Below, piece by piece: positions 1 through 64,000 of a DNA stretch of 64,000 bases. Origin of the DNA: Fimbriimonadaceae bacterium (GTDB taxonomy: Bacteria; Armatimonadota; Fimbriimonadia; Fimbriimonadales; Fimbriimonadaceae). A program made the translations under genes and the position numbers. A model generated the notes under the pieces. That model saw only the letters and a program-made list of their open reading frames with translations, was not told where the DNA came from and did not search any database. The DNA lies in the NCBI GenBank assembly GCA_019454125.1, contig CP075365.1, forward strand, positions 310,001 to 374,000, in the 5' to 3' direction. Every line of letters begins with the position of its first letter. The stretch's first letter is position 1.

Positions 1-385
1 TTGTGTCGCAGAAGAAGTGCTCCGCATGGTGGTTCGCGAGGAAGCTGGGGTACTTCTTGATCACATCGCTCTCGTGCGGGTTCTCGACGTGCTTCTCAAG
101 GCCGAGGAGCCCCTCCTTTCTGGCGATCGTGAAGAGCTGGTACATCATCTTCAGCAGGTCGACATAGGCCTGCTTGCCTGGCGGCGGCTTCAAGAGGCCA
201 AGGACCGCCTTGATCGTCGATGTCAGCATCGGCATGCCGTAGCTGGCAAGGAAGATGCCCACGGCCGCCCCCCCCAGGATGATGATCTCGGTGGGCTGGA
301 TCAAAATCCCGACGTTGCCGCCGTGCATGGTATAGCCCAGCAGCGTCGCAACGATGCCGACGACGATCCCGATGAAGGCGAACAT
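1..385 (-). CDS. motA: Flagellar motor stator protein MotA (N-terminal part, cut by window start)
   Basis: This encodes the first 128 residues of a MotA-type stator subunit, the inner-membrane proton channel partner of MotB that drives flagellar rotation. The translation opens MFAFIGIVVGIVATLLGYTM, continues HGGNVGILIQPTEIIILGGA and contains ARKEGLLGLEKHVENP, all typical of MotA (first membrane helix, GG and QP segment, second helix, then the start of the cytoplasmic loop with the REGLLALE-like motif). The ATG was chosen because family alignments start here; no clear ribosome binding site is visible. The C-terminal half, and probably motB, lie beyond the window edge. The family assignment is strong; only completeness is unknown. 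Confidence 0.9.
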   Translation of the reverse strand, partial: MFAFIGIVVGIVATLLGYTMHGGNVGILIQPTEIIILGGAAVGIFLASYGMPMLTSTIKAVLGLLKPPPGKQAYVDLLKMMYQLFTIARKEGLLGLEKHVENPHESDVIKKYPSFLANHHAEHFFCDT

Positions 386-589
386 GGAGAGACTTAGGAG
401 AATTGTCGGGACGCCAGCCCTGGCTTTCCAGTGGGGACACTCCGGTTTGGGCCCAACCCCCGCAGTAGACTCCGGATGGGGAAAACCAGGGGCGGCGAAA
501 GGTTTTTGGGGCCCGTCTAGACTGCTACACTAATTGGCTTTTTGGCCACAACCGCTGTTGGCGGCCCTGACCCAATCTCCCTGTCGCTT

Positions 590-2371
590 ATGCCCGAGCC
601 GATCCGCCTCCTTGATCCCCACACGATCAACCAGATCGCGGCGGGCGAGGTCGTGGAGCGCCCGGCCAGCGTCGTGAAGGAACTGGTCGAGAACGCCCTG
701 GACGCGGGCGCCACCCGGATCCAGATCGAGATCGAGGAGGCGGGGCGCAACCTGATCGAGGTCTCGGACGACGGTCACGGGATCCCTTCCGAGGCCATCC
801 CGCTCGCCATGGAGCGGCATGCGACCTCGAAGATCCGTCGGGCCGCCGACCTCTTGCGGGTGGAAAGCTACGGCTTCCGGGGAGAGGCCCTGCCCTCGAT
901 CGCCTCGGTCGCCCGGTTGACCCTGGCCTCCGGCACCACGGACGGGTTGCGCTACGAAGTCGTGGCGGAAGACGGCAAGCTGGCCGGCCCCGACCCGGTT
1001 TCTGGCCCCAGGGGGACGACCGTCCGGGTCGAGCGGCTGTTCGGTTCGACGCCGGCCCGGCTCAAGTTCCTGAAGACCGACGGCACCGAGTTGGGCGCCT
1101 GCGTCGAGGCGGTCGGCAAAGCGGCCGTCTCCCGGCCGGACGTGCGGTTCGTCCTGAAGCACGGCGCGCAGACCCTGGTGGCGACCTCCGGCTCTGGCGA
1201 CCCCGCCACCGCTCTCGGCGAGGTCTGGGGCCGGGAAGTGGCCAAGGCCCTGGTGCCGGTGGACGCGATGGCCTCCGGCGTGCGCGTGCGCGGCCTTGTC
1301 GCCCCGCCCCACTTCACACGGCCCACACGCTCCCAGCAATGGTTCTTCGTGAACGGGCGGCCCGTCCGGTCGCGGACGCTGCAAGCGGCGCTCGACCAGG
1401 CCTTCCGCTCCTTGACGCCGGAGAAGCGGTTCCCCGTCGCCGCGATCTTCGTGGACGCCGACCCGGCCCGGCTGGACATCAACGTTTCCCCGACGAAGAG
1501 CGAGGTGCGCTTCCAGCAAGAGGGGGCGGTCTTTGACGCCGTCCGGCGGGCGGTCACGTCCGCCTTGCTCGAGCACGGCATGGTCCCGACCCTGGGGCAG
1601 GTCGCTGAAGTGAACCAGGCCCTGACCGCGGCCCGGCCGCTCCCCTTTGGCGCGGACCCCGGTTTGCGCATCGAGGCGGGAGGGGCGCCTGCCCTGGGTG
1701 CGCTCTCTTTGCTCGCCCAGCAGCCGCTTTTGCCCGTGAACGGGACGGCCGCCCTGGACTACGCGGCAGCCCCGGCCACGCTGCCGGGCCTGCTGGAAGG
1801 TCTGCGCGTCTTCGGCCAAGTCGACGCCACCTTCATCCTTGCCGAGAACGCGACGGGCGTGCTGATCATCGACCAGCACGTGGCCCACGAGCGCATCCTC
1901 TTCGAGCGGTTGCGCAACACGCGCGGCGGCGGTGCCGTAGAGACCCAAGCCTTGGTCGCGCCGGAAACGCTCCACGTCGGCGCGGCCGGCGCAAAATGTC
2001 TGGCGGAAAGGCTGGACGAGCTTCGCGCGGTCGGCTACGAGCTAGAGCCGTTCGGCGGAGAGAGCTTCGTCGTACGCGCCGTCCCGGCGCTTTGGCGTGG
2101 GCGCTCGCCCTTGGCCGCGCTGCGGGACATGGCGGAAGAGCTCGTCGACGGCGCGGGGCAAGGCTGCCTTTCGCAACTGCGCGACGACGTCTTTGCGATG
2201 GCCTCGTGCAAGATGGCGGTGAAAGCGGGCGACCCGCTCGCGATCCCGGAGATGGAGCGCCTCCTGCACCAACTCGCAGAGACGGAGAACCCCTATTTCT
2301 GCCCTCACGGCCGCCCGATCACCTACGTGCTCCCGAAAGGCGAGCTGTACCGAAGGTTCAAGAGGTGTTGA
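590..2371 (+). CDS. mutL: DNA mismatch repair protein MutL
   Basis: MutL couples mismatch recognition by MutS to strand incision. The N-terminal GHKL ATPase is clear: INQIAAGEVVERPASVVKEL, ENALDAGA, DDGHGI and FRGEALPSIAS are the four ATP-binding motifs. The C-terminal part carries DQHVAHERILFE, matching the DQHAx2Ex4E endonuclease metal site with one A-to-V change, plus ASCK and CPHGRP motifs. It is therefore expected to be a nicking MutL like those of bacteria lacking MutH. Length is 593 residues, normal for the family. The ATG giving MPEPIRLLDP is preferred; an in-frame TTG 48 bases upstream would add an unconserved leader. It converges on flgM across a long inverted repeat. Confidence 0.96.
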   Translation: MPEPIRLLDPHTINQIAAGEVVERPASVVKELVENALDAGATRIQIEIEEAGRNLIEVSDDGHGIPSEAIPLAMERHATSKIRRAADLLRVESYGFRGEALPSIASVARLTLASGTTDGLRYEVVAEDGKLAGPDPVSGPRGTTVRVERLFGSTPARLKFLKTDGTELGACVEAVGKAAVSRPDVRFVLKHGAQTLVATSGSGDPATALGEVWGREVAKALVPVDAMASGVRVRGLVAPPHFTRPTRSQQWFFVNGRPVRSRTLQAALDQAFRSLTPEKRFPVAAIFVDADPARLDINVSPTKSEVRFQQEGAVFDAVRRAVTSALLEHGMVPTLGQVAEVNQALTAARPLPFGADPGLRIEAGGAPALGALSLLAQQPLLPVNGTAALDYAAAPATLPGLLEGLRVFGQVDATFILAENATGVLIIDQHVAHERILFERLRNTRGGGAVETQALVAPETLHVGAAGAKCLAERLDELRAVGYELEPFGGESFVVRAVPALWRGRSPLAALRDMAEELVDGAGQGCLSQLRDDVFAMASCKMAVKAGDPLAIPEMERLLHQLAETENPYFCPHGRPITYVLPKGELYRRFKRC

Positions 2372-2390
2372 GGGGCGTTCAGGTTAGTTC

Positions 2391-2438
2391 GGGTTGGTTC
2401 GGGTTAGCGGGCTCGCGCACGCCCACCCGAACCAACCC
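2391..2438. repeat. 14-bp perfect inverted repeat between mutL and flgM
   Basis: Bases 2391-2404 (gggttggttcgggt) are the exact reverse complement of 2425-2438, separated by a 20-base loop. It lies between two convergent genes, so it could fold in either transcript and act as a bidirectional end or RNA stabiliser. No T-run follows on either side, so a classical intrinsic terminator is not shown. Confidence 0.6.
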
Positions 2439-2442
2439 CGCC

Positions 2443-2709
2443 TCACCGGATCCGGTCAGCCTTGCCGCGCCGGATCATCGCGTCCACGATGTCGTCGCCC
2501 GACACGTTGTACGTGCCGGCTTCGATGCGCGCCTTCAGTTCGGCGACCATGTCATCACGGTCGGGCGTTTCCGCCACTCTTCGCGTGACGGCGGCGATGA
2601 GGTCCGCGTCCGTTAGTTTGATCACTGCCGTGTCCACCTCGTTCTCGGTGGGGGTGACTCGCGGCCCGTTGGCCGCGACTTTTTCCAGTTGTTCCAGCGA
2701 AATTTTCAT
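2443..2709 (-). CDS. flgM: FlgM-like anti-sigma-28 factor
   Basis: An 88-residue protein resembling FlgM, which holds the flagellar sigma factor FliA inactive until the hook is complete and is then exported. The conserved C-terminal sigma-binding part is seen as DDMVAELKARIEAGTYNV followed by SGDDIVDAMI, matching the family pattern of VAxLKxxIxxGxYxVD with a downstream amphipathic helix. The N-terminus is short and polar as expected for the export region. A strong ribosome binding site (gaaggagg) stands six bases or so ahead of the ATG. Together with motA and flagellin in this window it supports a motile organism. Small size keeps the call short of certain. Confidence 0.82.
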   Translation of the reverse strand: MKISLEQLEKVAANGPRVTPTENEVDTAVIKLTDADLIAAVTRRVAETPDRDDMVAELKARIEAGTYNVSGDDIVDAMIRRGKADRIR

Positions 2710-2913
2710 AAGCCTCCTTCAATCTATCCTTTGCGAGGCAACCCGGCTGTCTGCGTGAGACCCGTGGCTTTGCGTGATCGGGGTCGCCCCCGTCTTGCCC
2801 TTAAACTGCCAAGGCTTATTGTTGCTAGTAGGTATGACGGGACGTCCCGGCGACCTCTTTAGGGTGCGCCCGTAAGAAAAATGTAAGAAAAGAGGACACC
2901 CCGTTTTTCTGAG

Positions 2914-4668
2914 TCACCTTCCGGCCAAGATCACGTCCGCGACCGCGAACGCCCGGCGGATGTCTTGCAACACCACCTTCACGCGCCCGCCGACATGGCT
3001 CGCGCCGTCGAGCAGCTCGACGTAGTAGCCCGTGTCGGTCCAGCCGATGACCTTGCCCGCTTGGTCCAGCGCAGAACGGCGCACGTTGCACTCCAAAACC
3101 TGGGCGCGGCGGAACCCCATGTGCCGCCGGTCCATCTCCTCCATGTTGCCCGTCTCGATCTCGAAGTCTTCGAAGTCGTAGTCCGGGTTGGCGCGGATGT
3201 AAAGCCCCCGCTTGAGTTCGTGCTCGAGTTCCTCGATCGCCTCGCCGTCCGCCCCGATCAGGCTCTCGACCACGGCCGGGTGGCATTCGACGTAGAACGC
3301 GTTGCCGCTCTCGTTGAGCTTGCGCCGCATCTCGCGCTCGATCCAAAGCGCGACGGTGTCGCTGCTCGCGATGCGCCCGCGCCCTTCGCACGTCGGGCAG
3401 ATGTTCGTGATGGCCTCGGTGACGCTCTCGCCGGTCCGCTTGCGCGTGATCTCGATCAGCCCGAGCGAGCTGATCTTCCCGACCCGGGTGCGCGCCCGGT
3501 CGCGGGCAAGGATCTTCTCAAAGTAATCGCCCAGCTTCTTGCGGTCGGCCGCCTCGTCCAAATCGATGAAGTCGATGACGATGATGCCGCCCATGTCCCG
3601 CAACCGAAGCTGGCGGCAGACCTCGTCCGCCGCTTCCAAGTTCGTCTTAAGGATCGTCTCGTTCAAGCTCGTGGTGCCGACCGCCTTGCCCGTGTTGATG
3701 TCGATCGCGGTGAGCGCCTCCGTCTCGTCGACGACCAAGTAGCCGCCGCTCTTGAGCCAGACCTTGTGCTCCAGCAAGCGGTCCAGTTCCTTCTCTATGC
3801 CGTAGTGGTCGAAGATCGGCTCCTCGCGGTCGTAGAGGAAAATGCGGTCGCGCAGCTTCGGCGCGACGATGCTTGCGACAAGCGAGACCTTCTCGTACTC
3901 CTCGGGGTCGTCGATCACGAGCTTGTCGATCTCGTCGCCGAAAACGTCGCGGATCGTGCGGTAGAGAAGGGTTTGGTCGCGGTGGACGACGGCGGGGGCG
4001 CGGAGGCGCTTGGCCGCTTCGAGCACCTGGCCCCAAAGCTGCTGCAGGAAGGCGACGTCGTTCTTGAGCTCGGTCTCGGTGCGGCCCTCGCACTCCGTGC
4101 GGAGGATGAGCCCAAAGCCCTCGGGCAGGATCTTCTCGCCGATCTTTCTCAGGCGCTCACGTTCCTTGCGGTCCTCGATCTTGCGGCTGACGCCCACGTG
4201 GTTGCCTTCCGGCATCACGACCACGTAGCGGCCAGGCAGGCTGATGCGGGTGGTGACGCGGGCGCCCTTGGTGCCGCGCGGCCCTTTGGTCACCTGCACC
4301 ATGAGTTCCTGACCGGGCTTGATGAGTTCCTTGATCTTGCGGCGCCGAAGCTCGCTTCGGCGAACGCTGGCCGGGCTGTTGTCGCCCATGTCGTCCGGAA
4401 TGATGTCTGCGACGTAAAGAAAGGCGTTGCGCTCGAGCCCGATGTCGACGAACGCGGCGTCCATGCCGGGGAGCACGTTCTGGACGATGCCCTTGAAGAT
4501 GCTGCCGACGACGCGCTCTTCCCGCTCGACGCGGTACTCCATAAGCTGGCCGTCTTCCAGCACGGCGATGCGGGTCTCGCGGCTGGCGCAGTTGACGACG
4601 ATTTCGATGCGCTCTGGCGGGGCGGCCAGGTTGACGGCGCGTTTCTGGGGTTTTGCTCTTCGGCTCAA
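2914..4668 (-). CDS. rng: Ribonuclease E/G family endoribonuclease
   Basis: This is a 584-residue RNase E/G that cleaves single-stranded RNA in mRNA decay and rRNA maturation. Visible family features are an S1-like RNA-binding segment (GSIFKGIVQNVLPGMDAAFV, about residues 50-75), the DNase I-like catalytic region with metal-binding aspartates in LTAIDINTGK and GGIIVIDFIDLD, and the zinc-link CPTCEGRG that holds the dimer. It has no long C-terminal scaffold, so it is closer to RNase G or the short RNase E forms of non-proteobacteria. Translation starts at TTG, supported by aagga six bases upstream; no ATG fits better. It stands alone on the minus strand with about 200 bases to flgM. Confidence 0.95.
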   Translation of the reverse strand: MSRRAKPQKRAVNLAAPPERIEIVVNCASRETRIAVLEDGQLMEYRVEREERVVGSIFKGIVQNVLPGMDAAFVDIGLERNAFLYVADIIPDDMGDNSPASVRRSELRRRKIKELIKPGQELMVQVTKGPRGTKGARVTTRISLPGRYVVVMPEGNHVGVSRKIEDRKERERLRKIGEKILPEGFGLILRTECEGRTETELKNDVAFLQQLWGQVLEAAKRLRAPAVVHRDQTLLYRTIRDVFGDEIDKLVIDDPEEYEKVSLVASIVAPKLRDRIFLYDREEPIFDHYGIEKELDRLLEHKVWLKSGGYLVVDETEALTAIDINTGKAVGTTSLNETILKTNLEAADEVCRQLRLRDMGGIIVIDFIDLDEAADRKKLGDYFEKILARDRARTRVGKISSLGLIEITRKRTGESVTEAITNICPTCEGRGRIASSDTVALWIEREMRRKLNESGNAFYVECHPAVVESLIGADGEAIEELEHELKRGLYIRANPDYDFEDFEIETGNMEEMDRRHMGFRRAQVLECNVRRSALDQAGKVIGWTDTGYYVELLDGASHVGGRVKVVLQDIRRAFAVADVILAGR

Positions 4669-4892
4669 GGCTGTTCCTTATGGCCTCCACGCGGGCCAGG
4701 CGGACCGGGCCGGCATCCTCAGGCGGGACGACACGTCCGCAACGCCTTTGGGTGGCCACACGATCGTAAGGAAGGATACCGCCGGTTCCCCAAAGATTGT
4801 CTCCACGTTGGGACGGCGAAGAGAACGCGTTCGAGCCTTAGGGCAATGGGTATTTAGTCCCGTTTAGGGGGCCACGGCTGTACTATTCGCTT

Positions 4893-5109
4893 GTGGGTCG
4901 AACCCCGTGCGCCCGGTACGGTTTCACGCTCGTCGAAATCCTGACGAGCATCGCGATCATAGCGATCCTTGCGGCGCTGACGTTCTCCATGGGGCAACGC
5001 GGGGCGCTATAAGCAAGGCTTCGCCTCTTGGGACCAGCAACGCCAGTACTGGGCCGGCCTGCTCCTTTGGCTGGACGGCAAGGGCCCCAAGCCCACAATG
5101 AACCCCTAG
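4893..5109 (+). pseudogene. Short prepilin-like gene interrupted by a frameshift
   Basis: From a GTG the frame reads RYGFTLVEILTSIAIIAILA, a textbook type IV prepilin N-terminus: G/F cleavage site, Glu at position 5 and a hydrophobic helix. The frame stops at a TAA at 5010-5012, after 39 residues. Removing one G from the four-G run at 5001-5004 restores a frame that continues with YKQGFASWDQQRQYWAGLLL and ends at TAG 5107-5109, giving about 71 residues. The downstream frame looks protein-like (many W, Q, L) and ends just before the next gene. Either the gene is decayed or the G-run is miscalled. Prepilins of this class are exported and assembled into pili or secretion pseudopili. Confidence 0.6.
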
Positions 5110-5114
5110 GCCGG

Positions 5115-5786
5115 TCAGTCCTTTAACTTGAGGACCATGGTGAGGCCGTCGCCGATCGGCACCAAAGTCGCAAGCGCCTTGGGGTCGGCGAAGGCTATTC
5201 GGTTCGTCTCCCGGATCGCGACCACGTTAGGCTCCGAGTTCTTCGGGTCGGCCACGCGCCCGTCTGCGATCGCGTTGTCGAAGCAGAGCACGCCCCCCAC
5301 GCGCAAGAGCCGCATGCAGCGATCGTAGTAGCCGGGGTAGCCCTCCTTCTCCGAGTCGATGAAGGCGAAGTCGTAGTGGCCGCTCGCCCCGCTCGCGATC
5401 ATCCGGTCCAGCGTGTCGAGCCCGGGGCCAAGGCGCAGGGTGACCTTGCCCGCGACCCCTGCCTCCTCCCAATAGCGCTTGGCCACGGATGTGAACTCTT
5501 CGCTCAGGTCGCAGCAGTCGATGTGGCCGTCCTCGGGAAGCGCCATCGCCACCGCCAGCGAGGAGTATCCGGTGAACGTCCCCACCTCGAGCGCCTTCTT
5601 CACGCCAAGGGCCTGCACCAGGAACCGGAAGAACTGGCCTTGCTCGGGCGCGATTTGCATGTCCGCGTCGAAACCGCCAGCCCTCGTCTCCTCGCGGAGG
5701 CGGCGCTGAAGGTCGGTCTCCTCGACCGTGTGCTGGACCAGGTAGTCATGGAGCTCCGGGCTCAGACCGTGCGAGCGGGTGGACAT
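5115..5786 (-). CDS. SAM-dependent O-methyltransferase (caffeoyl-CoA OMT-like family)
   Basis: A 223-residue class I methyltransferase of the Methyltransf_3 family, which methylates hydroxyls of catechol-like small molecules using S-adenosylmethionine and a divalent metal. The glycine-rich SAM site is ALEVGTFTGYSSLAVAMALP near residues 80-100, followed by the acidic IDCCDLSEEF. Metal and substrate side residues are suggested by YDFAFIDSEKEGYPGYYDRC and LCFDNAIADGRV. The length and the N-terminal QFFRFLVQALGVKKALEVGT segment match bacterial members. The substrate cannot be read from sequence. It is divergent from the peroxidase gene downstream and has no operon partner. Confidence 0.9.
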   Translation of the reverse strand: MSTRSHGLSPELHDYLVQHTVEETDLQRRLREETRAGGFDADMQIAPEQGQFFRFLVQALGVKKALEVGTFTGYSSLAVAMALPEDGHIDCCDLSEEFTSVAKRYWEEAGVAGKVTLRLGPGLDTLDRMIASGASGHYDFAFIDSEKEGYPGYYDRCMRLLRVGGVLCFDNAIADGRVADPKNSEPNVVAIRETNRIAFADPKALATLVPIGDGLTMVLKLKD

Positions 5787-5891
5787 TGCGTCATTCTGAC
5801 AGGAAGGGCCCCTCCCTCACAAATTCCTCACGAGCCCTCGGTAACATCCCGGCACTGAGCCGTTTGGCCCAGGAAGGGAGGAAATGTTCAG

Positions 5892-7016
5892 ATGAATATC
5901 GTCCAGCGGACTCTCGTCCTCGCTGCCGCTGCGGTGCCGTGGATCGTGGCCTCGACCCAAGTGCAGTCGATCGCCTATCCGCGCCTGCCTCAAACGCCCT
6001 ATGTCTATAGCGACGCAGGCGTGCGCTACCCAGCCCACATCCTCGGCCCCGGGGTGCCGGGCAGCCTTCTGATCGACGACAACACTCCGGCCAACAACCC
6101 CATCACCGATGCGGGCGCGACCCTCGGCCGCGTGCTCTTCTATGAGACCCAGCTTTCGCGCAACGGCAAGGTCTCGTGCGGGAGCGGCCACCAGCAGAAG
6201 AGCGGCTTCAGCGACCCCGAGCGGTTCAGCCGTGGCCTGAACGGCGGCCTTACGAACCGCCACTCGATGGGCTTGGCCGACGCCAGGTTCTATCGCAACG
6301 GGAGGTTCTTCTGGGACGAGCGCGCGGCCTCCCTGGAGATCCAGGTGCTGATGCCCATCCAGAACGAGGTCGAGATGGATCTGACCGTTCCGGAAGCAGT
6401 GTCCCGCGTCCAGGCCCTGCCCTACTACAAGCCGCTCTTCCAAGCCGCCTTCGGCTCGCCGGAAGTCACCAGCGGCAAGATGTCCCTGGCGATGGCCCAG
6501 TTCGTCCGCTCCCTCGTCTCCTATCGCTCGAAGTTCGACACCGCCTTCAACGCGAACGGCCAGCCGAACTTCCAGGGCGTCTTCACGGCCCAAGAGCTCA
6601 ACGGCCTCAACATCTTCCAAGGCCCCGGCCAGTGCAACCGCTGCCATGTCGCGAACGGGCAGATCGCGACCCAAGCGCGCAACAACGGGCTGGACGCGGT
6701 CACACCGGACGGCGGCCGGTTCAAGGTGCCGTCGCTGCGAAGCGTCGAGCTCCGCGGCGCCTTCATGCACGACGGCCGGTTCTCGACTCTCCAACAGGTG
6801 GTCGAGTTCTATAACAGCGGCGTTCAGAACAACCCGAACCTCGACCCCATCATGCGGGGAGGGAACGGCCAACCGCGAAGGCTCAACCTCACCCAGCAGC
6901 AAAAGGATGCGCTGGTGGCGTTCCTCAAGACGCTCACCGACCAAGGCCTGCTGACGGACCCCCGGTTCTCGGACCCGTTCGTCCGGCCCGCCGGCGAGCG
7001 CCTGGTCACCCCCTAG
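5892..7016 (+). CDS. Cytochrome c peroxidase / MauG-like di-haem protein with altered first haem motif
   Basis: A 374-residue exported protein of the bacterial di-haem cytochrome c peroxidase/MauG family, periplasmic, reducing hydrogen peroxide or oxidising protein substrates. A signal peptide is visible (MNIVQRTLVLAAAAVPWIVA). The second haem site is intact (QCNRCHVANG), and the region FMHDGRFSTLQQVVEFYNSG is typical of the family's C-terminal domain. The first site reads SCGSGHQQKSGFSD: C96-G-S-G99-H100, so the second Cys of CXXCH is Gly (codon GGC). The haem there could attach through one thioether only, or be lost. A ggagg ribosome site precedes the ATG. The stop overlaps the end of the convergent next gene by four bases. 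Confidence 0.9.
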   Translation: MNIVQRTLVLAAAAVPWIVASTQVQSIAYPRLPQTPYVYSDAGVRYPAHILGPGVPGSLLIDDNTPANNPITDAGATLGRVLFYETQLSRNGKVSCGSGHQQKSGFSDPERFSRGLNGGLTNRHSMGLADARFYRNGRFFWDERAASLEIQVLMPIQNEVEMDLTVPEAVSRVQALPYYKPLFQAAFGSPEVTSGKMSLAMAQFVRSLVSYRSKFDTAFNANGQPNFQGVFTAQELNGLNIFQGPGQCNRCHVANGQIATQARNNGLDAVTPDGGRFKVPSLRSVELRGAFMHDGRFSTLQQVVEFYNSGVQNNPNLDPIMRGGNGQPRRLNLTQQQKDALVAFLKTLTDQGLLTDPRFSDPFVRPAGERLVTP

Positions 7017-7708
7017 CCTCTCTTCCTCAAGACCTGGCCGAAGGCAATGTCGTGCCCCTCCAGGTCTTGGACCCCGAACTCCCTCGTGCCCCAAGGGGTG
7101 TCGTAAAGCGTGAAGTCGATCGGCGCCCCTTTCTTTTGCACCTCCGCGTACATCGCGCGGGCGTCGTCCACCCAGATATAGGCGTTGTTGGTCTTTCCCG
7201 CGATCTTCCAGTTGGGGGTGATGGCCGCGCCGTGCGGCACCTGGGCCAGCATCACGGTAGCGCCTCCCCTCCTCACCATCCCAAAGGTCGGCGGCTCGTT
7301 GAAAAGCTCCGCGGCAAAGCCGAGCTTTTCTTCCCAGAACTTTGCCGCCTCGACCACGTTGCGAACGAGCAGGACGGGGGCGACGCTGGTCACGAAGGGA
7401 GGGAAGCCGTCCGGGCGCAACGGGTCTGCGCTCTCCGTGCCGACCGTGGTCTTCCACACGCGCACCCGCCACTCCTTGACGAGGCCACCCGTGACATAGG
7501 GGTCGCCTTGGGCGAACTCTTCGACGACGGCGGCGGACTCCGCCCGGAAGAAGAGGACGGCCTGGTCGGCCGGGTCTGCGAGCGCCCCGCCCATCTGCAG
7601 CGTGCCGGCCAGGTGCGCACGCCAGGCATAGTCCAGGTGCGACTCGCGGAACTCGCCCCGGCGCTCCAGATAGTCGTCGGAGACGTCGTAGAACAGCAGA
7701 AAATCCAT
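7013..7708 (-). CDS. Fusion of YciI-like domain and glyoxalase/bleomycin-resistance (VOC) domain
   Basis: The 231-residue product has two parts. Residues 1-95 are YciI-like (MDFLLFYDVSDDYLERRGEF, then SHLDYAWRAHLAGTLQMGGA with the conserved histidine, and EEFAQGDPYVTGGLV), a small dimeric ferredoxin-like fold of uncertain enzymatic role. Residues about 105-231 form a vicinal-oxygen-chelate domain (SVAPVLLVRNVVEAAKFWEE, then GTREFGVQDLEGHDIAFGQV). Both domains occur alone widely; together they suggest a small-molecule modifying enzyme, but the substrate is unknown. Metal ligands in the VOC part are not fully obvious. The gene is solitary on the minus strand. Confidence 0.85.
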   Translation of the reverse strand: MDFLLFYDVSDDYLERRGEFRESHLDYAWRAHLAGTLQMGGALADPADQAVLFFRAESAAVVEEFAQGDPYVTGGLVKEWRVRVWKTTVGTESADPLRPDGFPPFVTSVAPVLLVRNVVEAAKFWEEKLGFAAELFNEPPTFGMVRRGGATVMLAQVPHGAAITPNWKIAGKTNNAYIWVDDARAMYAEVQKKGAPIDFTLYDTPWGTREFGVQDLEGHDIAFGQVLRKRG

Positions 7709-7831
7709 CGCGGCCCGTATACCCGGATTCGTTATGAAGTGCGAACCTGAACAGTTTTCATGCGGGGCGGGGACGCGTAACGTAAGGCCCCGTCTCCTGC
7801 ATCGAAGCTAGCGACCCTGAGGTCGTCTGCT

Positions 7832-8455
7832 ATGAAAATTGTCAAGGTTTCAACTCTAGCCACCCTTCTCGCCCTCGCCGGATCGGCGTCGGCCATCACC
7901 GACCCGGTCGGGGACTTCATCCCCACCTACACCGGCCCGCAGGCGGGCGACGTCGACGTGACAAGCGCCAGCGTCCAATACGACGGCACGAGCTTCATCT
8001 TCCACGCGGAGATGGCGGCCAACATCGGTTTGACCCAAGGCGCGCTCTACATCTGGGGGCTGGACCGCGGCCAAGGGACCGCCCGGTTCTTCCCGGACCT
8101 GCCGCAGACCGAGCAGATCAAGTTCGACAGCGTCCTCTTGATGCGGCCGGACGGGTCTGCCACGGTCAACCGTATCGTCGGTGGCGGACAGACCAACTTC
8201 GACCCGGGCTCGGTGCTCATCTCGGGCAACCGCCTGAGCTTCACCGTGGCCGCGAGCGAGTTCCCCACGCTCGGGCTTTCCCCCGACAAGTACACCTGGA
8301 ACCTCTGGCCCCGCGTCGGCACCGGCCAGAACAGCCAGATCAGCGACTTTGCCCCGGACACCACGAACGCCAGCGTCGAGGTCGTGCCCGAGCCGGCCAC
8401 ACTCACGTTCGTGGGTGCGGCGGCTTTGGCGCTGCTCCGAAGAAAGCGGAAGTAA
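7832..8455 (+). CDS. PEP-CTERM sorting-signal protein
   Basis: A 207-residue secreted protein. It starts with a signal peptide (MKIVKVSTLATLLALAGSAS|A) and ends with a PEP-CTERM tripartite signal: VPEPATL, a short hydrophobic helix (TFVGAAALALL) and the basic tail RRKRK. In known systems an exosortase recognises this tail and releases the protein to the envelope or matrix. The middle region, with alternating hydrophobic strands (VDVTSASVQYDGTSFIFHAE), looks beta-rich and has no recognised enzyme motif. No exosortase is in this window. A strong intrinsic terminator follows. Confidence 0.85.
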   Translation: MKIVKVSTLATLLALAGSASAITDPVGDFIPTYTGPQAGDVDVTSASVQYDGTSFIFHAEMAANIGLTQGALYIWGLDRGQGTARFFPDLPQTEQIKFDSVLLMRPDGSATVNRIVGGGQTNFDPGSVLISGNRLSFTVAASEFPTLGLSPDKYTWNLWPRVGTGQNSQISDFAPDTTNASVEVVPEPATLTFVGAAALALLRRKRK

Positions 8456-8492
8456 GCGGACGCCACGGCGTCGAAAGACTGTCCTCTTGCAT

Positions 8493-8521
8493 GGCGGGGC
8501 TCCCAAAGCCCCGCCTTTTTT
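8493..8521 (+). terminator. Intrinsic terminator after the PEP-CTERM gene
   Basis: A perfect 9-bp stem (ggcggggct paired with agccccgcc) with a five-base loop is followed directly by six T residues. It is placed 38 bases after the stop of the PEP-CTERM gene and just before the next start. Confidence 0.92.
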
Positions 8522-8537
8522 GGTAAACACCCAAGCC

Positions 8538-9134
<597 letters not shown>

Positions 9135-9151
9135 ACCTTCATAATAACGGC

Positions 9152-10327
9152 ATGGTCGCATGGCTTGCCGCCCTCGCCCTCGGCACCGCGCAGGAAGCCC
9201 CTGACCGGGACAGTTTCAGGCGCTGGCTCGCCTTCATCCAGCCGAGCGAGAAGGAGCAGGCCTACAAGCTGGTCGGCTGGCGTAACAAGTTCTGGCCCGC
9301 AGTCGAAGAGGCGAGGAAACTCGGGCGGCCTATCCTCTTCTGGACGATGAACGGCCACCCGCTCGGCTGCACGTGAAACAACGGCGTCCGTGGACGCCAA
9401 GAGGTCTGGTCAGACCCCGAGATCCAAAAACTTAGCCGAGAGTTCGTCACCGTCGCGGACGAGGTCTACATGCTCTATCCGGAGGACTCCGGCAACCTGG
9501 CGCGGGTGCAGAACGACCCCGCCCACCTGTTCTTCAAGAAGTTCGGCGAGTCCATGCCCAAGGGCGACTGGAACCATCCCGGGACGAAGCAGGGCGTCTA
9601 CATGATCGGGCCGAACGCAGAGTATCTGGAGGGGAGGTTCGCCGCTTCTTCGGACCCGGCCGACATGCAAGCCCGCCTTCGCAGGGCCCTCGCCCGCTGG
9701 GAAAAGCTGCGCGAGGAGAAGGGATATGCCGGGAAACCGGTGCCTGCGGTGAAAACCACCATGCCACCGGAGGTGGAAGGCGGGTTCGTCCTGCGGGTCA
9801 ACATGCGCGACCTGCCGCGAGGCGACGGCGACGACAGCGGAGCGAGGCACGAAGACAGGGACAGGAGCGGCGACCCCTGGATCGGGTTCACCCAGTGGGC
9901 GTGGAACGAGAAGTGGATCGGTCTGGAGACGGGCTACCCGTTCGTGCCCGAGGGCTCCGAAGTCGAAGTGGTGGACGAGGCGGTCGTCGGCAGGATCTGG
10001 CGCGAGATGCTGGTCGACAATGTCCGGGGCCAAGCGCCGGAGTGGCGGCCGCAGGACGTGAAGAAAGCCGTGCTCACGAAGGGCCGCATCGCCGAGGCAG
10101 ACGGCACCGTCACCATCGAGTTCCGCGGGGAAGCGATGATGAACGACGGAAGCCGAGGCTATGAGGCGACGGTCTACGGCCAGGGCACCTGGAGCAAGGA
10201 CGCCTGGGAGTTCACGTCGTTCGACCTTGTGGCGGTCGGGATGCGTAAGGGGGCGTCCCGGTTTAACCAGCGCGAGAACGACCTCGGCCCCGCTCCGATG
10301 GGCGTGACCCTCAGCCTTTACCGCTAG
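9152..10327 (+). CDS. Candidate selenoprotein: thioredoxin-like secreted protein with in-frame TGA (CxU motif)
   Basis: One frame runs from ATG through a single TGA at 9374-9376 to TAG at 10325-10327, giving 391 residues if the TGA is decoded. The part before the TGA has a signal-like start (MVAWLAALALGTAQE) and then LGRPILFWTMNGHPLGCT; the part after begins NNGVRGRQEVWSDPEIQ and EFVTVADEVYMLYPED. This layout (a strand, then a Cys-rich turn, then a helix and second strand) resembles a thioredoxin fold with the active site at Cys73-Thr-Sec75. Two hairpins immediately follow the TGA, the second with a GG-starting loop at a spacing usual for bacterial SECIS elements. No ATG-led gene starts cleanly after the TGA: the first ATG there lies inside conserved-looking sequence. 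Alternatives are a nonsense mutation or a base error. No sel genes are in this window. Confidence is for the single gene; the Sec call is about 0.65. Confidence 0.7.
9383..9416 (+). promoter_or_regulatory. Possible bacterial SECIS hairpins directly after the in-frame TGA
   Basis: Two perfect hairpins follow TGA 9374-9376. The first is ggcgtc/gacgcc with loop cgtg (9383-9398). The second is ggtct/agacc with loop ggtc (9403-9416); its loop begins 31 bases after the TGA and its first two bases are G. Bacterial SECIS elements are stem-loops inside the coding region, about 16-37 bases after UGA, with a G among the first two loop bases, so the second hairpin fits. SelB binding is not proven. Confidence 0.5.
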
Positions 10328-11172
10328 ACCGGTCCGGCGACCTGCCCGTGCTCGACCAGCCGCTCGTAAGCCCCGGAGAGGTACCACTTCTCCAGTTCCT
10401 TCGTTCGGTGGACCGGCATGGGGTGGGTCATCCGCGAGCCGTAGAAGAAGAACACGATGGCCTTGCCGATCGAGTCCAGAGCGCTCATGTCTTGGTAAGC
10501 CCTCGATTGGTCCAGGAAGCTTTCGACGCTGGCCTCGTTGTTCAACCGCGAGGGCCCGGCCGTGAGCAAAAGGTTGGCCGATGCGCTGAGGTTGAAGTCC
10601 TGGGCGCAGAGCAGCCCGGCGCGGTCCGCAGAAAGCTCGGCCTGGCGCGACCACTCCAGGAACGCGAGGGCCAGCCCGATGCCGAGCGTGTCCCCCAAGC
10701 CCAGCGTCCGCCGCCCGATCGCTTCCAGCAACGGGAAGATCACGGCCGCGATCGAGTGGAACAGGAGGTGGCCGCTCTTGATGTGGCCGAGCTCATGGCC
10801 CATCAAGTGGAACAGCTGTTCGTCGCTCAGGGCGTCGACGATCGAACTACGGACCGTGATGTAAGGGCGCTCGACCCCGCCCGCGAAGGCGTTCGTGAAC
10901 GGATTGTTGGAAATGTAGAGCTCAGGTTCCGGCACGTCCAAGATCGCGCAGCACTCGCGCATGATCTCGTACAAAGTCCCGTACTGGGTGGGGCCGCACC
11001 GAACCGAAACGGCCATGTTGTAGCAGTACATCCAGCGGTCCCAACCCAGCTCGTGGAACTTGCCCAGCACCTGCGGCAGCAGGGGCAGCCGTTCCAAGGC
11101 TGCCATCGCCTTCCTGTCCGTGTCGGCGGTGTACTCGTCCGCGTTGAGGCCGGGGAATCGCTTTCGCTGCAT
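10324..11172 (-). CDS. M48-family zinc metallopeptidase
   Basis: A 282-residue peptidase of the M48 (Ste24/HtpX) family. The zinc motif HELGH is at residues 126-130 and the third ligand is likely the Glu in RQAELSADRAG about 50 residues later. The preceding YISNNPFTNAFAGGVERPYI is the typical substrate-groove segment. Hydrophobic stretches around LLFHSIAAVIFPLLEAIGRR and LGIGLALAFLEW suggest membrane association. Members degrade misfolded or unneeded proteins. Its stop overlaps that of the convergent candidate selenoprotein gene (shared ctag). It starts with ATG and stands 85 bases from the divergent phzF-like gene. Confidence 0.9.
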   Translation of the reverse strand: MQRKRFPGLNADEYTADTDRKAMAALERLPLLPQVLGKFHELGWDRWMYCYNMAVSVRCGPTQYGTLYEIMRECCAILDVPEPELYISNNPFTNAFAGGVERPYITVRSSIVDALSDEQLFHLMGHELGHIKSGHLLFHSIAAVIFPLLEAIGRRTLGLGDTLGIGLALAFLEWSRQAELSADRAGLLCAQDFNLSASANLLLTAGPSRLNNEASVESFLDQSRAYQDMSALDSIGKAIVFFFYGSRMTHPMPVHRTKELEKWYLSGAYERLVEHGQVAGPV

Positions 11173-11257
11173 CTTTCTGAAATAGTCTACGCCCGCAGGT
11201 TTCGGATCGACCGAAGTCTTGCGTCTCGGGCAGTAAGGCCACCTGTATAATCATCGG

Positions 11258-12049
11258 GTGGCTCACGCGATTTATTTGGTGGACGCCTTTGCCGAGGACA
11301 AGTTCCGGGGGAACCCGGCCGGGGTCTGCATCCTAGACTCCCCCGCCAGCGAGGATTGGATGCAGGCGGTCGCGGCCGAGCTGAACCAGGCTGAGACCGC
11401 ATTCGTGAACCCGGAGAACGACTCCTGGAACCTCAGGTGGTTCACCCCCCGCACAGAAGTCGACCTCTGCGGCCACGCCACCCTGGCCTCCGCCCACGCC
11501 CTCTGGGAAGCGGGGGCTGAGACGGCGGCGACCCCGATCGTCTTCAACACCAAAAGCGGCCGCCTGGTCTGCGAGCTCCGCGAGGGCCAGATCGAGATGG
11601 ACTTTCCTGCGGAGCCGCCGGTCGAGGCCGACCCCCCGTTCGACCTCGCACCGATGCTCGGCGCGAACCCGGTCTGGTTTGGGAAAACGCCGCGAATGTG
11701 GTTCGCCATGCTCTCAAACGAAGAGCGCGTCCGGCACATCAAGCCGGATCCTCCGACGGTCTCCGGCATGGGGCTGCTCGGACTGGTCGTCACGGCGCGG
11801 TCCGAGACGCCTGGCGTTGACTTCGTCAGCCGCGTCTTCGCGCCCCGGGTCGGCATCAACGAAGACGCGGTCACGGGTTCGGCGCACTGCGCCTTGGCCC
11901 CGTTCTGGTCCCCGATCCTCAAGAGGAACGAGATGACGGGCTACCAGGCATCGGGCCGTGGGGGCCGGGTCGGAGTTCGGCTGGCGGGCGACCGCGTCAC
12001 CCTCGTGGGAGCGGCCACCACCGTGCTTTCGGGGCGGATCCGGGTTTGA
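11258..12049 (+). CDS. PhzF-family isomerase/epimerase
   Basis: A 263-residue member of the PhzF family, whose fold matches diaminopimelate epimerase but uses a catalytic Glu. The Glu is in LNQAETAFV near residue 47, and family motifs DAFAEDKFRGNPAGVC, RTEVDLCGHATLASAHALWE and EDAVTGSAHCALAPFW are all present. There are no other phenazine genes here, so the role is probably in unrelated small-molecule metabolism, as for most family members. Translation starts at GTG (gtggctcacgcg). The gene converges with the chemotaxis cluster four bases beyond its stop. Confidence 0.92.
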   Translation: MAHAIYLVDAFAEDKFRGNPAGVCILDSPASEDWMQAVAAELNQAETAFVNPENDSWNLRWFTPRTEVDLCGHATLASAHALWEAGAETAATPIVFNTKSGRLVCELREGQIEMDFPAEPPVEADPPFDLAPMLGANPVWFGKTPRMWFAMLSNEERVRHIKPDPPTVSGMGLLGLVVTARSETPGVDFVSRVFAPRVGINEDAVTGSAHCALAPFWSPILKRNEMTGYQASGRGGRVGVRLAGDRVTLVGAATTVLSGRIRV

Positions 12050-12053
12050 GCCG

Positions 12054-12536
12054 CTAGGCGGCCGCTTCCAGGATCCGCTCCTTCAGCGAGACATTGATCT
12101 CGATCTCGCCCACGTCGCCGACCTTGATCGGGATGACGAGCGCGGGGATGTCTAGCGTCGAAATGTTGACGTTCGTGCCTTTGACGATGGTCGGCGGCGT
12201 GATGTCACAGGTGAAGCCCTGCGCGGCGAGGAGCGTCATCGCGTTGCCGCTGATCATGTTGCCGAGCTCGGCGATGGCGGACGCGGCAAGCTGGTCGAAC
12301 GTGACGACGGGCGCCCCTAGCATCAGCGACGCGATCTTGTCCGCGCAGACGATCGTCATGCCATAGATCACCTGGCCCTCGATATCGCCCGTGATGCCAC
12401 AGACGATGTTCACCTGTTGGGTCGTGAAGACCTGCGGGCGTGCCTTAAGCTGCCCCCTCTCGGGAGCAACCTGGAGCAGCGTCTGGACGACGCTGATGCC
12501 CGCCTGGACGAATGGAAGGACGTATTCGACTTTCAT
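12054..12536 (-). CDS. cheX: CheX-like CheY-P phosphatase
   Basis: A 160-residue protein of the CheC/CheX/FliY phosphatase family that removes phosphate from CheY-P. The single active-site motif is Ex2N in ASAIAELGNMISGNAMTLLA, which separates CheX from the two-site CheC. The second half IVIPIKVGDVGEIEINVSL is the expected dimer strand. It is the last gene of the cheC-cheD-HDOD-cheB-cheR-cheY-cheX run, four bases after cheY. A second phosphatase (CheC) is the first gene of the same run, so CheY-P decay may be set by two enzymes. Confidence 0.9.
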   Translation of the reverse strand: MKVEYVLPFVQAGISVVQTLLQVAPERGQLKARPQVFTTQQVNIVCGITGDIEGQVIYGMTIVCADKIASLMLGAPVVTFDQLAASAIAELGNMISGNAMTLLAAQGFTCDITPPTIVKGTNVNISTLDIPALVIPIKVGDVGEIEINVSLKERILEAAA

Positions 12537-12540
12537 CGCC

Positions 12541-12906
12541 CTAAGCGGCCAGCTGCTTCGTGATCGCCTCTACGACCCTTTCCGCCTGGAACGGCTTGAC
12601 GATGAAGTCTTTCGCCCCGGACTGGATGGCTTCGACGACCATGTTCTTCTGGCCCATGGCGGTGCACATCACGACCTTCGCGCCGGGATCCTTGGCGCGG
12701 ATCTGGCGCAACGCCTCTAGACCGTCCATTTCCGGCATCGTAATGTCCATGGTGACAAGGTCGGGCTTCAACTCGTCGTAGAGCTTGACGGCCTCGTTTC
12801 CGTTCGCCGCCTCTCCAACCACCTCAAACCCGTTTTGGGTGAGGATGTTTTTGAGCGTCACCCTCATAAAAAGGGCGTCATCAGTGATCAAGATGCGTTT
12901 CGCCAT
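12541..12906 (-). CDS. cheY: Chemotaxis response regulator CheY
   Basis: A single receiver domain of 121 residues that, when phosphorylated by CheA, binds the flagellar switch. The acidic pair is at D9-D10 (RILITDDALFMR), the phosphoacceptor is D54 (VTMDITMPEMDG), Thr is in VVMCTAMGQ and the Lys in FIVKPFQ. There is no output domain. The start overlaps the end of cheR by 19 bases. Its place between cheR and cheX supports the chemotaxis role. Confidence 0.94.
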   Translation of the reverse strand: MAKRILITDDALFMRVTLKNILTQNGFEVVGEAANGNEAVKLYDELKPDLVTMDITMPEMDGLEALRQIRAKDPGAKVVMCTAMGQKNMVVEAIQSGAKDFIVKPFQAERVVEAITKQLAA

Positions 12907-13700
12907 TCGCTTACTCCATTATCGGGTTTCTGGTAGAAAAACGGCAGGTTGTTCTGGAAGCCAATTTCCTCTGAGCGGAAAATGCGTTCCGTACTGCCTA
13001 CAAACAGGTAACCACCTGGCCGCAAAGCGTTGAAGAAGCGCTCGTAGAGCGCAGATTTCGCCTCGTCCGTGAAATAGATGACGACGTTTCGGCAAAGGAT
13101 TAAGTCGTAGTTCCTTTCGAAGGGATCGGCTAAGAGGTTGTGCTTCTTGAACTTTAGATAGCGCTTAAGGTCTCCGCAAGCCTTCCACCCTCCGTCCCAT
13201 TCGGCCAGGTACTTGTCCCGGTACTGTTTCGGGACGCCCTTCACGTCCGCGTGGGTGAAGAAGCCTTCGGCCGCTTGGGCCAGCACCGATTGGTCGATGT
13301 CCGTGCCAATGATCTGGTGGACACCGGCGAACTCAAGGTCGAGCGTCATCGCGAGCGAATAGGCTTCCGCGCCATAGCTGCACCCCGCGCTCCAACACTT
13401 CAGCCGCAAGTTCGACTCAAGCAGTTTCGGGATCACTTTCGTACGGAGGACTTCCCACTTTTCAGGATTGCGGAACATCTCCGAAACGTTGATGGCGAGT
13501 TTGTCCAAGAACCAGGCGACGTTCTCCTTTTTCGAAACGACCCATTCGCCAAACTCTTCAAGGTTTGTGCAACCTTGGTTCTCCGCCATCGAGAGCGTCC
13601 GCCGCTGTAGCTGGTTGGCCTTGTACTGGTGCAGGTCCAAGCCCGTCGCCTTCTTGATCCTGGAGTAGAAACTGGACCAGTCGGTTTCCTTAGGATGCAC
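12888..13700 (-). CDS. cheR: Chemoreceptor glutamate methyltransferase CheR
   Basis: A 270-residue CheR, which methylates glutamates of chemoreceptors using S-adenosylmethionine. The N-terminal helical domain (DWSSFYSRIKKATGLDLHQY) leads to the SAM site WSAGCSYGAEAYSLAMTL; LILCRNVVIYF and PGGYLFVGSTE are conserved C-terminal motifs. The GTG giving VHPKETDW is chosen because the family alignment begins here and a gggag site precedes it; reading further upstream runs through cheB in another frame. It overlaps cheB by 11 bases, so translation is likely coupled. Confidence 0.94.
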   Translation of the reverse strand: MHPKETDWSSFYSRIKKATGLDLHQYKANQLQRRTLSMAENQGCTNLEEFGEWVVSKKENVAWFLDKLAINVSEMFRNPEKWEVLRTKVIPKLLESNLRLKCWSAGCSYGAEAYSLAMTLDLEFAGVHQIIGTDIDQSVLAQAAEGFFTHADVKGVPKQYRDKYLAEWDGGWKACGDLKRYLKFKKHNLLADPFERNYDLILCRNVVIYFTDEAKSALYERFFNALRPGGYLFVGSTERIFRSEEIGFQNNLPFFYQKPDNGVSEWRNAS

Positions 13701-14727
13701 GCCGCACGCTCCCGCTGAACTCAGCGACGACTTCCGCGGCCATCCCGTCGAGGTGCACCTCGCGGTCGATGCCGCCGATCTCCTTGGCAGCCCGCGGCAT
13801 GCCATAGACCACACAGCTCTCTTCGCACTCGCCGAACATCTTTCCGCCCGCTTGTCGGACGGCGAGAGCGCCCTGGGCGCCGTCGCGGCCCATGCCGGTG
13901 AAGACAACGCCGAAGCACCGCTTGCCAAAAGCCTTCGCCGCAGACTCAAACATGATGTCGGCGGCCGGTCGCACGCCGTGGATCGGCGCGCGATCGTCGA
14001 GCGACACGCGGCCGGCGGCGTCCACCGTCATATGTTTGCCGCCCGGCGCCAGCAAGGCGAGCCCGGGGGCGAGGCGGTCGCCGTCCTCGGCTTCTTTACA
14101 GGCCATGCCGCCCAGTGCGTCGATCCGCCTGGCGAGGCTCGCCGTGAAACCGACCGGCATGTGCTGCACGATGAGGCACGGGGCCGGAAAATTCGAGGGT
14201 ATGCCCTGGAAGAACGCGACGAGCGCCTTCGGGCCGCCGGTGGAACTCGCGACCAGAAGCACGCGGTCGTCGTTGCCGCTGAAACTGGGAGCCACCCCGG
14301 GGCGCGTCGTACGCACGGTCTTCTGGAGGCGGACGTACTTCGCCGCCTTCAGCTTCTGGACCAGTTCTGCCTTGCTCTGGACAAACTTGAGGCTCGACCC
14401 GCCGCCCGGTTTGGCCAGCAAGTCGATCGCGCCGACCTCCAGCGCAGTGACGCTGGCATCGGCCCCATCCGTGGTGAGGCTGCTCACCATGATCACAGGC
14501 GTCGGACACTCTTGCATGATCCGCCTCAGGGCGGCGATGCCGTCCATCTTGGGCATCTCGACGTCCATGGTGACGACGTCAGGCTTTAGCCTCTTGACCG
14601 CTTCGACCGCTTCGGCCCCGTCGTTGGCCGTGCCGACCAGCTCAAAGTCGTCTTCCGCCTTGATCCAGTCGGTCAGGATGCGGCGGATGAAGGGGGAATC
14701 GTCGACGACGAGGACTCTAAGCTTCAT
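13690..14727 (-). CDS. cheB: Chemotaxis response regulator and receptor methylesterase/deamidase CheB
   Basis: The 345-residue protein has a receiver domain (DD at 9-10, phosphoacceptor D55 in VVTMDVEMPKMDG) and a C-terminal methylesterase. The catalytic serine lies in VASSTGGPKALV, the histidine in IVQHMPVGFT and the aspartate in FTGMGRDGAQG. It removes methyl groups added by CheR, giving adaptation. The start overlaps the upstream HDOD gene by four bases (ATGA). Confidence 0.96.
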   Translation of the reverse strand: MKLRVLVVDDSPFIRRILTDWIKAEDDFELVGTANDGAEAVEAVKRLKPDVVTMDVEMPKMDGIAALRRIMQECPTPVIMVSSLTTDGADASVTALEVGAIDLLAKPGGGSSLKFVQSKAELVQKLKAAKYVRLQKTVRTTRPGVAPSFSGNDDRVLLVASSTGGPKALVAFFQGIPSNFPAPCLIVQHMPVGFTASLARRIDALGGMACKEAEDGDRLAPGLALLAPGGKHMTVDAAGRVSLDDRAPIHGVRPAADIMFESAAKAFGKRCFGVVFTGMGRDGAQGALAVRQAGGKMFGECEESCVVYGMPRAAKEIGGIDREVHLDGMAAEVVAEFSGSVRRAS

Positions 14728-15590
14728 ATCCTCGCCAGCTCCGCGAACAGCTTCTCGTACTCCTCGTAGCCCACCACAAAAGTATCGGCCAGCGCATCGA
14801 GATCGTCAGGCTTCAGGCCGAGCCGCTCGAAGCTGCCCTCGCAGACTCGGTACAGAAGTCCGTCGCCGCCGAGTCCGAAGCCCATCGTAAGTGTAAGGAA
14901 GTTGCCGACGTGGACGCAGTCCACCAAGGCCGAAGGCTCGGGGCACTCGTCGGGCTCGTGGTGGTAGCGGATCGCCGAGACGATCTCGTCAGGAAGGTTC
15001 CATTGGCGGCCCAGATGCTCGCCGACCTCGGTGTGGTCATATCCCAGGATCTTGCGCTCCGCCTCGTCAAAGGGGACGTTGGCCTTCGCGCTGTACTCCG
15101 CGATCAAATTGCTCTTGTTCTCGAGCCACACGCTGAGCGCGACCTTTCCGATGTCGTGCAACAGGCCGGCGGTAAAGGCGAGGTCCGGGTCGCACTTCTT
15201 GCACTCTTGGGCGGCGAGCTGTGCGCCGAGGGCCGTCCCGAACGAGTGCGTCCACAGCTCCTTCGGCCCGAGGTTGTAGCCGTCGAGTTTACGGCTCATC
15301 CAGGGGTAGGTCGCCGCGACCATGCAGAGGTTGCGGACGCACCGCATACCGAGCACGACCACCGACTCCTGGAGGTTCGAGACCTTGCGCTGCAGACCGT
15401 AGTAGGCAGAGTTCGCAAGGCGCAGCACCCGTGCCGTCAGCGCCTGGTCTTGAGCCAGGATGTTCGCGATGCTCCGAGCGTTGCTGGTGCTGCTGTCCGC
15501 TTCGCGCATGACCTTCATGGCGGCGGCGGGCAGGCTCGGCAAGTCGGGTGTCCGCTTGACGATGTCTTCGAGCGTGATGGTAGATGACAT
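14724..15590 (-). CDS. HDOD-domain signalling protein inside the chemotaxis cluster
   Basis: A 288-residue HDOD protein. Key segments are PDLPSLPAAAMKVMREA at the start of the domain, QDQALTARVLRLANSAYYGL and a retained FTAGLLHDIGKVALSVW. HDOD domains are HD-related but usually lack catalysis, and they are thought to serve as signalling scaffolds. Here HD is present (LLHDIG), so activity cannot be excluded. Its place between cheD and cheB suggests a role in chemotaxis or flagellar control. The ATG giving MSSTITLED follows gggaggg about six bases upstream; a longer start would add 10 residues. Confidence 0.9.
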   Translation of the reverse strand: MSSTITLEDIVKRTPDLPSLPAAAMKVMREADSSTSNARSIANILAQDQALTARVLRLANSAYYGLQRKVSNLQESVVVLGMRCVRNLCMVAATYPWMSRKLDGYNLGPKELWTHSFGTALGAQLAAQECKKCDPDLAFTAGLLHDIGKVALSVWLENKSNLIAEYSAKANVPFDEAERKILGYDHTEVGEHLGRQWNLPDEIVSAIRYHHEPDECPEPSALVDCVHVGNFLTLTMGFGLGGDGLLYRVCEGSFERLGLKPDDLDALADTFVVGYEEYEKLFAELARI

Positions 15591-15601
15591 GCGTGCCCTC
15601 C

Positions 15602-16099
15602 CTAAACCCTCAGCGAACAAAGCTGCTGTTCGCCCTTATGGATAGTCTTGACCTTTACGACCCCCGTCGTCAGGTCTGCGATCATAGTTCGGCCCGTTCC
15701 GCCCCCCACGTCGAAGGCGACGACCCGCCAGCGAGCCTCGCGCAGCCACTTTTCGACGGCCACAGAGTTCCGTGCGCCGACGTCCAAGCGGCTGGTCGAA
15801 CTGGGGTCGGCGTTCCCGGCCCGGAAGACTTGGGCGCCTCCCGCATAGGCGACGACGACTTTGCTCATGTCCGCACCGAGCTTTGCCATCCCCTCGGCCA
15901 AAGCGGGCAAGCCGGTGTCCGCGAACTTGCCCGGCTTGTCCACCGGCTTGTCCTTGAACGCCTCCGGGAGCATGATGTGCACCATCGCGGAGACGCGGCT
16001 CGTCGGGTCATAGGCCAGCAACCCGATGCAACTTCCCAAACCTAGGCAGGAGTAGATGATCGGCCGATCGGATACCTGGAGGTCGGCCATTCCCACCAT
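15602..16099 (-). CDS. cheD: Chemoreceptor glutamine deamidase CheD
   Basis: A 165-residue CheD, which deamidates chemoreceptor glutamines and binds CheC to stimulate its phosphatase activity. The catalytic Cys and His are in GLGSCIGLLAYDP and SAMVHIMLPEA, the two hallmark motifs. The start VGMADLQVSD matches the usual VGIADxxV opening, so the ATG at the MVGMADL codon was taken; an upstream GTG overlapping the cheC stop is a possible alternative. It directly follows cheC, the normal partner pairing. Confidence 0.93.
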   Translation of the reverse strand: MVGMADLQVSDRPIIYSCLGLGSCIGLLAYDPTSRVSAMVHIMLPEAFKDKPVDKPGKFADTGLPALAEGMAKLGADMSKVVVAYAGGAQVFRAGNADPSSTSRLDVGARNSVAVEKWLREARWRVVAFDVGGGTGRTMIADLTTGVVKVKTIHKGEQQLCSLRV

Positions 16100-16119
16100 G
16101 ACGCTCGCTGCCACCGCCA

Positions 16120-16740
16120 CTAGGCGGCCTCCGGGATCCCCAGGCGCCGCATGATGACGGCAAGGCCGGACTGGGAAGGGAAGCAGAGGAACGTGCCCTT
16201 CACGAGCGGCACGTCCGTGCTGAAAAGACTGGTCTCGATCGCGAGCGCGGTCAGACACTCAGACTCGGCCTGGGCCAGCATGCTCGAACTGATCGCGCCG
16301 AGCGTCTCGACGGAGACCAGCGGGGGCTCTGCGTGAAGCTCGACCTGGGTCATATCAGAGATGGCTCTTAAGAAGCTCCCGCAGAGGATGTTGCCGATCT
16401 CCAAGGCGGTGGAGGCGTAAAATTCGTCGATCTCGGCCGGGCTCGCCGGGCTTTGCCCCAGGAGCATCTCCCAGAGAGCGCAAGAACTCTCCCAGGGGAA
16501 GATGAAGGCGGTCGTACCAGTTATCTCGCCCCCGAAAGGCACATAGGTCGCCATCGCGACCGCATCGGGGTCATCGCCCAGCTTCGAGGTGTCGGTCCCG
16601 TCCAGGGTGAAGACCTCGGGAATGTCCATGTTGAACGGACGCCCGGTCAGGTCGGCGAGCGATGTCGTCGCGTGTCCGAGCCCGACATTGGCCATTTCTT
16701 TGACCGCGGAAGTTTCGAGTAACCCAAGTCCGATCGCCAT
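16120..16740 (-). CDS. cheC: CheY-P phosphatase CheC
   Basis: A 206-residue CheC with the two Ex2N phosphatase motifs: AVKEMANVGLGHATTSLADL near the N-terminus and ALEIGNILCGSFLRAISDM in the second half. It dephosphorylates CheY-P and is regulated by CheD, encoded just downstream. It is the first gene of the chemotaxis run; no cheA, cheW or receptor is in the window. The region upstream to the divergent carrier-protein gene (about 130 bases) must hold the promoter, but no clear sigma-28 site could be picked. Confidence 0.93.
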   Translation of the reverse strand: MAIGLGLLETSAVKEMANVGLGHATTSLADLTGRPFNMDIPEVFTLDGTDTSKLGDDPDAVAMATYVPFGGEITGTTAFIFPWESSCALWEMLLGQSPASPAEIDEFYASTALEIGNILCGSFLRAISDMTQVELHAEPPLVSVETLGAISSSMLAQAESECLTALAIETSLFSTDVPLVKGTFLCFPSQSGLAVIMRRLGIPEAA

Positions 16741-16869
16741 GTTCCCACCCTGTCACGAGGCGTACGCCTCCAAGCCGTTATCACAGGTGTTCCACGGATG
16801 CTTTACCGGGAACCCCGTATTCCCGCGAGGTTGGCGACCGGCATTTGATCTGGACGGTAAAATGGTCGG

Positions 16870-17274
16870 ATGCCCGGCTTGGACGAAGAGGCGATCCGAG
16901 GGCTTCTTCGGACGGCCCAGAAGCATGGCCTTCGCCAGGTTCGCCTGAAGATCGGATCGAGCGACTTTTCCGCCGTCTTGCCCCGCTCGGCGCCGAAGAA
17001 GCGGTCCCCCGACGCGGTGGCCGCCGTGACCGTCCCGACAGGTCCGGAGGAGGTCGATGTGACGGCCCCGGTCGTGGGCTATTTCGACTGGCGCAAGGAG
17101 CCGGTGGCGGTCGGGCAGAAGGTCGAGAAGGGCCAGGTGATCGCCGAGATCGTCGCGCTCGGCCTCGCAAACGATGTCGTTTCGCCCGTGGAAGGCGAGG
17201 TCGTCGAGGTCTTCGCCGAGAAGGGCCAAGCGGTCGAGTTCGGCAAGCCGCTCCTCAAGGTGAGACCTTCCTGA
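16870..17274 (+). CDS. AccB-like biotinyl/lipoyl-domain protein lacking the biotin lysine
   Basis: A 134-residue protein shaped like the biotin carboxyl carrier of acetyl-CoA carboxylase: a helical N-terminus, a flexible middle and a C-terminal barrel (VTAPVVGYFDWRKEPVAVG ... VEKGQVIAEIVALGLANDVV ... PVEGEVVEVFAEKGQ). The normal EAMKM loop reads VALGL, with Gly98 where the biotinylated Lys should be. It precedes a pilin-like gene and accC with stop/start overlaps, a typical accB position. It may be structural or regulatory, as known for the lysine-less BADC proteins of plants, rather than a carrier. A canonical carrier is encoded at 32853-33296. Confidence 0.8.
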   Translation: MPGLDEEAIRGLLRTAQKHGLRQVRLKIGSSDFSAVLPRSAPKKRSPDAVAAVTVPTGPEEVDVTAPVVGYFDWRKEPVAVGQKVEKGQVIAEIVALGLANDVVSPVEGEVVEVFAEKGQAVEFGKPLLKVRPS

Positions 17275-17660
17275 TGCGGCGCGGCTCCAGCATGGTCGGC
17301 GTCTTGGTGGCGGGCCTGATCGTCGTCGTCCTGGCCGTCGTCTTCGCGGTGGGAAGCGGATCCTTGACGAGCCTCTTCGGCGGAACCCCGGAGAACAAAC
17401 GGCCGGACGGCAAGGGCGCGACCCTGGTCGGCCAGAGCCGGTACGCGGCGAAGGACGCCGTCTGCCGCACCCAGCTGAGCCAATGCCGCCAGGCCGTGCA
17501 AGTCAATACCGACCCGGTCGAGAACAGCGCGCCGGCGAGCCTGGAAGACCTTCGCTTGGGCTCCGACCTCGTCCATTGCCCGGTCGGCGGCGAGCGCTAC
17601 GACTACGACCCCGCGACAGGAAGGGTCGGCTGTCCCCATAAAGGTCACGAGAGCTACTGA
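17274..17660 (+). CDS. Type IV pilin-like or pseudopilin-like protein
   Basis: A 128-residue protein beginning MRRGSSMVGVLVAGLIVVVL, a pilin-type leader with a basic stretch, G/S cleavage site and long hydrophobic helix. Position 5 of the mature form is Gly where pilins carry Glu. The C-terminal part has Cys residues and CPVGGERYDYDPATGRVGCP, a pattern like the ends of competence or type II pseudopilins. It overlaps the upstream gene by one base (TGATG) and accC by one base, so it is translationally linked to fatty-acid genes. Function is uncertain; the pilin resemblance is clear only in the N-terminus and CP motifs. Confidence 0.72.
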   Translation: MRRGSSMVGVLVAGLIVVVLAVVFAVGSGSLTSLFGGTPENKRPDGKGATLVGQSRYAAKDAVCRTQLSQCRQAVQVNTDPVENSAPASLEDLRLGSDLVHCPVGGERYDYDPATGRVGCPHKGHESY

Positions 17661-19021
17661 TGTTCAAGAAAGTACTGGTCGCCAACCGCGGCGAGATCGC
17701 CTGCCGAGTTATCCGCGCCTGCCATATGCTGGGGGTCAAGGCCGTGTCGATCTACTCCCAGGCGGACGCGGACAGTCGCCATGTCTCGATGGCCGACGAG
17801 AGCGTCTGCATCGGTCCTGGCACCAACGTCGAGAGCTACCTGAACGCCCCGAACGTGCTCATGGCCGCCGAGATCACGGGTTGCGACGCCGTCCACCCCG
17901 GCTTCGGATACTTCAGCGAGAACGACCGTTTCGCGGAGGAGGTCGCGGTTATGGGCCTCAAGTTCATCGGCCCTTCGGTCGAGGCGATCCGCGCCATGGG
18001 CGACAAAGCCTCGGCCAAGGAGGCCGCGGTCCGGGCGGACTGCCCGGTCGTCCCGGGCTCTGACGGCGTGGTGGAAGGAGAGTCGGAGGCGGCCCGCATC
18101 GCCGCCGAGATCGGCTACCCCGTCGTGATGAAGGCGTGCGCGGGGGGCGGTGGCCGTGGCATCCGCCGCGTGAACTCGGCCGACGAGCTCGTGCGCAACT
18201 GGGACATGGCGCGGCAGGAAGCCCAGGCGAGCTTCGGCGACGCCGGGATGATCATCGAGAAGTGCGTGGTGCAGCCCCGTCACGTGGAGATCCAGGTCCT
18301 CGGCGACGAGCACGGGCGGCTGGTCTACCTGGGCGAGCGCGAGTGCTCGATCCAGAACCGCCGGCACCAGAAGATTGTGGAAGAGGCGCCCTGCGCCTTC
18401 ATCACGGAAAGCCAGCGTAGGGAGATGGGTGAAGCGGCGGTGCGAGTGGCGCGGACGGTCGGCTACTCGAACGCGGGCACCATGGAGTTCCTGCTCGACC
18501 AAGACGGAAAGTTCTACTTCCTTGAGATGAACACGCGGATCCAGGTGGAGCACGGAGTCACCGAAGAGGTGACCGGGTTCGACCTCGTCCAGTGGCAGAT
18601 CCGCATCGCCGCAGGGGAGCCCCTCGACTTCACCCAAGGCGACGTCGCCATCCGGGGCCACGCCATCGAAGCGCGGATCACTGCCCAAGACCCCGACAAA
18701 GACTTTGCCCCGTCCACCGGGAAGATCACGAAGTGGAACCCGCCCGGCTTCGGCGGCGTCCGCCTCGATACCCACGTCAGCACGGGCTTCATCGTCGCGC
18801 CGTTCTACGACCCCATGATCGCCAAGCTCATCGTGAAGGGGAAAGACAGGGCGGAAGCGGTGCGGCTGCTCGCGGTCGCGCTGCAAGAGTTCGAGGTCGA
18901 GGGCATCCAGACCAACATCCCCTTCCTTCGCAGGCTGGTGGCGGACGCGGACTACCGGTCCGGGAACGTGGACACGGGGTTCGTCGACCGCTTCCTCACC
19001 GAGGCTCCGGTTGAAGTCTGA
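17660..19021 (+). CDS. accC: Acetyl-CoA carboxylase biotin carboxylase subunit
   Basis: The 453-residue biotin carboxylase uses ATP and bicarbonate to carboxylate biotin on a carrier. It begins MFKKVLVANRGEIACRVIRA, with VHPGFGYFSEN in the pre-ATP-grasp domain, the glycine-rich loop MKACAGGGGRGIRRV, and the ATP-grasp signature EMNTRIQVEHGVTEEVTGFD with the catalytic RxQVEH. Length fits the stand-alone AccC subunit. A carrier-like gene and a pilin-like gene lie just upstream, with a TGATG overlap at the start. The next gene nusB starts 11 bases inside its end. Confidence 0.97.
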   Translation: MFKKVLVANRGEIACRVIRACHMLGVKAVSIYSQADADSRHVSMADESVCIGPGTNVESYLNAPNVLMAAEITGCDAVHPGFGYFSENDRFAEEVAVMGLKFIGPSVEAIRAMGDKASAKEAAVRADCPVVPGSDGVVEGESEAARIAAEIGYPVVMKACAGGGGRGIRRVNSADELVRNWDMARQEAQASFGDAGMIIEKCVVQPRHVEIQVLGDEHGRLVYLGERECSIQNRRHQKIVEEAPCAFITESQRREMGEAAVRVARTVGYSNAGTMEFLLDQDGKFYFLEMNTRIQVEHGVTEEVTGFDLVQWQIRIAAGEPLDFTQGDVAIRGHAIEARITAQDPDKDFAPSTGKITKWNPPGFGGVRLDTHVSTGFIVAPFYDPMIAKLIVKGKDRAEAVRLLAVALQEFEVEGIQTNIPFLRRLVADADYRSGNVDTGFVDRFLTEAPVEV

Positions 19022-19616
19022 GGCCGCTCCCATACGCTCCCGAAGGTTCGCGCGGCGCGCGGCCTTCCAAGCCCTCTATGCGGTCACGATCGGCATGGCC
19101 GAACCGGAAGACGCCCTCGCCACCGCCCTGGACGGGGCCGAGCTGGCGCCAGAGACGAGCGAGTTCTGCCGGGACGTCTTTCTGCGCGCGGCGACCGCCC
19201 CTGACGAGTTCACCGACCTCTTCAAGCCGCACCTGGCGGCGGGCTGGGCGCTAGACCGGCTCGCCGTGACCGACAAGCTCCTCTGCCTGCTGGCCTGCGT
19301 CGAGCTTTGGCACCGGCCCGAGGTCCCGCCCAAGGTCACGCTTGACGAATACGTCGAACTGGCGAAGCGCTTCGGGTCGGAGACCAGCCACCGCTTTGTG
19401 AACGGCGTCCTGGCCAACGTCCTGCGCGATTCGCCGAAGGCGGACTGGTCGGGGCCGCCCGTCGAGCCTGAGGTCGAGGAACCGGGGCCGGCCGAAGAGG
19501 CCGAACCGGGTCCAGAACAGGAGGCCGAGCAAGAGGAGTTGCACCAGGTGGGGCAGTGGATCATCCGCCAGCCCCAGCCCCTGGCTGAGGCTGACGAGCC
19601 GGCCGAGCCGTCTTAG
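19011..19616 (+). CDS. nusB: Transcription antitermination factor NusB with acidic C-terminal tail
   Basis: NusB with NusE binds boxA RNA and supports rRNA antitermination. The helical fold is seen in RRAAFQALYAVTIGMA, LFKPHLAAGWALDRLAVTDK and the end motif VTLDEYVELAKRFGSETSHRF followed by NGVLANVLRD. After about residue 140 comes a 60-residue tail rich in Glu and Pro (EPEVEEPGPAEEAEPGPEQE), absent from standard NusB. The start is TTG (ttgaagtct), which matches the natural NusB N-terminus and overlaps accC. The tail is unusual and may be disordered. Confidence 0.93.
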   Translation: MKSEAAPIRSRRFARRAAFQALYAVTIGMAEPEDALATALDGAELAPETSEFCRDVFLRAATAPDEFTDLFKPHLAAGWALDRLAVTDKLLCLLACVELWHRPEVPPKVTLDEYVELAKRFGSETSHRFVNGVLANVLRDSPKADWSGPPVEPEVEEPGPAEEAEPGPEQEAEQEELHQVGQWIIRQPQPLAEADEPAEPS

Positions 19617-19630
19617 GTAGCATCAAGGCA

Positions 19631-19957
19631 ATGAGTATCGCAGAGGGATCGCGCGTCAGGGTCAAGGACCGGCCGATGAACGCAGAGGACGCCAAGGCGG
19701 GCCTTTACCCCCACATGTGCGGTCTGACCGGCGTCGTCGAGAACTACTACAACGACGAAGAGATCGCGGTGAAGGTCGACTTCGCCTCTATGCCGGACGT
19801 CTATCGCGACGTCCACACCGAGGCCACCGACCGGATGCGCAAGAAGTTCCGGGAGAACGAGAGCGAGGTCCGCAAGAGCGCCCTCACCAAGGACGAGCTC
19901 GACTTTGTGCCGAACTTCGTCGTCCTCGTCCGGAAGTCCGATATCGAGGCGATCTAA
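19631..19957 (+). CDS. Conserved-looking hypothetical protein, SH3-like start
   Basis: A 108-residue soluble protein without recognised family. It opens MSIAEGSRVRVKDRPM and contains LTGVVENYYNDEEIAVKVDF, a pattern of alternating strands around a glycine that resembles small SH3/KOW-like barrels. The rest is charged (RMRKKFRENESEVRKSALTK) and ends EAI. It follows nusB by 14 bases and precedes yebC, so it may be co-transcribed with translation or transcription genes. A role cannot be assigned. Confidence 0.7.
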   Translation: MSIAEGSRVRVKDRPMNAEDAKAGLYPHMCGLTGVVENYYNDEEIAVKVDFASMPDVYRDVHTEATDRMRKKFRENESEVRKSALTKDELDFVPNFVVLVRKSDIEAI

Positions 19958-20039
19958 GCCGCGGGGAAAGAACCCGCCAATCTCGCTAGCCCCGTGCGGA
20001 GAGGACGGGACGGCAAGCTCTGCCAAAATAGAGATGGTT

Positions 20040-20786
20040 ATGGCGGGGCATAGCAAATGGAAGAACATTCGCCTGCGGAAAGGCAAGCAGGACGCGATCC
20101 GCGGCAAGCTGTTCACGAAGCTGGCGCGGGAGATCATCGTGGCAGCGAAGTCCGGTGGGGGCGACCCCGCGATCAACGCCACATTGCGCGTCGCGATTGA
20201 CAAGGCGAAGGCGGCCTCTGTGCCGAAGGACAACATCGACCGCGCCATCGCCAAGGGCGCAGGCGGCGGCGAAGGCACCAACTACGAAGAGATCCTCTAT
20301 GAAGGCACCGGCCCTGGCGGGGTCGCGTTCATGGTCGAGGTCTTTTCGGACAACCGGAACCGCACGGTCGGGGAGCTCCGCCACGCTTTCACCAAGCACG
20401 GTGGCGCGCTCGGTGAGAACGGGTCCGTCGCATGGCAGTTCAAGCAGGTGGGGCAGATCAGCGTGAAGAAGTCGGCCGTGGACGAGGAGACCCTCACGCT
20501 TGCCGCGATCGACGCCGGGGCGGACGAGGTCACCGGTGATGACGACGAGTACTGGACCATCGAGACGCCAGTCAGCGCCCTCCACGCCTGCAACGACGCC
20601 CTTAACGCGGCCGGCATCCCCACCGAGGACGTCGAGGTCACAAGGCTCCCGACCAACATGGCGACCCCGGACGCTTCCGTGTTGCCGAAGGTCGTCCGAC
20701 TCCTCGACGCCCTGGAAGAGCTCGACGACGTCAAAGAGACTTACATCAATGTCGAGATTCCCGAAGACGTCTACGAGAACGCGTAA
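20040..20786 (+). CDS. yebC: YebC/PmpR-family DNA-binding or translation-related protein
   Basis: A 248-residue YebC/TACO1-type protein. The start MAGHSKWKNIRLRKGKQDAI is the near-invariant family N-terminus, followed by GKLFTKLAREIIVAAKSGGG and IDRAIAKGAGGG. Members act as transcription regulators or, as more recently shown, help ribosomes through difficult peptide motifs. The ATG of MAGHSKW is taken rather than one two codons earlier, because the conserved sequence begins here. It is followed 27 bases later by the rhomboid gene. Confidence 0.96.
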   Translation: MAGHSKWKNIRLRKGKQDAIRGKLFTKLAREIIVAAKSGGGDPAINATLRVAIDKAKAASVPKDNIDRAIAKGAGGGEGTNYEEILYEGTGPGGVAFMVEVFSDNRNRTVGELRHAFTKHGGALGENGSVAWQFKQVGQISVKKSAVDEETLTLAAIDAGADEVTGDDDEYWTIETPVSALHACNDALNAAGIPTEDVEVTRLPTNMATPDASVLPKVVRLLDALEELDDVKETYINVEIPEDVYENA

Positions 20787-20813
20787 CCGTAATTCGTAGA
20801 CCGTAAATCGTCA

Positions 20814-21890
20814 ATGACCAGCCCTCGCCTCGCCGTCCCCTGGGCGACCATCGCCTTGGTCTTTGCCTGCCTTGCTGTGGCGTTCTTGGGCGTCTTCGAC
20901 CCGGGGTCGACCGAGCGGCTCGCCTACCTGCCCGCGCGCCCCAGCCTGGCTGCCGCCCTCACGTGCCTCTTCGTTCATGCGAACCTGGTCCACCTGCTCG
21001 GCAACATGGTGTTCCTGGCGGCGGTCGGCCCTCGGGTGGAGTCCGCGGCGGGCCACTGGGGCTTGCTCGCGATCTTCTTGGGCGGCGGGGCGGCCGGGGT
21101 CCTGGCCCACCAAGGCATCATGGCGAGCCTGGGAGCGAACACCCCCCTGGTCGGCGCGAGCGGCGCCATCGCGGGGATCGCCGGCTATGCGGCGATCCGC
21201 TACATGCACCGCCGCGTTCCGCTCGCCCCCCGGGTCACGGTGACGGTCGGCGCGGTGACCCTCGCTTGGGTGGTGCTGCAGGCGGTGGGCGCGTTCGTGG
21301 CCATCGGCGGCTTCCCCGTCACCGCGTTCTGGTCGCACCTGGCCGGGTTTTTCTTCGGGCTGGTGGCCAGCCTCGTGATGCGCGCCCCGGAGCAGGCGCG
21401 GCTCCAATTCGGCTATGAGACGCTCGACCGCATGGGCGACCGGGGCCCCGGCGCCGTCCTGCGCGCGGCCGAAGCCCACCTCGCCGAGCACCCCGACGAC
21501 CCACGCGCCCTGCGCGAACTCGCGGAAGCGCTCCACTCCATGGGCGAGACCGCCCACGAAGCCCAGATCCGGGCGCGCCTGGTCGAAGCCGTCCCGGAAG
21601 CAGAACGCGCGGCGGCGCTCGCCGACCTCGCGAGGGCGCAGGGGCTGCGGTTCCTCTCCCCCATCCGCCGCATGCGGCTCGCCTCCGAGCTTAGCGACCC
21701 GATTCTGCGCCGCTCTCTCTACGAGAGCGTGCTGGCCGAGCCGGAAGGCGAGAGCCAGCGGCCCTTCGCCCTGCTTAACCTGGTGGAGATGGGCGCGGAC
21801 GAGGCGGGGGCCCACGTCCGCGAGCTGCGAGAGCAATTCGAGTTCCACCCAGCCAGCGACGCCGCCCGCGCGAAGGGGCTGCTGCGTTGA
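20814..21890 (+). CDS. Rhomboid intramembrane serine protease with C-terminal helical repeat region
   Basis: The 358-residue protein has a rhomboid core in residues 1-200: HANLVHLLGNM (H55, H60, N64), the nucleophile S116 in GASGAIAG and catalytic H175 in FWSHLAGFF, each inside a membrane helix. Rhomboids cut membrane proteins within the bilayer. After about residue 200 the chain becomes soluble and helical with alternating A/L/E segments (VLRAAEAHLAEHPDDPRALR, LRELAEALHSMGETAHEAQI), like TPR repeats. The C-terminal part may recruit substrates. The gene overlaps the acyltransferase gene by four bases. Confidence 0.92.
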   Translation: MTSPRLAVPWATIALVFACLAVAFLGVFDPGSTERLAYLPARPSLAAALTCLFVHANLVHLLGNMVFLAAVGPRVESAAGHWGLLAIFLGGGAAGVLAHQGIMASLGANTPLVGASGAIAGIAGYAAIRYMHRRVPLAPRVTVTVGAVTLAWVVLQAVGAFVAIGGFPVTAFWSHLAGFFFGLVASLVMRAPEQARLQFGYETLDRMGDRGPGAVLRAAEAHLAEHPDDPRALRELAEALHSMGETAHEAQIRARLVEAVPEAERAAALADLARAQGLRFLSPIRRMRLASELSDPILRRSLYESVLAEPEGESQRPFALLNLVEMGADEAGAHVRELREQFEFHPASDAARAKGLLR

Positions 21891-22555
21891 AGCAGCACTG
21901 GCGCAACGTGCGGCCCTACGTCCTGGGGCCGCTCATCCTGCGCTTGGCCCGGCTCCTGGGATCCACCTGGAAGATCCGCACGGTGGGGTACGAGGACGTC
22001 GAGGCCTTGCCGGGCGGCAAGATCTTTTCCGGCTGGCACGGGACGACCTTCACGGCGGCGGTGCTTTTCCGGGGCAAGGGAGTCTGGACGATCATCAGCC
22101 AGAGCAAGGACGGGGACATGCAGAACATCATCTTCTCCGGCTTTGGATTCCGCACCATCCGCGGCTCGACCGGGCGCGGAGGGGCCAGGGCGGCGGCGGA
22201 GAGCATCCGCGTCCTGAAGCAAGGCGCGACGATGGCGTTCACCCCGGACGGCCCCCGGGGGCCGACCCACGTCGTCCAGCCCGGCATCATCGTCATGGCG
22301 AAGAAGGCGGGGGTGCCGATCGTGCCGGTCGGCGTCTCGGCCGAGCGCCGGTGGCTCGCGCCGACTTGGGACCGCTACATGGTGCCGAAGCCCTTCGCCC
22401 GTTGCGTGATGGTCTTCGGAGAGCCGCACCGCATTCCGCGGGACGCCGACGAAGCCGCGCTAGAAGAGGCGAGGCTCGCCTTCGAAAAGGCCATGCTCGA
22501 GGTCGAGGCGGAAGCCGAGCGGCTCGCGGGTCACGAGACGGCGACGCCTTCCTGA
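21887..22555 (+). CDS. DUF374 lysophospholipid acyltransferase-like protein
   Basis: A 222-residue protein of the DUF374 group, related to lipid A and glycerophosphate acyltransferases. Features include GGKIFSGWHGTTFTAAVLFR (the WH motif replaces the usual HxxxxD), ISQSKDGDMQNIIFSGFGF and AFTPDGPRGPTHVVQPGI. It probably acylates a lipid at the inner membrane; the substrate is unknown. Start is TTG overlapping the rhomboid stop. Its 3' end overlaps the convergent corC-like gene by 25 bases. Confidence 0.88.
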   Translation: MKQHWRNVRPYVLGPLILRLARLLGSTWKIRTVGYEDVEALPGGKIFSGWHGTTFTAAVLFRGKGVWTIISQSKDGDMQNIIFSGFGFRTIRGSTGRGGARAAAESIRVLKQGATMAFTPDGPRGPTHVVQPGIIVMAKKAGVPIVPVGVSAERRWLAPTWDRYMVPKPFARCVMVFGEPHRIPRDADEAALEEARLAFEKAMLEVEAEAERLAGHETATPS

Positions 22556-23991
22556 ACAGAACCCTCTTCCACGGGCTCGAGCCGGATTGCCAGGATGCGG
22601 CGTCCGTCCGTGTCTTCGACCGTGAACCGGTATCCGCTCTCCTCGATGGCCTCGCCCTTGGCCGGCTGACGCCCGAACAGTCCGAAGACATAACCGCCGA
22701 TCGTGTCGAACTCCTCGCTGAGGAAGGCGGTGCCGATCTCGTCGTTCAGGTCGAAGAGGTTAAGTTTGCCGCCCACCACGTAGCCGATGCCGTTCTGGAC
22801 GATGGGCAGCTCCTCGGGGTCGTACTCGTCGATGATCTCGCCGACGACCTCCTCGACGATGTCTTCGATTGTGACCACGCCCGCCGTGCCGCCGAACTCG
22901 TCCTGGACGATCACCATCTGCGACCGGGCGGCCCGCAGCTCCTGGAGAAGGTCGTGGAGGTTCTTGTTCTCGGGAACGTGGACGGCCGGGCGCATGATGT
23001 GCCGCAACTCTTGCTTGCCGTTGTGCACCAGAGCCTTTAAGATGTCTTTCGCATGCACGATGCCGACGATCTGGTCGTCTGTGCCTTCGTAGACGGGGAT
23101 GCGCGAGTGGCCAGACTCGTCGATCAGGATCGCGACCTCGCTCAGCGGGGTCTCGACCGGCACCGCGTCCAGGTCCACACGAGGGGTCATGATCTCCCGG
23201 GCGACGGTGTCGCCGAACTCGAAGACGGAGTGCAGCATCTCCTTCTCGGTGCCCTCGATCTCGCCCGTCTCCTCCGCGGTGACGAGGATCTCCTTGATCT
23301 CCTCCTCCGCCTGGTTCACGGTCGAGAACGACGCCTTCGCCCCGAAGCGGCGAGTGAGGAGCGAGCCGATCGCGGTCGCCAGCCCGCCCGGGACAGAGAA
23401 GATCCACGCGAAGACGCCGACCATGCGGCGCAAGCGCATCGAGGTCATGACCGGGTTGGTCACGGCATAAGTGCGGGCGACAAGTTCCACGACCACGTTC
23501 AGGGCGATCGCCACAATGCCGATCGCCATGCAGGCGACGACCACCGAGGGCCAGCCTGTCTCCAAACCCGTCCGCGCCGCGACCCAGGGCTCGAAAGCCA
23601 GGGCCGGGACGATGCAGACCACATAGACCCAGAAGCGCATCGTCTGCGAGCCCAAGAAGCAGGTCGCGATGTACTGCGGCTTGTTCTCCAAGAGGTCGGT
23701 GAGGGACCGCGTTACCGCCTCGTCGCCGGCAAACGACTTGAGGTGCGAAGCCCGAAGGAGGTCGATGGCCGTCTCCGCCGCGACAAAGGCACCGTTCAGC
23801 GCCACAACGATCACCAAGGCAAGGAAGACTTCCAGTCCCAAGAGGGCTGACTGGCCCGGGTCGGAAAGACCCGCTTGGGCCAACAGGGCAAAGGGTGCCG
23901 TCAACACCGCAAACCCGAGGACGGTGTACATCGCCGAGCCGGTGCTTTCCCGCGCTCGACGACGCCGGATACTATGGCTTGGGTCGCTCAT
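22531..23991 (-). CDS. CNNM/CorC/HlyC-type membrane protein (DUF21-CBS-CorC_HlyC)
   Basis: The 486-residue protein has a DUF21 transmembrane domain (several helices within residues 20-200), then two CBS domains (EIMTPRVDLDAVPVETPLSE and QMVIVQDEFGGTAGVVTIED) and a CorC_HlyC end. Family members extrude or bind magnesium or cobalt; some were called hemolysins. EDIVEEVVGEI is the usual linker of the last domain. It lies downstream of the dgkA-PAP2, ybeY and pgpH genes, the synteny kept in many bacteria (ybeY-dgkA-corC). Confidence 0.94.
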   Translation of the reverse strand: MSDPSHSIRRRRARESTGSAMYTVLGFAVLTAPFALLAQAGLSDPGQSALLGLEVFLALVIVVALNGAFVAAETAIDLLRASHLKSFAGDEAVTRSLTDLLENKPQYIATCFLGSQTMRFWVYVVCIVPALAFEPWVAARTGLETGWPSVVVACMAIGIVAIALNVVVELVARTYAVTNPVMTSMRLRRMVGVFAWIFSVPGGLATAIGSLLTRRFGAKASFSTVNQAEEEIKEILVTAEETGEIEGTEKEMLHSVFEFGDTVAREIMTPRVDLDAVPVETPLSEVAILIDESGHSRIPVYEGTDDQIVGIVHAKDILKALVHNGKQELRHIMRPAVHVPENKNLHDLLQELRAARSQMVIVQDEFGGTAGVVTIEDIVEEVVGEIIDEYDPEELPIVQNGIGYVVGGKLNLFDLNDEIGTAFLSEEFDTIGGYVFGLFGRQPAKGEAIEESGYRFTVEDTDGRRILAIRLEPVEEGSVQEGVAVS

Positions 23992-24026
23992 ACAGTGGGC
24001 GGAAAATAATTGTACATTGATTTTGG

Positions 24027-24737
24027 CTATTTAGGCGTGATTCCAAAGAGCAGAATGCCCAAAATCACGCCGACTGTCGCTCCCAGGCTTAGTTCGAATA
24101 GGGAGTGGAACTTCGCTTCCCACCGGCTCTGGGCGATCACCGCCGCCAACAAAATGGCGATTGCGGAGACGGCCAAATTGTCCGTCAGGAAAAACACGCA
24201 AGTCGCGAAGAAGAACCCGAGGGCGCTGTGGCCGCTCACCAAACCGCCCTGTAAGACCTGGCCGTGCTTGCCAAGGCCCTTTCCGATCACCACGATGATG
24301 AAGACGAGGAAGACGCCCGCGATCAACCGCCAAATGATCGGGGCGCCGATGCTCTCCGCCGTCAAGCTGATGCGGATGCGTTCCCATTGGTCGTCGCCGA
24401 CCGCGATCATCGAGCCCACGATGATCGCCATGATGGTGGTCACGAGCACCGCCCCCGCCGCGATGTCCTTGGCGAACTTGGCCAGCGGGTGGTAGTTCGG
24501 GCTCACCAAGTCCACCGTGGCCTCGATCGCGCTGTTGAACATCTCCGCTACCAAAACGAAGGTGATCATGAACATGAGCACCAGGATTTCGCGGATGCGC
24601 AGGTTCAAGATGAGGGCACCGAGCACCGTGATCAAGGTCACGAACAGATGGATCCGCATGTGCTTCTGCGTGCGGAAGGTGTGGACGATGCCGCTGAACG
24701 CCACTCGGAACGGCCCGGTTATGTCTCGCGTCGCCAT
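24027..24737 (-). CDS. dgkA: Fusion of diacylglycerol/undecaprenol kinase (DgkA) and PAP2 phosphatase domain
   Basis: Residues 1-115 are a DgkA-type small membrane kinase: FRVAFSGIVHTFRTQKHMRI, FVLVAEMFNSAIEATVDLV (catalytic Glu and Asn) and HPLAKFAKDIAAGAVLV. Residues about 125-236 form a PAP2-like acid phosphatase with VSGHSALGFFF and SRWEAKFHSL, which carry the phosphatase histidines. The pair could phosphorylate and dephosphorylate a lipid such as undecaprenol or its diphosphate, recycling the carrier for wall synthesis. The fusion is known elsewhere. Neighbours ybeY and pgpH match the conserved cluster. Confidence 0.93.
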   Translation of the reverse strand: MATRDITGPFRVAFSGIVHTFRTQKHMRIHLFVTLITVLGALILNLRIREILVLMFMITFVLVAEMFNSAIEATVDLVSPNYHPLAKFAKDIAAGAVLVTTIMAIIVGSMIAVGDDQWERIRISLTAESIGAPIIWRLIAGVFLVFIIVVIGKGLGKHGQVLQGGLVSGHSALGFFFATCVFFLTDNLAVSAIAILLAAVIAQSRWEAKFHSLFELSLGATVGVILGILLFGITPK

Positions 24738-24800
24738 GCGCCGCCCCTATTCAACCCGTTTTTCCGTATCCCCCCGAGCCCAAGGGGCGCGTATGGAGGA

Positions 24801-24841
24801 TTTCCCCTCCCCCTTTCCCCCTCCCCAAGCCTGGGGAGGGG
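24801..24841. repeat. C-rich intergenic repeat with a palindromic core (copy 1)
   Basis: A stem of ccccctcccc (24817-24826) and its partner ggggagggg around loop aagcct is preceded by further runs of C. The same unit occurs twice between 54671 and 54810. It lies between dgkA-PAP2 and ybeY, on intergenic DNA with no gene. It may be a dispersed non-coding repeat. Confidence 0.7.
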
Positions 24842-24899
24842 TGCCTCAATCCTCTCCTAACCGGTTTCGCCCAGTCAATGCTTGGCGCCGTGCCCGCGA

Positions 24900-25358
24900 T
24901 CAGTGCGGAGCCGAGTGCCAATGGGGGTCGGTAGGGAGCCCGCATGCGGCGAGGGTCTCGTTCATGAGGGACACCATTTCGCCGCGCCCAGTGTCCGTCT
25001 CGTCGTCATAGCCGAGCAAGTGGAGGCCGCCGTGCACGGCGAGGTGGGCGAGTTCGACATGGACGGGCCAGCCGCGCTCGCGGGCCCCGCGCTCGGCGAA
25101 GTCCAGGGAAATGGCGATGTCGCCCAGGGGCGTGCCGGGCGCCCCCGGCCCCGGCCAAGAGAGCACGTCGGTCGATTCGTCCAGCCCTCGATGGTCTCGG
25201 TTCAGGGCACGGATGCCTTCGTCGTCGGTCAAGAGCACGTCGATGGTCGCATTTGGGACGCGGTGGCGCTCGCAGAGCGTGGCCAGGGCCCCCCGCAGGG
25301 TCGATTGCCGGAGCCTTCGGGCCGTTTCGTTCCGGACAGTGATCTTCGGGCTCGGCAC
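24900..25358 (-). CDS. ybeY: Endoribonuclease YbeY, 16S rRNA maturation factor
   Basis: A 152-residue YbeY. The family is a zinc endoribonuclease needed for 16S rRNA 3' end maturation. STDVLSWPGPG and GDIAISLDFAE are typical, and the zinc motif is HLAVHGGLHLLGYDD near residues 110-122. Normally a third His follows (GYDHE/GxDH); here Asp-Asp-Glu occupies that place. Asp may bind zinc instead. It is next to the membrane HD protein (pgpH) and the dgkA gene, the usual neighbours. Start is GTG, as commonly used in this window. Confidence 0.93.
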   Translation of the reverse strand: MPSPKITVRNETARRLRQSTLRGALATLCERHRVPNATIDVLLTDDEGIRALNRDHRGLDESTDVLSWPGPGAPGTPLGDIAISLDFAERGARERGWPVHVELAHLAVHGGLHLLGYDDETDTGRGEMVSLMNETLAACGLPTDPHWHSAPH

Positions 25359-25365
25359 GGGAGGC

Positions 25366-26850
25366 TCAGTAGGTCGTGTGCGACGGGAGGTTCGCCACGC
25401 CGGGCGAGGCCGGCGGCTCCAGGATCTCTTGCTGGCCGGGATAGACCACCCGTTCGTGGCGCAGGGCCTGGAGGGTCTTGGCGAAAGACTCCTCGATCTC
25501 GCGGAGCTCGCGGAACGTCAGCTCGCATTCGTCTAATTGGCCGTCGGCTCGGGCAGCCTCGACGATCGCGTGAACGACCGCACCGACGTCCTCGTTCCTG
25601 GTGAGGGTGCGGCTCCTGGCCTCGATCTGGTCCGCCAGGAGCAGGATCGCGGCCTCCTTGGTCTGCGGCTTGGGCCCCGGATAGCGGAACATGCGTTCGA
25701 GCTCGTCAGGCTCGTCGCTGTCCACGCCCCTCTGGGCGCGGTGGTAGAAAAAGCTGATGAGCGAGGTCCCGTGGTGCTGGCAAATGCCGTCGATCAGCAC
25801 GCTCGGCAGGCGGTTTTCTTGGGCCAGCTTCACGCCGTCGGTCACATGGCTGGCGATGATCTCTCCGCTCAGGATCGGGGATAGGTCGTCGTGCGGATTC
25901 TCCCCCGCCTGGTTCTCGATGAAATAGAGGGGGCGGTTGATCTTGCCGATGTCGTGGAAATAGGCCATCGCCCGCACGAGGACAGGGTTGGCGCCGATGC
26001 GGCGCGCCGCGTTTTCACCAAGGTGGGCCACCCCCAGGCTGTGCACGTGGGTGCCGGGCGCCCGCAAGACGAGTTCCTTGAGGAGCGGGGTCTCGGGCGA
26101 GCAGAACTCTAACAGGGTCCAATCGCTCACCACGCCGAACGCCTTTTCCATCAAGACTACGCCGAGCCAGAAGATCGAAACGGCCGCGACCGCGGCCACA
26201 CCCGACCACCCCGCGCTCTGAAAAATGTAGAGGAAGGGGGCGCCTTTCGCGATCTGCAAGGCGGCGGCGATGAGGATCTGGGCAAGACCTTGCGTCCAGA
26301 CGGCGCGGAGCAAGTCGTTCCGACGCTTCATCGGGTTGACGACGTGCGCCCCGACCGCGCCCGCGACCCAGCCGACCGAGACCAAGTCCGGCGGAAGGGC
26401 ACCCGTGAAGCCGGCCAACAGGCTCGTCACAGAGAGCGCGACGAGGGCCACAGAAGGGCCGAAAAGGCCGCTCACAAGCATCGCCATCGCCACCAGGGGC
26501 GCGATGAGCAGGTATTGCGAGGGAAGGTTGGCCCCGCCGCCGAGCGAGAGCCCGCCAAGCTGGACGCCGACGATGGCGAGCAGCGCCGCGACCCAGCTGG
26601 CCCGCTCCGCCCTGTCCGCCATCAGCGGCGAGTAATTCACGTGCTGCAGGTGATAGCGCACGAAAAGCAAGGCCGCGACGCTCATCGCGGCGGAGGCCGC
26701 GAAGACTCGAGGATCGACCGGCCACGAGCGGTGCACCACGAGCAAAGCGCCCATGACAAAGGCCCCGAACACTCGGGCGACAAGGATCCCCGCCTCGCTC
26801 TCCGCGATCTTAGAAAGGGAAGTGGCCCAGTCCTTCTTAGGCTGGCTCAT
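25366..26850 (-). CDS. PgpH-type membrane HD-domain phosphodiesterase, short form
   Basis: The 494-residue protein has several membrane helices in the first half and a cytoplasmic HD domain in the second: RAMAYFHDIGKINRPLYFIE, ASHVTDGVKLAQENRLP and DGICQHHGTSLISFF hold the HD metal-binding residues. In Firmicutes the homologue PgpH degrades cyclic di-AMP and carries a large extracellular HDED domain before the helices; that domain is absent here. Position upstream of ybeY and dgkA matches the conserved cluster. It starts at ATG (MSQPKKDW). Confidence 0.9.
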   Translation of the reverse strand: MSQPKKDWATSLSKIAESEAGILVARVFGAFVMGALLVVHRSWPVDPRVFAASAAMSVAALLFVRYHLQHVNYSPLMADRAERASWVAALLAIVGVQLGGLSLGGGANLPSQYLLIAPLVAMAMLVSGLFGPSVALVALSVTSLLAGFTGALPPDLVSVGWVAGAVGAHVVNPMKRRNDLLRAVWTQGLAQILIAAALQIAKGAPFLYIFQSAGWSGVAAVAAVSIFWLGVVLMEKAFGVVSDWTLLEFCSPETPLLKELVLRAPGTHVHSLGVAHLGENAARRIGANPVLVRAMAYFHDIGKINRPLYFIENQAGENPHDDLSPILSGEIIASHVTDGVKLAQENRLPSVLIDGICQHHGTSLISFFYHRAQRGVDSDEPDELERMFRYPGPKPQTKEAAILLLADQIEARSRTLTRNEDVGAVVHAIVEAARADGQLDECELTFRELREIEESFAKTLQALRHERVVYPGQQEILEPPASPGVANLPSHTTY

Positions 26851-26882
26851 GGGGTGCTACCTGGACGTGCCAGTCGCCGGCT

Positions 26883-26900
26883 GACCCTGAGATCAGGGTC
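26883..26900. repeat. 8-bp perfect hairpin at the end of rpsU
   Basis: The bases gaccctga and tcagggtc are separated by two bases and overlap the rpsU stop codon on the minus strand. No T-run follows in the direction of transcription, so it is a weak or non-canonical terminator, or an RNA-stabilising hairpin. Confidence 0.5.
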
Positions 26901-27063
26901 GGGAGGAACGGCGTCGTTTAGCCCGGCGGCGCTTCTCGCTCGGCTTCTCGTAGTGCGAATGCTCTTTCAGTTCCCTCAAGAGGCCGCTCTGCTGAAGCTT
27001 AAGGTTGAAGCGCTTCAAGGCGGCGTCGATCGATTCGTTCGGGTGGACGTTTACGTAGACCAA
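26893..27063 (-). CDS. rpsU: 30S ribosomal protein S21
   Basis: A 56-residue, strongly basic protein matching S21, a small subunit protein that helps translation initiation. The translation begins VYVNVHPNESIDAALKRFN, then LKLQQSGLLRELKEHSHYEK, and ends with an Arg/Lys-rich tail (KRRRAKRRRSS). Start codon is TTG with gaggaagag upstream. It lies just upstream of the pgpH-like gene, with which it may share a transcript, a frequent association of rpsU with phoH/pgpH/ybeY genes. Confidence 0.95.
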   Translation of the reverse strand: MVYVNVHPNESIDAALKRFNLKLQQSGLLRELKEHSHYEKPSEKRRRAKRRRSSRP

Positions 27064-27087
27064 GGGGACTCTTCCTCTAACCTACCA

Positions 27088-27666
27088 CTATACCTTATCG
27101 GCTTGGACGGCGGTTCCCGCTAGGCCAAGCTTCTCCGCCTGGGACTTCATGGCCTCGAGCATGTTGCCGATGTGCTCTTCCGCCGTGAGCCCGATGGCCT
27201 CAGTGGCCTTCTGGATGTGGCCACGGTCCACCGGCGCGGCGAAGGAGGGCTCCTTTAGCTTCTTGGTGACGCTCTTCACCTCGACGTCCAGGACGCTCTT
27301 GCTAGGGCGGACGTAGGCCACGGCGGCGATGAAGCCGGTGAGCTCGTCGCAGGCGACCAGGTGCCGCTCCAGGCTCGACTCGGGCTGAACGCCCGTCTTC
27401 TCCGCATAGTGGCTCGCGATAGCGCGGACGATGACCGGATCGGTCCCTAGGCGCTCCAATTCGGCCATGCCCCAAAGCGGGTGCTCCTCGGGATGGGCTT
27501 CGTAGTCGAAATCGTGCAGGAGTCCCGTCACCCCCCAAAGGTCGGGGTCTTCGCCGAGCTTGGCCGCATAGTGGCGGAGGCACGCCTCCACCCCCAGCAT
27601 GTGGCGGCGGAGCGAATCGCCCTTCGTGTGCAGGCACACCAAGTCCCAGGCCCGTTCGCGGTTCAT
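27088..27666 (-). CDS. HD-domain hydrolase
   Basis: A 192-residue protein with an HD-type phosphohydrolase fold: HMLGVEACLRHYAAKLGEDP supplies the first His, GLLHDFDYEAHPEEHPLWG the HD pair, and IVRAIASHYAEKTGVQ the next His. The core is the same as in the HDIG subgroup. The C-terminal half (MKSQAEKLGL) is helical. Substrate is unknown; nucleotides are typical. It overlaps the vsr gene by four bases, so the two may be co-expressed. Confidence 0.85.
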   Translation of the reverse strand: MNRERAWDLVCLHTKGDSLRRHMLGVEACLRHYAAKLGEDPDLWGVTGLLHDFDYEAHPEEHPLWGMAELERLGTDPVIVRAIASHYAEKTGVQPESSLERHLVACDELTGFIAAVAYVRPSKSVLDVEVKSVTKKLKEPSFAAPVDRGHIQKATEAIGLTAEEHIGNMLEAMKSQAEKLGLAGTAVQADKV

Positions 27667-28145
27667 CGGGACGATTTTGGCCCGGTTTGCGGCCGGTCGC
27701 GCAGGCTGAGGACGAGGCCGACGACTTGGTCAAGGCTCTTCTGCAGCTGGCATTCCCAGACCGTGACCACTGCATAGCCCAGGTCGGAGAGGCTGCTCAC
27801 GGCCCGTGCGTGCCGGGCCTGGTTGTTCGCCACCTTGGCCTGCCAGAAGGCCCGGTTCTGTGCGGGCGAGCGGTCGCGCTGGCAAGAGGGGCAGCCGTGC
27901 CAGAAACAGCCGTGAAGGAAGACGGCCACTTTCTGGCGGCCGAAGACCACGTCCGGCGTGCCCGGAAGCTTGCGCACATTCTTGCGATAGCCGCGGGCGC
28001 CGGCGGCCCAGAGGGCGCGACGCAAGGTCCGTTCCGGCTTGGTCTCCGTGCCCCGGTTCCCCTGCATGCTGCGCCGCGTCTCTTCGCGCACGACGAGGGT
28101 CTCCCGGAGCCGGTTTATCCCATAAAGCCGGACGGTTTCCGACAC
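27663..28145 (-). CDS. vsr: Very short patch repair (Vsr)-like endonuclease
   Basis: A 160-residue endonuclease like Vsr, which nicks 5' of a T:G mismatch arising from deamination of 5-methylcytosine. Key features are RRSMQGNRGTETKPERTLRR (conserved N-terminal helix), LPGTPDVVFGRQKVAVFLHG (catalytic Asp in PDVVF) and CFWHGCPSC (zinc cysteines/histidine), with VVTVWECQL near the end. No cytosine methyltransferase is nearby, so this is an orphan or serves a methylase encoded elsewhere. MutL, its partner in other species, is also in this window. Confidence 0.92.
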   Translation of the reverse strand: MSETVRLYGINRLRETLVVREETRRSMQGNRGTETKPERTLRRALWAAGARGYRKNVRKLPGTPDVVFGRQKVAVFLHGCFWHGCPSCQRDRSPAQNRAFWQAKVANNQARHARAVSSLSDLGYAVVTVWECQLQKSLDQVVGLVLSLRDRPQTGPKSSR

Positions 28146-28146
28146 G

Positions 28147-30183
28147 TTATGTAGCGAGCCACTTGCCCCACCACGAGACGATCTCGTTCAGGCGGTGAAG
28201 GCGCAGGTCTGGCGGGCCGTTGCGCGATAGACCGTGGCTGGTCGAAGCGGGATAACGCACATAGCGCGACTCGACCCCAAGGGATTGCAGCACGAAGAAG
28301 ACTTGCTCGCTTTGCTCCACGTTGCAGCGCAAGTCTCCTTCACTATGGATGATAAGCATCGGGGTCTTGACGTTGTCAAAATAGGCGATAGGCGACTGTT
28401 GCCACAGGGTCTTGATCTTGTCGTGCTCTCCCCAGGCCTGTCCCCCAAAATAACCGTCTTTGTTGGCGGGAAAGTCGCAGTTCCCGGCCATCGAAAGCCA
28501 GTTAAAGACGCACCTGTCCGTGATCGCGGCCCGAAAGTCGTTCGTGTGCCCCACGACCCAGTTGGTCATGTACCCGCCATAGGAGCCCCCCATCACGCCC
28601 ATCCGTCCGGGATGGATGTTCGGATGGTGTTGCATCCAGTGCATCACGGTTTGCACGTCCTGCCAGTCTTCTTCTCCCCAGTTTCCGCGTATCGCAGCGC
28701 AGAACTCTTCGCCATAACCTTTGGAACCCCTAGGATTGCTGTAGACCACAAAGTATCCTTCTGCGGCCAGCAACTGGAACTCGTGGAACAAGGCCCAGCC
28801 GTATTGCGCGTGCGGTCCGCCGTGGATCTCCAGAACAGCCGGGTACTTTTGCTTTGCGGTGAACCCGATAGGCTTCATACACCACGCGTGGACCTTCACG
28901 CCGTCCGTCGAATCCAGCCACATTTCCTCTGGCTCCGAGAGCGTGATCCCTGCCATAAACTCATCGTTCTGGCGGGTGGTCCGGGTGACCTTGTTGCTTT
29001 GGTCAAGGCGCAAGACGCCGACTTCTAACAGCTTCGTGGCGTCGCCGACCAGCATCGCCATGGTCGTGCCGTCTTGCGTCACATTAGAGCCTAACGCGAG
29101 GTGCTTCCCTTGGGTCACCCATGTCAGTTTGCCGTCCGCGACGTTTACGGCCGCAACGTTCACGGCGCCGTGGAAACCGATGCTCACGAAAATGCGCGAC
29201 CCGTCCGGAGACCATTGGACCAGCCCGCTCCCGCCTCCGTCCGCGACGAAGCCGAAGGTCGTGTCGCTCAAAGCCAGGACGTCAAGGCAATAATCTTCCT
29301 TTTCAGTAAGGCATTTCGGCGCGCCACCTTTCAAGGGTTGCAGCCAAAGGCGTGTGTTGTGGACGCCCCAAGGGTCGTCCGGATTATCACTGCCCAGAAA
29401 GGCGACCCATTCGCCGTCCGGCGAGACCTTCGGGGTCGACTTCGCCCCCTTCGTCGTCGATTTAATCTGATGGGGCTTACCCTTCAGAGGCACGACAAAA
29501 AGTTGGTCGTTCGGCTCTTCTAAGAGAGGGCTGGCATTGGCGGAATGGGCCACGACCAACCCGCTCGAATCTTTCAACCAGTCGAAACTGTAGGAGCCTA
29601 GAGGGTCTCCCTCATAAAGCAACGTGTGCTTGCCCGATGCCACGTCGCAAACATAAACTTTGTACCTTTGGGCGCCGAAGAAGCCGTCGCCGTCGAGGCG
29701 GTACCAGATGTCCTCGACGACCCACGGTGGGGTGCTGCCGCCCTTTTCCTCCCGCTCCTTCTTCGCTTTCTCGGTGCGGTCCGGAGCGGTCTCGCGGAAC
29801 GTGAAGGCGATCTTCTTGCCATCCGGCGACCAGGCGATCGCGCCGACCGAACCCTCCGGCAGGTCCGTAACCTTGGCCGCCTCGCCGCCCTCGGCCGATA
29901 GCAGGAAGATCTGGGGGGAAGGCTTTTCGCGCCCACTGACAAAGGCGATCCGCTTGCCGTCCGGCGACCAGCGGCCGAATCCTGCGCCGCCCTCCCCCTG
30001 CGTCCACTGGCGCACCTGGTGCGGCTCCGCGACGTCGACCGTGAACAGGTTCGTCACATACTTGTTCTTGTCGTTGATGTGACGCTTGGCGAAGAGGACC
30101 TGCCGCCCGTCCGGGCTCACCTGGGCATCGCCCAAGAACTGCATTTTTAGGAGGTCGTCGGCGCGGATCGGACGTTTCGGCAT
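28147..30183 (-). CDS. S9-family prolyl oligopeptidase-like peptidase (acylaminoacyl peptidase type)
   Basis: The 678-residue protein has an N-terminal beta-propeller (repeated RWSPDGKRIAFVSG-like WSPDG motifs) and a C-terminal alpha/beta hydrolase. Catalytic serine is in MGGSYGGYMTNW, aspartate in IIHSEGDLRC and histidine in STSHGLSRNG. It cleaves short peptides, usually with a blocked or penultimate-Pro N-terminus, in the cytoplasm. The ATG at MPKRPIRADDLLKMQF is favoured because homologues begin near here; an upstream TTG/ATG would add 10-11 residues and overlap the hinT stop. Confidence 0.94.
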   Translation of the reverse strand: MPKRPIRADDLLKMQFLGDAQVSPDGRQVLFAKRHINDKNKYVTNLFTVDVAEPHQVRQWTQGEGGAGFGRWSPDGKRIAFVSGREKPSPQIFLLSAEGGEAAKVTDLPEGSVGAIAWSPDGKKIAFTFRETAPDRTEKAKKEREEKGGSTPPWVVEDIWYRLDGDGFFGAQRYKVYVCDVASGKHTLLYEGDPLGSYSFDWLKDSSGLVVAHSANASPLLEEPNDQLFVVPLKGKPHQIKSTTKGAKSTPKVSPDGEWVAFLGSDNPDDPWGVHNTRLWLQPLKGGAPKCLTEKEDYCLDVLALSDTTFGFVADGGGSGLVQWSPDGSRIFVSIGFHGAVNVAAVNVADGKLTWVTQGKHLALGSNVTQDGTTMAMLVGDATKLLEVGVLRLDQSNKVTRTTRQNDEFMAGITLSEPEEMWLDSTDGVKVHAWCMKPIGFTAKQKYPAVLEIHGGPHAQYGWALFHEFQLLAAEGYFVVYSNPRGSKGYGEEFCAAIRGNWGEEDWQDVQTVMHWMQHHPNIHPGRMGVMGGSYGGYMTNWVVGHTNDFRAAITDRCVFNWLSMAGNCDFPANKDGYFGGQAWGEHDKIKTLWQQSPIAYFDNVKTPMLIIHSEGDLRCNVEQSEQVFFVLQSLGVESRYVRYPASTSHGLSRNGPPDLRLHRLNEIVSWWGKWLAT

Positions 30184-30212
30184 CACGGGGAGATTACCGA
30201 AGACCGGCCCCA

Positions 30213-30545
30213 TCAACCGGGCGGCCAGGCCATGGGGCGGCCGCCAAGGAGGTGCGCGTGCAGGTGGGGCACGGTCTGCCCTGCATGCTCGCCTTGGTTG
30301 ATCACCAGCCGGTACCCGTTCTCGATCTCCAGAATCTCCGCCACCTTCCTAGCCGCGTTCAACAGGTAAAGGTGGTCGCCCTCTTCGGGAACCTCGGCGA
30401 GGCCCGCGATCTCCTGCCGTGGGACGATAAGCACGTGGACCGGGGCCTTCGGGTCGATGTCTCGGAAGGCGACCACGTGGTCGTCCTCGTAGACGATGTC
30501 CGCCGGGATCTCCCGCGCAATGATCTTCGTGAACAGGGTTGCCAT
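30213..30545 (-). CDS. hinT: HIT-family nucleotide hydrolase (HinT-like)
   Basis: A 110-residue histidine-triad protein that hydrolyses purine phosphoramidates or similar adenylates. It starts MATLFTKIIAREIPADIVYE, then DDHVVAFRDIDPKAPVHVLI, and the triad lies in TVPHLHAHLLGG. Length and order are those of HinT. The ATG is preferred over an ATG eight codons upstream because the conserved strand begins here. A second, larger HIT protein is at 46054-46548. Confidence 0.95.
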   Translation of the reverse strand: MATLFTKIIAREIPADIVYEDDHVVAFRDIDPKAPVHVLIVPRQEIAGLAEVPEEGDHLYLLNAARKVAEILEIENGYRLVINQGEHAGQTVPHLHAHLLGGRPMAWPPG

Positions 30546-30646
30546 TCCTTTGAAACTCCGCCTGGCCAAATTCGGGGCTCTAGCAAGTTTAGCGCGTCAA
30601 AGGACCGATTCTCGGCTCCCTGCGCCTGTGCCAAACTTGAACGACC

Positions 30647-32146
30647 ATGCCGGAAGTTTCGTTGCGGATCCCCCAGATCGGCGAAGGGTTGCAGGAAGCC
30701 CGCCTCGTCGCCGTCCTAAAACAACCTGGCGACACCGTAAAACGCGACGAAGCGATCTATCAGATGGAGACTGACAAGGCCGTCATGGACGTCGAGTCCC
30801 CCCACGAAGGCCGCGTCGTGAAGTGGCTGGCCGACCCCGACACGGTGCTGAAGATCGGGGCCGAAGTCATGGTCATGGACGTGGCCGGCGCCGCGCCGAC
30901 AGACAGCTCCGAAACGTCCGTCCCGGGCGCGGAGGCCCGGCAGGAAGGGGCCGCGAACGAGGTGGCCCTCAAGATCCCGCAGATCGGCGAGGGCCTGCAA
31001 GAAGCACGACTTGTCTCCGTGCTCAAGGAGCCGGGCGAAAAGGTCGCCCGCGACGAAGCGCTCTACCAGATGGAGACCGACAAGGCGGTGATGGACGTCG
31101 AATCGCCCATGGCCGGAACGGTCGTGCGCTGGCTGGCGGAGCCGGACACGATGCTCAAGATCGGGGCGGACGTGGTCGTGCTCGCCACCGAAGGCGGTGC
31201 CGCCCAAGCTGCGGCGGCCAAACCCGCCGCAACGACCGCAGCCGCACCGGCAGCCGCTCCGAAAGCGACAGAAACCGGCGGGCAACGCCGCCGCGACGTG
31301 CCGCCAAGGACCCGCACCTATGCCAAGGAGAAGGGAGTCTCGGACGCGGACCTGGCGGGCATCCCGGCCGCAGGCGGCAGACTCATGCCGGCCGACATCG
31401 ACGCATGGCTGAAAGGCGCAGGGCCAGCGTCCAAGACCGCGGTCTCCGCGTCGGGCAAGTCCTTCGAAGAGAAAGCGGTTCCCCAGAAGCAGCGCGTGCT
31501 GGCCAGCCGCCTTCAGCGCGGGAACCAGCTCGTGGTGCCAGGGATGATGTCCGTGGTCGCGAACTGGGGCGGCATCGAAGAGGTCCGCGCCGAGATCAAG
31601 CGAGGGGGCGGCGACTTCCAACCCAGCGCCTTCACGATGTTTGCCTACTGCGTGGCGAAGGCGGCGGGCGAAAACCCGATCGTCCGCACGACATTGGTCG
31701 GTGACGACACGTTCCGAACCTACCACCACATCCAGCTCGGGATCGCGGTCGCGTTGCCGGGCGATGAACTCGTGGTGGCCGTCGTGGAAGACGCGGACAA
31801 ACTCAGCTGGCGCGAGTTCGCGACCCAGGCGAGAGAGAAGATCGACCTCGCCCGCACCGGGAAGGACCAAGCGAACGAGACCGTCACCCTCAGCATCACG
31901 AACATGTCCGGGCACCAGATCCGCGAGGCGATGGCTGTGGTCGTTCCGCCCGGCGCCGCGACGATATTTCTCGGCGAGGCCTACAACGGCCTTTCGAACG
32001 AGACCCCTGGCGAGTTCAAGGTCCAGCGATGCGCGAACGTGGGCATCACGATCGACCACCGCATCATGAACGGGGTGGGTGGCGCGGATGTCCTCCTTTC
32101 CATCAAGCGGCACGTCGAGAACATCCGCGAGTTGGTCACGCCATGA
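30647..32146 (+). CDS. 2-oxoacid dehydrogenase E2 (dihydrolipoamide acyltransferase) with two lipoyl domains
   Basis: A 499-residue E2. Two near-identical lipoyl domains occupy residues 1-80 and 105-180, with lipoyl lysines K44 and K146 in METDKAVMDVES. A linker rich in Ala and Pro follows, then a subunit-binding domain about residues 215-250 (TYAKEKGVSDADLAGIPA) and the acyltransferase core. The catalytic histidine is in IDHRIMNGVGG; the family motif is DHRxxDG, so the Asp is Asn here. E1 and E3 genes are not adjacent. Its stop overlaps the start of the amidotransferase gene (ATGA). Confidence 0.93.
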   Translation: MPEVSLRIPQIGEGLQEARLVAVLKQPGDTVKRDEAIYQMETDKAVMDVESPHEGRVVKWLADPDTVLKIGAEVMVMDVAGAAPTDSSETSVPGAEARQEGAANEVALKIPQIGEGLQEARLVSVLKEPGEKVARDEALYQMETDKAVMDVESPMAGTVVRWLAEPDTMLKIGADVVVLATEGGAAQAAAAKPAATTAAAPAAAPKATETGGQRRRDVPPRTRTYAKEKGVSDADLAGIPAAGGRLMPADIDAWLKGAGPASKTAVSASGKSFEEKAVPQKQRVLASRLQRGNQLVVPGMMSVVANWGGIEEVRAEIKRGGGDFQPSAFTMFAYCVAKAAGENPIVRTTLVGDDTFRTYHHIQLGIAVALPGDELVVAVVEDADKLSWREFATQAREKIDLARTGKDQANETVTLSITNMSGHQIREAMAVVVPPGAATIFLGEAYNGLSNETPGEFKVQRCANVGITIDHRIMNGVGGADVLLSIKRHVENIRELVTP

Positions 32147-32868
32147 GAAAACCGGTGATCGGCATCGTCGGCGACTCGATCCCAACCGGGAACGTGGACG
32201 GCGAGAAGGAGCGGTACTACGTCGGCCGCTACTACGTAGACTGCGTGCTTCAAGCGGACGGGGTTCCATTTATGCTCCCGATCGGGGTCGAGGCGCGCGA
32301 CGTGGTTGACCTGATCGACGGGCTCTTGATCCCCGGCGGGGACGACCTTGACGCCTCGAACTTCGGCCAGGAGAACCACCCCAAGTCGGTGCTCGGCAAT
32401 CCCGGGCGCTTCACCCTTGAGAAAGCGCTCCTTGAATCGTTGCCGCGCGAAGTGCCCGTCCTTGGCATCTGCTATGGCTGTCAAGTTCTGAACGTGGCGC
32501 GGGGCGGCGACCTCATCCAACACTTGCCCGAAAAGGTCGGACACGATCAGCACGCGAGCAAGCAGCTCGAAACGGTCCGCGTCGAAAGGGACACCCTGAC
32601 TCGCGCCCTGCTGGAGGGGGACGAAGTCGTCGCGCACTCCTCGCACCACCAGGCCATCGGGAAAGTCGGGGACGGGTTACGGGTCTCGGCCTGGGCCACC
32701 GACGGCACCGTCGAGGGGATCGAAGACTTGAACGGCCGTTGGCTGGTCGGGCTGCAGTGGCACCCCGAGAGGACGCCGGACGACCGCGCGACCCAGACAC
32801 TATTCAAAAAGTTCGTGGAAGAAGCGGCCCGGAGCCGGGAGGTCAGAGAGTCATGCGGTACTTGGTGA
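32143..32868 (+). CDS. Class I glutamine amidotransferase-like protein (PuuD/peptidase C26 type)
   Basis: A 241-residue amidase-like protein. The nucleophile is Cys in VLGICYGCQVLNVARGG, the His in GLQWHPERTPDD, and the strand IGIVGDSIPTG with DGLLIPGGDD is typical of the gamma-glutamyl-GABA hydrolase group. These hydrolyse gamma-glutamyl bonds. Its genomic position between E2 and a biotinyl carrier is unexpected for polyamine use, so the real substrate is uncertain. It overlaps the upstream and downstream genes. Confidence 0.9.
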   Translation: MRKPVIGIVGDSIPTGNVDGEKERYYVGRYYVDCVLQADGVPFMLPIGVEARDVVDLIDGLLIPGGDDLDASNFGQENHPKSVLGNPGRFTLEKALLESLPREVPVLGICYGCQVLNVARGGDLIQHLPEKVGHDQHASKQLETVRVERDTLTRALLEGDEVVAHSSHHQAIGKVGDGLRVSAWATDGTVEGIEDLNGRWLVGLQWHPERTPDDRATQTLFKKFVEEAARSREVRESCGTW

Positions 32869-33296
32869 ACGGGCACGAAAGCGACCTCGGGCACGCGCCC
32901 GAGAACGTGGAGGTCGTCCGACTCTCGGACCGGCTCAGCGTGCGGACGCCCGAAGGGTCGGCCACGGCCCTGGCCGTGCGCCGTGGCGATCGCACCCTGG
33001 TCTCGTTCCGCGGCCGGACTTACGTCGTCACGCCCGCCTTCCAACATGCGGCGGCCGAGACTCCCCTGGCCGGAGAATCCCTCACGCCAATGCCGGGGCA
33101 GATCGTCGAAGTCTTTGTCAAAGAGGGCGACGAAGTCGAGGCTGGCCAGCGATTGGTCGTGCTGGAGGCGATGAAGATGCAGCACACGATTTCCGCGCCC
33201 TTTGACGGTCGCGTGGCGTCCGTCCTTGTAGCCAAAGGTGATCAGATCGGTGAGGGCAAAGAAGTTGTCCAGATCGATCCGGCTCCTGAGCCATGA
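32853..33296 (+). CDS. Biotinyl carrier protein of an acyl-CoA carboxylase
   Basis: A 147-residue protein whose C-terminal domain (residues 75-147) has the biotinylation motif LVVLEAMKMQHTISAPFDG with Lys108, plus LTPMPGQIVEVFVKEGDEVE ahead of it. The first 70 residues resemble the region found before the carrier domain in acyl-CoA carboxylase alpha chains (AVRRGDRTLVSFRGRTYVV). It may be the carrier for propionyl- or methylcrotonyl-CoA carboxylase; the nearby HMG-CoA lyase makes leucine degradation plausible. The start overlaps the amidotransferase gene by 16 bases. Confidence 0.9.
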   Translation: MRYLVNGHESDLGHAPENVEVVRLSDRLSVRTPEGSATALAVRRGDRTLVSFRGRTYVVTPAFQHAAAETPLAGESLTPMPGQIVEVFVKEGDEVEAGQRLVVLEAMKMQHTISAPFDGRVASVLVAKGDQIGEGKEVVQIDPAPEP

Positions 33297-33682
33297 GCAC
33301 AAAACTCGAACCAGCCGCCTTCAAGAAGAAGCTCGACGACCTTCTTGCCATCTACGAGCAAGCGGACAACTGGGGACGGCAAGACGCCAGTAAGCGCCTC
33401 CAAGCTTCATTGCGCCGACTCCACTACCTAGAGGTCACGCGTGCGACCGTCACCACCAAGACGGACCCCATGATCGAGATGCGGGGCCGCTTCATGGTCA
33501 GCCGCAGGGTCATCGACCTCGTTCTGATCGACCTCCAGACCGTCTGGAACGACACCACCGCCGGGGACGAGGAGGCCTACCACTGCTTCGTCATCACCGA
33601 AGACGGATTTGGGGCCCGGTTCGCCAGCGTCCAGGGACGCACTCATTCGACGATCTCGCTGGTTGTGACCGCGGTTCGCTAG
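33293..33682 (+). CDS. Hypothetical protein in the carrier-protein operon
   Basis: A 129-residue soluble protein, start overlapping the biotinyl carrier stop by four bases (ATGA). It begins STKLEPAAFKKKLDDLLAIY and has a helical first third followed by strand-like segments (IEMRGRFMVSRRVIDLVLID, HCFVITEDGFGARFASVQGR). No known motif was recognised. The tight coupling suggests a part in acyl-CoA carboxylation or in the response to it, but this is inferred only from position. A promoter and a structured RNA begin right after it. Confidence 0.7.
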   Translation: MSTKLEPAAFKKKLDDLLAIYEQADNWGRQDASKRLQASLRRLHYLEVTRATVTTKTDPMIEMRGRFMVSRRVIDLVLIDLQTVWNDTTAGDEEAYHCFVITEDGFGARFASVQGRTHSTISLVVTAVR

Positions 33683-33689
33683 ATTTTTA

Positions 33690-33717
33690 TAGACTTCAGC
33701 GATAACTGTGCTATAAT
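33690..33717 (+). promoter_or_regulatory. Sigma-70-like promoter
   Basis: A perfect -10 box TATAAT (33712-33717) stands 16 bases after tagact, a 4 of 6 match to TTGACA. The region is clearly AT-rich against the GC-rich genome. It would start RNA near 33724. Confidence 0.7.
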
Positions 33718-33723
33718 AAACGT

Positions 33724-33865
33724 GCTGTGAGGGATTAGACGCCCTTTTAGCGACAGGATTCTTATCCGAACAAAAGCCCTGCGTCGACCTGCCTGGCACG
33801 GCGACGGCGGGGGACTTCCCTGAGAGACTAGAGTGCAAGGCCCCGCTCCACGCGGGGCCATTTTT
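33724..33865 (+). ncRNA. Candidate structured small RNA or 5' leader with terminator
   Basis: The roughly 142-base stretch runs from the promoter to an intrinsic terminator and contains no credible gene. Within it, gacgc pairs with gcgtc, cttt with aaag and ggat with atcc as nested helices around 33738-33786. An alternative helix cgtcg/cgacg overlaps the 3' strand of the first, so two folds may compete. It could be an independent RNA, or a regulated leader of the HMG-CoA lyase gene that starts 33 bases beyond the T-run. I could not match it to 6S, SRP, or a known riboswitch. Confidence 0.5.
33839..33865 (+). terminator. Intrinsic terminator before the HMG-CoA lyase gene
   Basis: A perfect 8-bp stem (ggccccgc/gcggggcc) with a five-base loop is followed by one A and five T residues. 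It ends the RNA unit that starts at the TATAAT promoter. Confidence 0.9.
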
Positions 33866-33897
33866 CCGTCGTCTCTACTTTACGGTAGGGTTCCAAA

Positions 33898-34782
33898 ATG
33901 GTAAGAATCGTCGACGTCGCACCCCGGGACGGGCTTCAAAACGAGAAGACCCCGCTCCCCCCGGAGTTAAAGGCCCAATTGATCACGGGCCTGGCCCGGG
34001 CTGGCGTGCGCGAGATCGAGGCGACCAGTTTTGTCTCCCCCAAATGGGTCCCTCAACTCGGCGACGCGGAAGAGCTATGGCCGATGCTCCCGCCGGGACC
34101 GGCCTATTCGGCGCTCGTCCCGAATCTCAAGGGCCTGGAACGGGCCCTCCAAACGGGGGTGGACCGGATCGCCGTCTTCACGGCCGCGAGCGAAGCGTTC
34201 ACCAAGCGCAACATCAACATGACCATCGAAGAGTCGCTGGACGTCTTCGCTGAAGTCGTCACCGCCTTCCGCCAAGCGCGCCCGACCGGGTGGGTGCGCG
34301 GTTATATCAGCACGGCCTTTGAGTGCCCCTATGCAGGCCCCGTCGATCCTTCCGCGGTCGCCATGGTCGCCCACCGCCTACGGGCCATGGGTGTCGATGA
34401 GGTGAGCCTGGGCGACACGATCGGAGTCGCGGTGCCGAGCGAGGTGATCCGGCTTCACAACACCCTCGGCCTGCCGTTCCGCTTCGTCACTTGGCACTTC
34501 CACGACACGCGGGGGACGGCGATCGCAAACGTCGCGGCAGCATTGGAATCCGGGTATGCCGCGTTCGACTCCAGCGCGGGCGGCCTGGGCGGCTGCCCCT
34601 ATGCGCCCGGGGCAGGCGGAAACCTCGCGACCGAAGACCTCGTGTACTTTATGGAGCGGAGCGGGATCTCTACCGGGATCGACCTGGAACAGCTTGCCCA
34701 GGCGACGCTGCCCGTTCTGGAGGCGCTTGGACGCCCGGTCTCTGCGAAGAGTCAATTGGCGGTTCTGGCGGCCTGTAAGTAG
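33898..34782 (+). CDS. mvaB: Hydroxymethylglutaryl-CoA lyase
   Basis: A 294-residue lyase that splits HMG-CoA into acetyl-CoA and acetoacetate in leucine degradation. It begins MVRIVDVAPRDGLQNEKTPL with the conserved DVAPRDGLQNE loop. SLGDTIGVA and VTWHFHDTRGTAIAN carry metal ligands, and the signature GGLGGCPYAPGAGGNLATED holds the catalytic Cys. The biotinyl carrier upstream and E2 are consistent with branched-chain metabolism. Its end overlaps the minus-strand membrane-protein gene by about 113 bases. Confidence 0.96.
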   Translation: MVRIVDVAPRDGLQNEKTPLPPELKAQLITGLARAGVREIEATSFVSPKWVPQLGDAEELWPMLPPGPAYSALVPNLKGLERALQTGVDRIAVFTAASEAFTKRNINMTIEESLDVFAEVVTAFRQARPTGWVRGYISTAFECPYAGPVDPSAVAMVAHRLRAMGVDEVSLGDTIGVAVPSEVIRLHNTLGLPFRFVTWHFHDTRGTAIANVAAALESGYAAFDSSAGGLGGCPYAPGAGGNLATEDLVYFMERSGISTGIDLEQLAQATLPVLEALGRPVSAKSQLAVLAACK

Positions 34783-35635
34783 CGGCCCGATAGATTCCGA
34801 AGCCTGCCAAGGCGAGCGCGAGGAGCCCGACGCCGATCGTCGCCGCGCGCTCCTCGCCCGTCAGCTGGAACTCGCGCCTGTTCACCAGGAGCACGGTCGC
34901 GCCGATGGGAACCAGCGCCGGGAGCATCCCCAAGCCGATCGGGAGCAACACCACGACGAGGTAAACGGCCAAGACCGGCACCAGCCAGCGCGCCGTCTCT
35001 TTCACGCGCATCTTGAACTTGAAGAGGCACACGAGGAAGGTCGCAATGAAGAAGAGGTCGGCGGGGCCGACGAAGGCGATCGGCTCGACGCGGGCAGTCG
35101 TCTCGGCCTCGGGGGTCGCGACCTTGAGCGCAGGCACGTCCATCGCGACCGAGCGGAAGAACTCGGGCCGGCCCTGGATGAGCGCGGTCGTCGGCGAGGC
35201 CGGGTTGAAGATGAGGAACGCGTCGAACCCGGCAAGGAAGAGCGCCACCGGCAAGATAAGGTTCTTCTCGCGGATCAACTGCGCAAGAAAGGCGCCAAGG
35301 CCAAGCGTCCAGACCATCAGCCCGAGTTGGGCGAGCGCCTGCACAAAGACGGTTGCCAAGCCCACCCGGGGGAGGACGCTGCCCAGGAGCACGGCGCAGC
35401 CGGCGTGGAGGGCCGCGCCCGCGACCACGAACGCGATCGAAGACTTAAAGCTCCAGGGGAACGACGCCGCGCGAAAGAAGGCGAGGACGGGCAGGCCGAC
35501 GAAGAGGACGGTCACGACAAGGGTCAGAACCATCGCGACCGGAGGCGGCGCGCTGACCAAACCCAGCACGACCCGAAGCGCGAAGAGACCGAGCGCCACG
35601 AGAAAGTAGTCGCGCAGACCCCGGTCAAACGACAA
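34670..35635 (-). CDS. Presenilin-like (A22-type) polytopic membrane protein, candidate intramembrane aspartyl protease
   Basis: A 321-residue protein with about nine hydrophobic helices. In order it has FDAF (D138) within one helix, FVGPADLFF (D193) in the next, and MLPALVP (P239-A-L) in a later one. Presenilins and archaeal homologues carry YD, GxGD and PAL in the same order; the spacing here (55 and 46 residues) is close to theirs, and a hydrophilic loop lies between the two Asp helices. The Gly of GxGD is Ala here, and Tyr is Phe. So it may be a divergent intramembrane protease, but the annotation rests on motifs only. It overlaps the HMG-CoA lyase gene at its 3' end. Confidence 0.6.
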   Translation of the reverse strand: MSFDRGLRDYFLVALGLFALRVVLGLVSAPPPVAMVLTLVVTVLFVGLPVLAFFRAASFPWSFKSSIAFVVAGAALHAGCAVLLGSVLPRVGLATVFVQALAQLGLMVWTLGLGAFLAQLIREKNLILPVALFLAGFDAFLIFNPASPTTALIQGRPEFFRSVAMDVPALKVATPEAETTARVEPIAFVGPADLFFIATFLVCLFKFKMRVKETARWLVPVLAVYLVVVLLPIGLGMLPALVPIGATVLLVNRREFQLTGEERAATIGVGLLALALAGFGIYRAATYRPPEPPIDSSQRPGVQAPPERAASPGQAVPGRSR

Positions 35636-36803
35636 AGGCGGCCCTCCGCAGTTCTTGGCGCGCGCCGATCACGCCCCGATAGACCGAAGCCATGTCCTCC
35701 GCCATGCTCGTGACGCTGAGGTTTGAAGCAGTCTTGCGCGCCGCGGCGGAGATGCGCGTGTAGAGGCGCTCGTCGGATTGCAGCCTGAGTGCGGTCTCGG
35801 CGAGGTCCGAAGGATCGTTCGGCAAGACGAAGCCGTCCACCCCAGATTCCAAGTGGGTGGAGGCGCCGCCCCCTTGGACCACCAGGCACGGCAAGCCGTA
35901 ACTCATGGCCTCGGCCACGACCAGACCCTGGGTCTCGGTCATCGATGAGAACCAGAAAATGTCGGCGGCCGCGTAGAAGTCGCCCAACTTGTCGCGGTCG
36001 ATGAAACCCCAAAACTTGATACGGTCGCCAATGCCTAAGTCGCTCGCCATCTGCGTATAGTCCGCACGCGCCGGCCCGTCGCCCACCACCCACATCACCG
36101 CATTCCGGTTCGCGCTGAAAACCATCTGGAACGCCTCCAACAAAACACCGATGTTCTTCTCACCTGCGACGCGGCCGGTGTAGAGCAAGATCGTCTGGTC
36201 GGGGCTTGCGCCGAGCGCCTGTCGCACCTCGGCCCGGTCGATCTGCCTTGGGTTCGGAACGCCTGTCGGGATCACCGTGATCGGCGTGCGGACGGCGTGC
36301 CGGTTGAGCCACCTCTTGCTCGCTTCGCTGGGAGTCACGACGTGGTCGACTTGCTCGTAATAATAGTTCGTGTGTTTCGCGATCTTGAACTTCAGATAAC
36401 GCTTAGGGAAGAACGGGACATAGTGGATATATTTATCGTAATGGGTGTGGTAAGTCGAGACGATCGGGATGCCGCACGACTCGGCCCACCTCAGGCCGAC
36501 AAACCCGACCGTGAAAGGGGTGTGCGTGTGGACGATGTCGAAGTCTTCCCGGCGAAAACGGTCGAACCAGGGATAGAACGGAGGGATGGAGAGGGGATAG
36601 TTGGGCGTCCACGGCGTCAGCGTGCTGAAAAAGCGGTGGACGTTCGGGTCGCTATCGCGGTGTCCCCGGTAGCGCGTGGTGTAGAGGTGGACGCTGTGCC
36701 CTTGCTCGCGCAAGGCGCCGATCAAGCCGTCGATGCTGACGCTGACCCCGTTCAGGACCGGCAGCGCGCTATCGGAGAAGATTGCGACCTTGAGCCTCGA
36801 CAC
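35625..36803 (-). CDS. GT4-family glycosyltransferase (diacylglycerol glycosyltransferase-like)
   Basis: A 392-residue GT-B glycosyltransferase. It starts VAIFSDSALPVLNGVSVSID, with the acceptor-side VHTHTPFTVGFVGLRWAESC and YHTHYDKYIHYVPFF. The nucleotide-sugar half has ILLYTGRVAGEKNIGVLLEA and FWFSSMTETQGLVVAEAMSY. Similar enzymes glycosylate diacylglycerol or make phosphatidylinositol mannosides. The GTG giving VSRLKVAIF was chosen since the upstream frame is not protein-like. It overlaps the membrane-protein gene downstream by 11 bases. Confidence 0.93.
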   Translation of the reverse strand: MSRLKVAIFSDSALPVLNGVSVSIDGLIGALREQGHSVHLYTTRYRGHRDSDPNVHRFFSTLTPWTPNYPLSIPPFYPWFDRFRREDFDIVHTHTPFTVGFVGLRWAESCGIPIVSTYHTHYDKYIHYVPFFPKRYLKFKIAKHTNYYYEQVDHVVTPSEASKRWLNRHAVRTPITVIPTGVPNPRQIDRAEVRQALGASPDQTILLYTGRVAGEKNIGVLLEAFQMVFSANRNAVMWVVGDGPARADYTQMASDLGIGDRIKFWGFIDRDKLGDFYAAADIFWFSSMTETQGLVVAEAMSYGLPCLVVQGGGASTHLESGVDGFVLPNDPSDLAETALRLQSDERLYTRISAAARKTASNLSVTSMAEDMASVYRGVIGARQELRRAAFVV

Positions 36804-36841
36804 CCTTGGCGTTGTACCAGGGCAAAGTGAGCGTGGTCGCG

Positions 36842-37165
36842 CTAGTCGTCGCCGCCCTCTTCCATGTCCGTCTCGAATAGCTCTTCCATCTCGTCGGCCA
36901 TATCGTCGTCCATCGCCTTGCCCATCTCGCGGACGAGGGAGCGCATGCCGGAGGAGGAGTCTGGCTCGCCCATCAGCTCCACCCGGTCGGCGAGCTCGTC
37001 TACCCGGTCGTCCTCGCTGCGGCCTCGCCGGAACCGGCTGACGAGTTTGGTGAGGTCGGCCGAGCCACAGTGCGGGCAACAGTCGGCGCCGTCAGAAGCG
37101 ACGACGCCGACCAAAAGTGTGACCTTGCGGCCACACCCGCCACAGCGGAACTCGTAAAGCGGCAC
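36842..37165 (-). CDS. FmdB-type zinc-ribbon protein
   Basis: A 107-residue protein with one zinc ribbon: PLYEFRCGGCGRKVTLLVG followed by CCPHCGSADLTKLVSRF, matching FmdB-type regulators. The remainder is acidic and Met-rich (MGKAMDDDMADEMEELFETD), typical of this group in various phyla. Function in most species is unknown; formamidase/amidase regulation was proposed for the founder. The GTG start is chosen by the conserved VPLYEF opening. Confidence 0.9.
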   Translation of the reverse strand: MPLYEFRCGGCGRKVTLLVGVVASDGADCCPHCGSADLTKLVSRFRRGRSEDDRVDELADRVELMGEPDSSSGMRSLVREMGKAMDDDMADEMEELFETDMEEGGDD

Positions 37166-37182
37166 AGGGCGCGAAGACCAGG

Positions 37183-37905
37183 TCAGTCGATGATCGACAT
37201 CTTGACCTTCCCCGAGATGAGGAAGCCTGCGATCGGCACGTTCGTCCATTCGGACTCTCGCTTCAGGGTCAGGCCCGTGCCCAGTTCCACCCAGATCGTG
37301 CCCTTCGCCATGGCGGGGTCGGAACCCTCGAGCTCCTTGGAGGAGTAGCCGAGCTTCACCGCCTTGCGCGAGCCAAAGTCCTCGAAGCCGAGCAGTTCAT
37401 AGTCCAGCACGGAGGCGACCACGCCTTGCCTGTCGTTCTTCTCGACCTTCACCTGCCACTTGTCGCCAGGGCCGACCTCTTGCTTCGGCCAGACGATAGC
37501 CTCCAGGGTCGCCATGCGGAAAGCGTCCGCCGAGACCATGTCGCCGTCCATGTCGGCAATCCGGCCGGAAGCCTCGACAGTGCTCGTGCTGAGCGCGCCC
37601 ACGTCGGTCGGCGTGTCCATTTCGTTACCGTCCATCACGACCTTCGCGTTCGTCTGCTCGGTCGAGATCTTGTAGGATCCGTCGTCCTTCGCTTCGAGGA
37701 TCTTGTCCTGGACGGTCGCCTTATAGGTGATCGGCGTGCCGTTCAGCTCGGTGTCGACGACGAGGGAGTACTTGAAGGTCTCGCCCGGCTTGGCGACCCG
37801 CTTCAGGAGGACTTTGTCTTGGGCCATCGCGATGGACCCGATGGCCAAAACGGCAAAGAGCGCTGCGACTTTGTTCACGGCAAGGATTTTGACGCCTAAA
37901 CCCAT
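37183..37905 (-). CDS. Hypothetical secreted protein
   Basis: A 240-residue protein with a signal peptide (MGLGVKILAVNKVAALFAVL then AIGSIAMA|Q). The mature part is beta-rich (SLVVDTELNGTPITYKATVQ, WQVKVEKNDRQGVVASVLDY) and has no enzymatic motif. It resembles lipoprotein or lipid-carrier-like beta proteins of unknown function. The ATG after a proline-rich stretch is preferred because it starts the signal peptide. It lies upstream of the zinc-ribbon gene, likely in the same unit. Confidence 0.75.
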   Translation of the reverse strand: MGLGVKILAVNKVAALFAVLAIGSIAMAQDKVLLKRVAKPGETFKYSLVVDTELNGTPITYKATVQDKILEAKDDGSYKISTEQTNAKVVMDGNEMDTPTDVGALSTSTVEASGRIADMDGDMVSADAFRMATLEAIVWPKQEVGPGDKWQVKVEKNDRQGVVASVLDYELLGFEDFGSRKAVKLGYSSKELEGSDPAMAKGTIWVELGTGLTLKRESEWTNVPIAGFLISGKVKMSIID

Positions 37906-37976
37906 GCCCTCGGGCCTTTGCGTCCCAGGCCCCACGAGCGGCGACGGCCGGCCGCGCGTTTCGGTAGAACGAGGAC

Positions 37977-38207
37977 GTGCAGGAAATCGGGAAGTGGGCT
38001 GTGGCCGCCGGGCTTACGATCGCCGCCATCGGTGCGGCGATATGGCTTCTGGGCGCGTTCCTCCCGGGGTTGAGGATCGGTCGCCTCCCCGGCGACATCG
38101 TGGTGGAACGGCCAAACTTCTCGTTCTACTTCCCGATTGCGACCATGATCCTCGTCAGTGCCGTCCTCACCCTCGTGATGTGGATCGTCGGGATGGTGCG
38201 GCGCTGA
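37977..38207 (+). CDS. DUF2905-family small membrane protein
   Basis: A 76-residue protein with two membrane helices flanking a loop that carries the family signature GRLPGDIVVERPNFSFYFPI. The first helix is VAAGLTIAAIGAAIWLLGAF, the second MILVSAVLTLVMWIVG. DUF2905 proteins are widespread with no proven function. It starts at GTG, and the next gene starts inside its 3' end. Confidence 0.93.
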   Translation: MQEIGKWAVAAGLTIAAIGAAIWLLGAFLPGLRIGRLPGDIVVERPNFSFYFPIATMILVSAVLTLVMWIVGMVRR

Positions 38208-38896
38208 TAAGAGCGGTCACGTTCGACTGCGCAGAAACGCTGATGAGCAGTCGCTGGCACCCTGGGGAAATGGCCGCCTCCACAGCCGAGCGACTCGGCT
38301 TCGGAACCGAAGAAGGCGCCGCCCACCGGTTCGAGGCGCTCGCGGGCGAACGTTGGGGAGAGTTCCGCGAGATCAATTTGCGGCGCGACCGCGAAGCCGG
38401 GGACCGCTTCTGGCTCGAGGTGATGACGGACTGGGCGCGCGGGGAAGGCCTCCCGGACGGCCACGCGGAGAGGCTTGTCGAAGCGGCCAACGAGCGGATC
38501 TTCGGGCAGGGCTCGGAGGTCTTCCGAGTGTTCGATGACGTGGTGCCTTGCCTGCGGGCGCTGGGCGCAGCCGGGATTCCGATGGCGGTGGTCAGCAACT
38601 GGGACATGAGCCTTCACCGCACGCTCTCCTCTTTCGGCCTGGACTCCTTCTTTTGTGGCGTCTTCGCCTCGATGGAGACGGGCTACGCGAAACCCCAGGC
38701 GGAGATCTTTCGCCTGGCGCTCGAATGTCTCGGAACGGAGGCGCACGAGACGCTTCACGTGGGCGACCACCCGGTCGACGACCTGCGCGGCGCGAAGTCG
38801 GCCGGAATGCAGGCCCTCATTGTCGACCGGGGCGCGCCTTCTTCCGCGACCTACATTTCGTCGCTAGAGGAGCTTCCGGCCAGGATCGGGTTGTGA
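38180..38896 (+). CDS. HAD-superfamily hydrolase
   Basis: A 238-residue HAD hydrolase. Motif I reads VTFDCAETLM (D-x-A-x-T): the nucleophile Asp remains, but the second Asp, normally the acid/base, is Ala, as in some Reg-2/HDHD3-like members. Motif II is MAVVSNWDMS, motif III includes GYAKPQAEIF and motif IV is LHVGDHPVDDLRGAKSAGM. It may be a phosphatase with altered kinetics, or an inactive or non-phosphatase form. The start is uncertain: the nearest GTG lies within the DUF2905 gene (28-base overlap); CTG or ATA at its stop are alternatives. Confidence 0.85.
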   Translation: MDRRDGAALIRAVTFDCAETLMSSRWHPGEMAASTAERLGFGTEEGAAHRFEALAGERWGEFREINLRRDREAGDRFWLEVMTDWARGEGLPDGHAERLVEAANERIFGQGSEVFRVFDDVVPCLRALGAAGIPMAVVSNWDMSLHRTLSSFGLDSFFCGVFASMETGYAKPQAEIFRLALECLGTEAHETLHVGDHPVDDLRGAKSAGMQALIVDRGAPSSATYISSLEELPARIGL

Positions 38897-39900
38897 GAGT
38901 CGCGGACTTCGACTACCACCTGCCCGAGGAGCTGATCGCGCAAAGCCCGATCGAGCCGCGCGACGCCTCGCGCCTGCTCTATCTTCCGCGAGCAGGGGGG
39001 CCGGCGCAGCACCTCCAGTTCCGAGACCTTTCTCGGCTGCTGGCCCCGGGAGACCTGCTTGTGATGAACAACACCAGGGTCACCGCCCTTCGCCTTTTCG
39101 GCCACCGCAAGACCGGGGCGAAGCTCGAGATGCTCGTCTTGGGCGAAAGCGAGGACGGTTGGGAAGCGCTCGTGAAGCCGGCGCGCAAGCTCGCCGACGG
39201 CGAAGAGGTCGAGCTGGAGTCGGGACTGGCCGCGCGGATCCTTGCGGACCTCGGCGGTGGGCGCAAGCGTGTCGCCTTTCTCGGGGCGACGGATGCCCAC
39301 GCGGAGCTGGCCGGAATCGGGCAGGTGCCCCTGCCGCCCTACGTGCGGGCCGCCCTGGCCAACCCGGAGCGGTACCAGACCGTTTATGCCGCGTCCCCTG
39401 GAAGTGCGGCCGCCCCGACCGCCGGGCTGCACTTTACGCCCGGGCTGCTTGAAGAGCTGGCCGCGAGCGGTGTGAAGACCGCGCACGTCACCCTGGACGT
39501 CGGGCTCGACACGTTCCGGCCGGTGGCGGTCGAAGAGGCTTCCCAGCACGAGATGCACGGGGAACGATGCTCAGTGCCGGAAGAGACGGCGGAGGCCGTG
39601 GCCGAATGCCGGGGCCGGGTCGTCGCGGTCGGAACGACCACCGTGCGGACCTTGGAGAGCTTTTCGACAGGCCCCCGGACCCTGGAGACCGGGAGCCGTG
39701 TGACCCGCCTCTTCATAACGCCAGGTTTTTCGTTTAGGACAGTGGACGGGATGCTCACGAACTTTCATATGCCGCGGACGACGATGCTCTTTATGGTTGC
39801 GGCCATGGCGTCTCGCGAGCGACTCATGAAAGCCTACGAAGAAGCCCTTGAAATTCGGTATCGATTTTTAAGCTTTGGCGACGCCATGATGATCCTTTGA
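38893..39900 (+). CDS. queA: S-adenosylmethionine:tRNA ribosyltransferase-isomerase QueA
   Basis: The 335-residue QueA transfers and isomerises the ribose of SAM onto preQ1-tRNA to make epoxyqueuosine. It starts VADFDYHLPEELIAQSPIEP, then GDLLVMNNTRVTALRLFG and the core GSAAAPTAGLHFTPGLLEEL, with TLDVGLDTFRP and LTNFHMPRTTMLFMVAAM near the end, all family hallmarks. Start is GTG overlapping the HAD stop by four bases. No other queuosine gene is nearby. Confidence 0.97.
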   Translation: MRVADFDYHLPEELIAQSPIEPRDASRLLYLPRAGGPAQHLQFRDLSRLLAPGDLLVMNNTRVTALRLFGHRKTGAKLEMLVLGESEDGWEALVKPARKLADGEEVELESGLAARILADLGGGRKRVAFLGATDAHAELAGIGQVPLPPYVRAALANPERYQTVYAASPGSAAAPTAGLHFTPGLLEELAASGVKTAHVTLDVGLDTFRPVAVEEASQHEMHGERCSVPEETAEAVAECRGRVVAVGTTTVRTLESFSTGPRTLETGSRVTRLFITPGFSFRTVDGMLTNFHMPRTTMLFMVAAMASRERLMKAYEEALEIRYRFLSFGDAMMIL

Positions 39901-39975
39901 CAGGCTGGCTTGTACAACTTGTGGAAAAGTCCCGACGCAGAAATCACTCCAATGATACATAGTGACGAAGGGCAT

Positions 39976-40503
39976 ATGGCCAACTCGGATCGATTCGACC
40001 CCGTGGCCTACATTGAAAGCGCATTTCTGGACACCAATCCAGACGGCGCAGTTAGGCCGACGGCAGAGCCAAAAGCGGGCCGCCGGAAGATTCCCAAGGA
40101 CCGGTCCGTGCGGTTTCGAAAAACCGCGCTTAACGCTCCGAGGCCTCGTCGTGCGAAAGAGGACACCTCGGGGCTGGAGCCACGCTTCAGGGAGATGCTC
40201 GAGCATTTGCCGAGAAGCTTGGAGTTTCTGGGGCGGTTCTTTGACGACGAAGTGACCTCGCACTCCTACCCGGGCGGCTTCGGCGAGACCCGCGAGGAGT
40301 TGATCAGGCGCCTCGTCGATCCCGAACTCACGCTTGAGGAAGCGAGCCGGTTGCTGGGGGTGTGCCCGGCGACAGTGCGCCGCTACACCAACCGGAAGTG
40401 GCTCGAGTGCCACCGCACGAAGGGTGGGCAGCGACGGTTCCGGCTCAGTGCCGTTGTGAAGTTCGTCGACGAGCACGGTCGGGTTCCCGAGAGTTCCAGC
40501 TAG
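39976..40503 (+). CDS. HTH (excisionase/MerR-like) DNA-binding protein
   Basis: A 175-residue protein with a basic, low-complexity middle (KTALNAPRPRRAKE) and a C-terminal winged helix of the excisionase type: ELTLEEASRLLGVCPATVRR, then YTNRKWLECHRTKGGQRRFR. The recognition helix and wing are typical of MerR-like and HTH_17 proteins. The N-terminal 80 residues are unlike known families. The ATG with gaaggg just upstream is preferred; TTG at 39910 and ATG at 39952 are alternatives. It converges with the Gfo/Idh gene, sharing four bases. Confidence 0.82.
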   Translation: MANSDRFDPVAYIESAFLDTNPDGAVRPTAEPKAGRRKIPKDRSVRFRKTALNAPRPRRAKEDTSGLEPRFREMLEHLPRSLEFLGRFFDDEVTSHSYPGGFGETREELIRRLVDPELTLEEASRLLGVCPATVRRYTNRKWLECHRTKGGQRRFRLSAVVKFVDEHGRVPESSS

Positions 40504-41477
40504 GCCACGGAAGAGAGCGGGGCCGGTGCCTCGGTCTTGAGGCTCTCGTATGCGGCGAGGGCGATCCGCGACGCCCGAAGGCCGTCTTCGCCGGTCACGG
40601 TCGGCTCGCGCTTCTCTTCGATTGCGGCAAGGAAGTCCTCGACCAGCTCCAGCGTCAAGTCACTTCCCGTGCCCTGGCTGCGCAGACGGTCGGTCGTCAC
40701 CCCGAGCCCTTGCTCAAAGAGACTGGTCTCGATCACGCCGGTCGTCCCGACCAGCGACAGGTTCACATCGCCCCAAGTGCGGTACCCCGCCGGCCGCGAC
40801 CAGCTCGCGTCGATCGTGGCAAAGACTCCGCTCGCATAGCTGAGGGTCACATGGGCCGTGTCGTCGAAACCCTCCGAGTGCATGTTGTTCCCGGTCAGCG
40901 CGAACACCGAATCCGGCTCATCGCCGAGCAGACGCCACAAAAGGTCGGCCACGTGCACGGTGTGGTCGATCATCGCCCCGCCCCCTGACTGGGAGGGGTC
41001 GGTGAACCATCCGCCCGGGCATTGGCCCCGGTTCGTCGTGTTGACGGCCAGAAGCTGGCCGATATCCCCGGCGCGGAGGTGCGCCAAGGTGCTCTTGAAG
41101 GCCGGGGAGAAGGGGCAGGGGAAAGCGGTCGACAACAGCGTCCCGCTTTCTTTCATGGAGGCTTCGATCCGGTGGAGGTCGCGGCGGCTCGCGGCCAGGG
41201 GCTTCTCGCAGAGGGCGGGTCGTCCCGTGCGCAGGGCCGAGTCCACCAGGTCTGCGTGCCGCAGGTTCGGCGCGCAGACGATCACGGCCTCGCACTCCCG
41301 CAACAGGTCGGACACTTGGTCCTGGAAATTGACGTCGAACCGGCCCGCGAACGTCCGGCCCCGGTCCGCGTCGTCGTCGTAGACCGCCACGAGGGTTCCG
41401 CGCTGGCTGTGCCTCAGCGCCTCCCCGAAGCCGCCCGCGTGCACGTGCGCCACGCCCATAAGCCCAACCTTGACCAT
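40500..41477 (-). CDS. Gfo/Idh/MocA-family oxidoreductase
   Basis: A 325-residue NAD(P)-dependent oxidoreductase. The Rossmann start is VKVGLMGVAHVHAGGFGEAL, a variant of GxGxxG with GVAHVH, and the family EKP motif appears as GRPALCEKPLAASRRDL. The C-terminal half has SQSGGGAMIDHTVHVADLLW, including the conserved GGGxxxDxxxH. It oxidises or reduces a sugar or inositol derivative; the substrate is not readable. The neighbour downstream is an HTH protein. It begins at ATG. Confidence 0.94.
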   Translation of the reverse strand: MVKVGLMGVAHVHAGGFGEALRHSQRGTLVAVYDDDADRGRTFAGRFDVNFQDQVSDLLRECEAVIVCAPNLRHADLVDSALRTGRPALCEKPLAASRRDLHRIEASMKESGTLLSTAFPCPFSPAFKSTLAHLRAGDIGQLLAVNTTNRGQCPGGWFTDPSQSGGGAMIDHTVHVADLLWRLLGDEPDSVFALTGNNMHSEGFDDTAHVTLSYASGVFATIDASWSRPAGYRTWGDVNLSLVGTTGVIETSLFEQGLGVTTDRLRSQGTGSDLTLELVEDFLAAIEEKREPTVTGEDGLRASRIALAAYESLKTEAPAPLSSVA

Positions 41478-41486
41478 GCGGCAAGC

Positions 41487-41900
41487 TTACTCGCCTTCGC
41501 CGGGCGGAGAGATTTCGATCACCCGCCCGGAACCCTCGGCCTGGATATGGATCCGCCAGACACGGCTGGCATGCAAGAACCCTGCCGCCCGCTCGGGCCA
41601 TTCGACGACGACCAGGTGGCTCTCCAAATAGTCCTCCAACCCAAGGCCCGCCGCACTGGAAACACGGTAGAGGTCGCAGTGCACGACCGGCGGCGAGGTC
41701 GGATAGACCAAAAGGATCGGGAAGGTCGGCGATCGGACCGGCTCCACCCACCCCAATGCGGCCAAGAGGCCGCGCGCAAAGGTCGTTTTTCCCGCGCCCA
41801 TCTCGCCCTCCAGAAGCACCACGTCGCCAGCCCGCAGTCGGGGGGCCAGGTTCGCCGCCAATTCTTTCGTCGCCTCTTCGCCCGGTGCCGAGTGCCGCAC
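41487..41900 (-). CDS. tsaE: tRNA threonylcarbamoyladenosine biosynthesis ATPase TsaE
   Basis: A 137-residue TsaE, which supports t6A formation on tRNA with TsaB and TsaD. The Walker A is EGEMGAGKTTFARGLLAAL, preceded by LRAGDVVLLEG; SPTFPILLVY and VHCDLYRVSS match the family, as does the LVVVEWPERAAGFL motif. Start is GTG. TsaB and TsaD are not in the window. The flagellin terminator lies just upstream. Confidence 0.95.
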   Translation of the reverse strand: MRHSAPGEEATKELAANLAPRLRAGDVVLLEGEMGAGKTTFARGLLAALGWVEPVRSPTFPILLVYPTSPPVVHCDLYRVSSAAGLGLEDYLESHLVVVEWPERAAGFLHASRVWRIHIQAEGSGRVIEISPPGEGE

Positions 41901-41925
41901 TTCTGCTAGCTAACCCGGGACGACG

Positions 41926-41954
41926 AAAAAAGCGCCCGGACTTGCGTCCGGGCG
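41926..41954 (-). terminator. Intrinsic terminator of the flagellin gene
   Basis: On the minus strand a perfect 9-bp stem (cgcccggac/gtccgggcg) with a four-base loop is followed by C and six T residues, 33 bases after the flagellin stop. Confidence 0.92.
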
Positions 41955-41986
41955 AAATCAAGTCTCCAATTGGCGGCGCGGAGAAG

Positions 41987-43384
41987 TTAGCCTCGGAGGA
42001 GGCCAAGGACGGCTTGCGGAGCCTGGTTCGCCTGAGCGAGGACGGCGAGGCCCGACTGCTGCAATATCTGGAAGCGCGTGTAGTTCGTCATCTCTTGGGC
42101 GATGTCCACGTCGCGGATGGACGACTCGGTCGAGACAAGGCTTTCCTTCGTGATGCTCAGCGAGCGAACGTTCGATTCGATCGTGTTGCTCATGAAGGAA
42201 CCGATGTTGGCGCGCCCCGTGCTGACGGTGGCGATGGCCGCGTCGATGGCGGTGAGCGCCGTGGTCATGTCGCTCCCGGTGATGTCCAGGGTCCCTAGGC
42301 CGAGCGCCGTCGCCGAATAGTTGCTGAGGTTCAGCCGGGCCGTCTGGTCGCCATTGGCGCCGATCTGGAACGAGCTCTCGCCCGCGGTGACCTGGATGAC
42401 ACCGGTCTGGACGCCGCTGGTGGCGTTGCCCGTCTCGGTGAGGACGATCTGGTTGCCCTCGCTATCGCGCAAGGTGAGGCCGGAGCCGCTGCTAAAGGTG
42501 ACGGTCGCGCCGTCGTAGGTGACGCTCGCGACCGCGTTGACGCCCGCGTCACTGGCCGAACCTGCACCGGTCTGGATGAGGCCGGCGGTCACGGTGGTCA
42601 GGTTGATCGTCTGGCCCGCGCCGTATTCCCGGCTGCGGAAGCGGATGGCACCGCCCGTACCCGTGTACTCGGCAATGACGCCCGTCTGCTCCGCAACGGA
42701 GTTGACCTTGTCCACGACGTTGGCGACCGTCTCGCCGGCTTTCACTGTGAAGGCATATCCGTTCACCGAGAAGTTGCCTGCGGCGATCGTGCTCGCAGAT
42801 GTCGCGTAAGTCTGAGAACCCGTGATCGTGGCTTGCTCGCCGACGGTGGTGACGTCCACGCTGACCGGCCCGTTCGCGATCATCGCAGCCCCGCCGAACG
42901 TGCCCGTGAAGTTGACGCTCTTCACCCGCTCGGGGTTGTTGACCGTGCCGAAAGCGCCCGCCGTCCCGTTCAAGATCTTGCGGTTGCCGAAGGCCGTCGT
43001 GGTCGAAATCCTGGTTATGGACGCAAGCATGTTGTTCACCTGCGTTTGGTTCGCCTGCTTCTGGGCCGCGTCGACCGAGCTGTTCGCGTTGGCGACAGCG
43101 AGGGCACGAGCGTCACGCAGCAGCTTGCTGACTTCGTCGAGCGCACCGTCCGCCGTTTTGGCGTAGTTGAGCGCGTCTTGGTTGTTTCGCAGGGCCGCGT
43201 CCATTCCGCTGATCTGTCGTCGGAAGTTCTCCGATGCAATAAGACCCGCAGGGTCGTCCGCCGCCGAATTGATGCGGAGCCCAGTAGAAAGTCGTGTAAT
43301 CGACTTGCTGAGTTCCATGCCGCTCTGGCTCAGGTTCCTGAACGCTCCCATGGCGGGGATGTTCGTGTTTACTCGAAAGGACAT
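41987..43384 (-). CDS. fliC: Flagellin
   Basis: A 465-residue flagellin, the filament subunit. The conserved N-terminus is SFRVNTNIPAMGAFRNLSQS, with LSTGLRINSAADDPAGLIAS and NNQDALNYAKTADGALDEVS; the conserved C-terminus is TESSIRDVDIAQEMTNYTRF, then QILQQSGLAVLAQANQAPQA. The centre (about residues 150-380) is beta-rich and variable. The ATG has a textbook ribosome binding site (cggaggaaacgaa). A hairpin and a possible flagellar promoter lie upstream. FlgM and MotA in the same window support one flagellar system. Confidence 0.97.
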   Translation of the reverse strand: MSFRVNTNIPAMGAFRNLSQSGMELSKSITRLSTGLRINSAADDPAGLIASENFRRQISGMDAALRNNQDALNYAKTADGALDEVSKLLRDARALAVANANSSVDAAQKQANQTQVNNMLASITRISTTTAFGNRKILNGTAGAFGTVNNPERVKSVNFTGTFGGAAMIANGPVSVDVTTVGEQATITGSQTYATSASTIAAGNFSVNGYAFTVKAGETVANVVDKVNSVAEQTGVIAEYTGTGGAIRFRSREYGAGQTINLTTVTAGLIQTGAGSASDAGVNAVASVTYDGATVTFSSGSGLTLRDSEGNQIVLTETGNATSGVQTGVIQVTAGESSFQIGANGDQTARLNLSNYSATALGLGTLDITGSDMTTALTAIDAAIATVSTGRANIGSFMSNTIESNVRSLSITKESLVSTESSIRDVDIAQEMTNYTRFQILQQSGLAVLAQANQAPQAVLGLLRG

Positions 43385-43457
43385 TTCGTTTCCTCCGGTC
43401 AAGCCCAGACGTCGTCGCATTTCGCGCGGCGTTTCGGGCCTTTCAAAATCCCGTGTT

Positions 43458-43475
43458 CCTGGTTGGACTACCAGG
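43458..43475 (-). promoter_or_regulatory. Hairpin in the flagellin 5' untranslated region
   Basis: The bases cctggt and accagg form a 6-bp stem with a six-base loop about 75 bases before the flagellin start codon. It would lie in the leader RNA; flagellin leaders often fold and influence stability or translation, but no function is shown. Confidence 0.45.
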
Positions 43476-43496
43476 AGTAACAAGTAAAAATACTGT

Positions 43497-43520
43497 ATAT
43501 AGGCGCAATTGCTGGTTTTA
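43497..43520 (-). promoter_or_regulatory. Weak sigma-28-like promoter candidate for flagellin
   Basis: On the minus strand, TAAA is followed after 12 bases by GCCTATAT, a 6 of 8 match to GCCGATAA. The usual spacer is about 15, so the fit is incomplete. The AT-rich stretch (atactgtatatagg) lies where a promoter is expected. Confidence 0.3.
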
Positions 43521-43552
43521 TGGCAAACCGGGAATCTTGCTGACCGGAGAAA

Positions 43553-44539
43553 CTACGTGCCTGGAAGGCTCGCCACGATGCGGCCCGGCCACTCCGGGCC
43601 GCCATAAACGAAGCCCGTGTAAGCCTGGATAAGGTCTGCCCCGAGGGCGAGCTTCCGCCGGGCGGACTCCCCATCGGTGACCCCGCCGACCCCGACCACG
43701 ACTTTCTCCGGGCCCAGGATGCGCCGGAGGACTTCGAGGGCGTGATCGGCCCTCGGCTGCAGGAGCCGTCCGGAGAGGCCCCCTTCGAGCTCAGCCATCG
43801 GATAGCCAGGATCATCGGGGCCTGGCCGCCGCAAAGTCGTGTTGGTCGCCACGACCCCAGCGAGATCCAGGTCCTGGACCACCTGGGCGACATCGCTCAG
43901 GGCCTCTGGACCAAGGTCCGGGGCGATCTTCACGAGCAACGGCTTCGCCTGGTCGATGGCCTTGAGTTCGGAAAGGATCGCAGTTAGGGCGGGCCGGTCC
44001 TGAAGGCTCCGCAAGCCGGGCGTGTTCGGCGAGGAGACGTTCACGACCACATAAGTCGCCAGATCTTTCAGCCGGCGGAAAGAATAGGCGTAATCGGAGG
44101 CCGCTTCTTCCAAGGGAGTCACCTTGGACTTGCCGATATTCACCCCGACAGGCAGCGAGGGGGTGGAGCGCTCCAGTCGCCGTGCCACCGCGTCCGCCCC
44201 TTCGTTGTTAAACCCGAGACGGTTCACCAGGCTCTGCCACTCGGGGATGCGGAACATCCTCGGCTTGGGATTGCCGGGCTGGGCGTGGCGCGTGACGGTG
44301 CCGACCTCGACGAAGCCAAACCCAAGGTCGGCCCAGAAATCGACCGCCACCGCGTTCTTATCGAACCCGGCGGCTAAGCCCAACGGATTGCGAAACTGCA
44401 CGCCGAACCTTTCGACAGGACGGTCGGGCACATCAAAGGTGGGCGCGAAGCCGTGGGCGATCGCCCAAAGACCGAGCTCGTGCGCCCGTTCCGCATCCAG
44501 CCGGAAGAGGAGCGGGCGCAGCCATTCATAGAGCGTCAT
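43553..44539 (-). CDS. pyrD: Dihydroorotate dehydrogenase (class 2, quinone-linked)
   Basis: A 328-residue DHODH that oxidises dihydroorotate in pyrimidine synthesis and passes electrons to quinone. The N-terminal helix TLYEWLRPLLFRLDAERAHE is the membrane-binding region of class 2. FMN-binding and active-site motifs are GLAAGFDKNAVAVDFWADLG, FGFVEVGTVTRHAQPGNPKP, VVVNVSSPNTPGLRSLQ (catalytic Ser) and VVGVGGVTDGESARRKLALG. The ATG is preceded by gagg. The next gene on the same strand starts after a ChaN-like gene. Confidence 0.96.
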   Translation of the reverse strand: MTLYEWLRPLLFRLDAERAHELGLWAIAHGFAPTFDVPDRPVERFGVQFRNPLGLAAGFDKNAVAVDFWADLGFGFVEVGTVTRHAQPGNPKPRMFRIPEWQSLVNRLGFNNEGADAVARRLERSTPSLPVGVNIGKSKVTPLEEAASDYAYSFRRLKDLATYVVVNVSSPNTPGLRSLQDRPALTAILSELKAIDQAKPLLVKIAPDLGPEALSDVAQVVQDLDLAGVVATNTTLRRPGPDDPGYPMAELEGGLSGRLLQPRADHALEVLRRILGPEKVVVGVGGVTDGESARRKLALGADLIQAYTGFVYGGPEWPGRIVASLPGT

Positions 44540-44543
44540 GACC

Positions 44544-45413
44544 TCAGCGCGGGGGCGGCGGGGAAGCGAAGACAAAGTCTCCCAAGCCCTTGCTCACCTC
44601 ACGAGGCTCGTCCAGATCGATGCACACAACGTTCAGGCTCTTGCCGGCTTTCCGCTGTGAGATCCTAAAGTTGATGCCCTCGCCATACATCATGTGGCCC
44701 GCGCCCACGACGACCACCATCACCTTGTCCGGACGGGAATCAGCCTCGAGACCGTCGATCGCGGCGTTCGCCATAGCCACGTCCCAGGCGCACTGGGCGG
44801 CGTACATGCGCTCCATGGCGTCTCCCTCCATCGGGTGGCCGCCGATCAGGGCTTCGAAGACGGCGCGGTGGTTCTTGTTCGAAGTGTCCAGGTTCGGGAT
44901 CCACTTCTTCTGCTCCTCCGTCAGGGTCTGCGGCCCTTGGCGAGAGATTTGCCGCACCCAGTCGCGAGGGATGTTCAAGGCGAGCAACGGCAGGTCGTTC
45001 CACCGGGCCACCTGGAAGATCGGGCGATAGAGCCGGAAGGGCATGCCCCATTGCTCTTTCCACTTGATCTGGCTGAGGAAGTCGGCCTCGACCCCGGGCA
45101 TCTCGTTCCAGGGCTTTAAGAGGCTCTGGTTGTCCCGCGTGAACATTTCGAAGCCGACCGTGACAGAACGCCCCGAATCTACGAGCGCTTGAATGATGTC
45201 GGCTTGGGCTTGGTGGTGCGCGGGTGAGTCGTGCGACTCGCCCACAAAGACGAACTGCGCATCCTTCGCGGCTTCGGCGACCGTTCGGGCCGAGGCCCGG
45301 GCTCCGTTCGCCAGGTTTGTGTACCCCATCCCTACCTGCACCCGTTCCGGTCCGTGGAGATCGAGGAGGTAGGGGTCAACGTCGGCCATTGCGGCGACGA
45401 TAAAGCTGATCAC
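44544..45413 (-). CDS. ChaN-family haem-binding-like protein (Tiki/ChaN superfamily)
   Basis: A 289-residue protein of the ChaN/DUF399 group, some of whose members are lipoproteins that bind haem. The key motif FVFVGESHDSPAHHQAQADI carries the conserved Glu and His, and VTVGFEMFTRDNQ and VVVGAGHMMYGEG match the family's later metal residues. The start chosen is GTG (ISFIVAAMADVD), weakly supported by ggag upstream; ATG eight codons later is possible. A clear signal peptide or lipobox is not visible, so its location is uncertain. Confidence 0.86.
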   Translation of the reverse strand: MISFIVAAMADVDPYLLDLHGPERVQVGMGYTNLANGARASARTVAEAAKDAQFVFVGESHDSPAHHQAQADIIQALVDSGRSVTVGFEMFTRDNQSLLKPWNEMPGVEADFLSQIKWKEQWGMPFRLYRPIFQVARWNDLPLLALNIPRDWVRQISRQGPQTLTEEQKKWIPNLDTSNKNHRAVFEALIGGHPMEGDAMERMYAAQCAWDVAMANAAIDGLEADSRPDKVMVVVVGAGHMMYGEGINFRISQRKAGKSLNVVCIDLDEPREVSKGLGDFVFASPPPPR

Positions 45414-45468
45414 AGACCCATTCTCCGGTACTGAGAGCCCGTAAGTCAACAGGTACCCTTCCCACAAA

Positions 45469-46032
45469 GTGCGCATATGGCTTGGTGGAGTCGCGGCAGG
45501 CCTCATCGTCTTCGGTTGCCGTCCTGCCGAGGAGTCGACGATCGTGGTCCAACCCCCGACCCATAGCGGCTACCGCGCAGAACCTTTAGACACCGACGCG
45601 GAACTGGCCGAACAATTGCGGTCGGGGGCCGTTCAGGCTTCGGCCGCCAGCGAGACGATCGAAGAGGCGCTCAAGTTTGCGAAACTCGTGGCGGCGGAGT
45701 CTCCGGACGAGACGCGCGAAGCCGCGGAGAACATCTCTGACTACGTCGACAGCGCCGGCGCGACGGTGGTCGACGCGGGTGCGAACCCACCGGTGCTAGG
45801 CGACGTGAAGGCCAACTTTGTGAAAGCCGACGACGAGCGCAAGAAGAGGATCGAGAACCTGAACGACGCCTTCCGCGACTTGCAGGAAGCCCTGGGCGCC
45901 GCCAAAAGCCTGAGCGAGCAGGACGATCGCTTCGCCCAACTCGCCGACCTGATCCAAGTCGCCATGGACGACACGGGCGACGCGGTGAAGGCCTACGGCG
46001 GACAGATCGAGGACGCCGACGCCGGCGAATGA
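45469..46032 (+). CDS. Putative lipoprotein, helical
   Basis: A 187-residue protein with a lipobox start: RIWLGGVAAGLIVFGC, where Cys17 would be lipid-modified. The mature part is acidic and helical (ELAEQLRSGAVQASAASETI, ENLNDAFRDLQEALGAAKSL). No enzymatic motif was found. Starts at GTG. It lies upstream of a HIT-family gene, which may be cotranscribed. Function unknown. Confidence 0.78.
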   Translation: MRIWLGGVAAGLIVFGCRPAEESTIVVQPPTHSGYRAEPLDTDAELAEQLRSGAVQASAASETIEEALKFAKLVAAESPDETREAAENISDYVDSAGATVVDAGANPPVLGDVKANFVKADDERKKRIENLNDAFRDLQEALGAAKSLSEQDDRFAQLADLIQVAMDDTGDAVKAYGGQIEDADAGE

Positions 46033-46053
46033 AGGGGCGGTAGGCTTAACCCC

Positions 46054-46548
46054 ATGAGCGAACGGCTTTGGGCGCCTTGGCGGTTCAACTACGTCCAAAA
46101 AGCGGACGCCCAGAACGCGACGGGCAACATCTTCGTCGACCTCCCCGCCATGGACGACGACCGCCAGAACCTCATCCTCTATCGGGGTGAGACCGCGTTC
46201 GTCCTCATGAACGCCTATCCTTACACGAGCGGCCACCTGCTCGTCGCGCCGTTCCGCAAGGTCGCCGACATTGTCGGGCTTTCGCCCGAAGAGCTCAGCG
46301 AGATCAACCAATTGGTGGTCAAGTGCGTCCAGTGGACGCGCGCAGCTTACTCACCAGACGGTTACAATATCGGCGTGAACATGGGCCGTGCCGCAGGCGC
46401 GGGGATCCCGGGCCATATCCATTGGCACGTGGTGCCTCGCTGGTCTGGGGACACGAACTTTATGGGCACGGTCGGCGACGTCCGAGTGATCCCTCAAGAC
46501 CTCACCCAGGCTTACGACCTCCTGCTGGGAATCGTCAAAGGCAGTTAG
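46054..46548 (+). CDS. HIT-family hydrolase (AP4A hydrolase/phosphorylase-like)
   Basis: A 164-residue histidine-triad protein. Its C-terminal triad is GIPGHIHWHVVPRWSGDTNF, and the start ERLWAPWRFNYV is the typical N-terminus of a bacterial Ap4A phosphorylase-like subgroup. It hydrolyses or phosphorolyses dinucleoside polyphosphates. It is larger than HinT and includes an extra N-terminal segment (LYRGETAFVLMNAYPYTSGH). Its end overlaps the uracil-DNA glycosylase gene by four bases. Confidence 0.94.
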   Translation: MSERLWAPWRFNYVQKADAQNATGNIFVDLPAMDDDRQNLILYRGETAFVLMNAYPYTSGHLLVAPFRKVADIVGLSPEELSEINQLVVKCVQWTRAAYSPDGYNIGVNMGRAAGAGIPGHIHWHVVPRWSGDTNFMGTVGDVRVIPQDLTQAYDLLLGIVKGS

Positions 46549-47201
46549 AACTCCAACCCCAATTGACGGGCTTCCTCGACCGGAGGCGTCCTTTCGCGAA
46601 GGCGCACCGCCGTCTCCCAGGCTTTGGCTATATCTTCCACCAAAAGGCGGTACCCGCCATCTGACGAAGCCCCTTGGTTCCGCAAGATGTAGGCGGGGTG
46701 CAAGGTCGCGATGGCGCACCGGGCGAACTCGCTGGGAAAGTAGCGCCCCCTCTCGGCCGTGATCTTGAACGCCTTCTTGATGAGGTTCTTCGCCGAAGGG
46801 GCGCCGATGCAGAGGACGACCTCCGGCGCGATCGCGGCAAGCTGCGGCAGCAACCAGGAGCGGCAGGCGGCGGTCTCCTCTTCGGCCGGGGGTCGGTTCA
46901 CGGGCCGCCCCGTAGACCAGTCGCACGCCCGGCACTTCACCGTGTTGCAGATGTAGACCTTGGTGCGGTCCAAGCCGTTCTCCGCCAAGGCCTGGTCCAG
47001 GAGCTTGCCCGCCCTGCCGACGAAGGGGCGGCCCGTCCGGTCCTCCTCGTCGCCCGGCCCTTCGCCCACGAGCACCAGAGGGCTAGACGGGTTTCCCTCG
47101 CCGAAGACCACGTTCCGACGCCGCTCCGCCAAGGGGCACAGCCGGCACGAATGAGCCCGCAGGGCAAGCTCTTGGAGGCCAGAGCCGGTCAATGTCGCCA
47201 C
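46545..47201 (-). CDS. Family 4 uracil-DNA glycosylase (4Fe-4S)
   Basis: A 218-residue UDG of the family-4 type, which excises uracil from DNA in base-excision repair. An iron-sulfur cluster is suggested by CRLCPLAERRR and the downstream CNTVKCRAC. The catalytic region is LVGEGPGDEEDRTGRPFVGR, and the end motif LHPAYILRNQ is conserved. The thermophile-like family is also found in mesophiles. Starts at ATG; it is divergent from the FAD oxidoreductase gene. Confidence 0.95.
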   Translation of the reverse strand: MATLTGSGLQELALRAHSCRLCPLAERRRNVVFGEGNPSSPLVLVGEGPGDEEDRTGRPFVGRAGKLLDQALAENGLDRTKVYICNTVKCRACDWSTGRPVNRPPAEEETAACRSWLLPQLAAIAPEVVLCIGAPSAKNLIKKAFKITAERGRYFPSEFARCAIATLHPAYILRNQGASSDGGYRLLVEDIAKAWETAVRLRERTPPVEEARQLGLEF

Positions 47202-47309
47202 ACCATTTCGGACGATTCGGGCGGCCCCTGGGTGCCGCTATGGCCCGGCAGGTTTTCAACATTGGAACGCAGGTAACGGAATTTCGGCAAGGGCCGAACC
47301 GCCCGGGCC

Positions 47310-47323
47310 TGCCAATATTGGCA
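47310..47323. promoter_or_regulatory. 14-bp perfect palindrome before the FAD-oxidase gene
   Basis: The sequence tgccaatattggca is a perfect palindrome ending two bases before the GTG start. A second 6-bp hairpin (ttcggc/gccgaa) lies about 20 bases upstream. It may be an operator or overlap the ribosome binding region. Confidence 0.45.
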
Positions 47324-47325
47324 AT

Positions 47326-48444
47326 GTGCGTGTCGCCGTTGTTGGTGCTGGGATCATGGGGCTCTGCACCGCCCGCGCCCTGGCCGATCGTGGCCACCAG
47401 GTCGTCGTCTTTGAGAAGGCTGAGCCTGGAAACCGGCTGGGCAGCACTTCGGGCCGCTCGCGGATCGTGCGACAGGCGTACCCCGACCGCTTCTATTCCG
47501 AGATCCTCTTGGAAGGGCACGCCCTTTGGCAAGAATTGGAACAGGCAGCGGGCAAAAGGCTGGTCCATGCCGTCGGCCTACTCTATATCGGCCCTCGGGA
47601 CGAAGCTGAGATCCAGATGGAGGTGCAGACCCTCTCCAGCCTGAACCAGGTGCACAAGCTGGTCGGCCCGGAAGAGGTCCGCTCGGTCAGTCCCACCATC
47701 CGCCTGCAGCACCACGAGATCGCGATCCATACGCTCGAGGCGGGCTGGGCCGACGTGCCGGCCGTGCTCGACGCGGTCGCGCTCCTGGCCATGCAGGCCG
47801 GCGCCGAGTTCGCGACAAAGGAGGTAAGCCCCGACGAGCAGTTCGAAGATTTTGACCGGGCCGTCGTCACGGTCGGCCCCTGGGTGACGCGCTGGGGCAA
47901 GTTGAGACAGGGATCGAACGGGAAAAGCTCCGTCTATGGCGAATCCAGCAACCGGAAGCAGACCGGACTGGCAGTGACTCTGCAGACCTACGCCTATGTC
48001 CGAGGCCACCACCAGGGCCCGGTGTGGATCGAGGGCTTTGGCGACCATCTCTATGGTTTTCCGAACGAGCCGGGCAAGGACTGCTTTAAGATCGGGCTCC
48101 ATTCTCCGGGACCGGTGACGGACCCGGACGACCCCCACCGCATCCCGGACCGGCGCGTGCAGTCCGAGATCAAGGAAGCGGCGCGAAGGCGCTTCGACCT
48201 GAAGAGCCCGGAAATCATCGAGGCCCACACGTGTCCCTACACCACGGCCCCGAACGACGACTTCAAGATTGGGTGGCGTGACGACAAAACGCTGCTGGCT
48301 TCGCCCTGCAGCGGGCACGGCTTCAAATTCGGCCCTTGGATGGGCCAGTTCCTGGCCGACCTCGCGGAAGGCAAGCAGAAGATCGACGCCTATCCGCGCT
48401 GGCACTGGAAGTCCTCAGACGACGCGGCCAAGGCCATCGCGTAG
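47326..48444 (+). CDS. FAD-dependent oxidase of the DadA/sarcosine oxidase group
   Basis: A 372-residue flavoenzyme. The FAD-binding start is VAVVGAGIMGLCTARALADR, then HQVVVFEKAEPGNRLGSTSG; SPCSGHGFKFGPWMGQFLAD is the C-terminal motif where FAD is often covalently bound in monomeric sarcosine oxidase, although a Cys at that place (C327 region) is present. It oxidises N-methyl or related amines to produce H2O2 and an aldehyde. Start GTG lies directly after a palindrome. A photolyase gene follows after nine bases. Confidence 0.9.
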   Translation: MRVAVVGAGIMGLCTARALADRGHQVVVFEKAEPGNRLGSTSGRSRIVRQAYPDRFYSEILLEGHALWQELEQAAGKRLVHAVGLLYIGPRDEAEIQMEVQTLSSLNQVHKLVGPEEVRSVSPTIRLQHHEIAIHTLEAGWADVPAVLDAVALLAMQAGAEFATKEVSPDEQFEDFDRAVVTVGPWVTRWGKLRQGSNGKSSVYGESSNRKQTGLAVTLQTYAYVRGHHQGPVWIEGFGDHLYGFPNEPGKDCFKIGLHSPGPVTDPDDPHRIPDRRVQSEIKEAARRRFDLKSPEIIEAHTCPYTTAPNDDFKIGWRDDKTLLASPCSGHGFKFGPWMGQFLADLAEGKQKIDAYPRWHWKSSDDAAKAIA

Positions 48445-48453
48445 TAACGCCAC

Positions 48454-49872
48454 GTGCCACGCTATAAGTCGATCGTTTGCTGGCTTCGCCGTGACCTGCG
48501 ACTGGAGGACAACACGGCCCTGGCCGAGGCGACCCGGTCGGCTGAACACGTCGCGGTCGCGTTCGTTTACGACCGTGAGATCCTTGACCCGCTTCTGGAC
48601 AGGGACGACAGGCGCGTCACCTTTATCCATGAGTCGGTCGGCGAACTTGAGAGAAAGCTTGCGGCAAAGGGGTCAGGGATCGTTACGCTCTATGGCACCC
48701 CCGGTGAAGAAATCCCTCGTTTAGCCGAGCAAGTCGGCGCTGAGGCGGTCTTTGCTAGCCATGATGACGACCCTTATGCCCTAACCCGGGACCACCTCGT
48801 AAAGGCCAGCCTTAAGTCTGCAGGCCGCGAGTTTTATACATTTAAAGATATTGTCGTCTTCGAACGCACGGAAGTCTTGAACCAATCAGGCGAACCCTTC
48901 AAAGTCTTTACCCCTTATAGCAAGGCGTGGAAGGCGGCTCTCCAACCGCCTATGATCCAGCCGGCTGAAGCAGACACCTCGCGACTTGCGCCGCGTAAGC
49001 TCTTGCCTTCTTTCGGAAACTTGAGTCTCGACCAGATCGGGTTTCAGAAAGGGGATTTGTGGCTGGAGCCGGGCGAGGACGCAGCGCTACGCCGCCTAGA
49101 GGATTTCTTCGCGGGCGCCTGCGACGACTATGCTGAAATGAGGGACTTCCCGGGCATCCAGGGCACCAGCGGCCTGAGCGTCCACCTCCGCCACGGCACG
49201 GTCTCGATCCGGCAGTGCTTCCGAAGAGCTTACGAGGAAGAGGGGCGGGGTGCGGCTAAATGGATCGACGAGCTGATTTGGCGTGAGTTCTATCACATGA
49301 TCCTTGCTAACTTTCCCAATGTCGTCCAGGAGAGCTTCCGTCCAGAATATAGAAACCTTGAATGGCCAGGGTCCGATGAAGACTACAGGGCCTGGGAAGA
49401 GGGGCGAACGGGCTACCCAATCGTCGACGCGGCGATGCGCTGCCTTAACGCGACGGGATGGATGCACAACCGGCTCCGGATGGTGACGGCCATGTTCCTC
49501 ACAAAAGACCTCCTGGTGGACTATCGAAAGGGCGAAGCTTATTTTGCCCGGAAACTCCTCGACTTTGAGCTTTCCAGCAACAATGGAGGATGGCAATGGA
49601 GCGCAAGCACGGGGGTGGACGCCCAACCCTATTTCCGCATCTTCAACCCGGTCCTGCAAAGCAAGAAGTTCGACCCCGAAGGGAAATTCATAAAAACCTG
49701 GTGCCCCGAGTTGAAGAACTTTAGCCCGGAGCATGTGCACTGGCCGTCCGGGGCCCCGCTGATGGAACAGCAGCTGGCGGGGTGCGAGGTCGGCAAGGAC
49801 TACCCCTTGCCGATCGTCGACCACGGCACCATGCGGGAGAGGGCCGTGAAGCTCCTTACGCTTCCTTCTTGA
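48454..49872 (+). CDS. phrB: Deoxyribodipyrimidine photolyase
   Basis: A 472-residue class I photolyase, using blue light and FAD to split cyclobutane dimers. It begins SIVCWLRRDLRLEDNTALAE (antenna domain), and the FAD domain includes KWIDELIWREFYHMILANFP, then NATGWMHNRLRMVTAMFLTK and GGWQWSASTGVDAQPYFRIF. These are the expected motifs. Base composition is visibly lower in GC than the neighbours. Start is GTG. Confidence 0.97.
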   Translation: MPRYKSIVCWLRRDLRLEDNTALAEATRSAEHVAVAFVYDREILDPLLDRDDRRVTFIHESVGELERKLAAKGSGIVTLYGTPGEEIPRLAEQVGAEAVFASHDDDPYALTRDHLVKASLKSAGREFYTFKDIVVFERTEVLNQSGEPFKVFTPYSKAWKAALQPPMIQPAEADTSRLAPRKLLPSFGNLSLDQIGFQKGDLWLEPGEDAALRRLEDFFAGACDDYAEMRDFPGIQGTSGLSVHLRHGTVSIRQCFRRAYEEEGRGAAKWIDELIWREFYHMILANFPNVVQESFRPEYRNLEWPGSDEDYRAWEEGRTGYPIVDAAMRCLNATGWMHNRLRMVTAMFLTKDLLVDYRKGEAYFARKLLDFELSSNNGGWQWSASTGVDAQPYFRIFNPVLQSKKFDPEGKFIKTWCPELKNFSPEHVHWPSGAPLMEQQLAGCEVGKDYPLPIVDHGTMRERAVKLLTLPS

Positions 49873-50143
49873 TAGAATTCAGCGCGTGCCTGCTAATCGG
49901 GCACTTGGTGCAAGCCTCATGGATCTGGAGCAGCGTCTCTTGATGGTCGCGCGAGGGGAAGCCTTCGCGCTCATCGCCAAGCTGGGAGAGGGCCGCGAGG
50001 GTCTGCGACATGGTGAAGTTGAGCCGACAGGCGAGTTCTTCCGGTTTCGCGTCGTGCAGAGCGTCCAGAATGATGAGCAGCGCCTGCTCGTGGATCGTCC
50101 GCGCGACGTGGACGATATCGGGCGTGGCAAGTCTGTTTGGCAT
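49856..50143 (-). CDS. Hypothetical small helical protein
   Basis: A 95-residue protein, mainly helical (TPDIVHVARTIHEQALLIIL then DALHDAKPEELACRLNFTMS), with the end ACTKCPISRHALNSIKKEA carrying a C-x2-C pair. The helices resemble a short winged-helix-like region, but no family was recognised. It converges with the photolyase, overlapping 17 bases. ATG start, aggttct upstream. Confidence 0.6.
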   Translation of the reverse strand: MPNRLATPDIVHVARTIHEQALLIILDALHDAKPEELACRLNFTMSQTLAALSQLGDEREGFPSRDHQETLLQIHEACTKCPISRHALNSIKKEA

Positions 50144-50207
50144 AGAACCTAGGAGCCCTTTGAAGTGGAGGCATTCAAGATTGTTGGATAGCGAGAACGT
50201 TCCATCT

Positions 50208-50942
50208 ATGACGAAAAACAGGCAGTCAACTCGGATCCAGCTCCCAAGAGAGAACCGGGGCTGGTACGGCTTCGCGGCCTGGCTTGTCCGCAGCCTCCTG
50301 GCGACCCTCGGCGGCGGGATCGAGCGGATCGGGTTGGAAAACGTCCCCCTGGAGGGCCCCACCTTGATCGCCCCCGTCCACATGAGCTTCCTCGATCCGC
50401 CCGTCATCGGCTCGCTCTGCCCGCGACGGCTCAGGTTCATGGCGAAGGAAGAGCTGTTCCGACCGGCACTTCTCAACGTCCTGATCCGCAGTTTGGGCGC
50501 CTTTCCCGTGCGGCGGGGCCACAACGATTCCACGGCCGTGAAGAACGCCCTCGCCATGCTGGCGGACAAGCAAGCCGTGCTCGTCTTCCCCGAGGGAGCC
50601 CGCAATGACGGAGAGACCATGCTTCCGATTCAGATCGGCCTCGCGATGATGGCCAAGCGCAGCGGGGCCAAGGTCGTCCCGGTCGGCCTGCAGGGCACCC
50701 AGAAGATGCTGCCCAAAGGGGCGAAAGGGCCAAGGCGCACCCGCGTGACCATCGCCTTCGGCAAGCCCTTCACCTATGCCGAGGTCACCGAGGGGCTCCC
50801 CGACCGCGAGGCTCGTGCCCGCTTCGTCGAGGTTCTCGGAGCGCGGATCGCGGAGGCTTGCGCCCTAGCGGGCAACCCGATCAAAAGCGCGTCGTCAGAC
50901 CCGCCGAGAACAGAGTCCCACCCCGTTCAAACACAGCCTTAA
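50208..50942 (+). CDS. plsC: 1-acyl-sn-glycerol-3-phosphate acyltransferase-like protein
   Basis: A 244-residue PlsC-type acyltransferase at the inner membrane. The HX4D motif is HMSFLDPP, and the later EGA motif is VFPEGARNDGETMLPIQIGL; RRLRFMAKEELF and VPVGLQGTQKMLPK are also typical. It transfers an acyl chain to lysophosphatidate to make phosphatidate. Starts at ATG. Its 3' end overlaps the minus-strand outer-membrane protein gene by 62 bases. Confidence 0.93.
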   Translation: MTKNRQSTRIQLPRENRGWYGFAAWLVRSLLATLGGGIERIGLENVPLEGPTLIAPVHMSFLDPPVIGSLCPRRLRFMAKEELFRPALLNVLIRSLGAFPVRRGHNDSTAVKNALAMLADKQAVLVFPEGARNDGETMLPIQIGLAMMAKRSGAKVVPVGLQGTQKMLPKGAKGPRRTRVTIAFGKPFTYAEVTEGLPDREARARFVEVLGARIAEACALAGNPIKSASSDPPRTESHPVQTQP

Positions 50943-51486
50943 ACGTTGCGAACGGCACAGGGCGCAGCTCGATGCCACCGGCAAGCCGCAGGCTGTCGTG
51001 CTCCGCCAGAAACAGGAGTTTATCGCTGATCGGCAAGCTCACGGCGAAGAACAAAAGCCCGCTTTTGCGGCTCCAAAAGCCGATTGTAAGGTCGGTCGGC
51101 ACGTCTTGGTTCAGGTCGCCGACGTTTCCGTAGCGATAGGTCATCGCGAGGTAACCGGCCCGCCCCCCTTCCGTCTTGTTGGCCAGGTCGAGAAGCCCGA
51201 CGCTGATGCCGGGAGCGATGTCCGTGATCGGGGGCGTGAAGTTGTAGGCAAGGTCAAGAGTCGGTTCCCACTGCCCGCCCTCGTTGCGCACGAAGTTGAT
51301 CTCCCCATCGTACGACTGCAGGAACCCGGCCCCCAGCCAAGCCTGCGCCCGCTCCTCGCCGGGCTGGAAAAGCGCCTCGATCCGGACCTGGCCCTCCAGG
51401 AGCTTTCGCCCCATCGGCACCCGAATCTCGCGGTCGGCATGAGCCACGCTGGAAAGCAGGGCCAGGACGAGGGGTGACAGACGCAC
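50881..51486 (-). CDS. Putative outer-membrane beta-barrel protein
   Basis: A 201-residue protein with a signal peptide (RLSPLVLALLSSVAHA|D) and strongly beta-patterned mature part: EPTLDLAYNFTPPITDIAPG, YLAMTYRYGNVGD, LTIGFWSRKSGLLFFAVSLP. It ends in GTLFSAGLTTRF, with the C-terminal Phe favoured by BAM-assembled barrels. No named family recognised (YjbH or similar are only guesses). It supports a diderm envelope. GTG start by signal-peptide position. Confidence 0.7.
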   Translation of the reverse strand: MRLSPLVLALLSSVAHADREIRVPMGRKLLEGQVRIEALFQPGEERAQAWLGAGFLQSYDGEINFVRNEGGQWEPTLDLAYNFTPPITDIAPGISVGLLDLANKTEGGRAGYLAMTYRYGNVGDLNQDVPTDLTIGFWSRKSGLLFFAVSLPISDKLLFLAEHDSLRLAGGIELRPVPFATFKAVFERGGTLFSAGLTTRF

Positions 51487-51533
51487 CCCCGCACCATACC
51501 CACCGGGCCGCCGCATCCCTGGCACCCCCGGCT

Positions 51534-53162
51534 CTAAGCCAGCCGCACCGGCAAGATCCGCAACCGCCGCGCCGGGTCTTGGCCGACACACTCGGCCGCG
51601 AGCCGCTTGGACTCCACGATCTGAAGTTGCATCTTCCTCACAGAGGAGTTCTGCGGCGTGAGTTCCACCGGACGCCCGGTGCGAAGCACCGTTGCCACCG
51701 CGTCGCTCACCTCTTGCAGGGCGCCCGCCTCAGCGTCTCGGTCGATCCCGCTTCCTCGCAGAACCTCCTCCAGGGCCGAGGCGATCTGGCTGAACGTGTT
51801 CGACTTCACCACCACCGTCGGCAAGGGTCGGCCCAGCTCGCGGAGCTTGGCCGGCTTGGCCTGCGCCGTCGAGCGGATCGCGATCACCGCGTCGGCCTGG
51901 TGGATGTCGTTCGTGATGTAGGCCGGCGCCTTTCTCTCGCGGATCGCCCGCTCCAGCCTTGTCCGAGCGATCCCGTACGGAAAGATGCGCATCACCTTGG
52001 CCGGTTTGGGCTGGGGCTCGGCTTTGGGCGCCTTCTCTGGCTCGGCGGTGGCGGTGCGGCCCTTGCGCCCTCCCCGCTCCGGCGGGTCGGGCGGCTGCGG
52101 CTTGCGGGCCGAGAGCGAGGGGAAGCGCTCGTTGAAGCCCGGCTCGTCGATCTCGCCCACCACCTCTTGCTGCACGACCTCGACGTCGCCCTCGGCCCGG
52201 CGAACCCGGACTTCCGGCCTCGGCAGCACCCCGCGCAACATCAGGTCCACCGTCTTCTGCACGTCGTGGTGCACGGCCAGCTTGTCGTAGTCGATCAGCT
52301 CGATCACCACCTGGAAGGTCGGCGGGGCCTTGCGCTCCAGGATCGTCTTCTGCGTGCCCCTGCGCCGCGCCTCGTCGTCGCTCAAGGTCACCGCCTGGAT
52401 GCCACCGATGAGGTCCGCCAGCGAGGGGTTCAGCATCAGGTTCTCCAGAGTCTGCCCGTGGGCGGTCGCGATTAGCTGCACGCCGCGCTCGGCGATGGTG
52501 CGGGCGGCCATGGCTTCCGCCTCGTTGCCGATCTCGTCGATCACGATCACCTCGGGCATATGGTTCTCCACCGCCTCGATCATCACGTTGTGCTGCTCGC
52601 TGGGGCGGCGCACCTGCATGCGGCGGGCACTGCCCACGGCCGGGTGCGGCACGTCGCCGTCGCCCCCGATCTCGTTCGAGGTGTCCACGATCACCACCCG
52701 CTTCTCGACCTCGTCCGCCAGAACCCGGGCCACCTCGCGCAACTTCGTGGTCTTGCCCACTCCCGGCCGTCCCAAGATCAAGATCGACTGCCCCGCACGA
52801 ACGATGTCGTCGATGATGTCGATCGTGCCCTCTAGCGCTCGGCCCACCCGGCAGGTCAAGCCCACCACCCGCCCCTGGCGGTTGCGGATGCAGGAGATGC
52901 GGTGCAGCGTGCGCTCGATGCCCGCACGGTTGTCCTCCCCAAAGTCGCCGATCTTCTTGACCACGTGCTCAAGGTCGTGCTCGGTCACCGTGATCCCGTG
53001 CCACCGCTCAAAGCCGCTCCGGTACCGCGCCTCGGCAGGGCGGCCGTAGTCCAGAACCACTTCGACAAGTTCGTTGAGGTCCGGGCTCGTGACCAGTTTC
53101 TCTTTTATGTGGGAGGGAAGGACGTCGAGGAGCTGCAGCAGGCCGTCATGGATCAAAGACAT
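51534..53162 (-). CDS. Ycf45/SpoIIIAA-like AAA ATPase with C-terminal degenerate R3H
   Basis: A 542-residue ATPase of the group seen in cyanobacteria and chloroplasts as Ycf45. ATP-binding residues are ILGRPGVGKTTKLREVARVL (Walker A) and PEVIVIDEIGNEAEAMAART (Walker B), with the sensor-like IATAHGQTLENLMLNP. A Pro/Lys-rich linker lies around 360-400. The final 60 residues look like an R3H domain, but the His of RxxxH is missing (VRKMQLQIVE), so nucleic-acid binding is uncertain. It sits alone on the minus strand. Confidence 0.88.
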   Translation of the reverse strand: MSLIHDGLLQLLDVLPSHIKEKLVTSPDLNELVEVVLDYGRPAEARYRSGFERWHGITVTEHDLEHVVKKIGDFGEDNRAGIERTLHRISCIRNRQGRVVGLTCRVGRALEGTIDIIDDIVRAGQSILILGRPGVGKTTKLREVARVLADEVEKRVVIVDTSNEIGGDGDVPHPAVGSARRMQVRRPSEQHNVMIEAVENHMPEVIVIDEIGNEAEAMAARTIAERGVQLIATAHGQTLENLMLNPSLADLIGGIQAVTLSDDEARRRGTQKTILERKAPPTFQVVIELIDYDKLAVHHDVQKTVDLMLRGVLPRPEVRVRRAEGDVEVVQQEVVGEIDEPGFNERFPSLSARKPQPPDPPERGGRKGRTATAEPEKAPKAEPQPKPAKVMRIFPYGIARTRLERAIRERKAPAYITNDIHQADAVIAIRSTAQAKPAKLRELGRPLPTVVVKSNTFSQIASALEEVLRGSGIDRDAEAGALQEVSDAVATVLRTGRPVELTPQNSSVRKMQLQIVESKRLAAECVGQDPARRLRILPVRLA

Positions 53163-53411
53163 CGGCTACCTCAATATGGACGCCCACTCCGCCCCACATG
53201 TACCAGCGGGGCCCAGAAGATTAAGAAAGGTTAATGGGGAAAGGGTGGGGGCTCAGGCTCGGACTTATGGCTAAACCGAGACCCGCCGCCCCCTGCCCCC
53301 TCTCGCCGGACTTCTGTCCAACGCCTGGCCTCCGACTCAAGTCTAACCGCACCCAGGCAGCCTTCACTTGTCCCGGCCGTTCCAGGGACGGGGCGGGTAT
53401 TTCTGGGGGGT

Positions 53412-54668
53412 ATGGGACCCGTAGCACTTGCCCTAGCCCTTCTCTTACAGCCCGGCGCGCCCCAGCGGGTCTGCCTGACCTGGTCGGGCGACCCCGCGAC
53501 CACCGCGACCGTCACCTGGCGCACGGACGGAGACCTGGGCGACCAGAAGGCGGAGTTCGCCCTCGCCTCGGCCGACCCCCGCTTTCGCGGGAGCGCCCAG
53601 ACCGTGGGCGCGCTGAACACCCGGGTGGAGCTCGACACCAAGGCCAGCGCTTGGTACCACCGGGCGACCCTCACCAACCTGAAGCCGGAGACGATTTACG
53701 CCTACCGGGTGGGCGACGGCAAGGCCTGGAGCGAGTGGTTCCAGTTCAAGACGGCCTCGCCCGAGTTCAAACCGTTCGAGTTCGTCTACTTCGGCGACGC
53801 CCAGAACGAGATCAAGTCCATGTGGAGCCGGGTGGTGCGGCAGGCGCACCGGGACGCCCCCTATGCGGCCTTCATGCTGCACGCTGGCGACCTCGTGAAT
53901 ACGAACGACAGCGACAAGGAGTGGGGCGAGTGGTTCGAGGCGGGCGGTTGGCTGCACTCGCAGATCCCGGTGGTCGCGACCCCCGGGAACCATGAGTACG
54001 GCAAGGCGGCGGACGGGAAGCGGCTGACCCCGCTCTGGACGCCGCAGTTCGCCTTTCCCGCGAACGGTCCCGCCGGGCTGGAAGGGTCTTGCTACTATGT
54101 GGACTTCCAAGGGTGCCGGGTGGTCAGCCTCAACTCCAATGAGAAGGTCGAGGAGCAGGCCGTCTGGCTCGACCGAGTGCTGGCCGAGAACCCCAACCGC
54201 TGGACGTTCGTGACTTTCCACCATCCGGTTTACTCGACGGCGGTGGGCCGGGACAACCCTAAGGTGAGGGGCCAGTGGCAGCCCATCTTCCAGGAGCACA
54301 AGGTGGACCTGGTGCTGCAAGGGCACGACCACACCTACGGCCGGAGGAACGTGCCTACCGGTGCGAACGTCCGCGACGGGGCCGGGGTGGTCTATGTGGT
54401 GAGCGTGGCCGGGCCGAAGATGTACCGCCTGGGCGAGACGGCGCTGAACGACATGAAGCGGGTGGCCGAGTACACCCAGCTCTACCAAGTGGTGAAGGTC
54501 GAGTACGACAAGCTGCGGTTCGAGTCTCGCACGGCGACGGGCGAGCTCTACGACGCCTTTGAGCTGCGCCGTCGACCAAATGGTGGAAACGATCTGGAAG
54601 AGATCAAGCCCGAGGTGCCGCAAAGGATCGACCCGAAAGGCGCCTCGGACGAGAAAGACGGGGGATAA
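53412..54668 (+). CDS. Purple acid phosphatase-like metallophosphoesterase
   Basis: A 418-residue protein with a signal-like start (GPVALALALLLQPGAPQ), a fibronectin-III-like domain (RVCLTWSGDPATTATVTWRT to about residue 120) and a metallophosphoesterase. Metal ligands are in FVYFGDAQNE, MLHAGDLVN, ATPGNHEYG, TFHHPVYS and LQGHDHTYGRR. It probably cleaves phosphate esters outside the cytoplasm. The gene ends next to two palindromic repeats that it shares with the convergent htrA. Confidence 0.93.
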   Translation: MGPVALALALLLQPGAPQRVCLTWSGDPATTATVTWRTDGDLGDQKAEFALASADPRFRGSAQTVGALNTRVELDTKASAWYHRATLTNLKPETIYAYRVGDGKAWSEWFQFKTASPEFKPFEFVYFGDAQNEIKSMWSRVVRQAHRDAPYAAFMLHAGDLVNTNDSDKEWGEWFEAGGWLHSQIPVVATPGNHEYGKAADGKRLTPLWTPQFAFPANGPAGLEGSCYYVDFQGCRVVSLNSNEKVEEQAVWLDRVLAENPNRWTFVTFHHPVYSTAVGRDNPKVRGQWQPIFQEHKVDLVLQGHDHTYGRRNVPTGANVRDGAGVVYVVSVAGPKMYRLGETALNDMKRVAEYTQLYQVVKVEYDKLRFESRTATGELYDAFELRRRPNGGNDLEEIKPEVPQRIDPKGASDEKDGG

Positions 54669-54670
54669 CC

Positions 54671-54710
54671 CCCTCCCCCTTACCCCCTCCCCAAGCTTGG
54701 GGAGGGGGGG
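54671..54710. repeat. C-rich palindromic repeat, copy 2
   Basis: Bases 54683-54708 form a perfect 26-bp palindrome centred on aagctt, with a C-rich run before it. It is between the convergent phosphatase and htrA genes and could end transcription from both sides. The unit matches the repeat near 24801. Confidence 0.8.
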
Positions 54711-54768
54711 TACCGGTGCCTTGCGTCTTGCCGCGAGGCATGGATCCAGCGCGGAGTGGCGCCAAGTC

Positions 54769-54810
54769 CCCCCTCCCCAGGCTTGGGGAGGGGGTCAGGG
54801 GGAGGGGTGC
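54769..54810. repeat. C-rich palindromic repeat, copy 3 (inverted to copy 2)
   Basis: The same unit in reverse orientation: a core of ccccctcccc / ggggaggggg around aggctt (54769-54794), then a G-rich side copy. With copy 2 it makes an inverted pair about 60 bases apart. Confidence 0.8.
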
Positions 54811-54825
54811 GCGGGACGCCCAGGT

Positions 54826-55992
54826 TTATTCCTCTCCCTTCGCCTCGGCGAGGGTGAGGCTGACGTCCTTGACCGCGCCGGACTGCCACACCTTGACCGT
54901 GACCTTGGCGCCGGGGCGGAGGGGGGAGACGGCGGCGAAAAAGTCGGTCGGCTCTTTCACCTCCTTGCCGTTGATGCTGGTAATGACGTCCCAGCGGCCG
55001 ATGCCGGCTTGGGCGGCGGGGAGGCCCTGCTGCACATCCAGCACGACGACGCCATGGTCGGGCGGGTCGGTGGAGGCATTGGCATACTGGCGGAGTTCGG
55101 CGCGGGCGTCGGCCATGGCGAGCAGCTGGGAGCGCGGGCTGAGCGAGACCCCGAGGATGCCGTACTTGGCGTAGCCGAACTTCAGGATGTCCTCCACGAC
55201 CGTCTTCATCCGGTTCACGGGGATGGCGAAGCCGATGCCCACGTTGCCGCCGTTGATGCTGGCGATGCTGGAGTTGATGCCCACGAGCTGGCCGGCCGAG
55301 TTCACGAGGGCCCCGCCCGAATTGCCCTGGTTGATGGCCGCGTCGGTCTGGATGCCGTCGATGAAGACGGAGTTGGTCTGGCTGGGCAGTTGCCGGCCGA
55401 TGCTGCTGACCACGCCCGCGCTGAGCGTGTTCTTGAAGCCGAGGGGGTTGCCGATGGCGAGCACCCACTCGCCCACCTCGAGCTTGCTGCTGTCGCCGAG
55501 GTCGATCGGCACGAGGTTCGGGAGCTCGACCTTGAGCACGGCGAGGTCGGCCCGGGGATCGGTGCCGACGATCTTGGCGGGGGCGGTGCGGCCGTCGCTG
55601 AGGGTGACGCTGACCGCATCGGCCAGACGGCTGCCACGGAAGCCCATGTCCACGCGGACGACGTGGTTGTTCGTCACGATGTAGCCGCTCTGGTCGATGA
55701 CGACGCCGGAGCCCTGGGAATAGGGCCGGTCCATCACCTCGCCGAACATGCGGCCCCGCACCCGGGTATCGATGCTGACCACGCTGGGCAGCACCTTCTT
55801 CGCGGTCGCCCGGAAGTCGTTGTCGGCGACGCCTTCCAGGCTCGCGTTTTTCAGCACGACGGGGGGCTGGTTCAGCCTGGTGCTGACCTGCCGGGTCTCG
55901 ACGACGCGGTTCAGTTGCAGCGCCCCGAAGACCCCGGCGAACACGGCCAGGAAGACGCCGACGACCAACAAGACGAGCACGCCTTTCTTCAT
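54826..55992 (-). CDS. htrA: HtrA/DegP-type serine protease with PDZ domain
   Basis: A 388-residue envelope protease. A membrane anchor near the N-terminus (GVLVLLVVGVFLAVFAGVFG) precedes a trypsin-like domain with catalytic His in IVTNNHVVRV, Asp in PRADLAVLKV and Ser in INQGNSGGALVN. A PDZ domain follows from about residue 290 (PDHGVVVLDVQQGLPAAQAG). It degrades misfolded proteins in the periplasm. Starts at ATG with a basic leader. Confidence 0.96.
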   Translation of the reverse strand: MKKGVLVLLVVGVFLAVFAGVFGALQLNRVVETRQVSTRLNQPPVVLKNASLEGVADNDFRATAKKVLPSVVSIDTRVRGRMFGEVMDRPYSQGSGVVIDQSGYIVTNNHVVRVDMGFRGSRLADAVSVTLSDGRTAPAKIVGTDPRADLAVLKVELPNLVPIDLGDSSKLEVGEWVLAIGNPLGFKNTLSAGVVSSIGRQLPSQTNSVFIDGIQTDAAINQGNSGGALVNSAGQLVGINSSIASINGGNVGIGFAIPVNRMKTVVEDILKFGYAKYGILGVSLSPRSQLLAMADARAELRQYANASTDPPDHGVVVLDVQQGLPAAQAGIGRWDVITSINGKEVKEPTDFFAAVSPLRPGAKVTVKVWQSGAVKDVSLTLAEAKGEE

Positions 55993-56138
55993 TGTTAAAT
56001 TCTACACGCCGATACGGCGGGCGAGTGCCCCGAATGGCGAAGGAAGCGAAAGAGCCCTAGGCGGACGCGCTCCCGGCACAGTCCCCAGCCGGTCTACCGG
56101 CACGGGCTTCTGCAGGCCAGGGGGCGTAGAATGAGTTT

Positions 56139-57206
56139 GTGGACAACCGGCCCGCGCTTGCCGGGCTCCCGCCCGACCGCATGGTCGAGGTGGCGCAGGC
56201 CCTTGGGCAACCCTCGTACCGTGGGCGGCAGCTCACAAAGTGGGTCTATCAAAAGGCGGCCCGGAGCTTTGAGGAGATGGCGGATCTGCCCGCCGCCTTC
56301 CGCACCCAGCTGGAAGAACACTACCGGGTCTCGCCGCTTGTGGTCGCCGACCACAAGACCAGCCGCGACGGGGTGGAAAAGCTGCTCGTGCACAACGGCG
56401 ACGAACAGGTCTACGAGTGCGTGCTCTTGCCCTATGCCGACCGCGTCTCGTGCTGCATCAGCAGCCAGGTGGGGTGCCCGATGGGGTGCACGTTCTGCGC
56501 GACCGGCCTGGGCGGTTTCGACCGCAACCTGACGGCGGCGGAGATCATCGGCCAGTACCTGCTTCTCCAGTCGCTGAGCCCACGCCGAGTGAGCCACGTG
56601 GTCTTCATGGGCATGGGCGAACCGTTGCTGAACCTGGAGGCGCTCGTGGAGGCCATGCGGCTGCTGCACGAAGAGGTCGGGCTGAGCTACCGACACCTCA
56701 CCGTCTCGACCGTCGGCCTCGTACCGCAAATCAGGCAGCTCGCTCGCCTGAAGCTTCCCATCCACCTCGCCCTCTCGCTCCACTCCCCGCTCGACTCGGT
56801 CCGGGAGACGCTCATGCCTGTGAACCACAAGTGGCCGGTGGCGGAGGTGATGCAGGCCATGCGCGAATACCAGGCCGCGACCGGGAGAAAAGTCACGTTC
56901 GAATACCTCCTGATAGACCAGGTGAACGATACGCCCGACCAGGCGGAGGCGCTGGCACGTCTAGTGAAGGGCCTCCCGTGTTTTGTGAACCTCATCCCGT
57001 TCAATTGGGTCGACACCGGCCAGGGCTTCCGCCGTCCGGAACGCGAGCGCGTCGCCGCATTTCGCCGGGTCTTGGAGAAGTTCGGGGTGGAGGTGGCCGA
57101 ACGCGTGGAGCGCGGTCACGACATCGCCGCCGCCTGCGGCCAATTGGCGGGGCAGCACACGGGACGGTTCGGCAAGCGGGGACTCACACCCCTACGCGTA
57201 GAGTGA
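56139..57206 (+). CDS. rlmN: 23S rRNA (adenine-C2)-methyltransferase RlmN
   Basis: A 355-residue radical-SAM methyltransferase for A2503 of 23S rRNA. The cluster motif is GCPMGCTFCATGLGGFDRN, with VVFMGMGEPLLN, the linker LSLHSPLDSVRETLMP and the C-terminal catalytic Cys in DIAAACGQLAG. GTG start, chosen as the family begins soon after. It is the first gene of the lpt operon with a four-base overlap. Confidence 0.97.
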   Translation: MDNRPALAGLPPDRMVEVAQALGQPSYRGRQLTKWVYQKAARSFEEMADLPAAFRTQLEEHYRVSPLVVADHKTSRDGVEKLLVHNGDEQVYECVLLPYADRVSCCISSQVGCPMGCTFCATGLGGFDRNLTAAEIIGQYLLLQSLSPRRVSHVVFMGMGEPLLNLEALVEAMRLLHEEVGLSYRHLTVSTVGLVPQIRQLARLKLPIHLALSLHSPLDSVRETLMPVNHKWPVAEVMQAMREYQAATGRKVTFEYLLIDQVNDTPDQAEALARLVKGLPCFVNLIPFNWVDTGQGFRRPERERVAAFRRVLEKFGVEVAERVERGHDIAAACGQLAGQHTGRFGKRGLTPLRVE

Positions 57207-57802
57207 AGGACACTTCACGGTTGGGAGGCGGGTCGCGGGCCGGAAAAATCCTCGGCTTGGTCCTGCTTGCCCTCCTCCTCGTCTCCGGCTGCTCCGTCCC
57301 CAAGAGGCAGAGGCCGGCTCCAAAGCCGGAAGAGCGGGAGCCGGAGAAGATCACGGCGATCGCGCCCGAGATCACGGTGACCGACAAGGAGGGCGAGAAG
57401 GCGTTCGTCGTCCGGAGCGACTCGACCCGGCTTGAGCTCCGCGAAGGTGAAGGAAGCCTCGCGCGCCTCAACCGGATCACGGGCGAGATTTACCGGAACG
57501 GGAAGATCGCGAGCCGGATCGAGGCGGATACGGCCCGAGTCGACCAGGCGGCCAAGACCCTCACCGCGTTCGGCAACGTGCGCATGACCCGCGAAGAGGG
57601 CGTGGACGCGGGACAAGGCGGCAAGCCCGACCTCGGCGGCCTCGTGATGAACGCGCGCCGGATGGTCTATTCCAAGGGACAAGAACGGATCGAGGCAGAA
57701 GGCGACGTCACGGTATCCTCCGACAAGTTCGTGATGGGCCCGATCCCGAAGCTCTGGGCGAACGAGGACCTGACGACGTTCGCCACCCCCGACAAGTTCT
57801 AA
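57203..57802 (+). CDS. lptC: LptC-like lipopolysaccharide-transport lipoprotein
   Basis: A 199-residue protein with a lipobox (LVLLALLLVSGCSVPKRQ; Cys29 or so) and a beta-jellyroll-like remainder: FVVRSDSTRLELREGEGSLA, RIEADTARVDQAAKTLTAFG, MTREEGVDAG and IEAEGDVTVSSDKFVMG. It resembles LptC, which carries LPS from LptFG to LptA. GTG start overlapping rlmN by four bases. The run of rlmN-lptC-lptA-lptB-lptF on the same strand strongly supports this. Confidence 0.85.
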   Translation: MKDTSRLGGGSRAGKILGLVLLALLLVSGCSVPKRQRPAPKPEEREPEKITAIAPEITVTDKEGEKAFVVRSDSTRLELREGEGSLARLNRITGEIYRNGKIASRIEADTARVDQAAKTLTAFGNVRMTREEGVDAGQGGKPDLGGLVMNARRMVYSKGQERIEAEGDVTVSSDKFVMGPIPKLWANEDLTTFATPDKF

Positions 57803-58635
57803 TGCGACGAAACCTCCTGCGCCTGCTCGCCTTGTCCGCTCTCGTGGGAGTCGCCCTGACGGCTGGCTCGCAGCGCGCCCAGCGGCCCTTCCTGGCGGAC
57901 AAGCAGGGGCGCTTCGCCATCTTCAACGTCGCTTCCGGCCGGGCGGACTTTCAACCGGGCGGAGGGATCGCCTTCGAGGCGGCGGGCACGCCGGTGAACG
58001 GATACTCGCTGGAACAGAACCTGGAGTTCAAGATGCGAGAGATCAAGGGCGAGACGGTCCAAACCAAGGGCGGGCCGATGCGGCTGAAATCCGGCCAAGC
58101 CCGCGGCGGGGTCGAGATCACCGTGAACCGCAACGCTTCGCGCACCACGCTCGGCACCGAACTCGCCACCATCGCCGACGACGGCGAGGCGGCCAGGATC
58201 ACGCTGCCCGGCACGTTCACCATGAACGACGAGACGGCAACCGCCAACCGGCGACGGTCGATCCAGGTGCGGGGCACCTCAGGGCGGTTCGTGCTGGAGA
58301 CCCTCACGAACGCCAAGACTGACCCCTTGCGCACCGCAGACGTCAGCGGGCCCGTGACCTTGCGCATGGTGACGGACTCCGCGCGCCAGGCGGGCACCGA
58401 CAAGAACGTGATCGACGCCCGGGGCGACTCGATGACCTACAACCGCGCGACCCGCCGCCTGGTGCTCTCGGGCGACGTCACCATCAACAGCCTGCAGTCC
58501 CCCGCCCAGGGCGCCGGCTTCGAAGGCGTGATGACAGTCGACCGCATGGAGGTCGAGTTCGACGAGAACTACCAGATCAAGACCGTCCGCACCAGCACCG
58601 GGCGGGGCGACTTCCAGGAATCAAGGGGCGGATGA
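57802..58635 (+). CDS. lptA: LptA/OstA-like protein
   Basis: A 277-residue protein with a signal peptide (RNLLRLLALSALVGVALTAG) and an OstA-type beta-jellyroll: MREIKGETVQTKGGPMRLKS, RGGVEITVNRNASRTTLGTE, DARGDSMTYNRATRRLVLSG and VTINSLQ. It likely forms part of the periplasmic bridge for LPS. It directly follows the LptC-like gene (ATG overlapping its stop by one base) and precedes lptB. Confidence 0.85.
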   Translation: MRRNLLRLLALSALVGVALTAGSQRAQRPFLADKQGRFAIFNVASGRADFQPGGGIAFEAAGTPVNGYSLEQNLEFKMREIKGETVQTKGGPMRLKSGQARGGVEITVNRNASRTTLGTELATIADDGEAARITLPGTFTMNDETATANRRRSIQVRGTSGRFVLETLTNAKTDPLRTADVSGPVTLRMVTDSARQAGTDKNVIDARGDSMTYNRATRRLVLSGDVTINSLQSPAQGAGFEGVMTVDRMEVEFDENYQIKTVRTSTGRGDFQESRGG

Positions 58636-59408
58636 AGGTCCGTTCTGAATCGCTGGTCAAGGCTTATAAAGGGCGCCGCGTGGTGGACGGCGTCAGCGTC
58701 ACCCTGGAGGAGGGAAGGGTGGTGGGGCTGCTCGGCCCGAACGGGGCGGGCAAAACCACGACCTTCTACATGGTGACGGGGCTGATCAAACCGAACCAGG
58801 GGCGCGTGTTCCTCGACGACCGCGACGTCACCTCCTTGCCCATGTTCCGCCGCGCCCGGATCGGGATCGGCTACCTCGCCCAAGAGAGCAGCGTCTTCCG
58901 CCGCCTTTCCGTGGAGGACAACTTGAAACTCGTCATGGAGCAGCGCGGGGTGCGGCCGGAAGAGCGCCGGAGGCGCGTGAATAAGCTCTCCGAAGACCTG
59001 CACATCTCGCACCTCCTCGGCCAGCCGGGCGGCGTCCTCAGCGGGGGCGAGAGGCGGCGCGTGGAAATCGCCCGCGCCCTCGCCACAGAGCCGCGCTTCA
59101 TCCTGCTGGACGAGCCCTTCACCGGCATCGACCCCGTCACGATCGAGGAGCTCCAGGGCATCATCCGCCGCCTGGCCGCGAACGGCATCGGCATCCTCAT
59201 CACAGACCACAACGTGGACGCGACCCTGAGCATCACCGACCACAACTACATCCTGATCCAGGGGAAAATCACCGCCGAGGGGGACGAGGCCCAAATCCGC
59301 GCCAACGACCACGTGCGGAAGTACTACCTGGGGCACGGCTTCGGCGTCGACGGCCGGCGCGGCGAAGAACCGGACGGCGACCCCGAAGAGAGGGCCGACC
59401 AAGATTGA
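58632..59408 (+). CDS. lptB: LPS-export ABC transporter ATP-binding protein LptB
   Basis: A 258-residue ATPase. Walker A is GPNGAGKTTTFYMVTG, Q-loop follows YLAQESSVFRRLSVEDNL, the signature is LSGGERRRVEIARAL, Walker B is FILLDEPFTGIDPVTIEE and the switch His is in ITDHNV. Sequence and gene position identify LptB over other ABC ATPases. It overlaps lptA and lptF genes by four bases each. Confidence 0.97.
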   Translation: MKVRSESLVKAYKGRRVVDGVSVTLEEGRVVGLLGPNGAGKTTTFYMVTGLIKPNQGRVFLDDRDVTSLPMFRRARIGIGYLAQESSVFRRLSVEDNLKLVMEQRGVRPEERRRRVNKLSEDLHISHLLGQPGGVLSGGERRRVEIARALATEPRFILLDEPFTGIDPVTIEELQGIIRRLAANGIGILITDHNVDATLSITDHNYILIQGKITAEGDEAQIRANDHVRKYYLGHGFGVDGRRGEEPDGDPEERADQD

Positions 59409-60511
59409 GCCGGCTGGACCGACTCGTCCTCAGCGAACTGATCGGCCCCTGGGCGTTCGGGGTCGGCATCTTCACCGTGCTCATCATGGCGGGCTCCTTC
59501 CTCTTCGAGCTGACGCGCTACCTTTCTGAGGGAGTCTCGCCCGCCATCGTCCTGCAACTGACGGTTTTGCTCCTGCCGGGAGTCCTCGCCAAGACGTTCC
59601 CTATGGCCGTGCTCCTGGCAAGCCTGCTCGCCTTCGGCCGCCTCAGCGGGGACAGCGAGATCGTCGCCCTGAAGGCGGCGGGCATCAGCGTCGCGCGGAT
59701 TGTGGCGCCGGTGGCCGTGTTCGGCCTGTTCGTCAGCGTCCTGGCGTTCGGCTTTGGCGAGGTGCTCGTGCCGAGCGCCACCCAGCGCGCCGTCGACCTG
59801 CGCGGGCAAATCGACGCGGACTCCAAGGGCCGCACCGCCCAACCCCGTTCGCGGCCGATCTATGAGGAAGGGCGGCTCCGCGCCTTTCTCACCGCACGGG
59901 ACTTCGACTTCGTCCGCCGGATCCTCACCGGAGTCACGATTACGATCTATGGCGCGAATGAAGAGCCGACTTACTACGTCTACGCCAACGAACTGGAGTA
60001 CACGAACGAGAAGAAATGGGAGATCCGAGGCGGGGCGAGCCTGACCCCGGCCGACGGCGGCTCCAAGGTCGAGTTTCAGCGGGCGTTCCCGAGCGAGGTG
60101 CCGGCCCTCACGGTCACGCCCGAAGACCTGCTCGCCCAGGCGCTGCGCGACCTCGACGCCCTGAGCATGCGGCAGATGGGCCAGCAGATCCAGCGTGAGA
60201 GGGAGAATCCCGCCGCCGACCCGGCCCAGATCGCGAACTTGGAGTTCGGCTACTGGAACAAGCTGACGCTGCCCTTGGGGGCCCTCGTCTTCGGCCTCGT
60301 CGGCGCGCCCCTGGGCATAAGGAGCCACCGGACGCCGGCCGCCACCGGCTTCTGGCTCGCCGTCCTCATCATCTTCTGTTATCTTCTTCTGTCGAACGTC
60401 ATGTCGATCGCGGCGCAGGGCGGGCGTTTCCCGTCCGCTTTCGCAAGCTTTACGCCGACCGTCGTCGGACTCGTCGTGGCGTTCGTCTTGATCCGTAAGA
60501 GGGACTCTTAG
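59405..60511 (+). CDS. lptF: LptF/LptG-family permease
   Basis: A 368-residue YjgP/YjgQ-type permease of the LPS exporter. Membrane helices are at the N-terminus (VLSELIGPWAFGVGIFTVLI and IVLQLTVLLLPGVLAKTFPM) and the C-terminus (LTLPLGALVFGLVGAPLGIR, GFWLAVLIIFCYLLLSNVMS), with a periplasmic jellyroll in between. Only one permease gene is seen; the second subunit might be encoded elsewhere or the protein may homodimerise. Confidence 0.95.
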   Translation: MSRLDRLVLSELIGPWAFGVGIFTVLIMAGSFLFELTRYLSEGVSPAIVLQLTVLLLPGVLAKTFPMAVLLASLLAFGRLSGDSEIVALKAAGISVARIVAPVAVFGLFVSVLAFGFGEVLVPSATQRAVDLRGQIDADSKGRTAQPRSRPIYEEGRLRAFLTARDFDFVRRILTGVTITIYGANEEPTYYVYANELEYTNEKKWEIRGGASLTPADGGSKVEFQRAFPSEVPALTVTPEDLLAQALRDLDALSMRQMGQQIQRERENPAADPAQIANLEFGYWNKLTLPLGALVFGLVGAPLGIRSHRTPAATGFWLAVLIIFCYLLLSNVMSIAAQGGRFPSAFASFTPTVVGLVVAFVLIRKRDS

Positions 60512-60513
60512 AC

Positions 60514-62016
60514 TTGGACCTAGTAAGCCTTGCGTTCCTGAGCCTGATCGTCGTCCTAGGCGGTTTCGTCGCCTATTGGGGCGACCTCATTGGTCGCAGG
60601 ATCGGCAAGAAGCGCCACACGATCGGTCGCCTGCGGCCCCGCCACACGGCCGCGCTCATCACCGGTATCGCCGGGGGACTCGCGACCCTCCTCGCGATCC
60701 TGGTGCTCATCGGGGTCAGCGAGCCAGTCCGCGTCTGGGTCTTGGAAGGCAATGCGGCGAGGGAGAAGCTCCGGGCCGTCCAGCAGACGCTCGAACGCAC
60801 CCAAAAGGAGATCCGCTCCAAAGACGCGAAGCTCGCCGAGACCGACCAAAAGCTTGAAAGGACCGCCGGTCAGCTCGGCCAGACAAGCCAGAGGCTGGAG
60901 GACGCACGGACCAGCCTCCAAGACGCCCGGTCGCGCTCCCAACAGCTCGAACAACAGTCCTCCAGCCTCAGCGGACAAGTCAGCAAGTTCTCGCAGGAGC
61001 TGCGCTCCGCCTCGACCGACCTCAAGACCACGCGCAAGCGCGTCGAGGAACTCCGCGACCGAGCGAGGAGCTTAGAGACGAGCAACGAGACCTATAGCGT
61101 CGAATACAACCGCCTCAGCCAGGACAGCCTAAAACTCCGCATCGAGATCGACGGGCTGGAAAAGTCGATCGGCACGCTCATGAAGACGAGCGAGGAACTC
61201 GCCGCCACCAAGAGGCAGCTAGAGGCGGACCTGGCCAACCAAGCCCAAGCGGCCCGAAGCGAGATCGCTGAGTACGAGAGGCAAAAAGACCAGCTCAATG
61301 GGGAGCTTTCCAACGCCCGGCGCGACCTGGCGACGCTCAAGAACCTCTTCGACGCGACCTCGACCGTCCCCCGCCTGCAGCCGCCCATCGTCCTGCGGGG
61401 GGCGGAGATCAGCCGCCTTCCCATCGGCTCTTCGCTCACCCGGGCGGAAGCGGCCGAAGCGCTCGAGTCCCTGCTCATGCGCGCCTCCCAGGCGGCCCGC
61501 GACAAGGGCGCGATCCCCCGAAGCGGCGCCCGCTACGCCGAGATCGTCGAGATCACGGACGCCGCCGGCCATCCGATCAGCGTGGAACGGCAGAAGTCCA
61601 TGCTCGTCGCCGCAATGTCGGCCCAGCGCCACCCGGCCGTCCTCATCGCAACCTCGATCCTAAACGCATTCCTGGGCGAGCCGGTGCCGCTGACGATTAC
61701 GATCGCCCCGAACCCCGTGGTCTATAAGCAAGGCGAGACGGTCGCCGAGGCCCGCATCGCCGGGGGTCGCCCCCTGCACGAGATCCTCGTCGACATCTCC
61801 TCCTTCGCCCGCGAAAAGCTGGCCCCGGAAGCCATGAAAGACGGGCTCCTGCCCGTGCAGGGCAGTCCCGAACCGCTTGGCGAAATCCCCCTCTCGGAAC
61901 TGCTCGGCCTCGCCGAACAGATCCAAAGCGTGAACCGCACCCTGCGCGTCCAGTTCGTCGCCGCGCAAGAGACGCGTGCCGCAGACCGCCTCAAGCTCCA
62001 GTTCCGCCTTCGCTAA
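60514..62016 (+). CDS. DUF3084-family coiled-coil membrane protein
   Basis: A 500-residue protein with two N-terminal membrane helices (LVSLAFLSLIVVLGGFVAYW and ITGIAGGLATLLAILVLIGV), then a long coiled coil (residues about 75-280, e.g. LERTQKEIRSKDAKLAETDQ) and a C-terminal globular part. This is the DUF3084 architecture known from cyanobacteria. TTG start two bases after lptF. Position after the LPS permease suggests an envelope role. Confidence 0.88.
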   Translation: MDLVSLAFLSLIVVLGGFVAYWGDLIGRRIGKKRHTIGRLRPRHTAALITGIAGGLATLLAILVLIGVSEPVRVWVLEGNAAREKLRAVQQTLERTQKEIRSKDAKLAETDQKLERTAGQLGQTSQRLEDARTSLQDARSRSQQLEQQSSSLSGQVSKFSQELRSASTDLKTTRKRVEELRDRARSLETSNETYSVEYNRLSQDSLKLRIEIDGLEKSIGTLMKTSEELAATKRQLEADLANQAQAARSEIAEYERQKDQLNGELSNARRDLATLKNLFDATSTVPRLQPPIVLRGAEISRLPIGSSLTRAEAAEALESLLMRASQAARDKGAIPRSGARYAEIVEITDAAGHPISVERQKSMLVAAMSAQRHPAVLIATSILNAFLGEPVPLTITIAPNPVVYKQGETVAEARIAGGRPLHEILVDISSFAREKLAPEAMKDGLLPVQGSPEPLGEIPLSELLGLAEQIQSVNRTLRVQFVAAQETRAADRLKLQFRLR

Positions 62017-62050
62017 GGCCCTTCCCCAAGTCCAGCTACAATGCGGCCTG

Positions 62051-62476
62051 GTGAAGGAAACCAGCGAAAAGACCGTCTTGGCGGTGGATCCAGGCAGCTC
62101 CAAGTGCGGTCTCGCCCTCGTGCGTCGGGCCAAGAACGGCAAGATCGAGCTGCTCTGGCGGGCCATCGCACCTGTCGAGAACCTTTGCCGGCACGCCAAG
62201 GAGGCGGCCGAGGTCTCCCCTTACAGCATGATCGTGGTCGGCTCCGGCACACGTTCGCGCAACATCGTCGAGAACCTTCGCGACGAGCTGCCCGCGGTCG
62301 GCATCCTTATCGTGGACGAACGGGACACCACCCTCAAGGCCCGCGAGCGCTATTGGGAGCACAACCCCCGCCGGGGCTGGCGCAAGATCGTCCCTGCGAC
62401 CCTGCAGAGCCCTCCCGAGCCCGTGGACGACTTCGTCGCCCTCATCCTCGCCGAACGCGTGCTCAGCGCCGACTAG
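62051..62476 (+). CDS. YqgF/RuvX-like RNase H-fold nuclease
   Basis: A 141-residue RNase-H-fold protein. VLAVDPGSSKCGLALV carries the first catalytic Asp, MIVVGSGTRSRNIVENLRDE the middle region, and IVDERDTTLKARERYWE and DDFVALILAERVL the later acidic residues. These are YqgF-type nucleases used in rRNA processing or junction resolution. GTG start. It ends the rlmN-lpt-DUF3084 run and converges with the thioredoxin-like gene. Confidence 0.85.
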   Translation: MKETSEKTVLAVDPGSSKCGLALVRRAKNGKIELLWRAIAPVENLCRHAKEAAEVSPYSMIVVGSGTRSRNIVENLRDELPAVGILIVDERDTTLKARERYWEHNPRRGWRKIVPATLQSPPEPVDDFVALILAERVLSAD

Positions 62477-63534
62477 CGCTCTTTCGCGAACAGCGTCTCC
62501 AGGATCGTCTCCTCCTGCTCCGCGCTGTAACCCGACCACGCCGCCGCGATCTGCGACTTCGCGGACGTCACGTAAAAGTAGGGCGTACCGGGGACGCTGA
62601 ACGCATGCTCGGCCGTCCCGGCCGTGTCCAGGACGGAGGCGCCGTGAAGCCGGCCAGGCCCTTTCTCCGCGTCGAGCAAGACTTCCACGATGCGGGCGTC
62701 CGCCCGCTTCGCCGCCTCCTCCAGCTTCGGCCAGAAAGCGCCCGCCCGGTCGCAGACCGGACAGTCCGGGCTCGTGAAGACCAGAAGCATCGGCCGGATC
62801 TTCGAGGCCTCCACCAAGTCGATGACCTCGCCGCCCAGCACCGTCAGCTTCACCGGCGGCACCGCGTTCCCCGGCCAGAGCGTCGGTAGCTTCGGGTGCT
62901 CGATCGGCACATAGCCCCAGGGGATGTCGAGTGAGACCCGCGGCGCCTCGTCGAGCGGCTCGAACCGCATAAAGTCGAACTGGAGCTGGATCTTGCTGTC
63001 GGCCACGGCCTGCTCGATCCGGTGCCGGAGGAGCCGGCCTTGGGAATCGATCCACACCTCCTGCTGCGACTCCTGCCCGCCGGAAGCCCCGGAAGGGCGC
63101 AGATGGTCGGCCACGACCCCGGCTACCTCCTCCTGTCCCACGACCGTCCAGCCTGGATAGAGCTCATGGAACGGCTTCGGCCAGCGCGCGAGGAGGTAGG
63201 GATAAGCCCTAGACAAGCTGGGGGCGGCGGTGGGGGGCGCGTCCGCCCGCACCGGCACGCGCGGATACTCGGCGTACCGCTTGGCCGCAAACTGGAGGTA
63301 CAAGACGCCCGCACGGCCTTGCCGCAGCGACGTCCGCTCTCCCCCCGCCTCGACGTCCAGCTGCTGGTCGATCTCGCCCGAGACCAGGTACGTGCCCTTC
63401 ATCGGCGCCCCACCGTTCACGCGGAGCTCGAACTCGGCCCTCAGCCCGGGCTTCCCGCCCACCAAGGCGTCCACCCGTCGCCAAGGGTCGGAGAGAGGCG
63501 CCACCCAAGAAAGGGCAAGGAGCAAGGCGGTCAA
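62473..63534 (-). CDS. Secreted protein with outer-membrane-lipoprotein-like domain and C-terminal thioredoxin domain
   Basis: A 353-residue protein with an N-terminal hydrophobic stretch (TALLLALSWVAPLSD), a beta-rich middle resembling DUF2092/LolA-like domains (AEFELRVNGGAPMKGTYLVS) and a TlpA-type thioredoxin part: MLLVFTSPDCPVCDRAGAFW with CPVC redox motif, then VPGTPYFYVTSAKSQIA with the cis-Pro. It probably reduces or reshuffles disulfides outside the cytoplasm. The start is a TTG or ATG near MTALLL. Confidence 0.82.
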   Translation of the reverse strand: MTALLLALSWVAPLSDPWRRVDALVGGKPGLRAEFELRVNGGAPMKGTYLVSGEIDQQLDVEAGGERTSLRQGRAGVLYLQFAAKRYAEYPRVPVRADAPPTAAPSLSRAYPYLLARWPKPFHELYPGWTVVGQEEVAGVVADHLRPSGASGGQESQQEVWIDSQGRLLRHRIEQAVADSKIQLQFDFMRFEPLDEAPRVSLDIPWGYVPIEHPKLPTLWPGNAVPPVKLTVLGGEVIDLVEASKIRPMLLVFTSPDCPVCDRAGAFWPKLEEAAKRADARIVEVLLDAEKGPGRLHGASVLDTAGTAEHAFSVPGTPYFYVTSAKSQIAAAWSGYSAEQEETILETLFAKER

Positions 63535-63678
63535 ACTGCCCTCATTATGCCTGCCTCACAAACCCCGAGGAGAAGCACAGACGCCGGGACCGTCCGACTC
63601 GTGCCATGGCAACGCGAAATTAGGTCTTAATTCGCCCTTAACACAAGGAGGGAATGATTTCAATTGGCTAGGTTCCAC

Positions 63679-64000
63679 ATGAAAAAAGCCTTCACCCTCA
63701 TCGAGCTTCTCGTCGTCATCGCGATCATTGCGATCCTCGCCGCTATTCTCTTCCCGGTCTTCGCCCAAGCCAAGACGGCCGCCAAGAAGACGACCGCGTT
63801 GAGCCAGACCAAGCAGATCGGCACCGCCTGGCAAATGTATGCCACCGATCACGACGACCTTGCCGTCAACGTCAGCTCCGGTGGCAACCAGGGCATTCAC
63901 CGCACCGACTTCTGGATCGTCATGCAGCCCTACGTGAAGAGCGTCGACGTCTTCTTCAGCTCGGAGCGTACCGAGACCGGTTGCTACTATCACAACGAGA
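63679..64000 (+). CDS. Type IV prepilin-like protein of the DUF1559/H-X9-DG type (cut by window end)
   Basis: The first 107 residues start MKKAFTLIELLVVIAIIAIL then AAILFPVFAQAKTAAKKTT and LSQTKQIGTAWQMYATDHDD, typical of prepilins from Planctomycetes and Armatimonadota. The cleavage site is A/F and Glu is at position 5 of the mature protein. An upstream TTG at 63664, 11 bases after a strong aaggaggg, would add five residues and is a good alternative. The rest of the gene is outside the window. Confidence 0.9.
   Translation, partial: MKKAFTLIELLVVIAIIAILAAILFPVFAQAKTAAKKTTALSQTKQIGTAWQMYATDHDDLAVNVSSGGNQGIHRTDFWIVMQPYVKSVDVFFSSERTETGCYYHNE

What the first reader, a model, noticed from the sequence alone, without database searches (positions are those of the whole stretch)
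9152..10327. Candidate selenoprotein: in-frame TGA in a thioredoxin-like gene
One reading frame continues through a single TGA at 9374-9376 with coding-like sequence on both sides (74 codons before with a signal-like start, 316 after). The TGA is at a CxU position, Cys73-Thr-X75, in a GHPLGCT-X-NNG loop where a redox active site is expected. Downstream there is no good independent start. I infer selenocysteine; a mutation or a base error are alternatives.
Basis: partly seen in the sequence, partly recalled or inferred. Interest (0 to 1): 0.85.

Follow-up and report, generated by a model that had tools for sequence, protein, structure and literature searches.

The report
Widespread uncatalogued exported selenoprotein family
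The apparent stop codon in this gene is read as selenocysteine, the rare 21st amino acid, and the gene belongs to a large family of probably exported, redox-type proteins found across many bacterial phyla that is absent from the selenoprotein catalogue and family libraries I could check.

Summary
The frame 9152-10327 runs through one TGA (9374-9376). Homologues were found by protein similarity, with the TGA position entered as Cys. In 62 of 70 aligned loci the TGA falls at exactly this column. Across 291 Armatimonadota genomes, 73 of 75 strong hits read through a TGA; one has Cys there and one is cut off before the site. The same 2.65 Mb genome carries tRNA-Sec, selA, selB and selD, and selD has a TGA at its own Sec position. 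Genomes with the TGA form have selA in 38 of 39 cases, against 48 of 112 others (Fisher 1e-10). A hairpin after the UGA fits the bacterial SECIS model, is more stable than synonymous recodings, and shows compensatory changes in Planctomycetota/Verrucomicrobiota relatives.

The protein has an export-signal-like start, a Trx_7/DUF255-type thioredoxin-like domain with Sec at the nucleophile position (GCTUNNG, usually CxU), and a C-terminal domain with no confident fold match. A motif scan found the family in Planctomycetota, Verrucomicrobiota, Armatimonadota, Chloroflexota and others. No NCBIfam or Pfam model claims it, and a 2026 list of 119 selenoprotein families lacks it. Sec insertion is near-certain; an extracytoplasmic oxidoreductase is likely; its substrate is unknown.

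The parts
9152..10327 (+). Selenoprotein gene, 391 aa with U75, TAG stop
   Evidence: Open frame read with TGA=U; TGA at the same column in 62 of 70 aligned homologue loci
9152..9199 (+). Hydrophobic N-terminus that looks like an export signal (MVAWLAALALGTAQEA)
   Evidence: Sequence; similar short hydrophobic N-termini in homologues. No signal-peptide predictor was run.
9374..9376 (+). In-frame TGA = Sec75, in GCTUNNG
9368..9370 (+). Cys73 codon, likely resolving Cys of a CxU pair
   Evidence: Cys in 44 of 52 members of A1; absent in a few, and moved to position 74 (CU) in the GDPRGHCUQNG clade
9383..9398 (+). First RNA helix GGCGUC/GACGCC downstream of the UGA
   Evidence: Minimum free energy fold; sequence largely kept in clade A
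9403..9416 (+). Putative bSECIS hairpin GGUCU-GGUC-AGACC, apical loop 31 nt after the UGA
   Evidence: codons GTC, TCA and GAC invariant in 16 of 16 clade A genes
9236..9712 (+). Thioredoxin-like domain (about residues 29-187)
   Evidence: AF2 pLDDT 92.7 for the whole protein; Foldseek 3ira and 3f9u; profile match to 3f9u E=6e-4
9764..10324 (+). C-terminal domain (about residues 205-391), conserved W255 and DNVRG 289-293; no confident fold match
   Evidence: AF2 of the domain pLDDT 91.8; no PDB match with E<=0.001; seen only in this architecture among relatives

Best explanation
Window 9152-10327 encodes a selenoprotein. SelB, carrying Sec-tRNA(Sec), reads UGA 9374-9376 as selenocysteine, helped by a hairpin just downstream. 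The product is probably exported. Sec75 sits at the N-terminus of the first active-site helix of a thioredoxin-like domain, where the nucleophilic Cys of a CxxC motif lies. Cys73 (CxU) is the probable resolving partner. Together they most likely act as an extracytoplasmic thiol/disulfide-type oxidoreductase or peroxide reductase, and the C-terminal domain probably serves substrate or partner binding. Shown by sequence evidence: TGA conservation, the sel genes, the conserved RNA structure, the domain match. Inferred: export, redox chemistry, the role of the C-terminal domain. Unknown: the substrate. The confidence given is for Sec insertion at this codon; for the oxidoreductase role it is about 0.75.
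For: In-frame TGA at one column in 62 of 70 homologue loci, found with a query carrying Cys there. 73 of 75 hits of at least 200 bits in 291 Armatimonadota genomes hold an in-frame TGA; one (L073) has Cys. tRNA-Sec 78 bits with anticodon TCA, selB 360 bits, selA 456 bits, selD above cut-off with a TGA in CAGUASK. Co-occurrence with selA 38/39 against 48/112, Fisher p=1.2e-10. bSECIS-like hairpin at or below -4 kcal/mol in 85% of 162 genes against 27% of other windows of the same genes. Mean -6.1 against -2.9 kcal/mol for synonymous recodings. RNAalifold stem with 4 of 5 pairs compensated and 98.7% of cells paired, 0/500 shuffles as high. Fold: AF2 pLDDT 92.7, 3ira and 3f9u. In the profile alignment U75 pairs with the first Cys of GYGCVNC of 3f9u.
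Against: There is no experiment. Folded alone, the window hairpin is not exceptional against dinucleotide shuffles (z -1.5 and -0.3), so the RNA case rests on the family, not on this one sequence. Cys73 is not invariant. No conserved operon partner was found, so function has no context support. Export rests on reading the N-terminus only.
Confidence: 0.96

Rival explanations
1. Nonsense mutation or sequencing error in an ordinary thioredoxin-like gene (pseudogene).
For: A single stop inside one frame is the usual look of either; a shorter ORF starts at 9470.
Against: The same TGA occurs at the same column in dozens of separately sequenced genomes with no other stops. Flanking protein and synonymous sites are conserved.
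Confidence: 0.01
2. TGA is reassigned (for example to Trp) in this lineage.
For: An in-frame TGA is read through.
Against: 18 of 37 long non-overlapping ORFs in the window end in TGA. No homologue has Trp at the column. tRNA-Sec with anticodon TCA and the whole sel set are present.
Confidence: 0.005
3. Two separate products: a short 74-aa protein ending at the UGA plus a second protein from ATG 9470, with read-through only as regulation.
For: The ATG at 9470 opens a 285-aa frame.
Against: The predicted fold is continuous across the TGA, with a strand before it and the active-site helix after it. Residues 76-105, between the TGA and ATG 9470, are highly conserved and hold the conserved hairpin. 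The family tracks selA.
Confidence: 0.02
4. It is a selenoprotein, but Sec acts alone (peroxidase, or metal/metalloid binding) and not through a CxU redox pair.
For: Sec is fixed while Cys73 is replaced in several members (GMTU, GTTU, GSTU) and shifted to CU in one clade.
Against: 44 of 52 members keep Cys73; the domain family is thiol oxidoreductase-like.
Confidence: 0.3

Closest known systems
VPGUxxT family thioredoxin-like (seleno)protein, types 1 and 2 (NCBIfam NF041382, NF041383; OS_HP5)
   Same: Thioredoxin-like, Sec-containing; weak profile similarity to 7-8 of 52 members (best E 4e-4) and to 8 of 62 cross-phylum members.
   Different: No hit for the window protein at E<=1; a genome search with the type 1 model gives no match over its 350-bit cut-off in 151 relatives. 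Different motif: GCTUNNG, not VPGUxxT.
Trx7/PDZ domain-containing selenoprotein (NF041199, CxxU)
   Same: A thioredoxin_7-type domain fused to a second domain in a selenoprotein.
   Different: No member hit the model; motif CxU rather than CxxU; the second domain is not recognised as PDZ by Pfam.
Thioredoxin_7 (PF13899), DUF255/Thioredox_DsbH (PF03190); structures 3f9u and 3ira
   Same: Fold of the N-terminal domain; conserved A...KP..L and VW[ST]DPxV stretches.
   Different: The second Cys of CxxC is Gly here; the Cys lies two residues before Sec; an extra C-terminal domain is fused.
Thioredoxin-like selenoprotein Sec.1 (PF13192, CxU)
   Same: CxU motif in a thioredoxin-like protein (listed in PMC13188914).
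   Different: Different Pfam family; no PF13192 match among the families reported for the members.

Membership tests
Bacterial selenoprotein | In-frame TGA conserved at one column in homologues | tested here: met
   62 of 70 loci; 73 of 75 strong hits in the phylum
Bacterial selenoprotein | Cys at the column in some homologue | tested here: met
   L073 PSCDDCNAP (268 bits); remote relatives L074, L076, L077
Bacterial selenoprotein | Sec machinery in the genome (selA, selB, selC, selD) | tested here: met
Bacterial selenoprotein | bSECIS hairpin: loop 16-37 nt after UGA, G in the first two loop positions, stem of at least 4 bp | tested here: met
   Window loop GGUC at 31 nt, 5-bp stem; covariation in relatives
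Bacterial selenoprotein | bSECIS free energy at or below -7.5 kcal/mol | tested here: inconclusive
   Window simple stem alone -4.7 kcal/mol; 46-nt segment with both helices -16.4
Bacterial selenoprotein | Selenium in the protein | not testable with these tools
   Needs mass spectrometry or 75Se labelling
VPGUxxT thioredoxin-like (seleno)protein NF041382/NF041383 | Score over the curated cut-off | tested here: not met
   Window protein has no NCBIfam match at E<=1
Trx7/PDZ selenoprotein NF041199 | Match to the model | tested here: not met
   No member matched
Thioredoxin_7 (PF13899) | Profile match over the gathering score | tested here: inconclusive
   8 of 52 members match weakly, best E 2e-4; the window protein itself does not
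Thioredoxin-like fold | Structural match of the N-terminal domain | tested here: met
   AF2 model against 3ira E 5e-5 and 3f9u E 1e-3, probability 1.00

The most novel reading that the evidence does not exclude
This is an undescribed, nearly obligate selenoprotein family: exported, with a rearranged active site (UxxG with the Cys moved upstream: CxU, CU or none) and a new C-terminal domain, spread through phyla hardly covered in the selenoprotein literature read here, several of them with aerobic members. It may have been missed because discovery methods depend on abundant Cys homologues, and this family has almost none in the phylum surveyed.
Probability: 0.7. Interest if true: 0.7.

Novelty: new variant of a known kind. 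Interest (0 to 1): 0.62.

Why it matters
A selenoprotein family present in well over a hundred contigs from about eight phyla (by record name) is missing from NCBIfam, Pfam and the most recent catalogue I could read, so its genes are probably annotated as two fragments or as truncated proteins. The catalogue's authors describe aerobic bacteria as rarely keeping selenoproteins (PMC13188914). A family of apparently exported selenoproteins in Planctomycetota, Verrucomicrobiota and Armatimonadota would make that testable in cultured strains. It also shows a blind spot of methods that need Cys/Sec pairs.

Tried and rejected
The search for related loci with the alignment found nothing because it back-translates Sec as Cys; a TGA-bearing DNA pattern worked instead. 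A plasmid search found no match. Gene neighbours were scanned with Pfam to find a partner: no family occurs in more than 3 of 67 neighbours. Foldseek of the C-terminal domain alone gave no match with E<=0.001; START-like hits at E 0.02 have TM below 0.25 and were rejected. Pseudogene and code-reassignment readings were tested and rejected. The C73/U75/N76/N77 invariance in A3 was not used as evidence because the search pattern imposed it. Assigning hairpin types by their own pairing is biased, so the covariation claim rests on a set chosen by protein motif with RNAalifold. A clade A DNA alignment (A7) came out of register because of wrong coordinates and was not used.

Full report
Observation. 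The frame 9152-10327 is open apart from TGA 9374-9376; read as U it gives 391 residues with GHPLGCTUNNG. The window lies at 310001-374000 of a 2,652,248-base single-contig genome. An ATG at 9470 opens a 285-aa ORF, so 'no good independent start' is too strong, but the stretch between the TGA and that ATG is among the most conserved of the protein. TGA is otherwise an ordinary stop here: 18 of 37 long ORFs in the window end in it.

Homologues. A search of 151 related genomes with the protein, carrying Cys at position 75, found matches in 46, nearly all with one TGA inside. Extracting and aligning 70 loci put the TGA at the same column in 62; the other eight have Cys (4), Ser (2) or Asp (2). A profile search of 291 Armatimonadota genomes gave 75 hits of at least 200 bits: by my count of the table 73 carry an in-frame TGA (one of these, G164:C93, has several stops), one (L073, G094) has Cys at the column, and one is cut by a contig end before the site. 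Sec75 is fixed in the 52-member alignment A1, all of which are TGA forms, while Cys73 is Cys in 44 of them. In one clade (GDPRGHCUQNG) the Cys is adjacent to Sec, and a few members have none.

Machinery. tRNA-Sec (78 bits, anticodon TCA), selB (360 bits), selA (456 bits) and selD (above cut-off) are in the same genome. SelD has its own TGA in VACAGUASK, the known Sec position of that family (position from own knowledge of SelD). Over 151 genomes, selA is above cut-off in 38 of 39 with a TGA-bearing homologue and in 48 of 112 others (Fisher one-sided p=1.2e-10). The exception, G102, is a 73% complete assembly. Remote non-TGA homologues lie mostly in genomes without a listed selA (G007, G024, G035, G045, G074), with exceptions (G006, G016, and G094, which carries both forms). 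This test does not correct for relatedness of the genomes.

RNA element. The published bacterial SECIS model asks for a loop 16-37 nt after the UGA with G in its first two positions and a stem of 4-16 bp (PMC13188914). In the window a 5-bp hairpin GGUCU-GGUC-AGACC has its loop 31 nt after the UGA. Over 162 genes, such a hairpin at or below -4 kcal/mol follows the UGA in 85%, against 27% of other windows of the same genes. Synonymous recoding with each gene's own codons weakens the mean from -6.1 to -2.9 kcal/mol, and no set of recodings comes near the observed mean. In 16 clade A genes Val-GTC, Ser-TCA and Asp-GAC of the hairpin are invariant; codon identity at invariant-residue columns is 0.83 inside residues 76-92 against 0.58 outside. 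In 45 Planctomycetota/Verrucomicrobiota-type genes chosen by protein motif, RNAalifold predicts a 5-bp stem, 4 pairs of which show compensatory changes; 98.7% of cells pair, 20 cells change on both sides, and 0 of 500 shuffles match. Taken alone the window hairpin is not unusual against shuffles.

Distribution. Record names give Planctomycetota 60, Armatimonadota 20, Verrucomicrobiota 16, Chloroflexota 5, Poribacteria 2, Actinomycetota 2, and single cases of others. Some names are probably wrong: two 'Actinomycetota' and one 'Methanoregulaceae' contig match sequences from Armatimonadota genomes. The window protein falls in a clade of 29 rows with full local support holding Armatimonadota and Planctomycetota, so the family has moved between phyla or is old in them.

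Protein. AF2 on the 52-member alignment gives pLDDT 92.7 and pTM 0.90. The N-terminal domain matches 3ira, 3f9u and AGR2/AGR3. The profile aligns with 3f9u so that U75 meets the first Cys of CVNC and G78 the second; U75 directly precedes the helix 76-85. This is the nucleophile position in thioredoxin-like proteins (established knowledge of the fold). The models carry Cys in place of Sec. The C-terminal domain (pLDDT 91.8) has no PDB match at E<=0.001 and among relatives occurs only in this architecture. Short hydrophobic N-termini suggest export (inference). Neighbours are diverse.

Known or new. No NCBIfam model matches the window protein at E<=1. Over 52 and 62 members only weak hits appear, chiefly to VPGUxxT families; Pfam gives weak Thioredoxin_7 and DUF255. 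The 2026 table of 119 prokaryotic selenoprotein families has no GCTUNNG entry and none that is tied to this domain pair. Library searches for selenocysteine with Armatimonadota or Fimbriimonas found nothing; selenoprotein with Armatimonadetes found one paper, which does not describe it in the passages read. Discovery methods lean on Cys homologues, which may explain the gap. Two relevant papers (Haft & Tolstoy 2025; Deng et al. 2026) could not be read, so prior mention is possible.

Verdict. Selenocysteine insertion at 9374-9376 is as well supported as sequence data allow. A redox role is likely from fold and motif. The substrate, the export and the C-terminal domain's job are open.

Noticed in passing
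window 2734-2809 (-) and 2443-2709 (-): A c-di-GMP-I riboswitch (Rfam 45.5 bits) lies directly upstream of an 88-aa minus-strand ORF that looks like a FlgM-type anti-sigma factor (the FlgM likeness is by eye only).
   Followed up: partly
window 8349-9134 (+), ending 17 nt before the selenoprotein gene: Upstream gene whose product appears to be a TMEM175-like channel; the Pfam TMEM175 family was found in 2 of 67 neighbour proteins scanned, so co-transcription is possible here but it is not a conserved partner.
   Followed up: partly
G000:C1:887229-888206 (-), loci L087/L088: SelD of the same genome is itself a selenoprotein (VACAGUASK) and would be split or truncated by ordinary annotation.
   Followed up: yes
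L058, L061, L063-L069, L071: A divergent subfamily with Cys adjacent to Sec (GDPRGHCUQNGxKTR) and a CCAGRC/GUCUGG hairpin after the UGA.
   Followed up: partly
L075 (G118); genomes G156 and G164: L075 is a longer relative with TGA in GRCUGGA followed by more than 600 further residues; genomes G156 and G164 hold six or seven family matches each.
   Followed up: no
L074, L076, L077: Remote Cys relatives with a conserved CANARTLR motif in place of the Sec loop and a different C-terminal part.
   Followed up: no
L116, L128, L157 (genome contigs): Contigs named Actinomycetota or Methanoregulaceae whose gene matches Armatimonadota sequences; probable binning or naming errors in the public records.
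   Followed up: no
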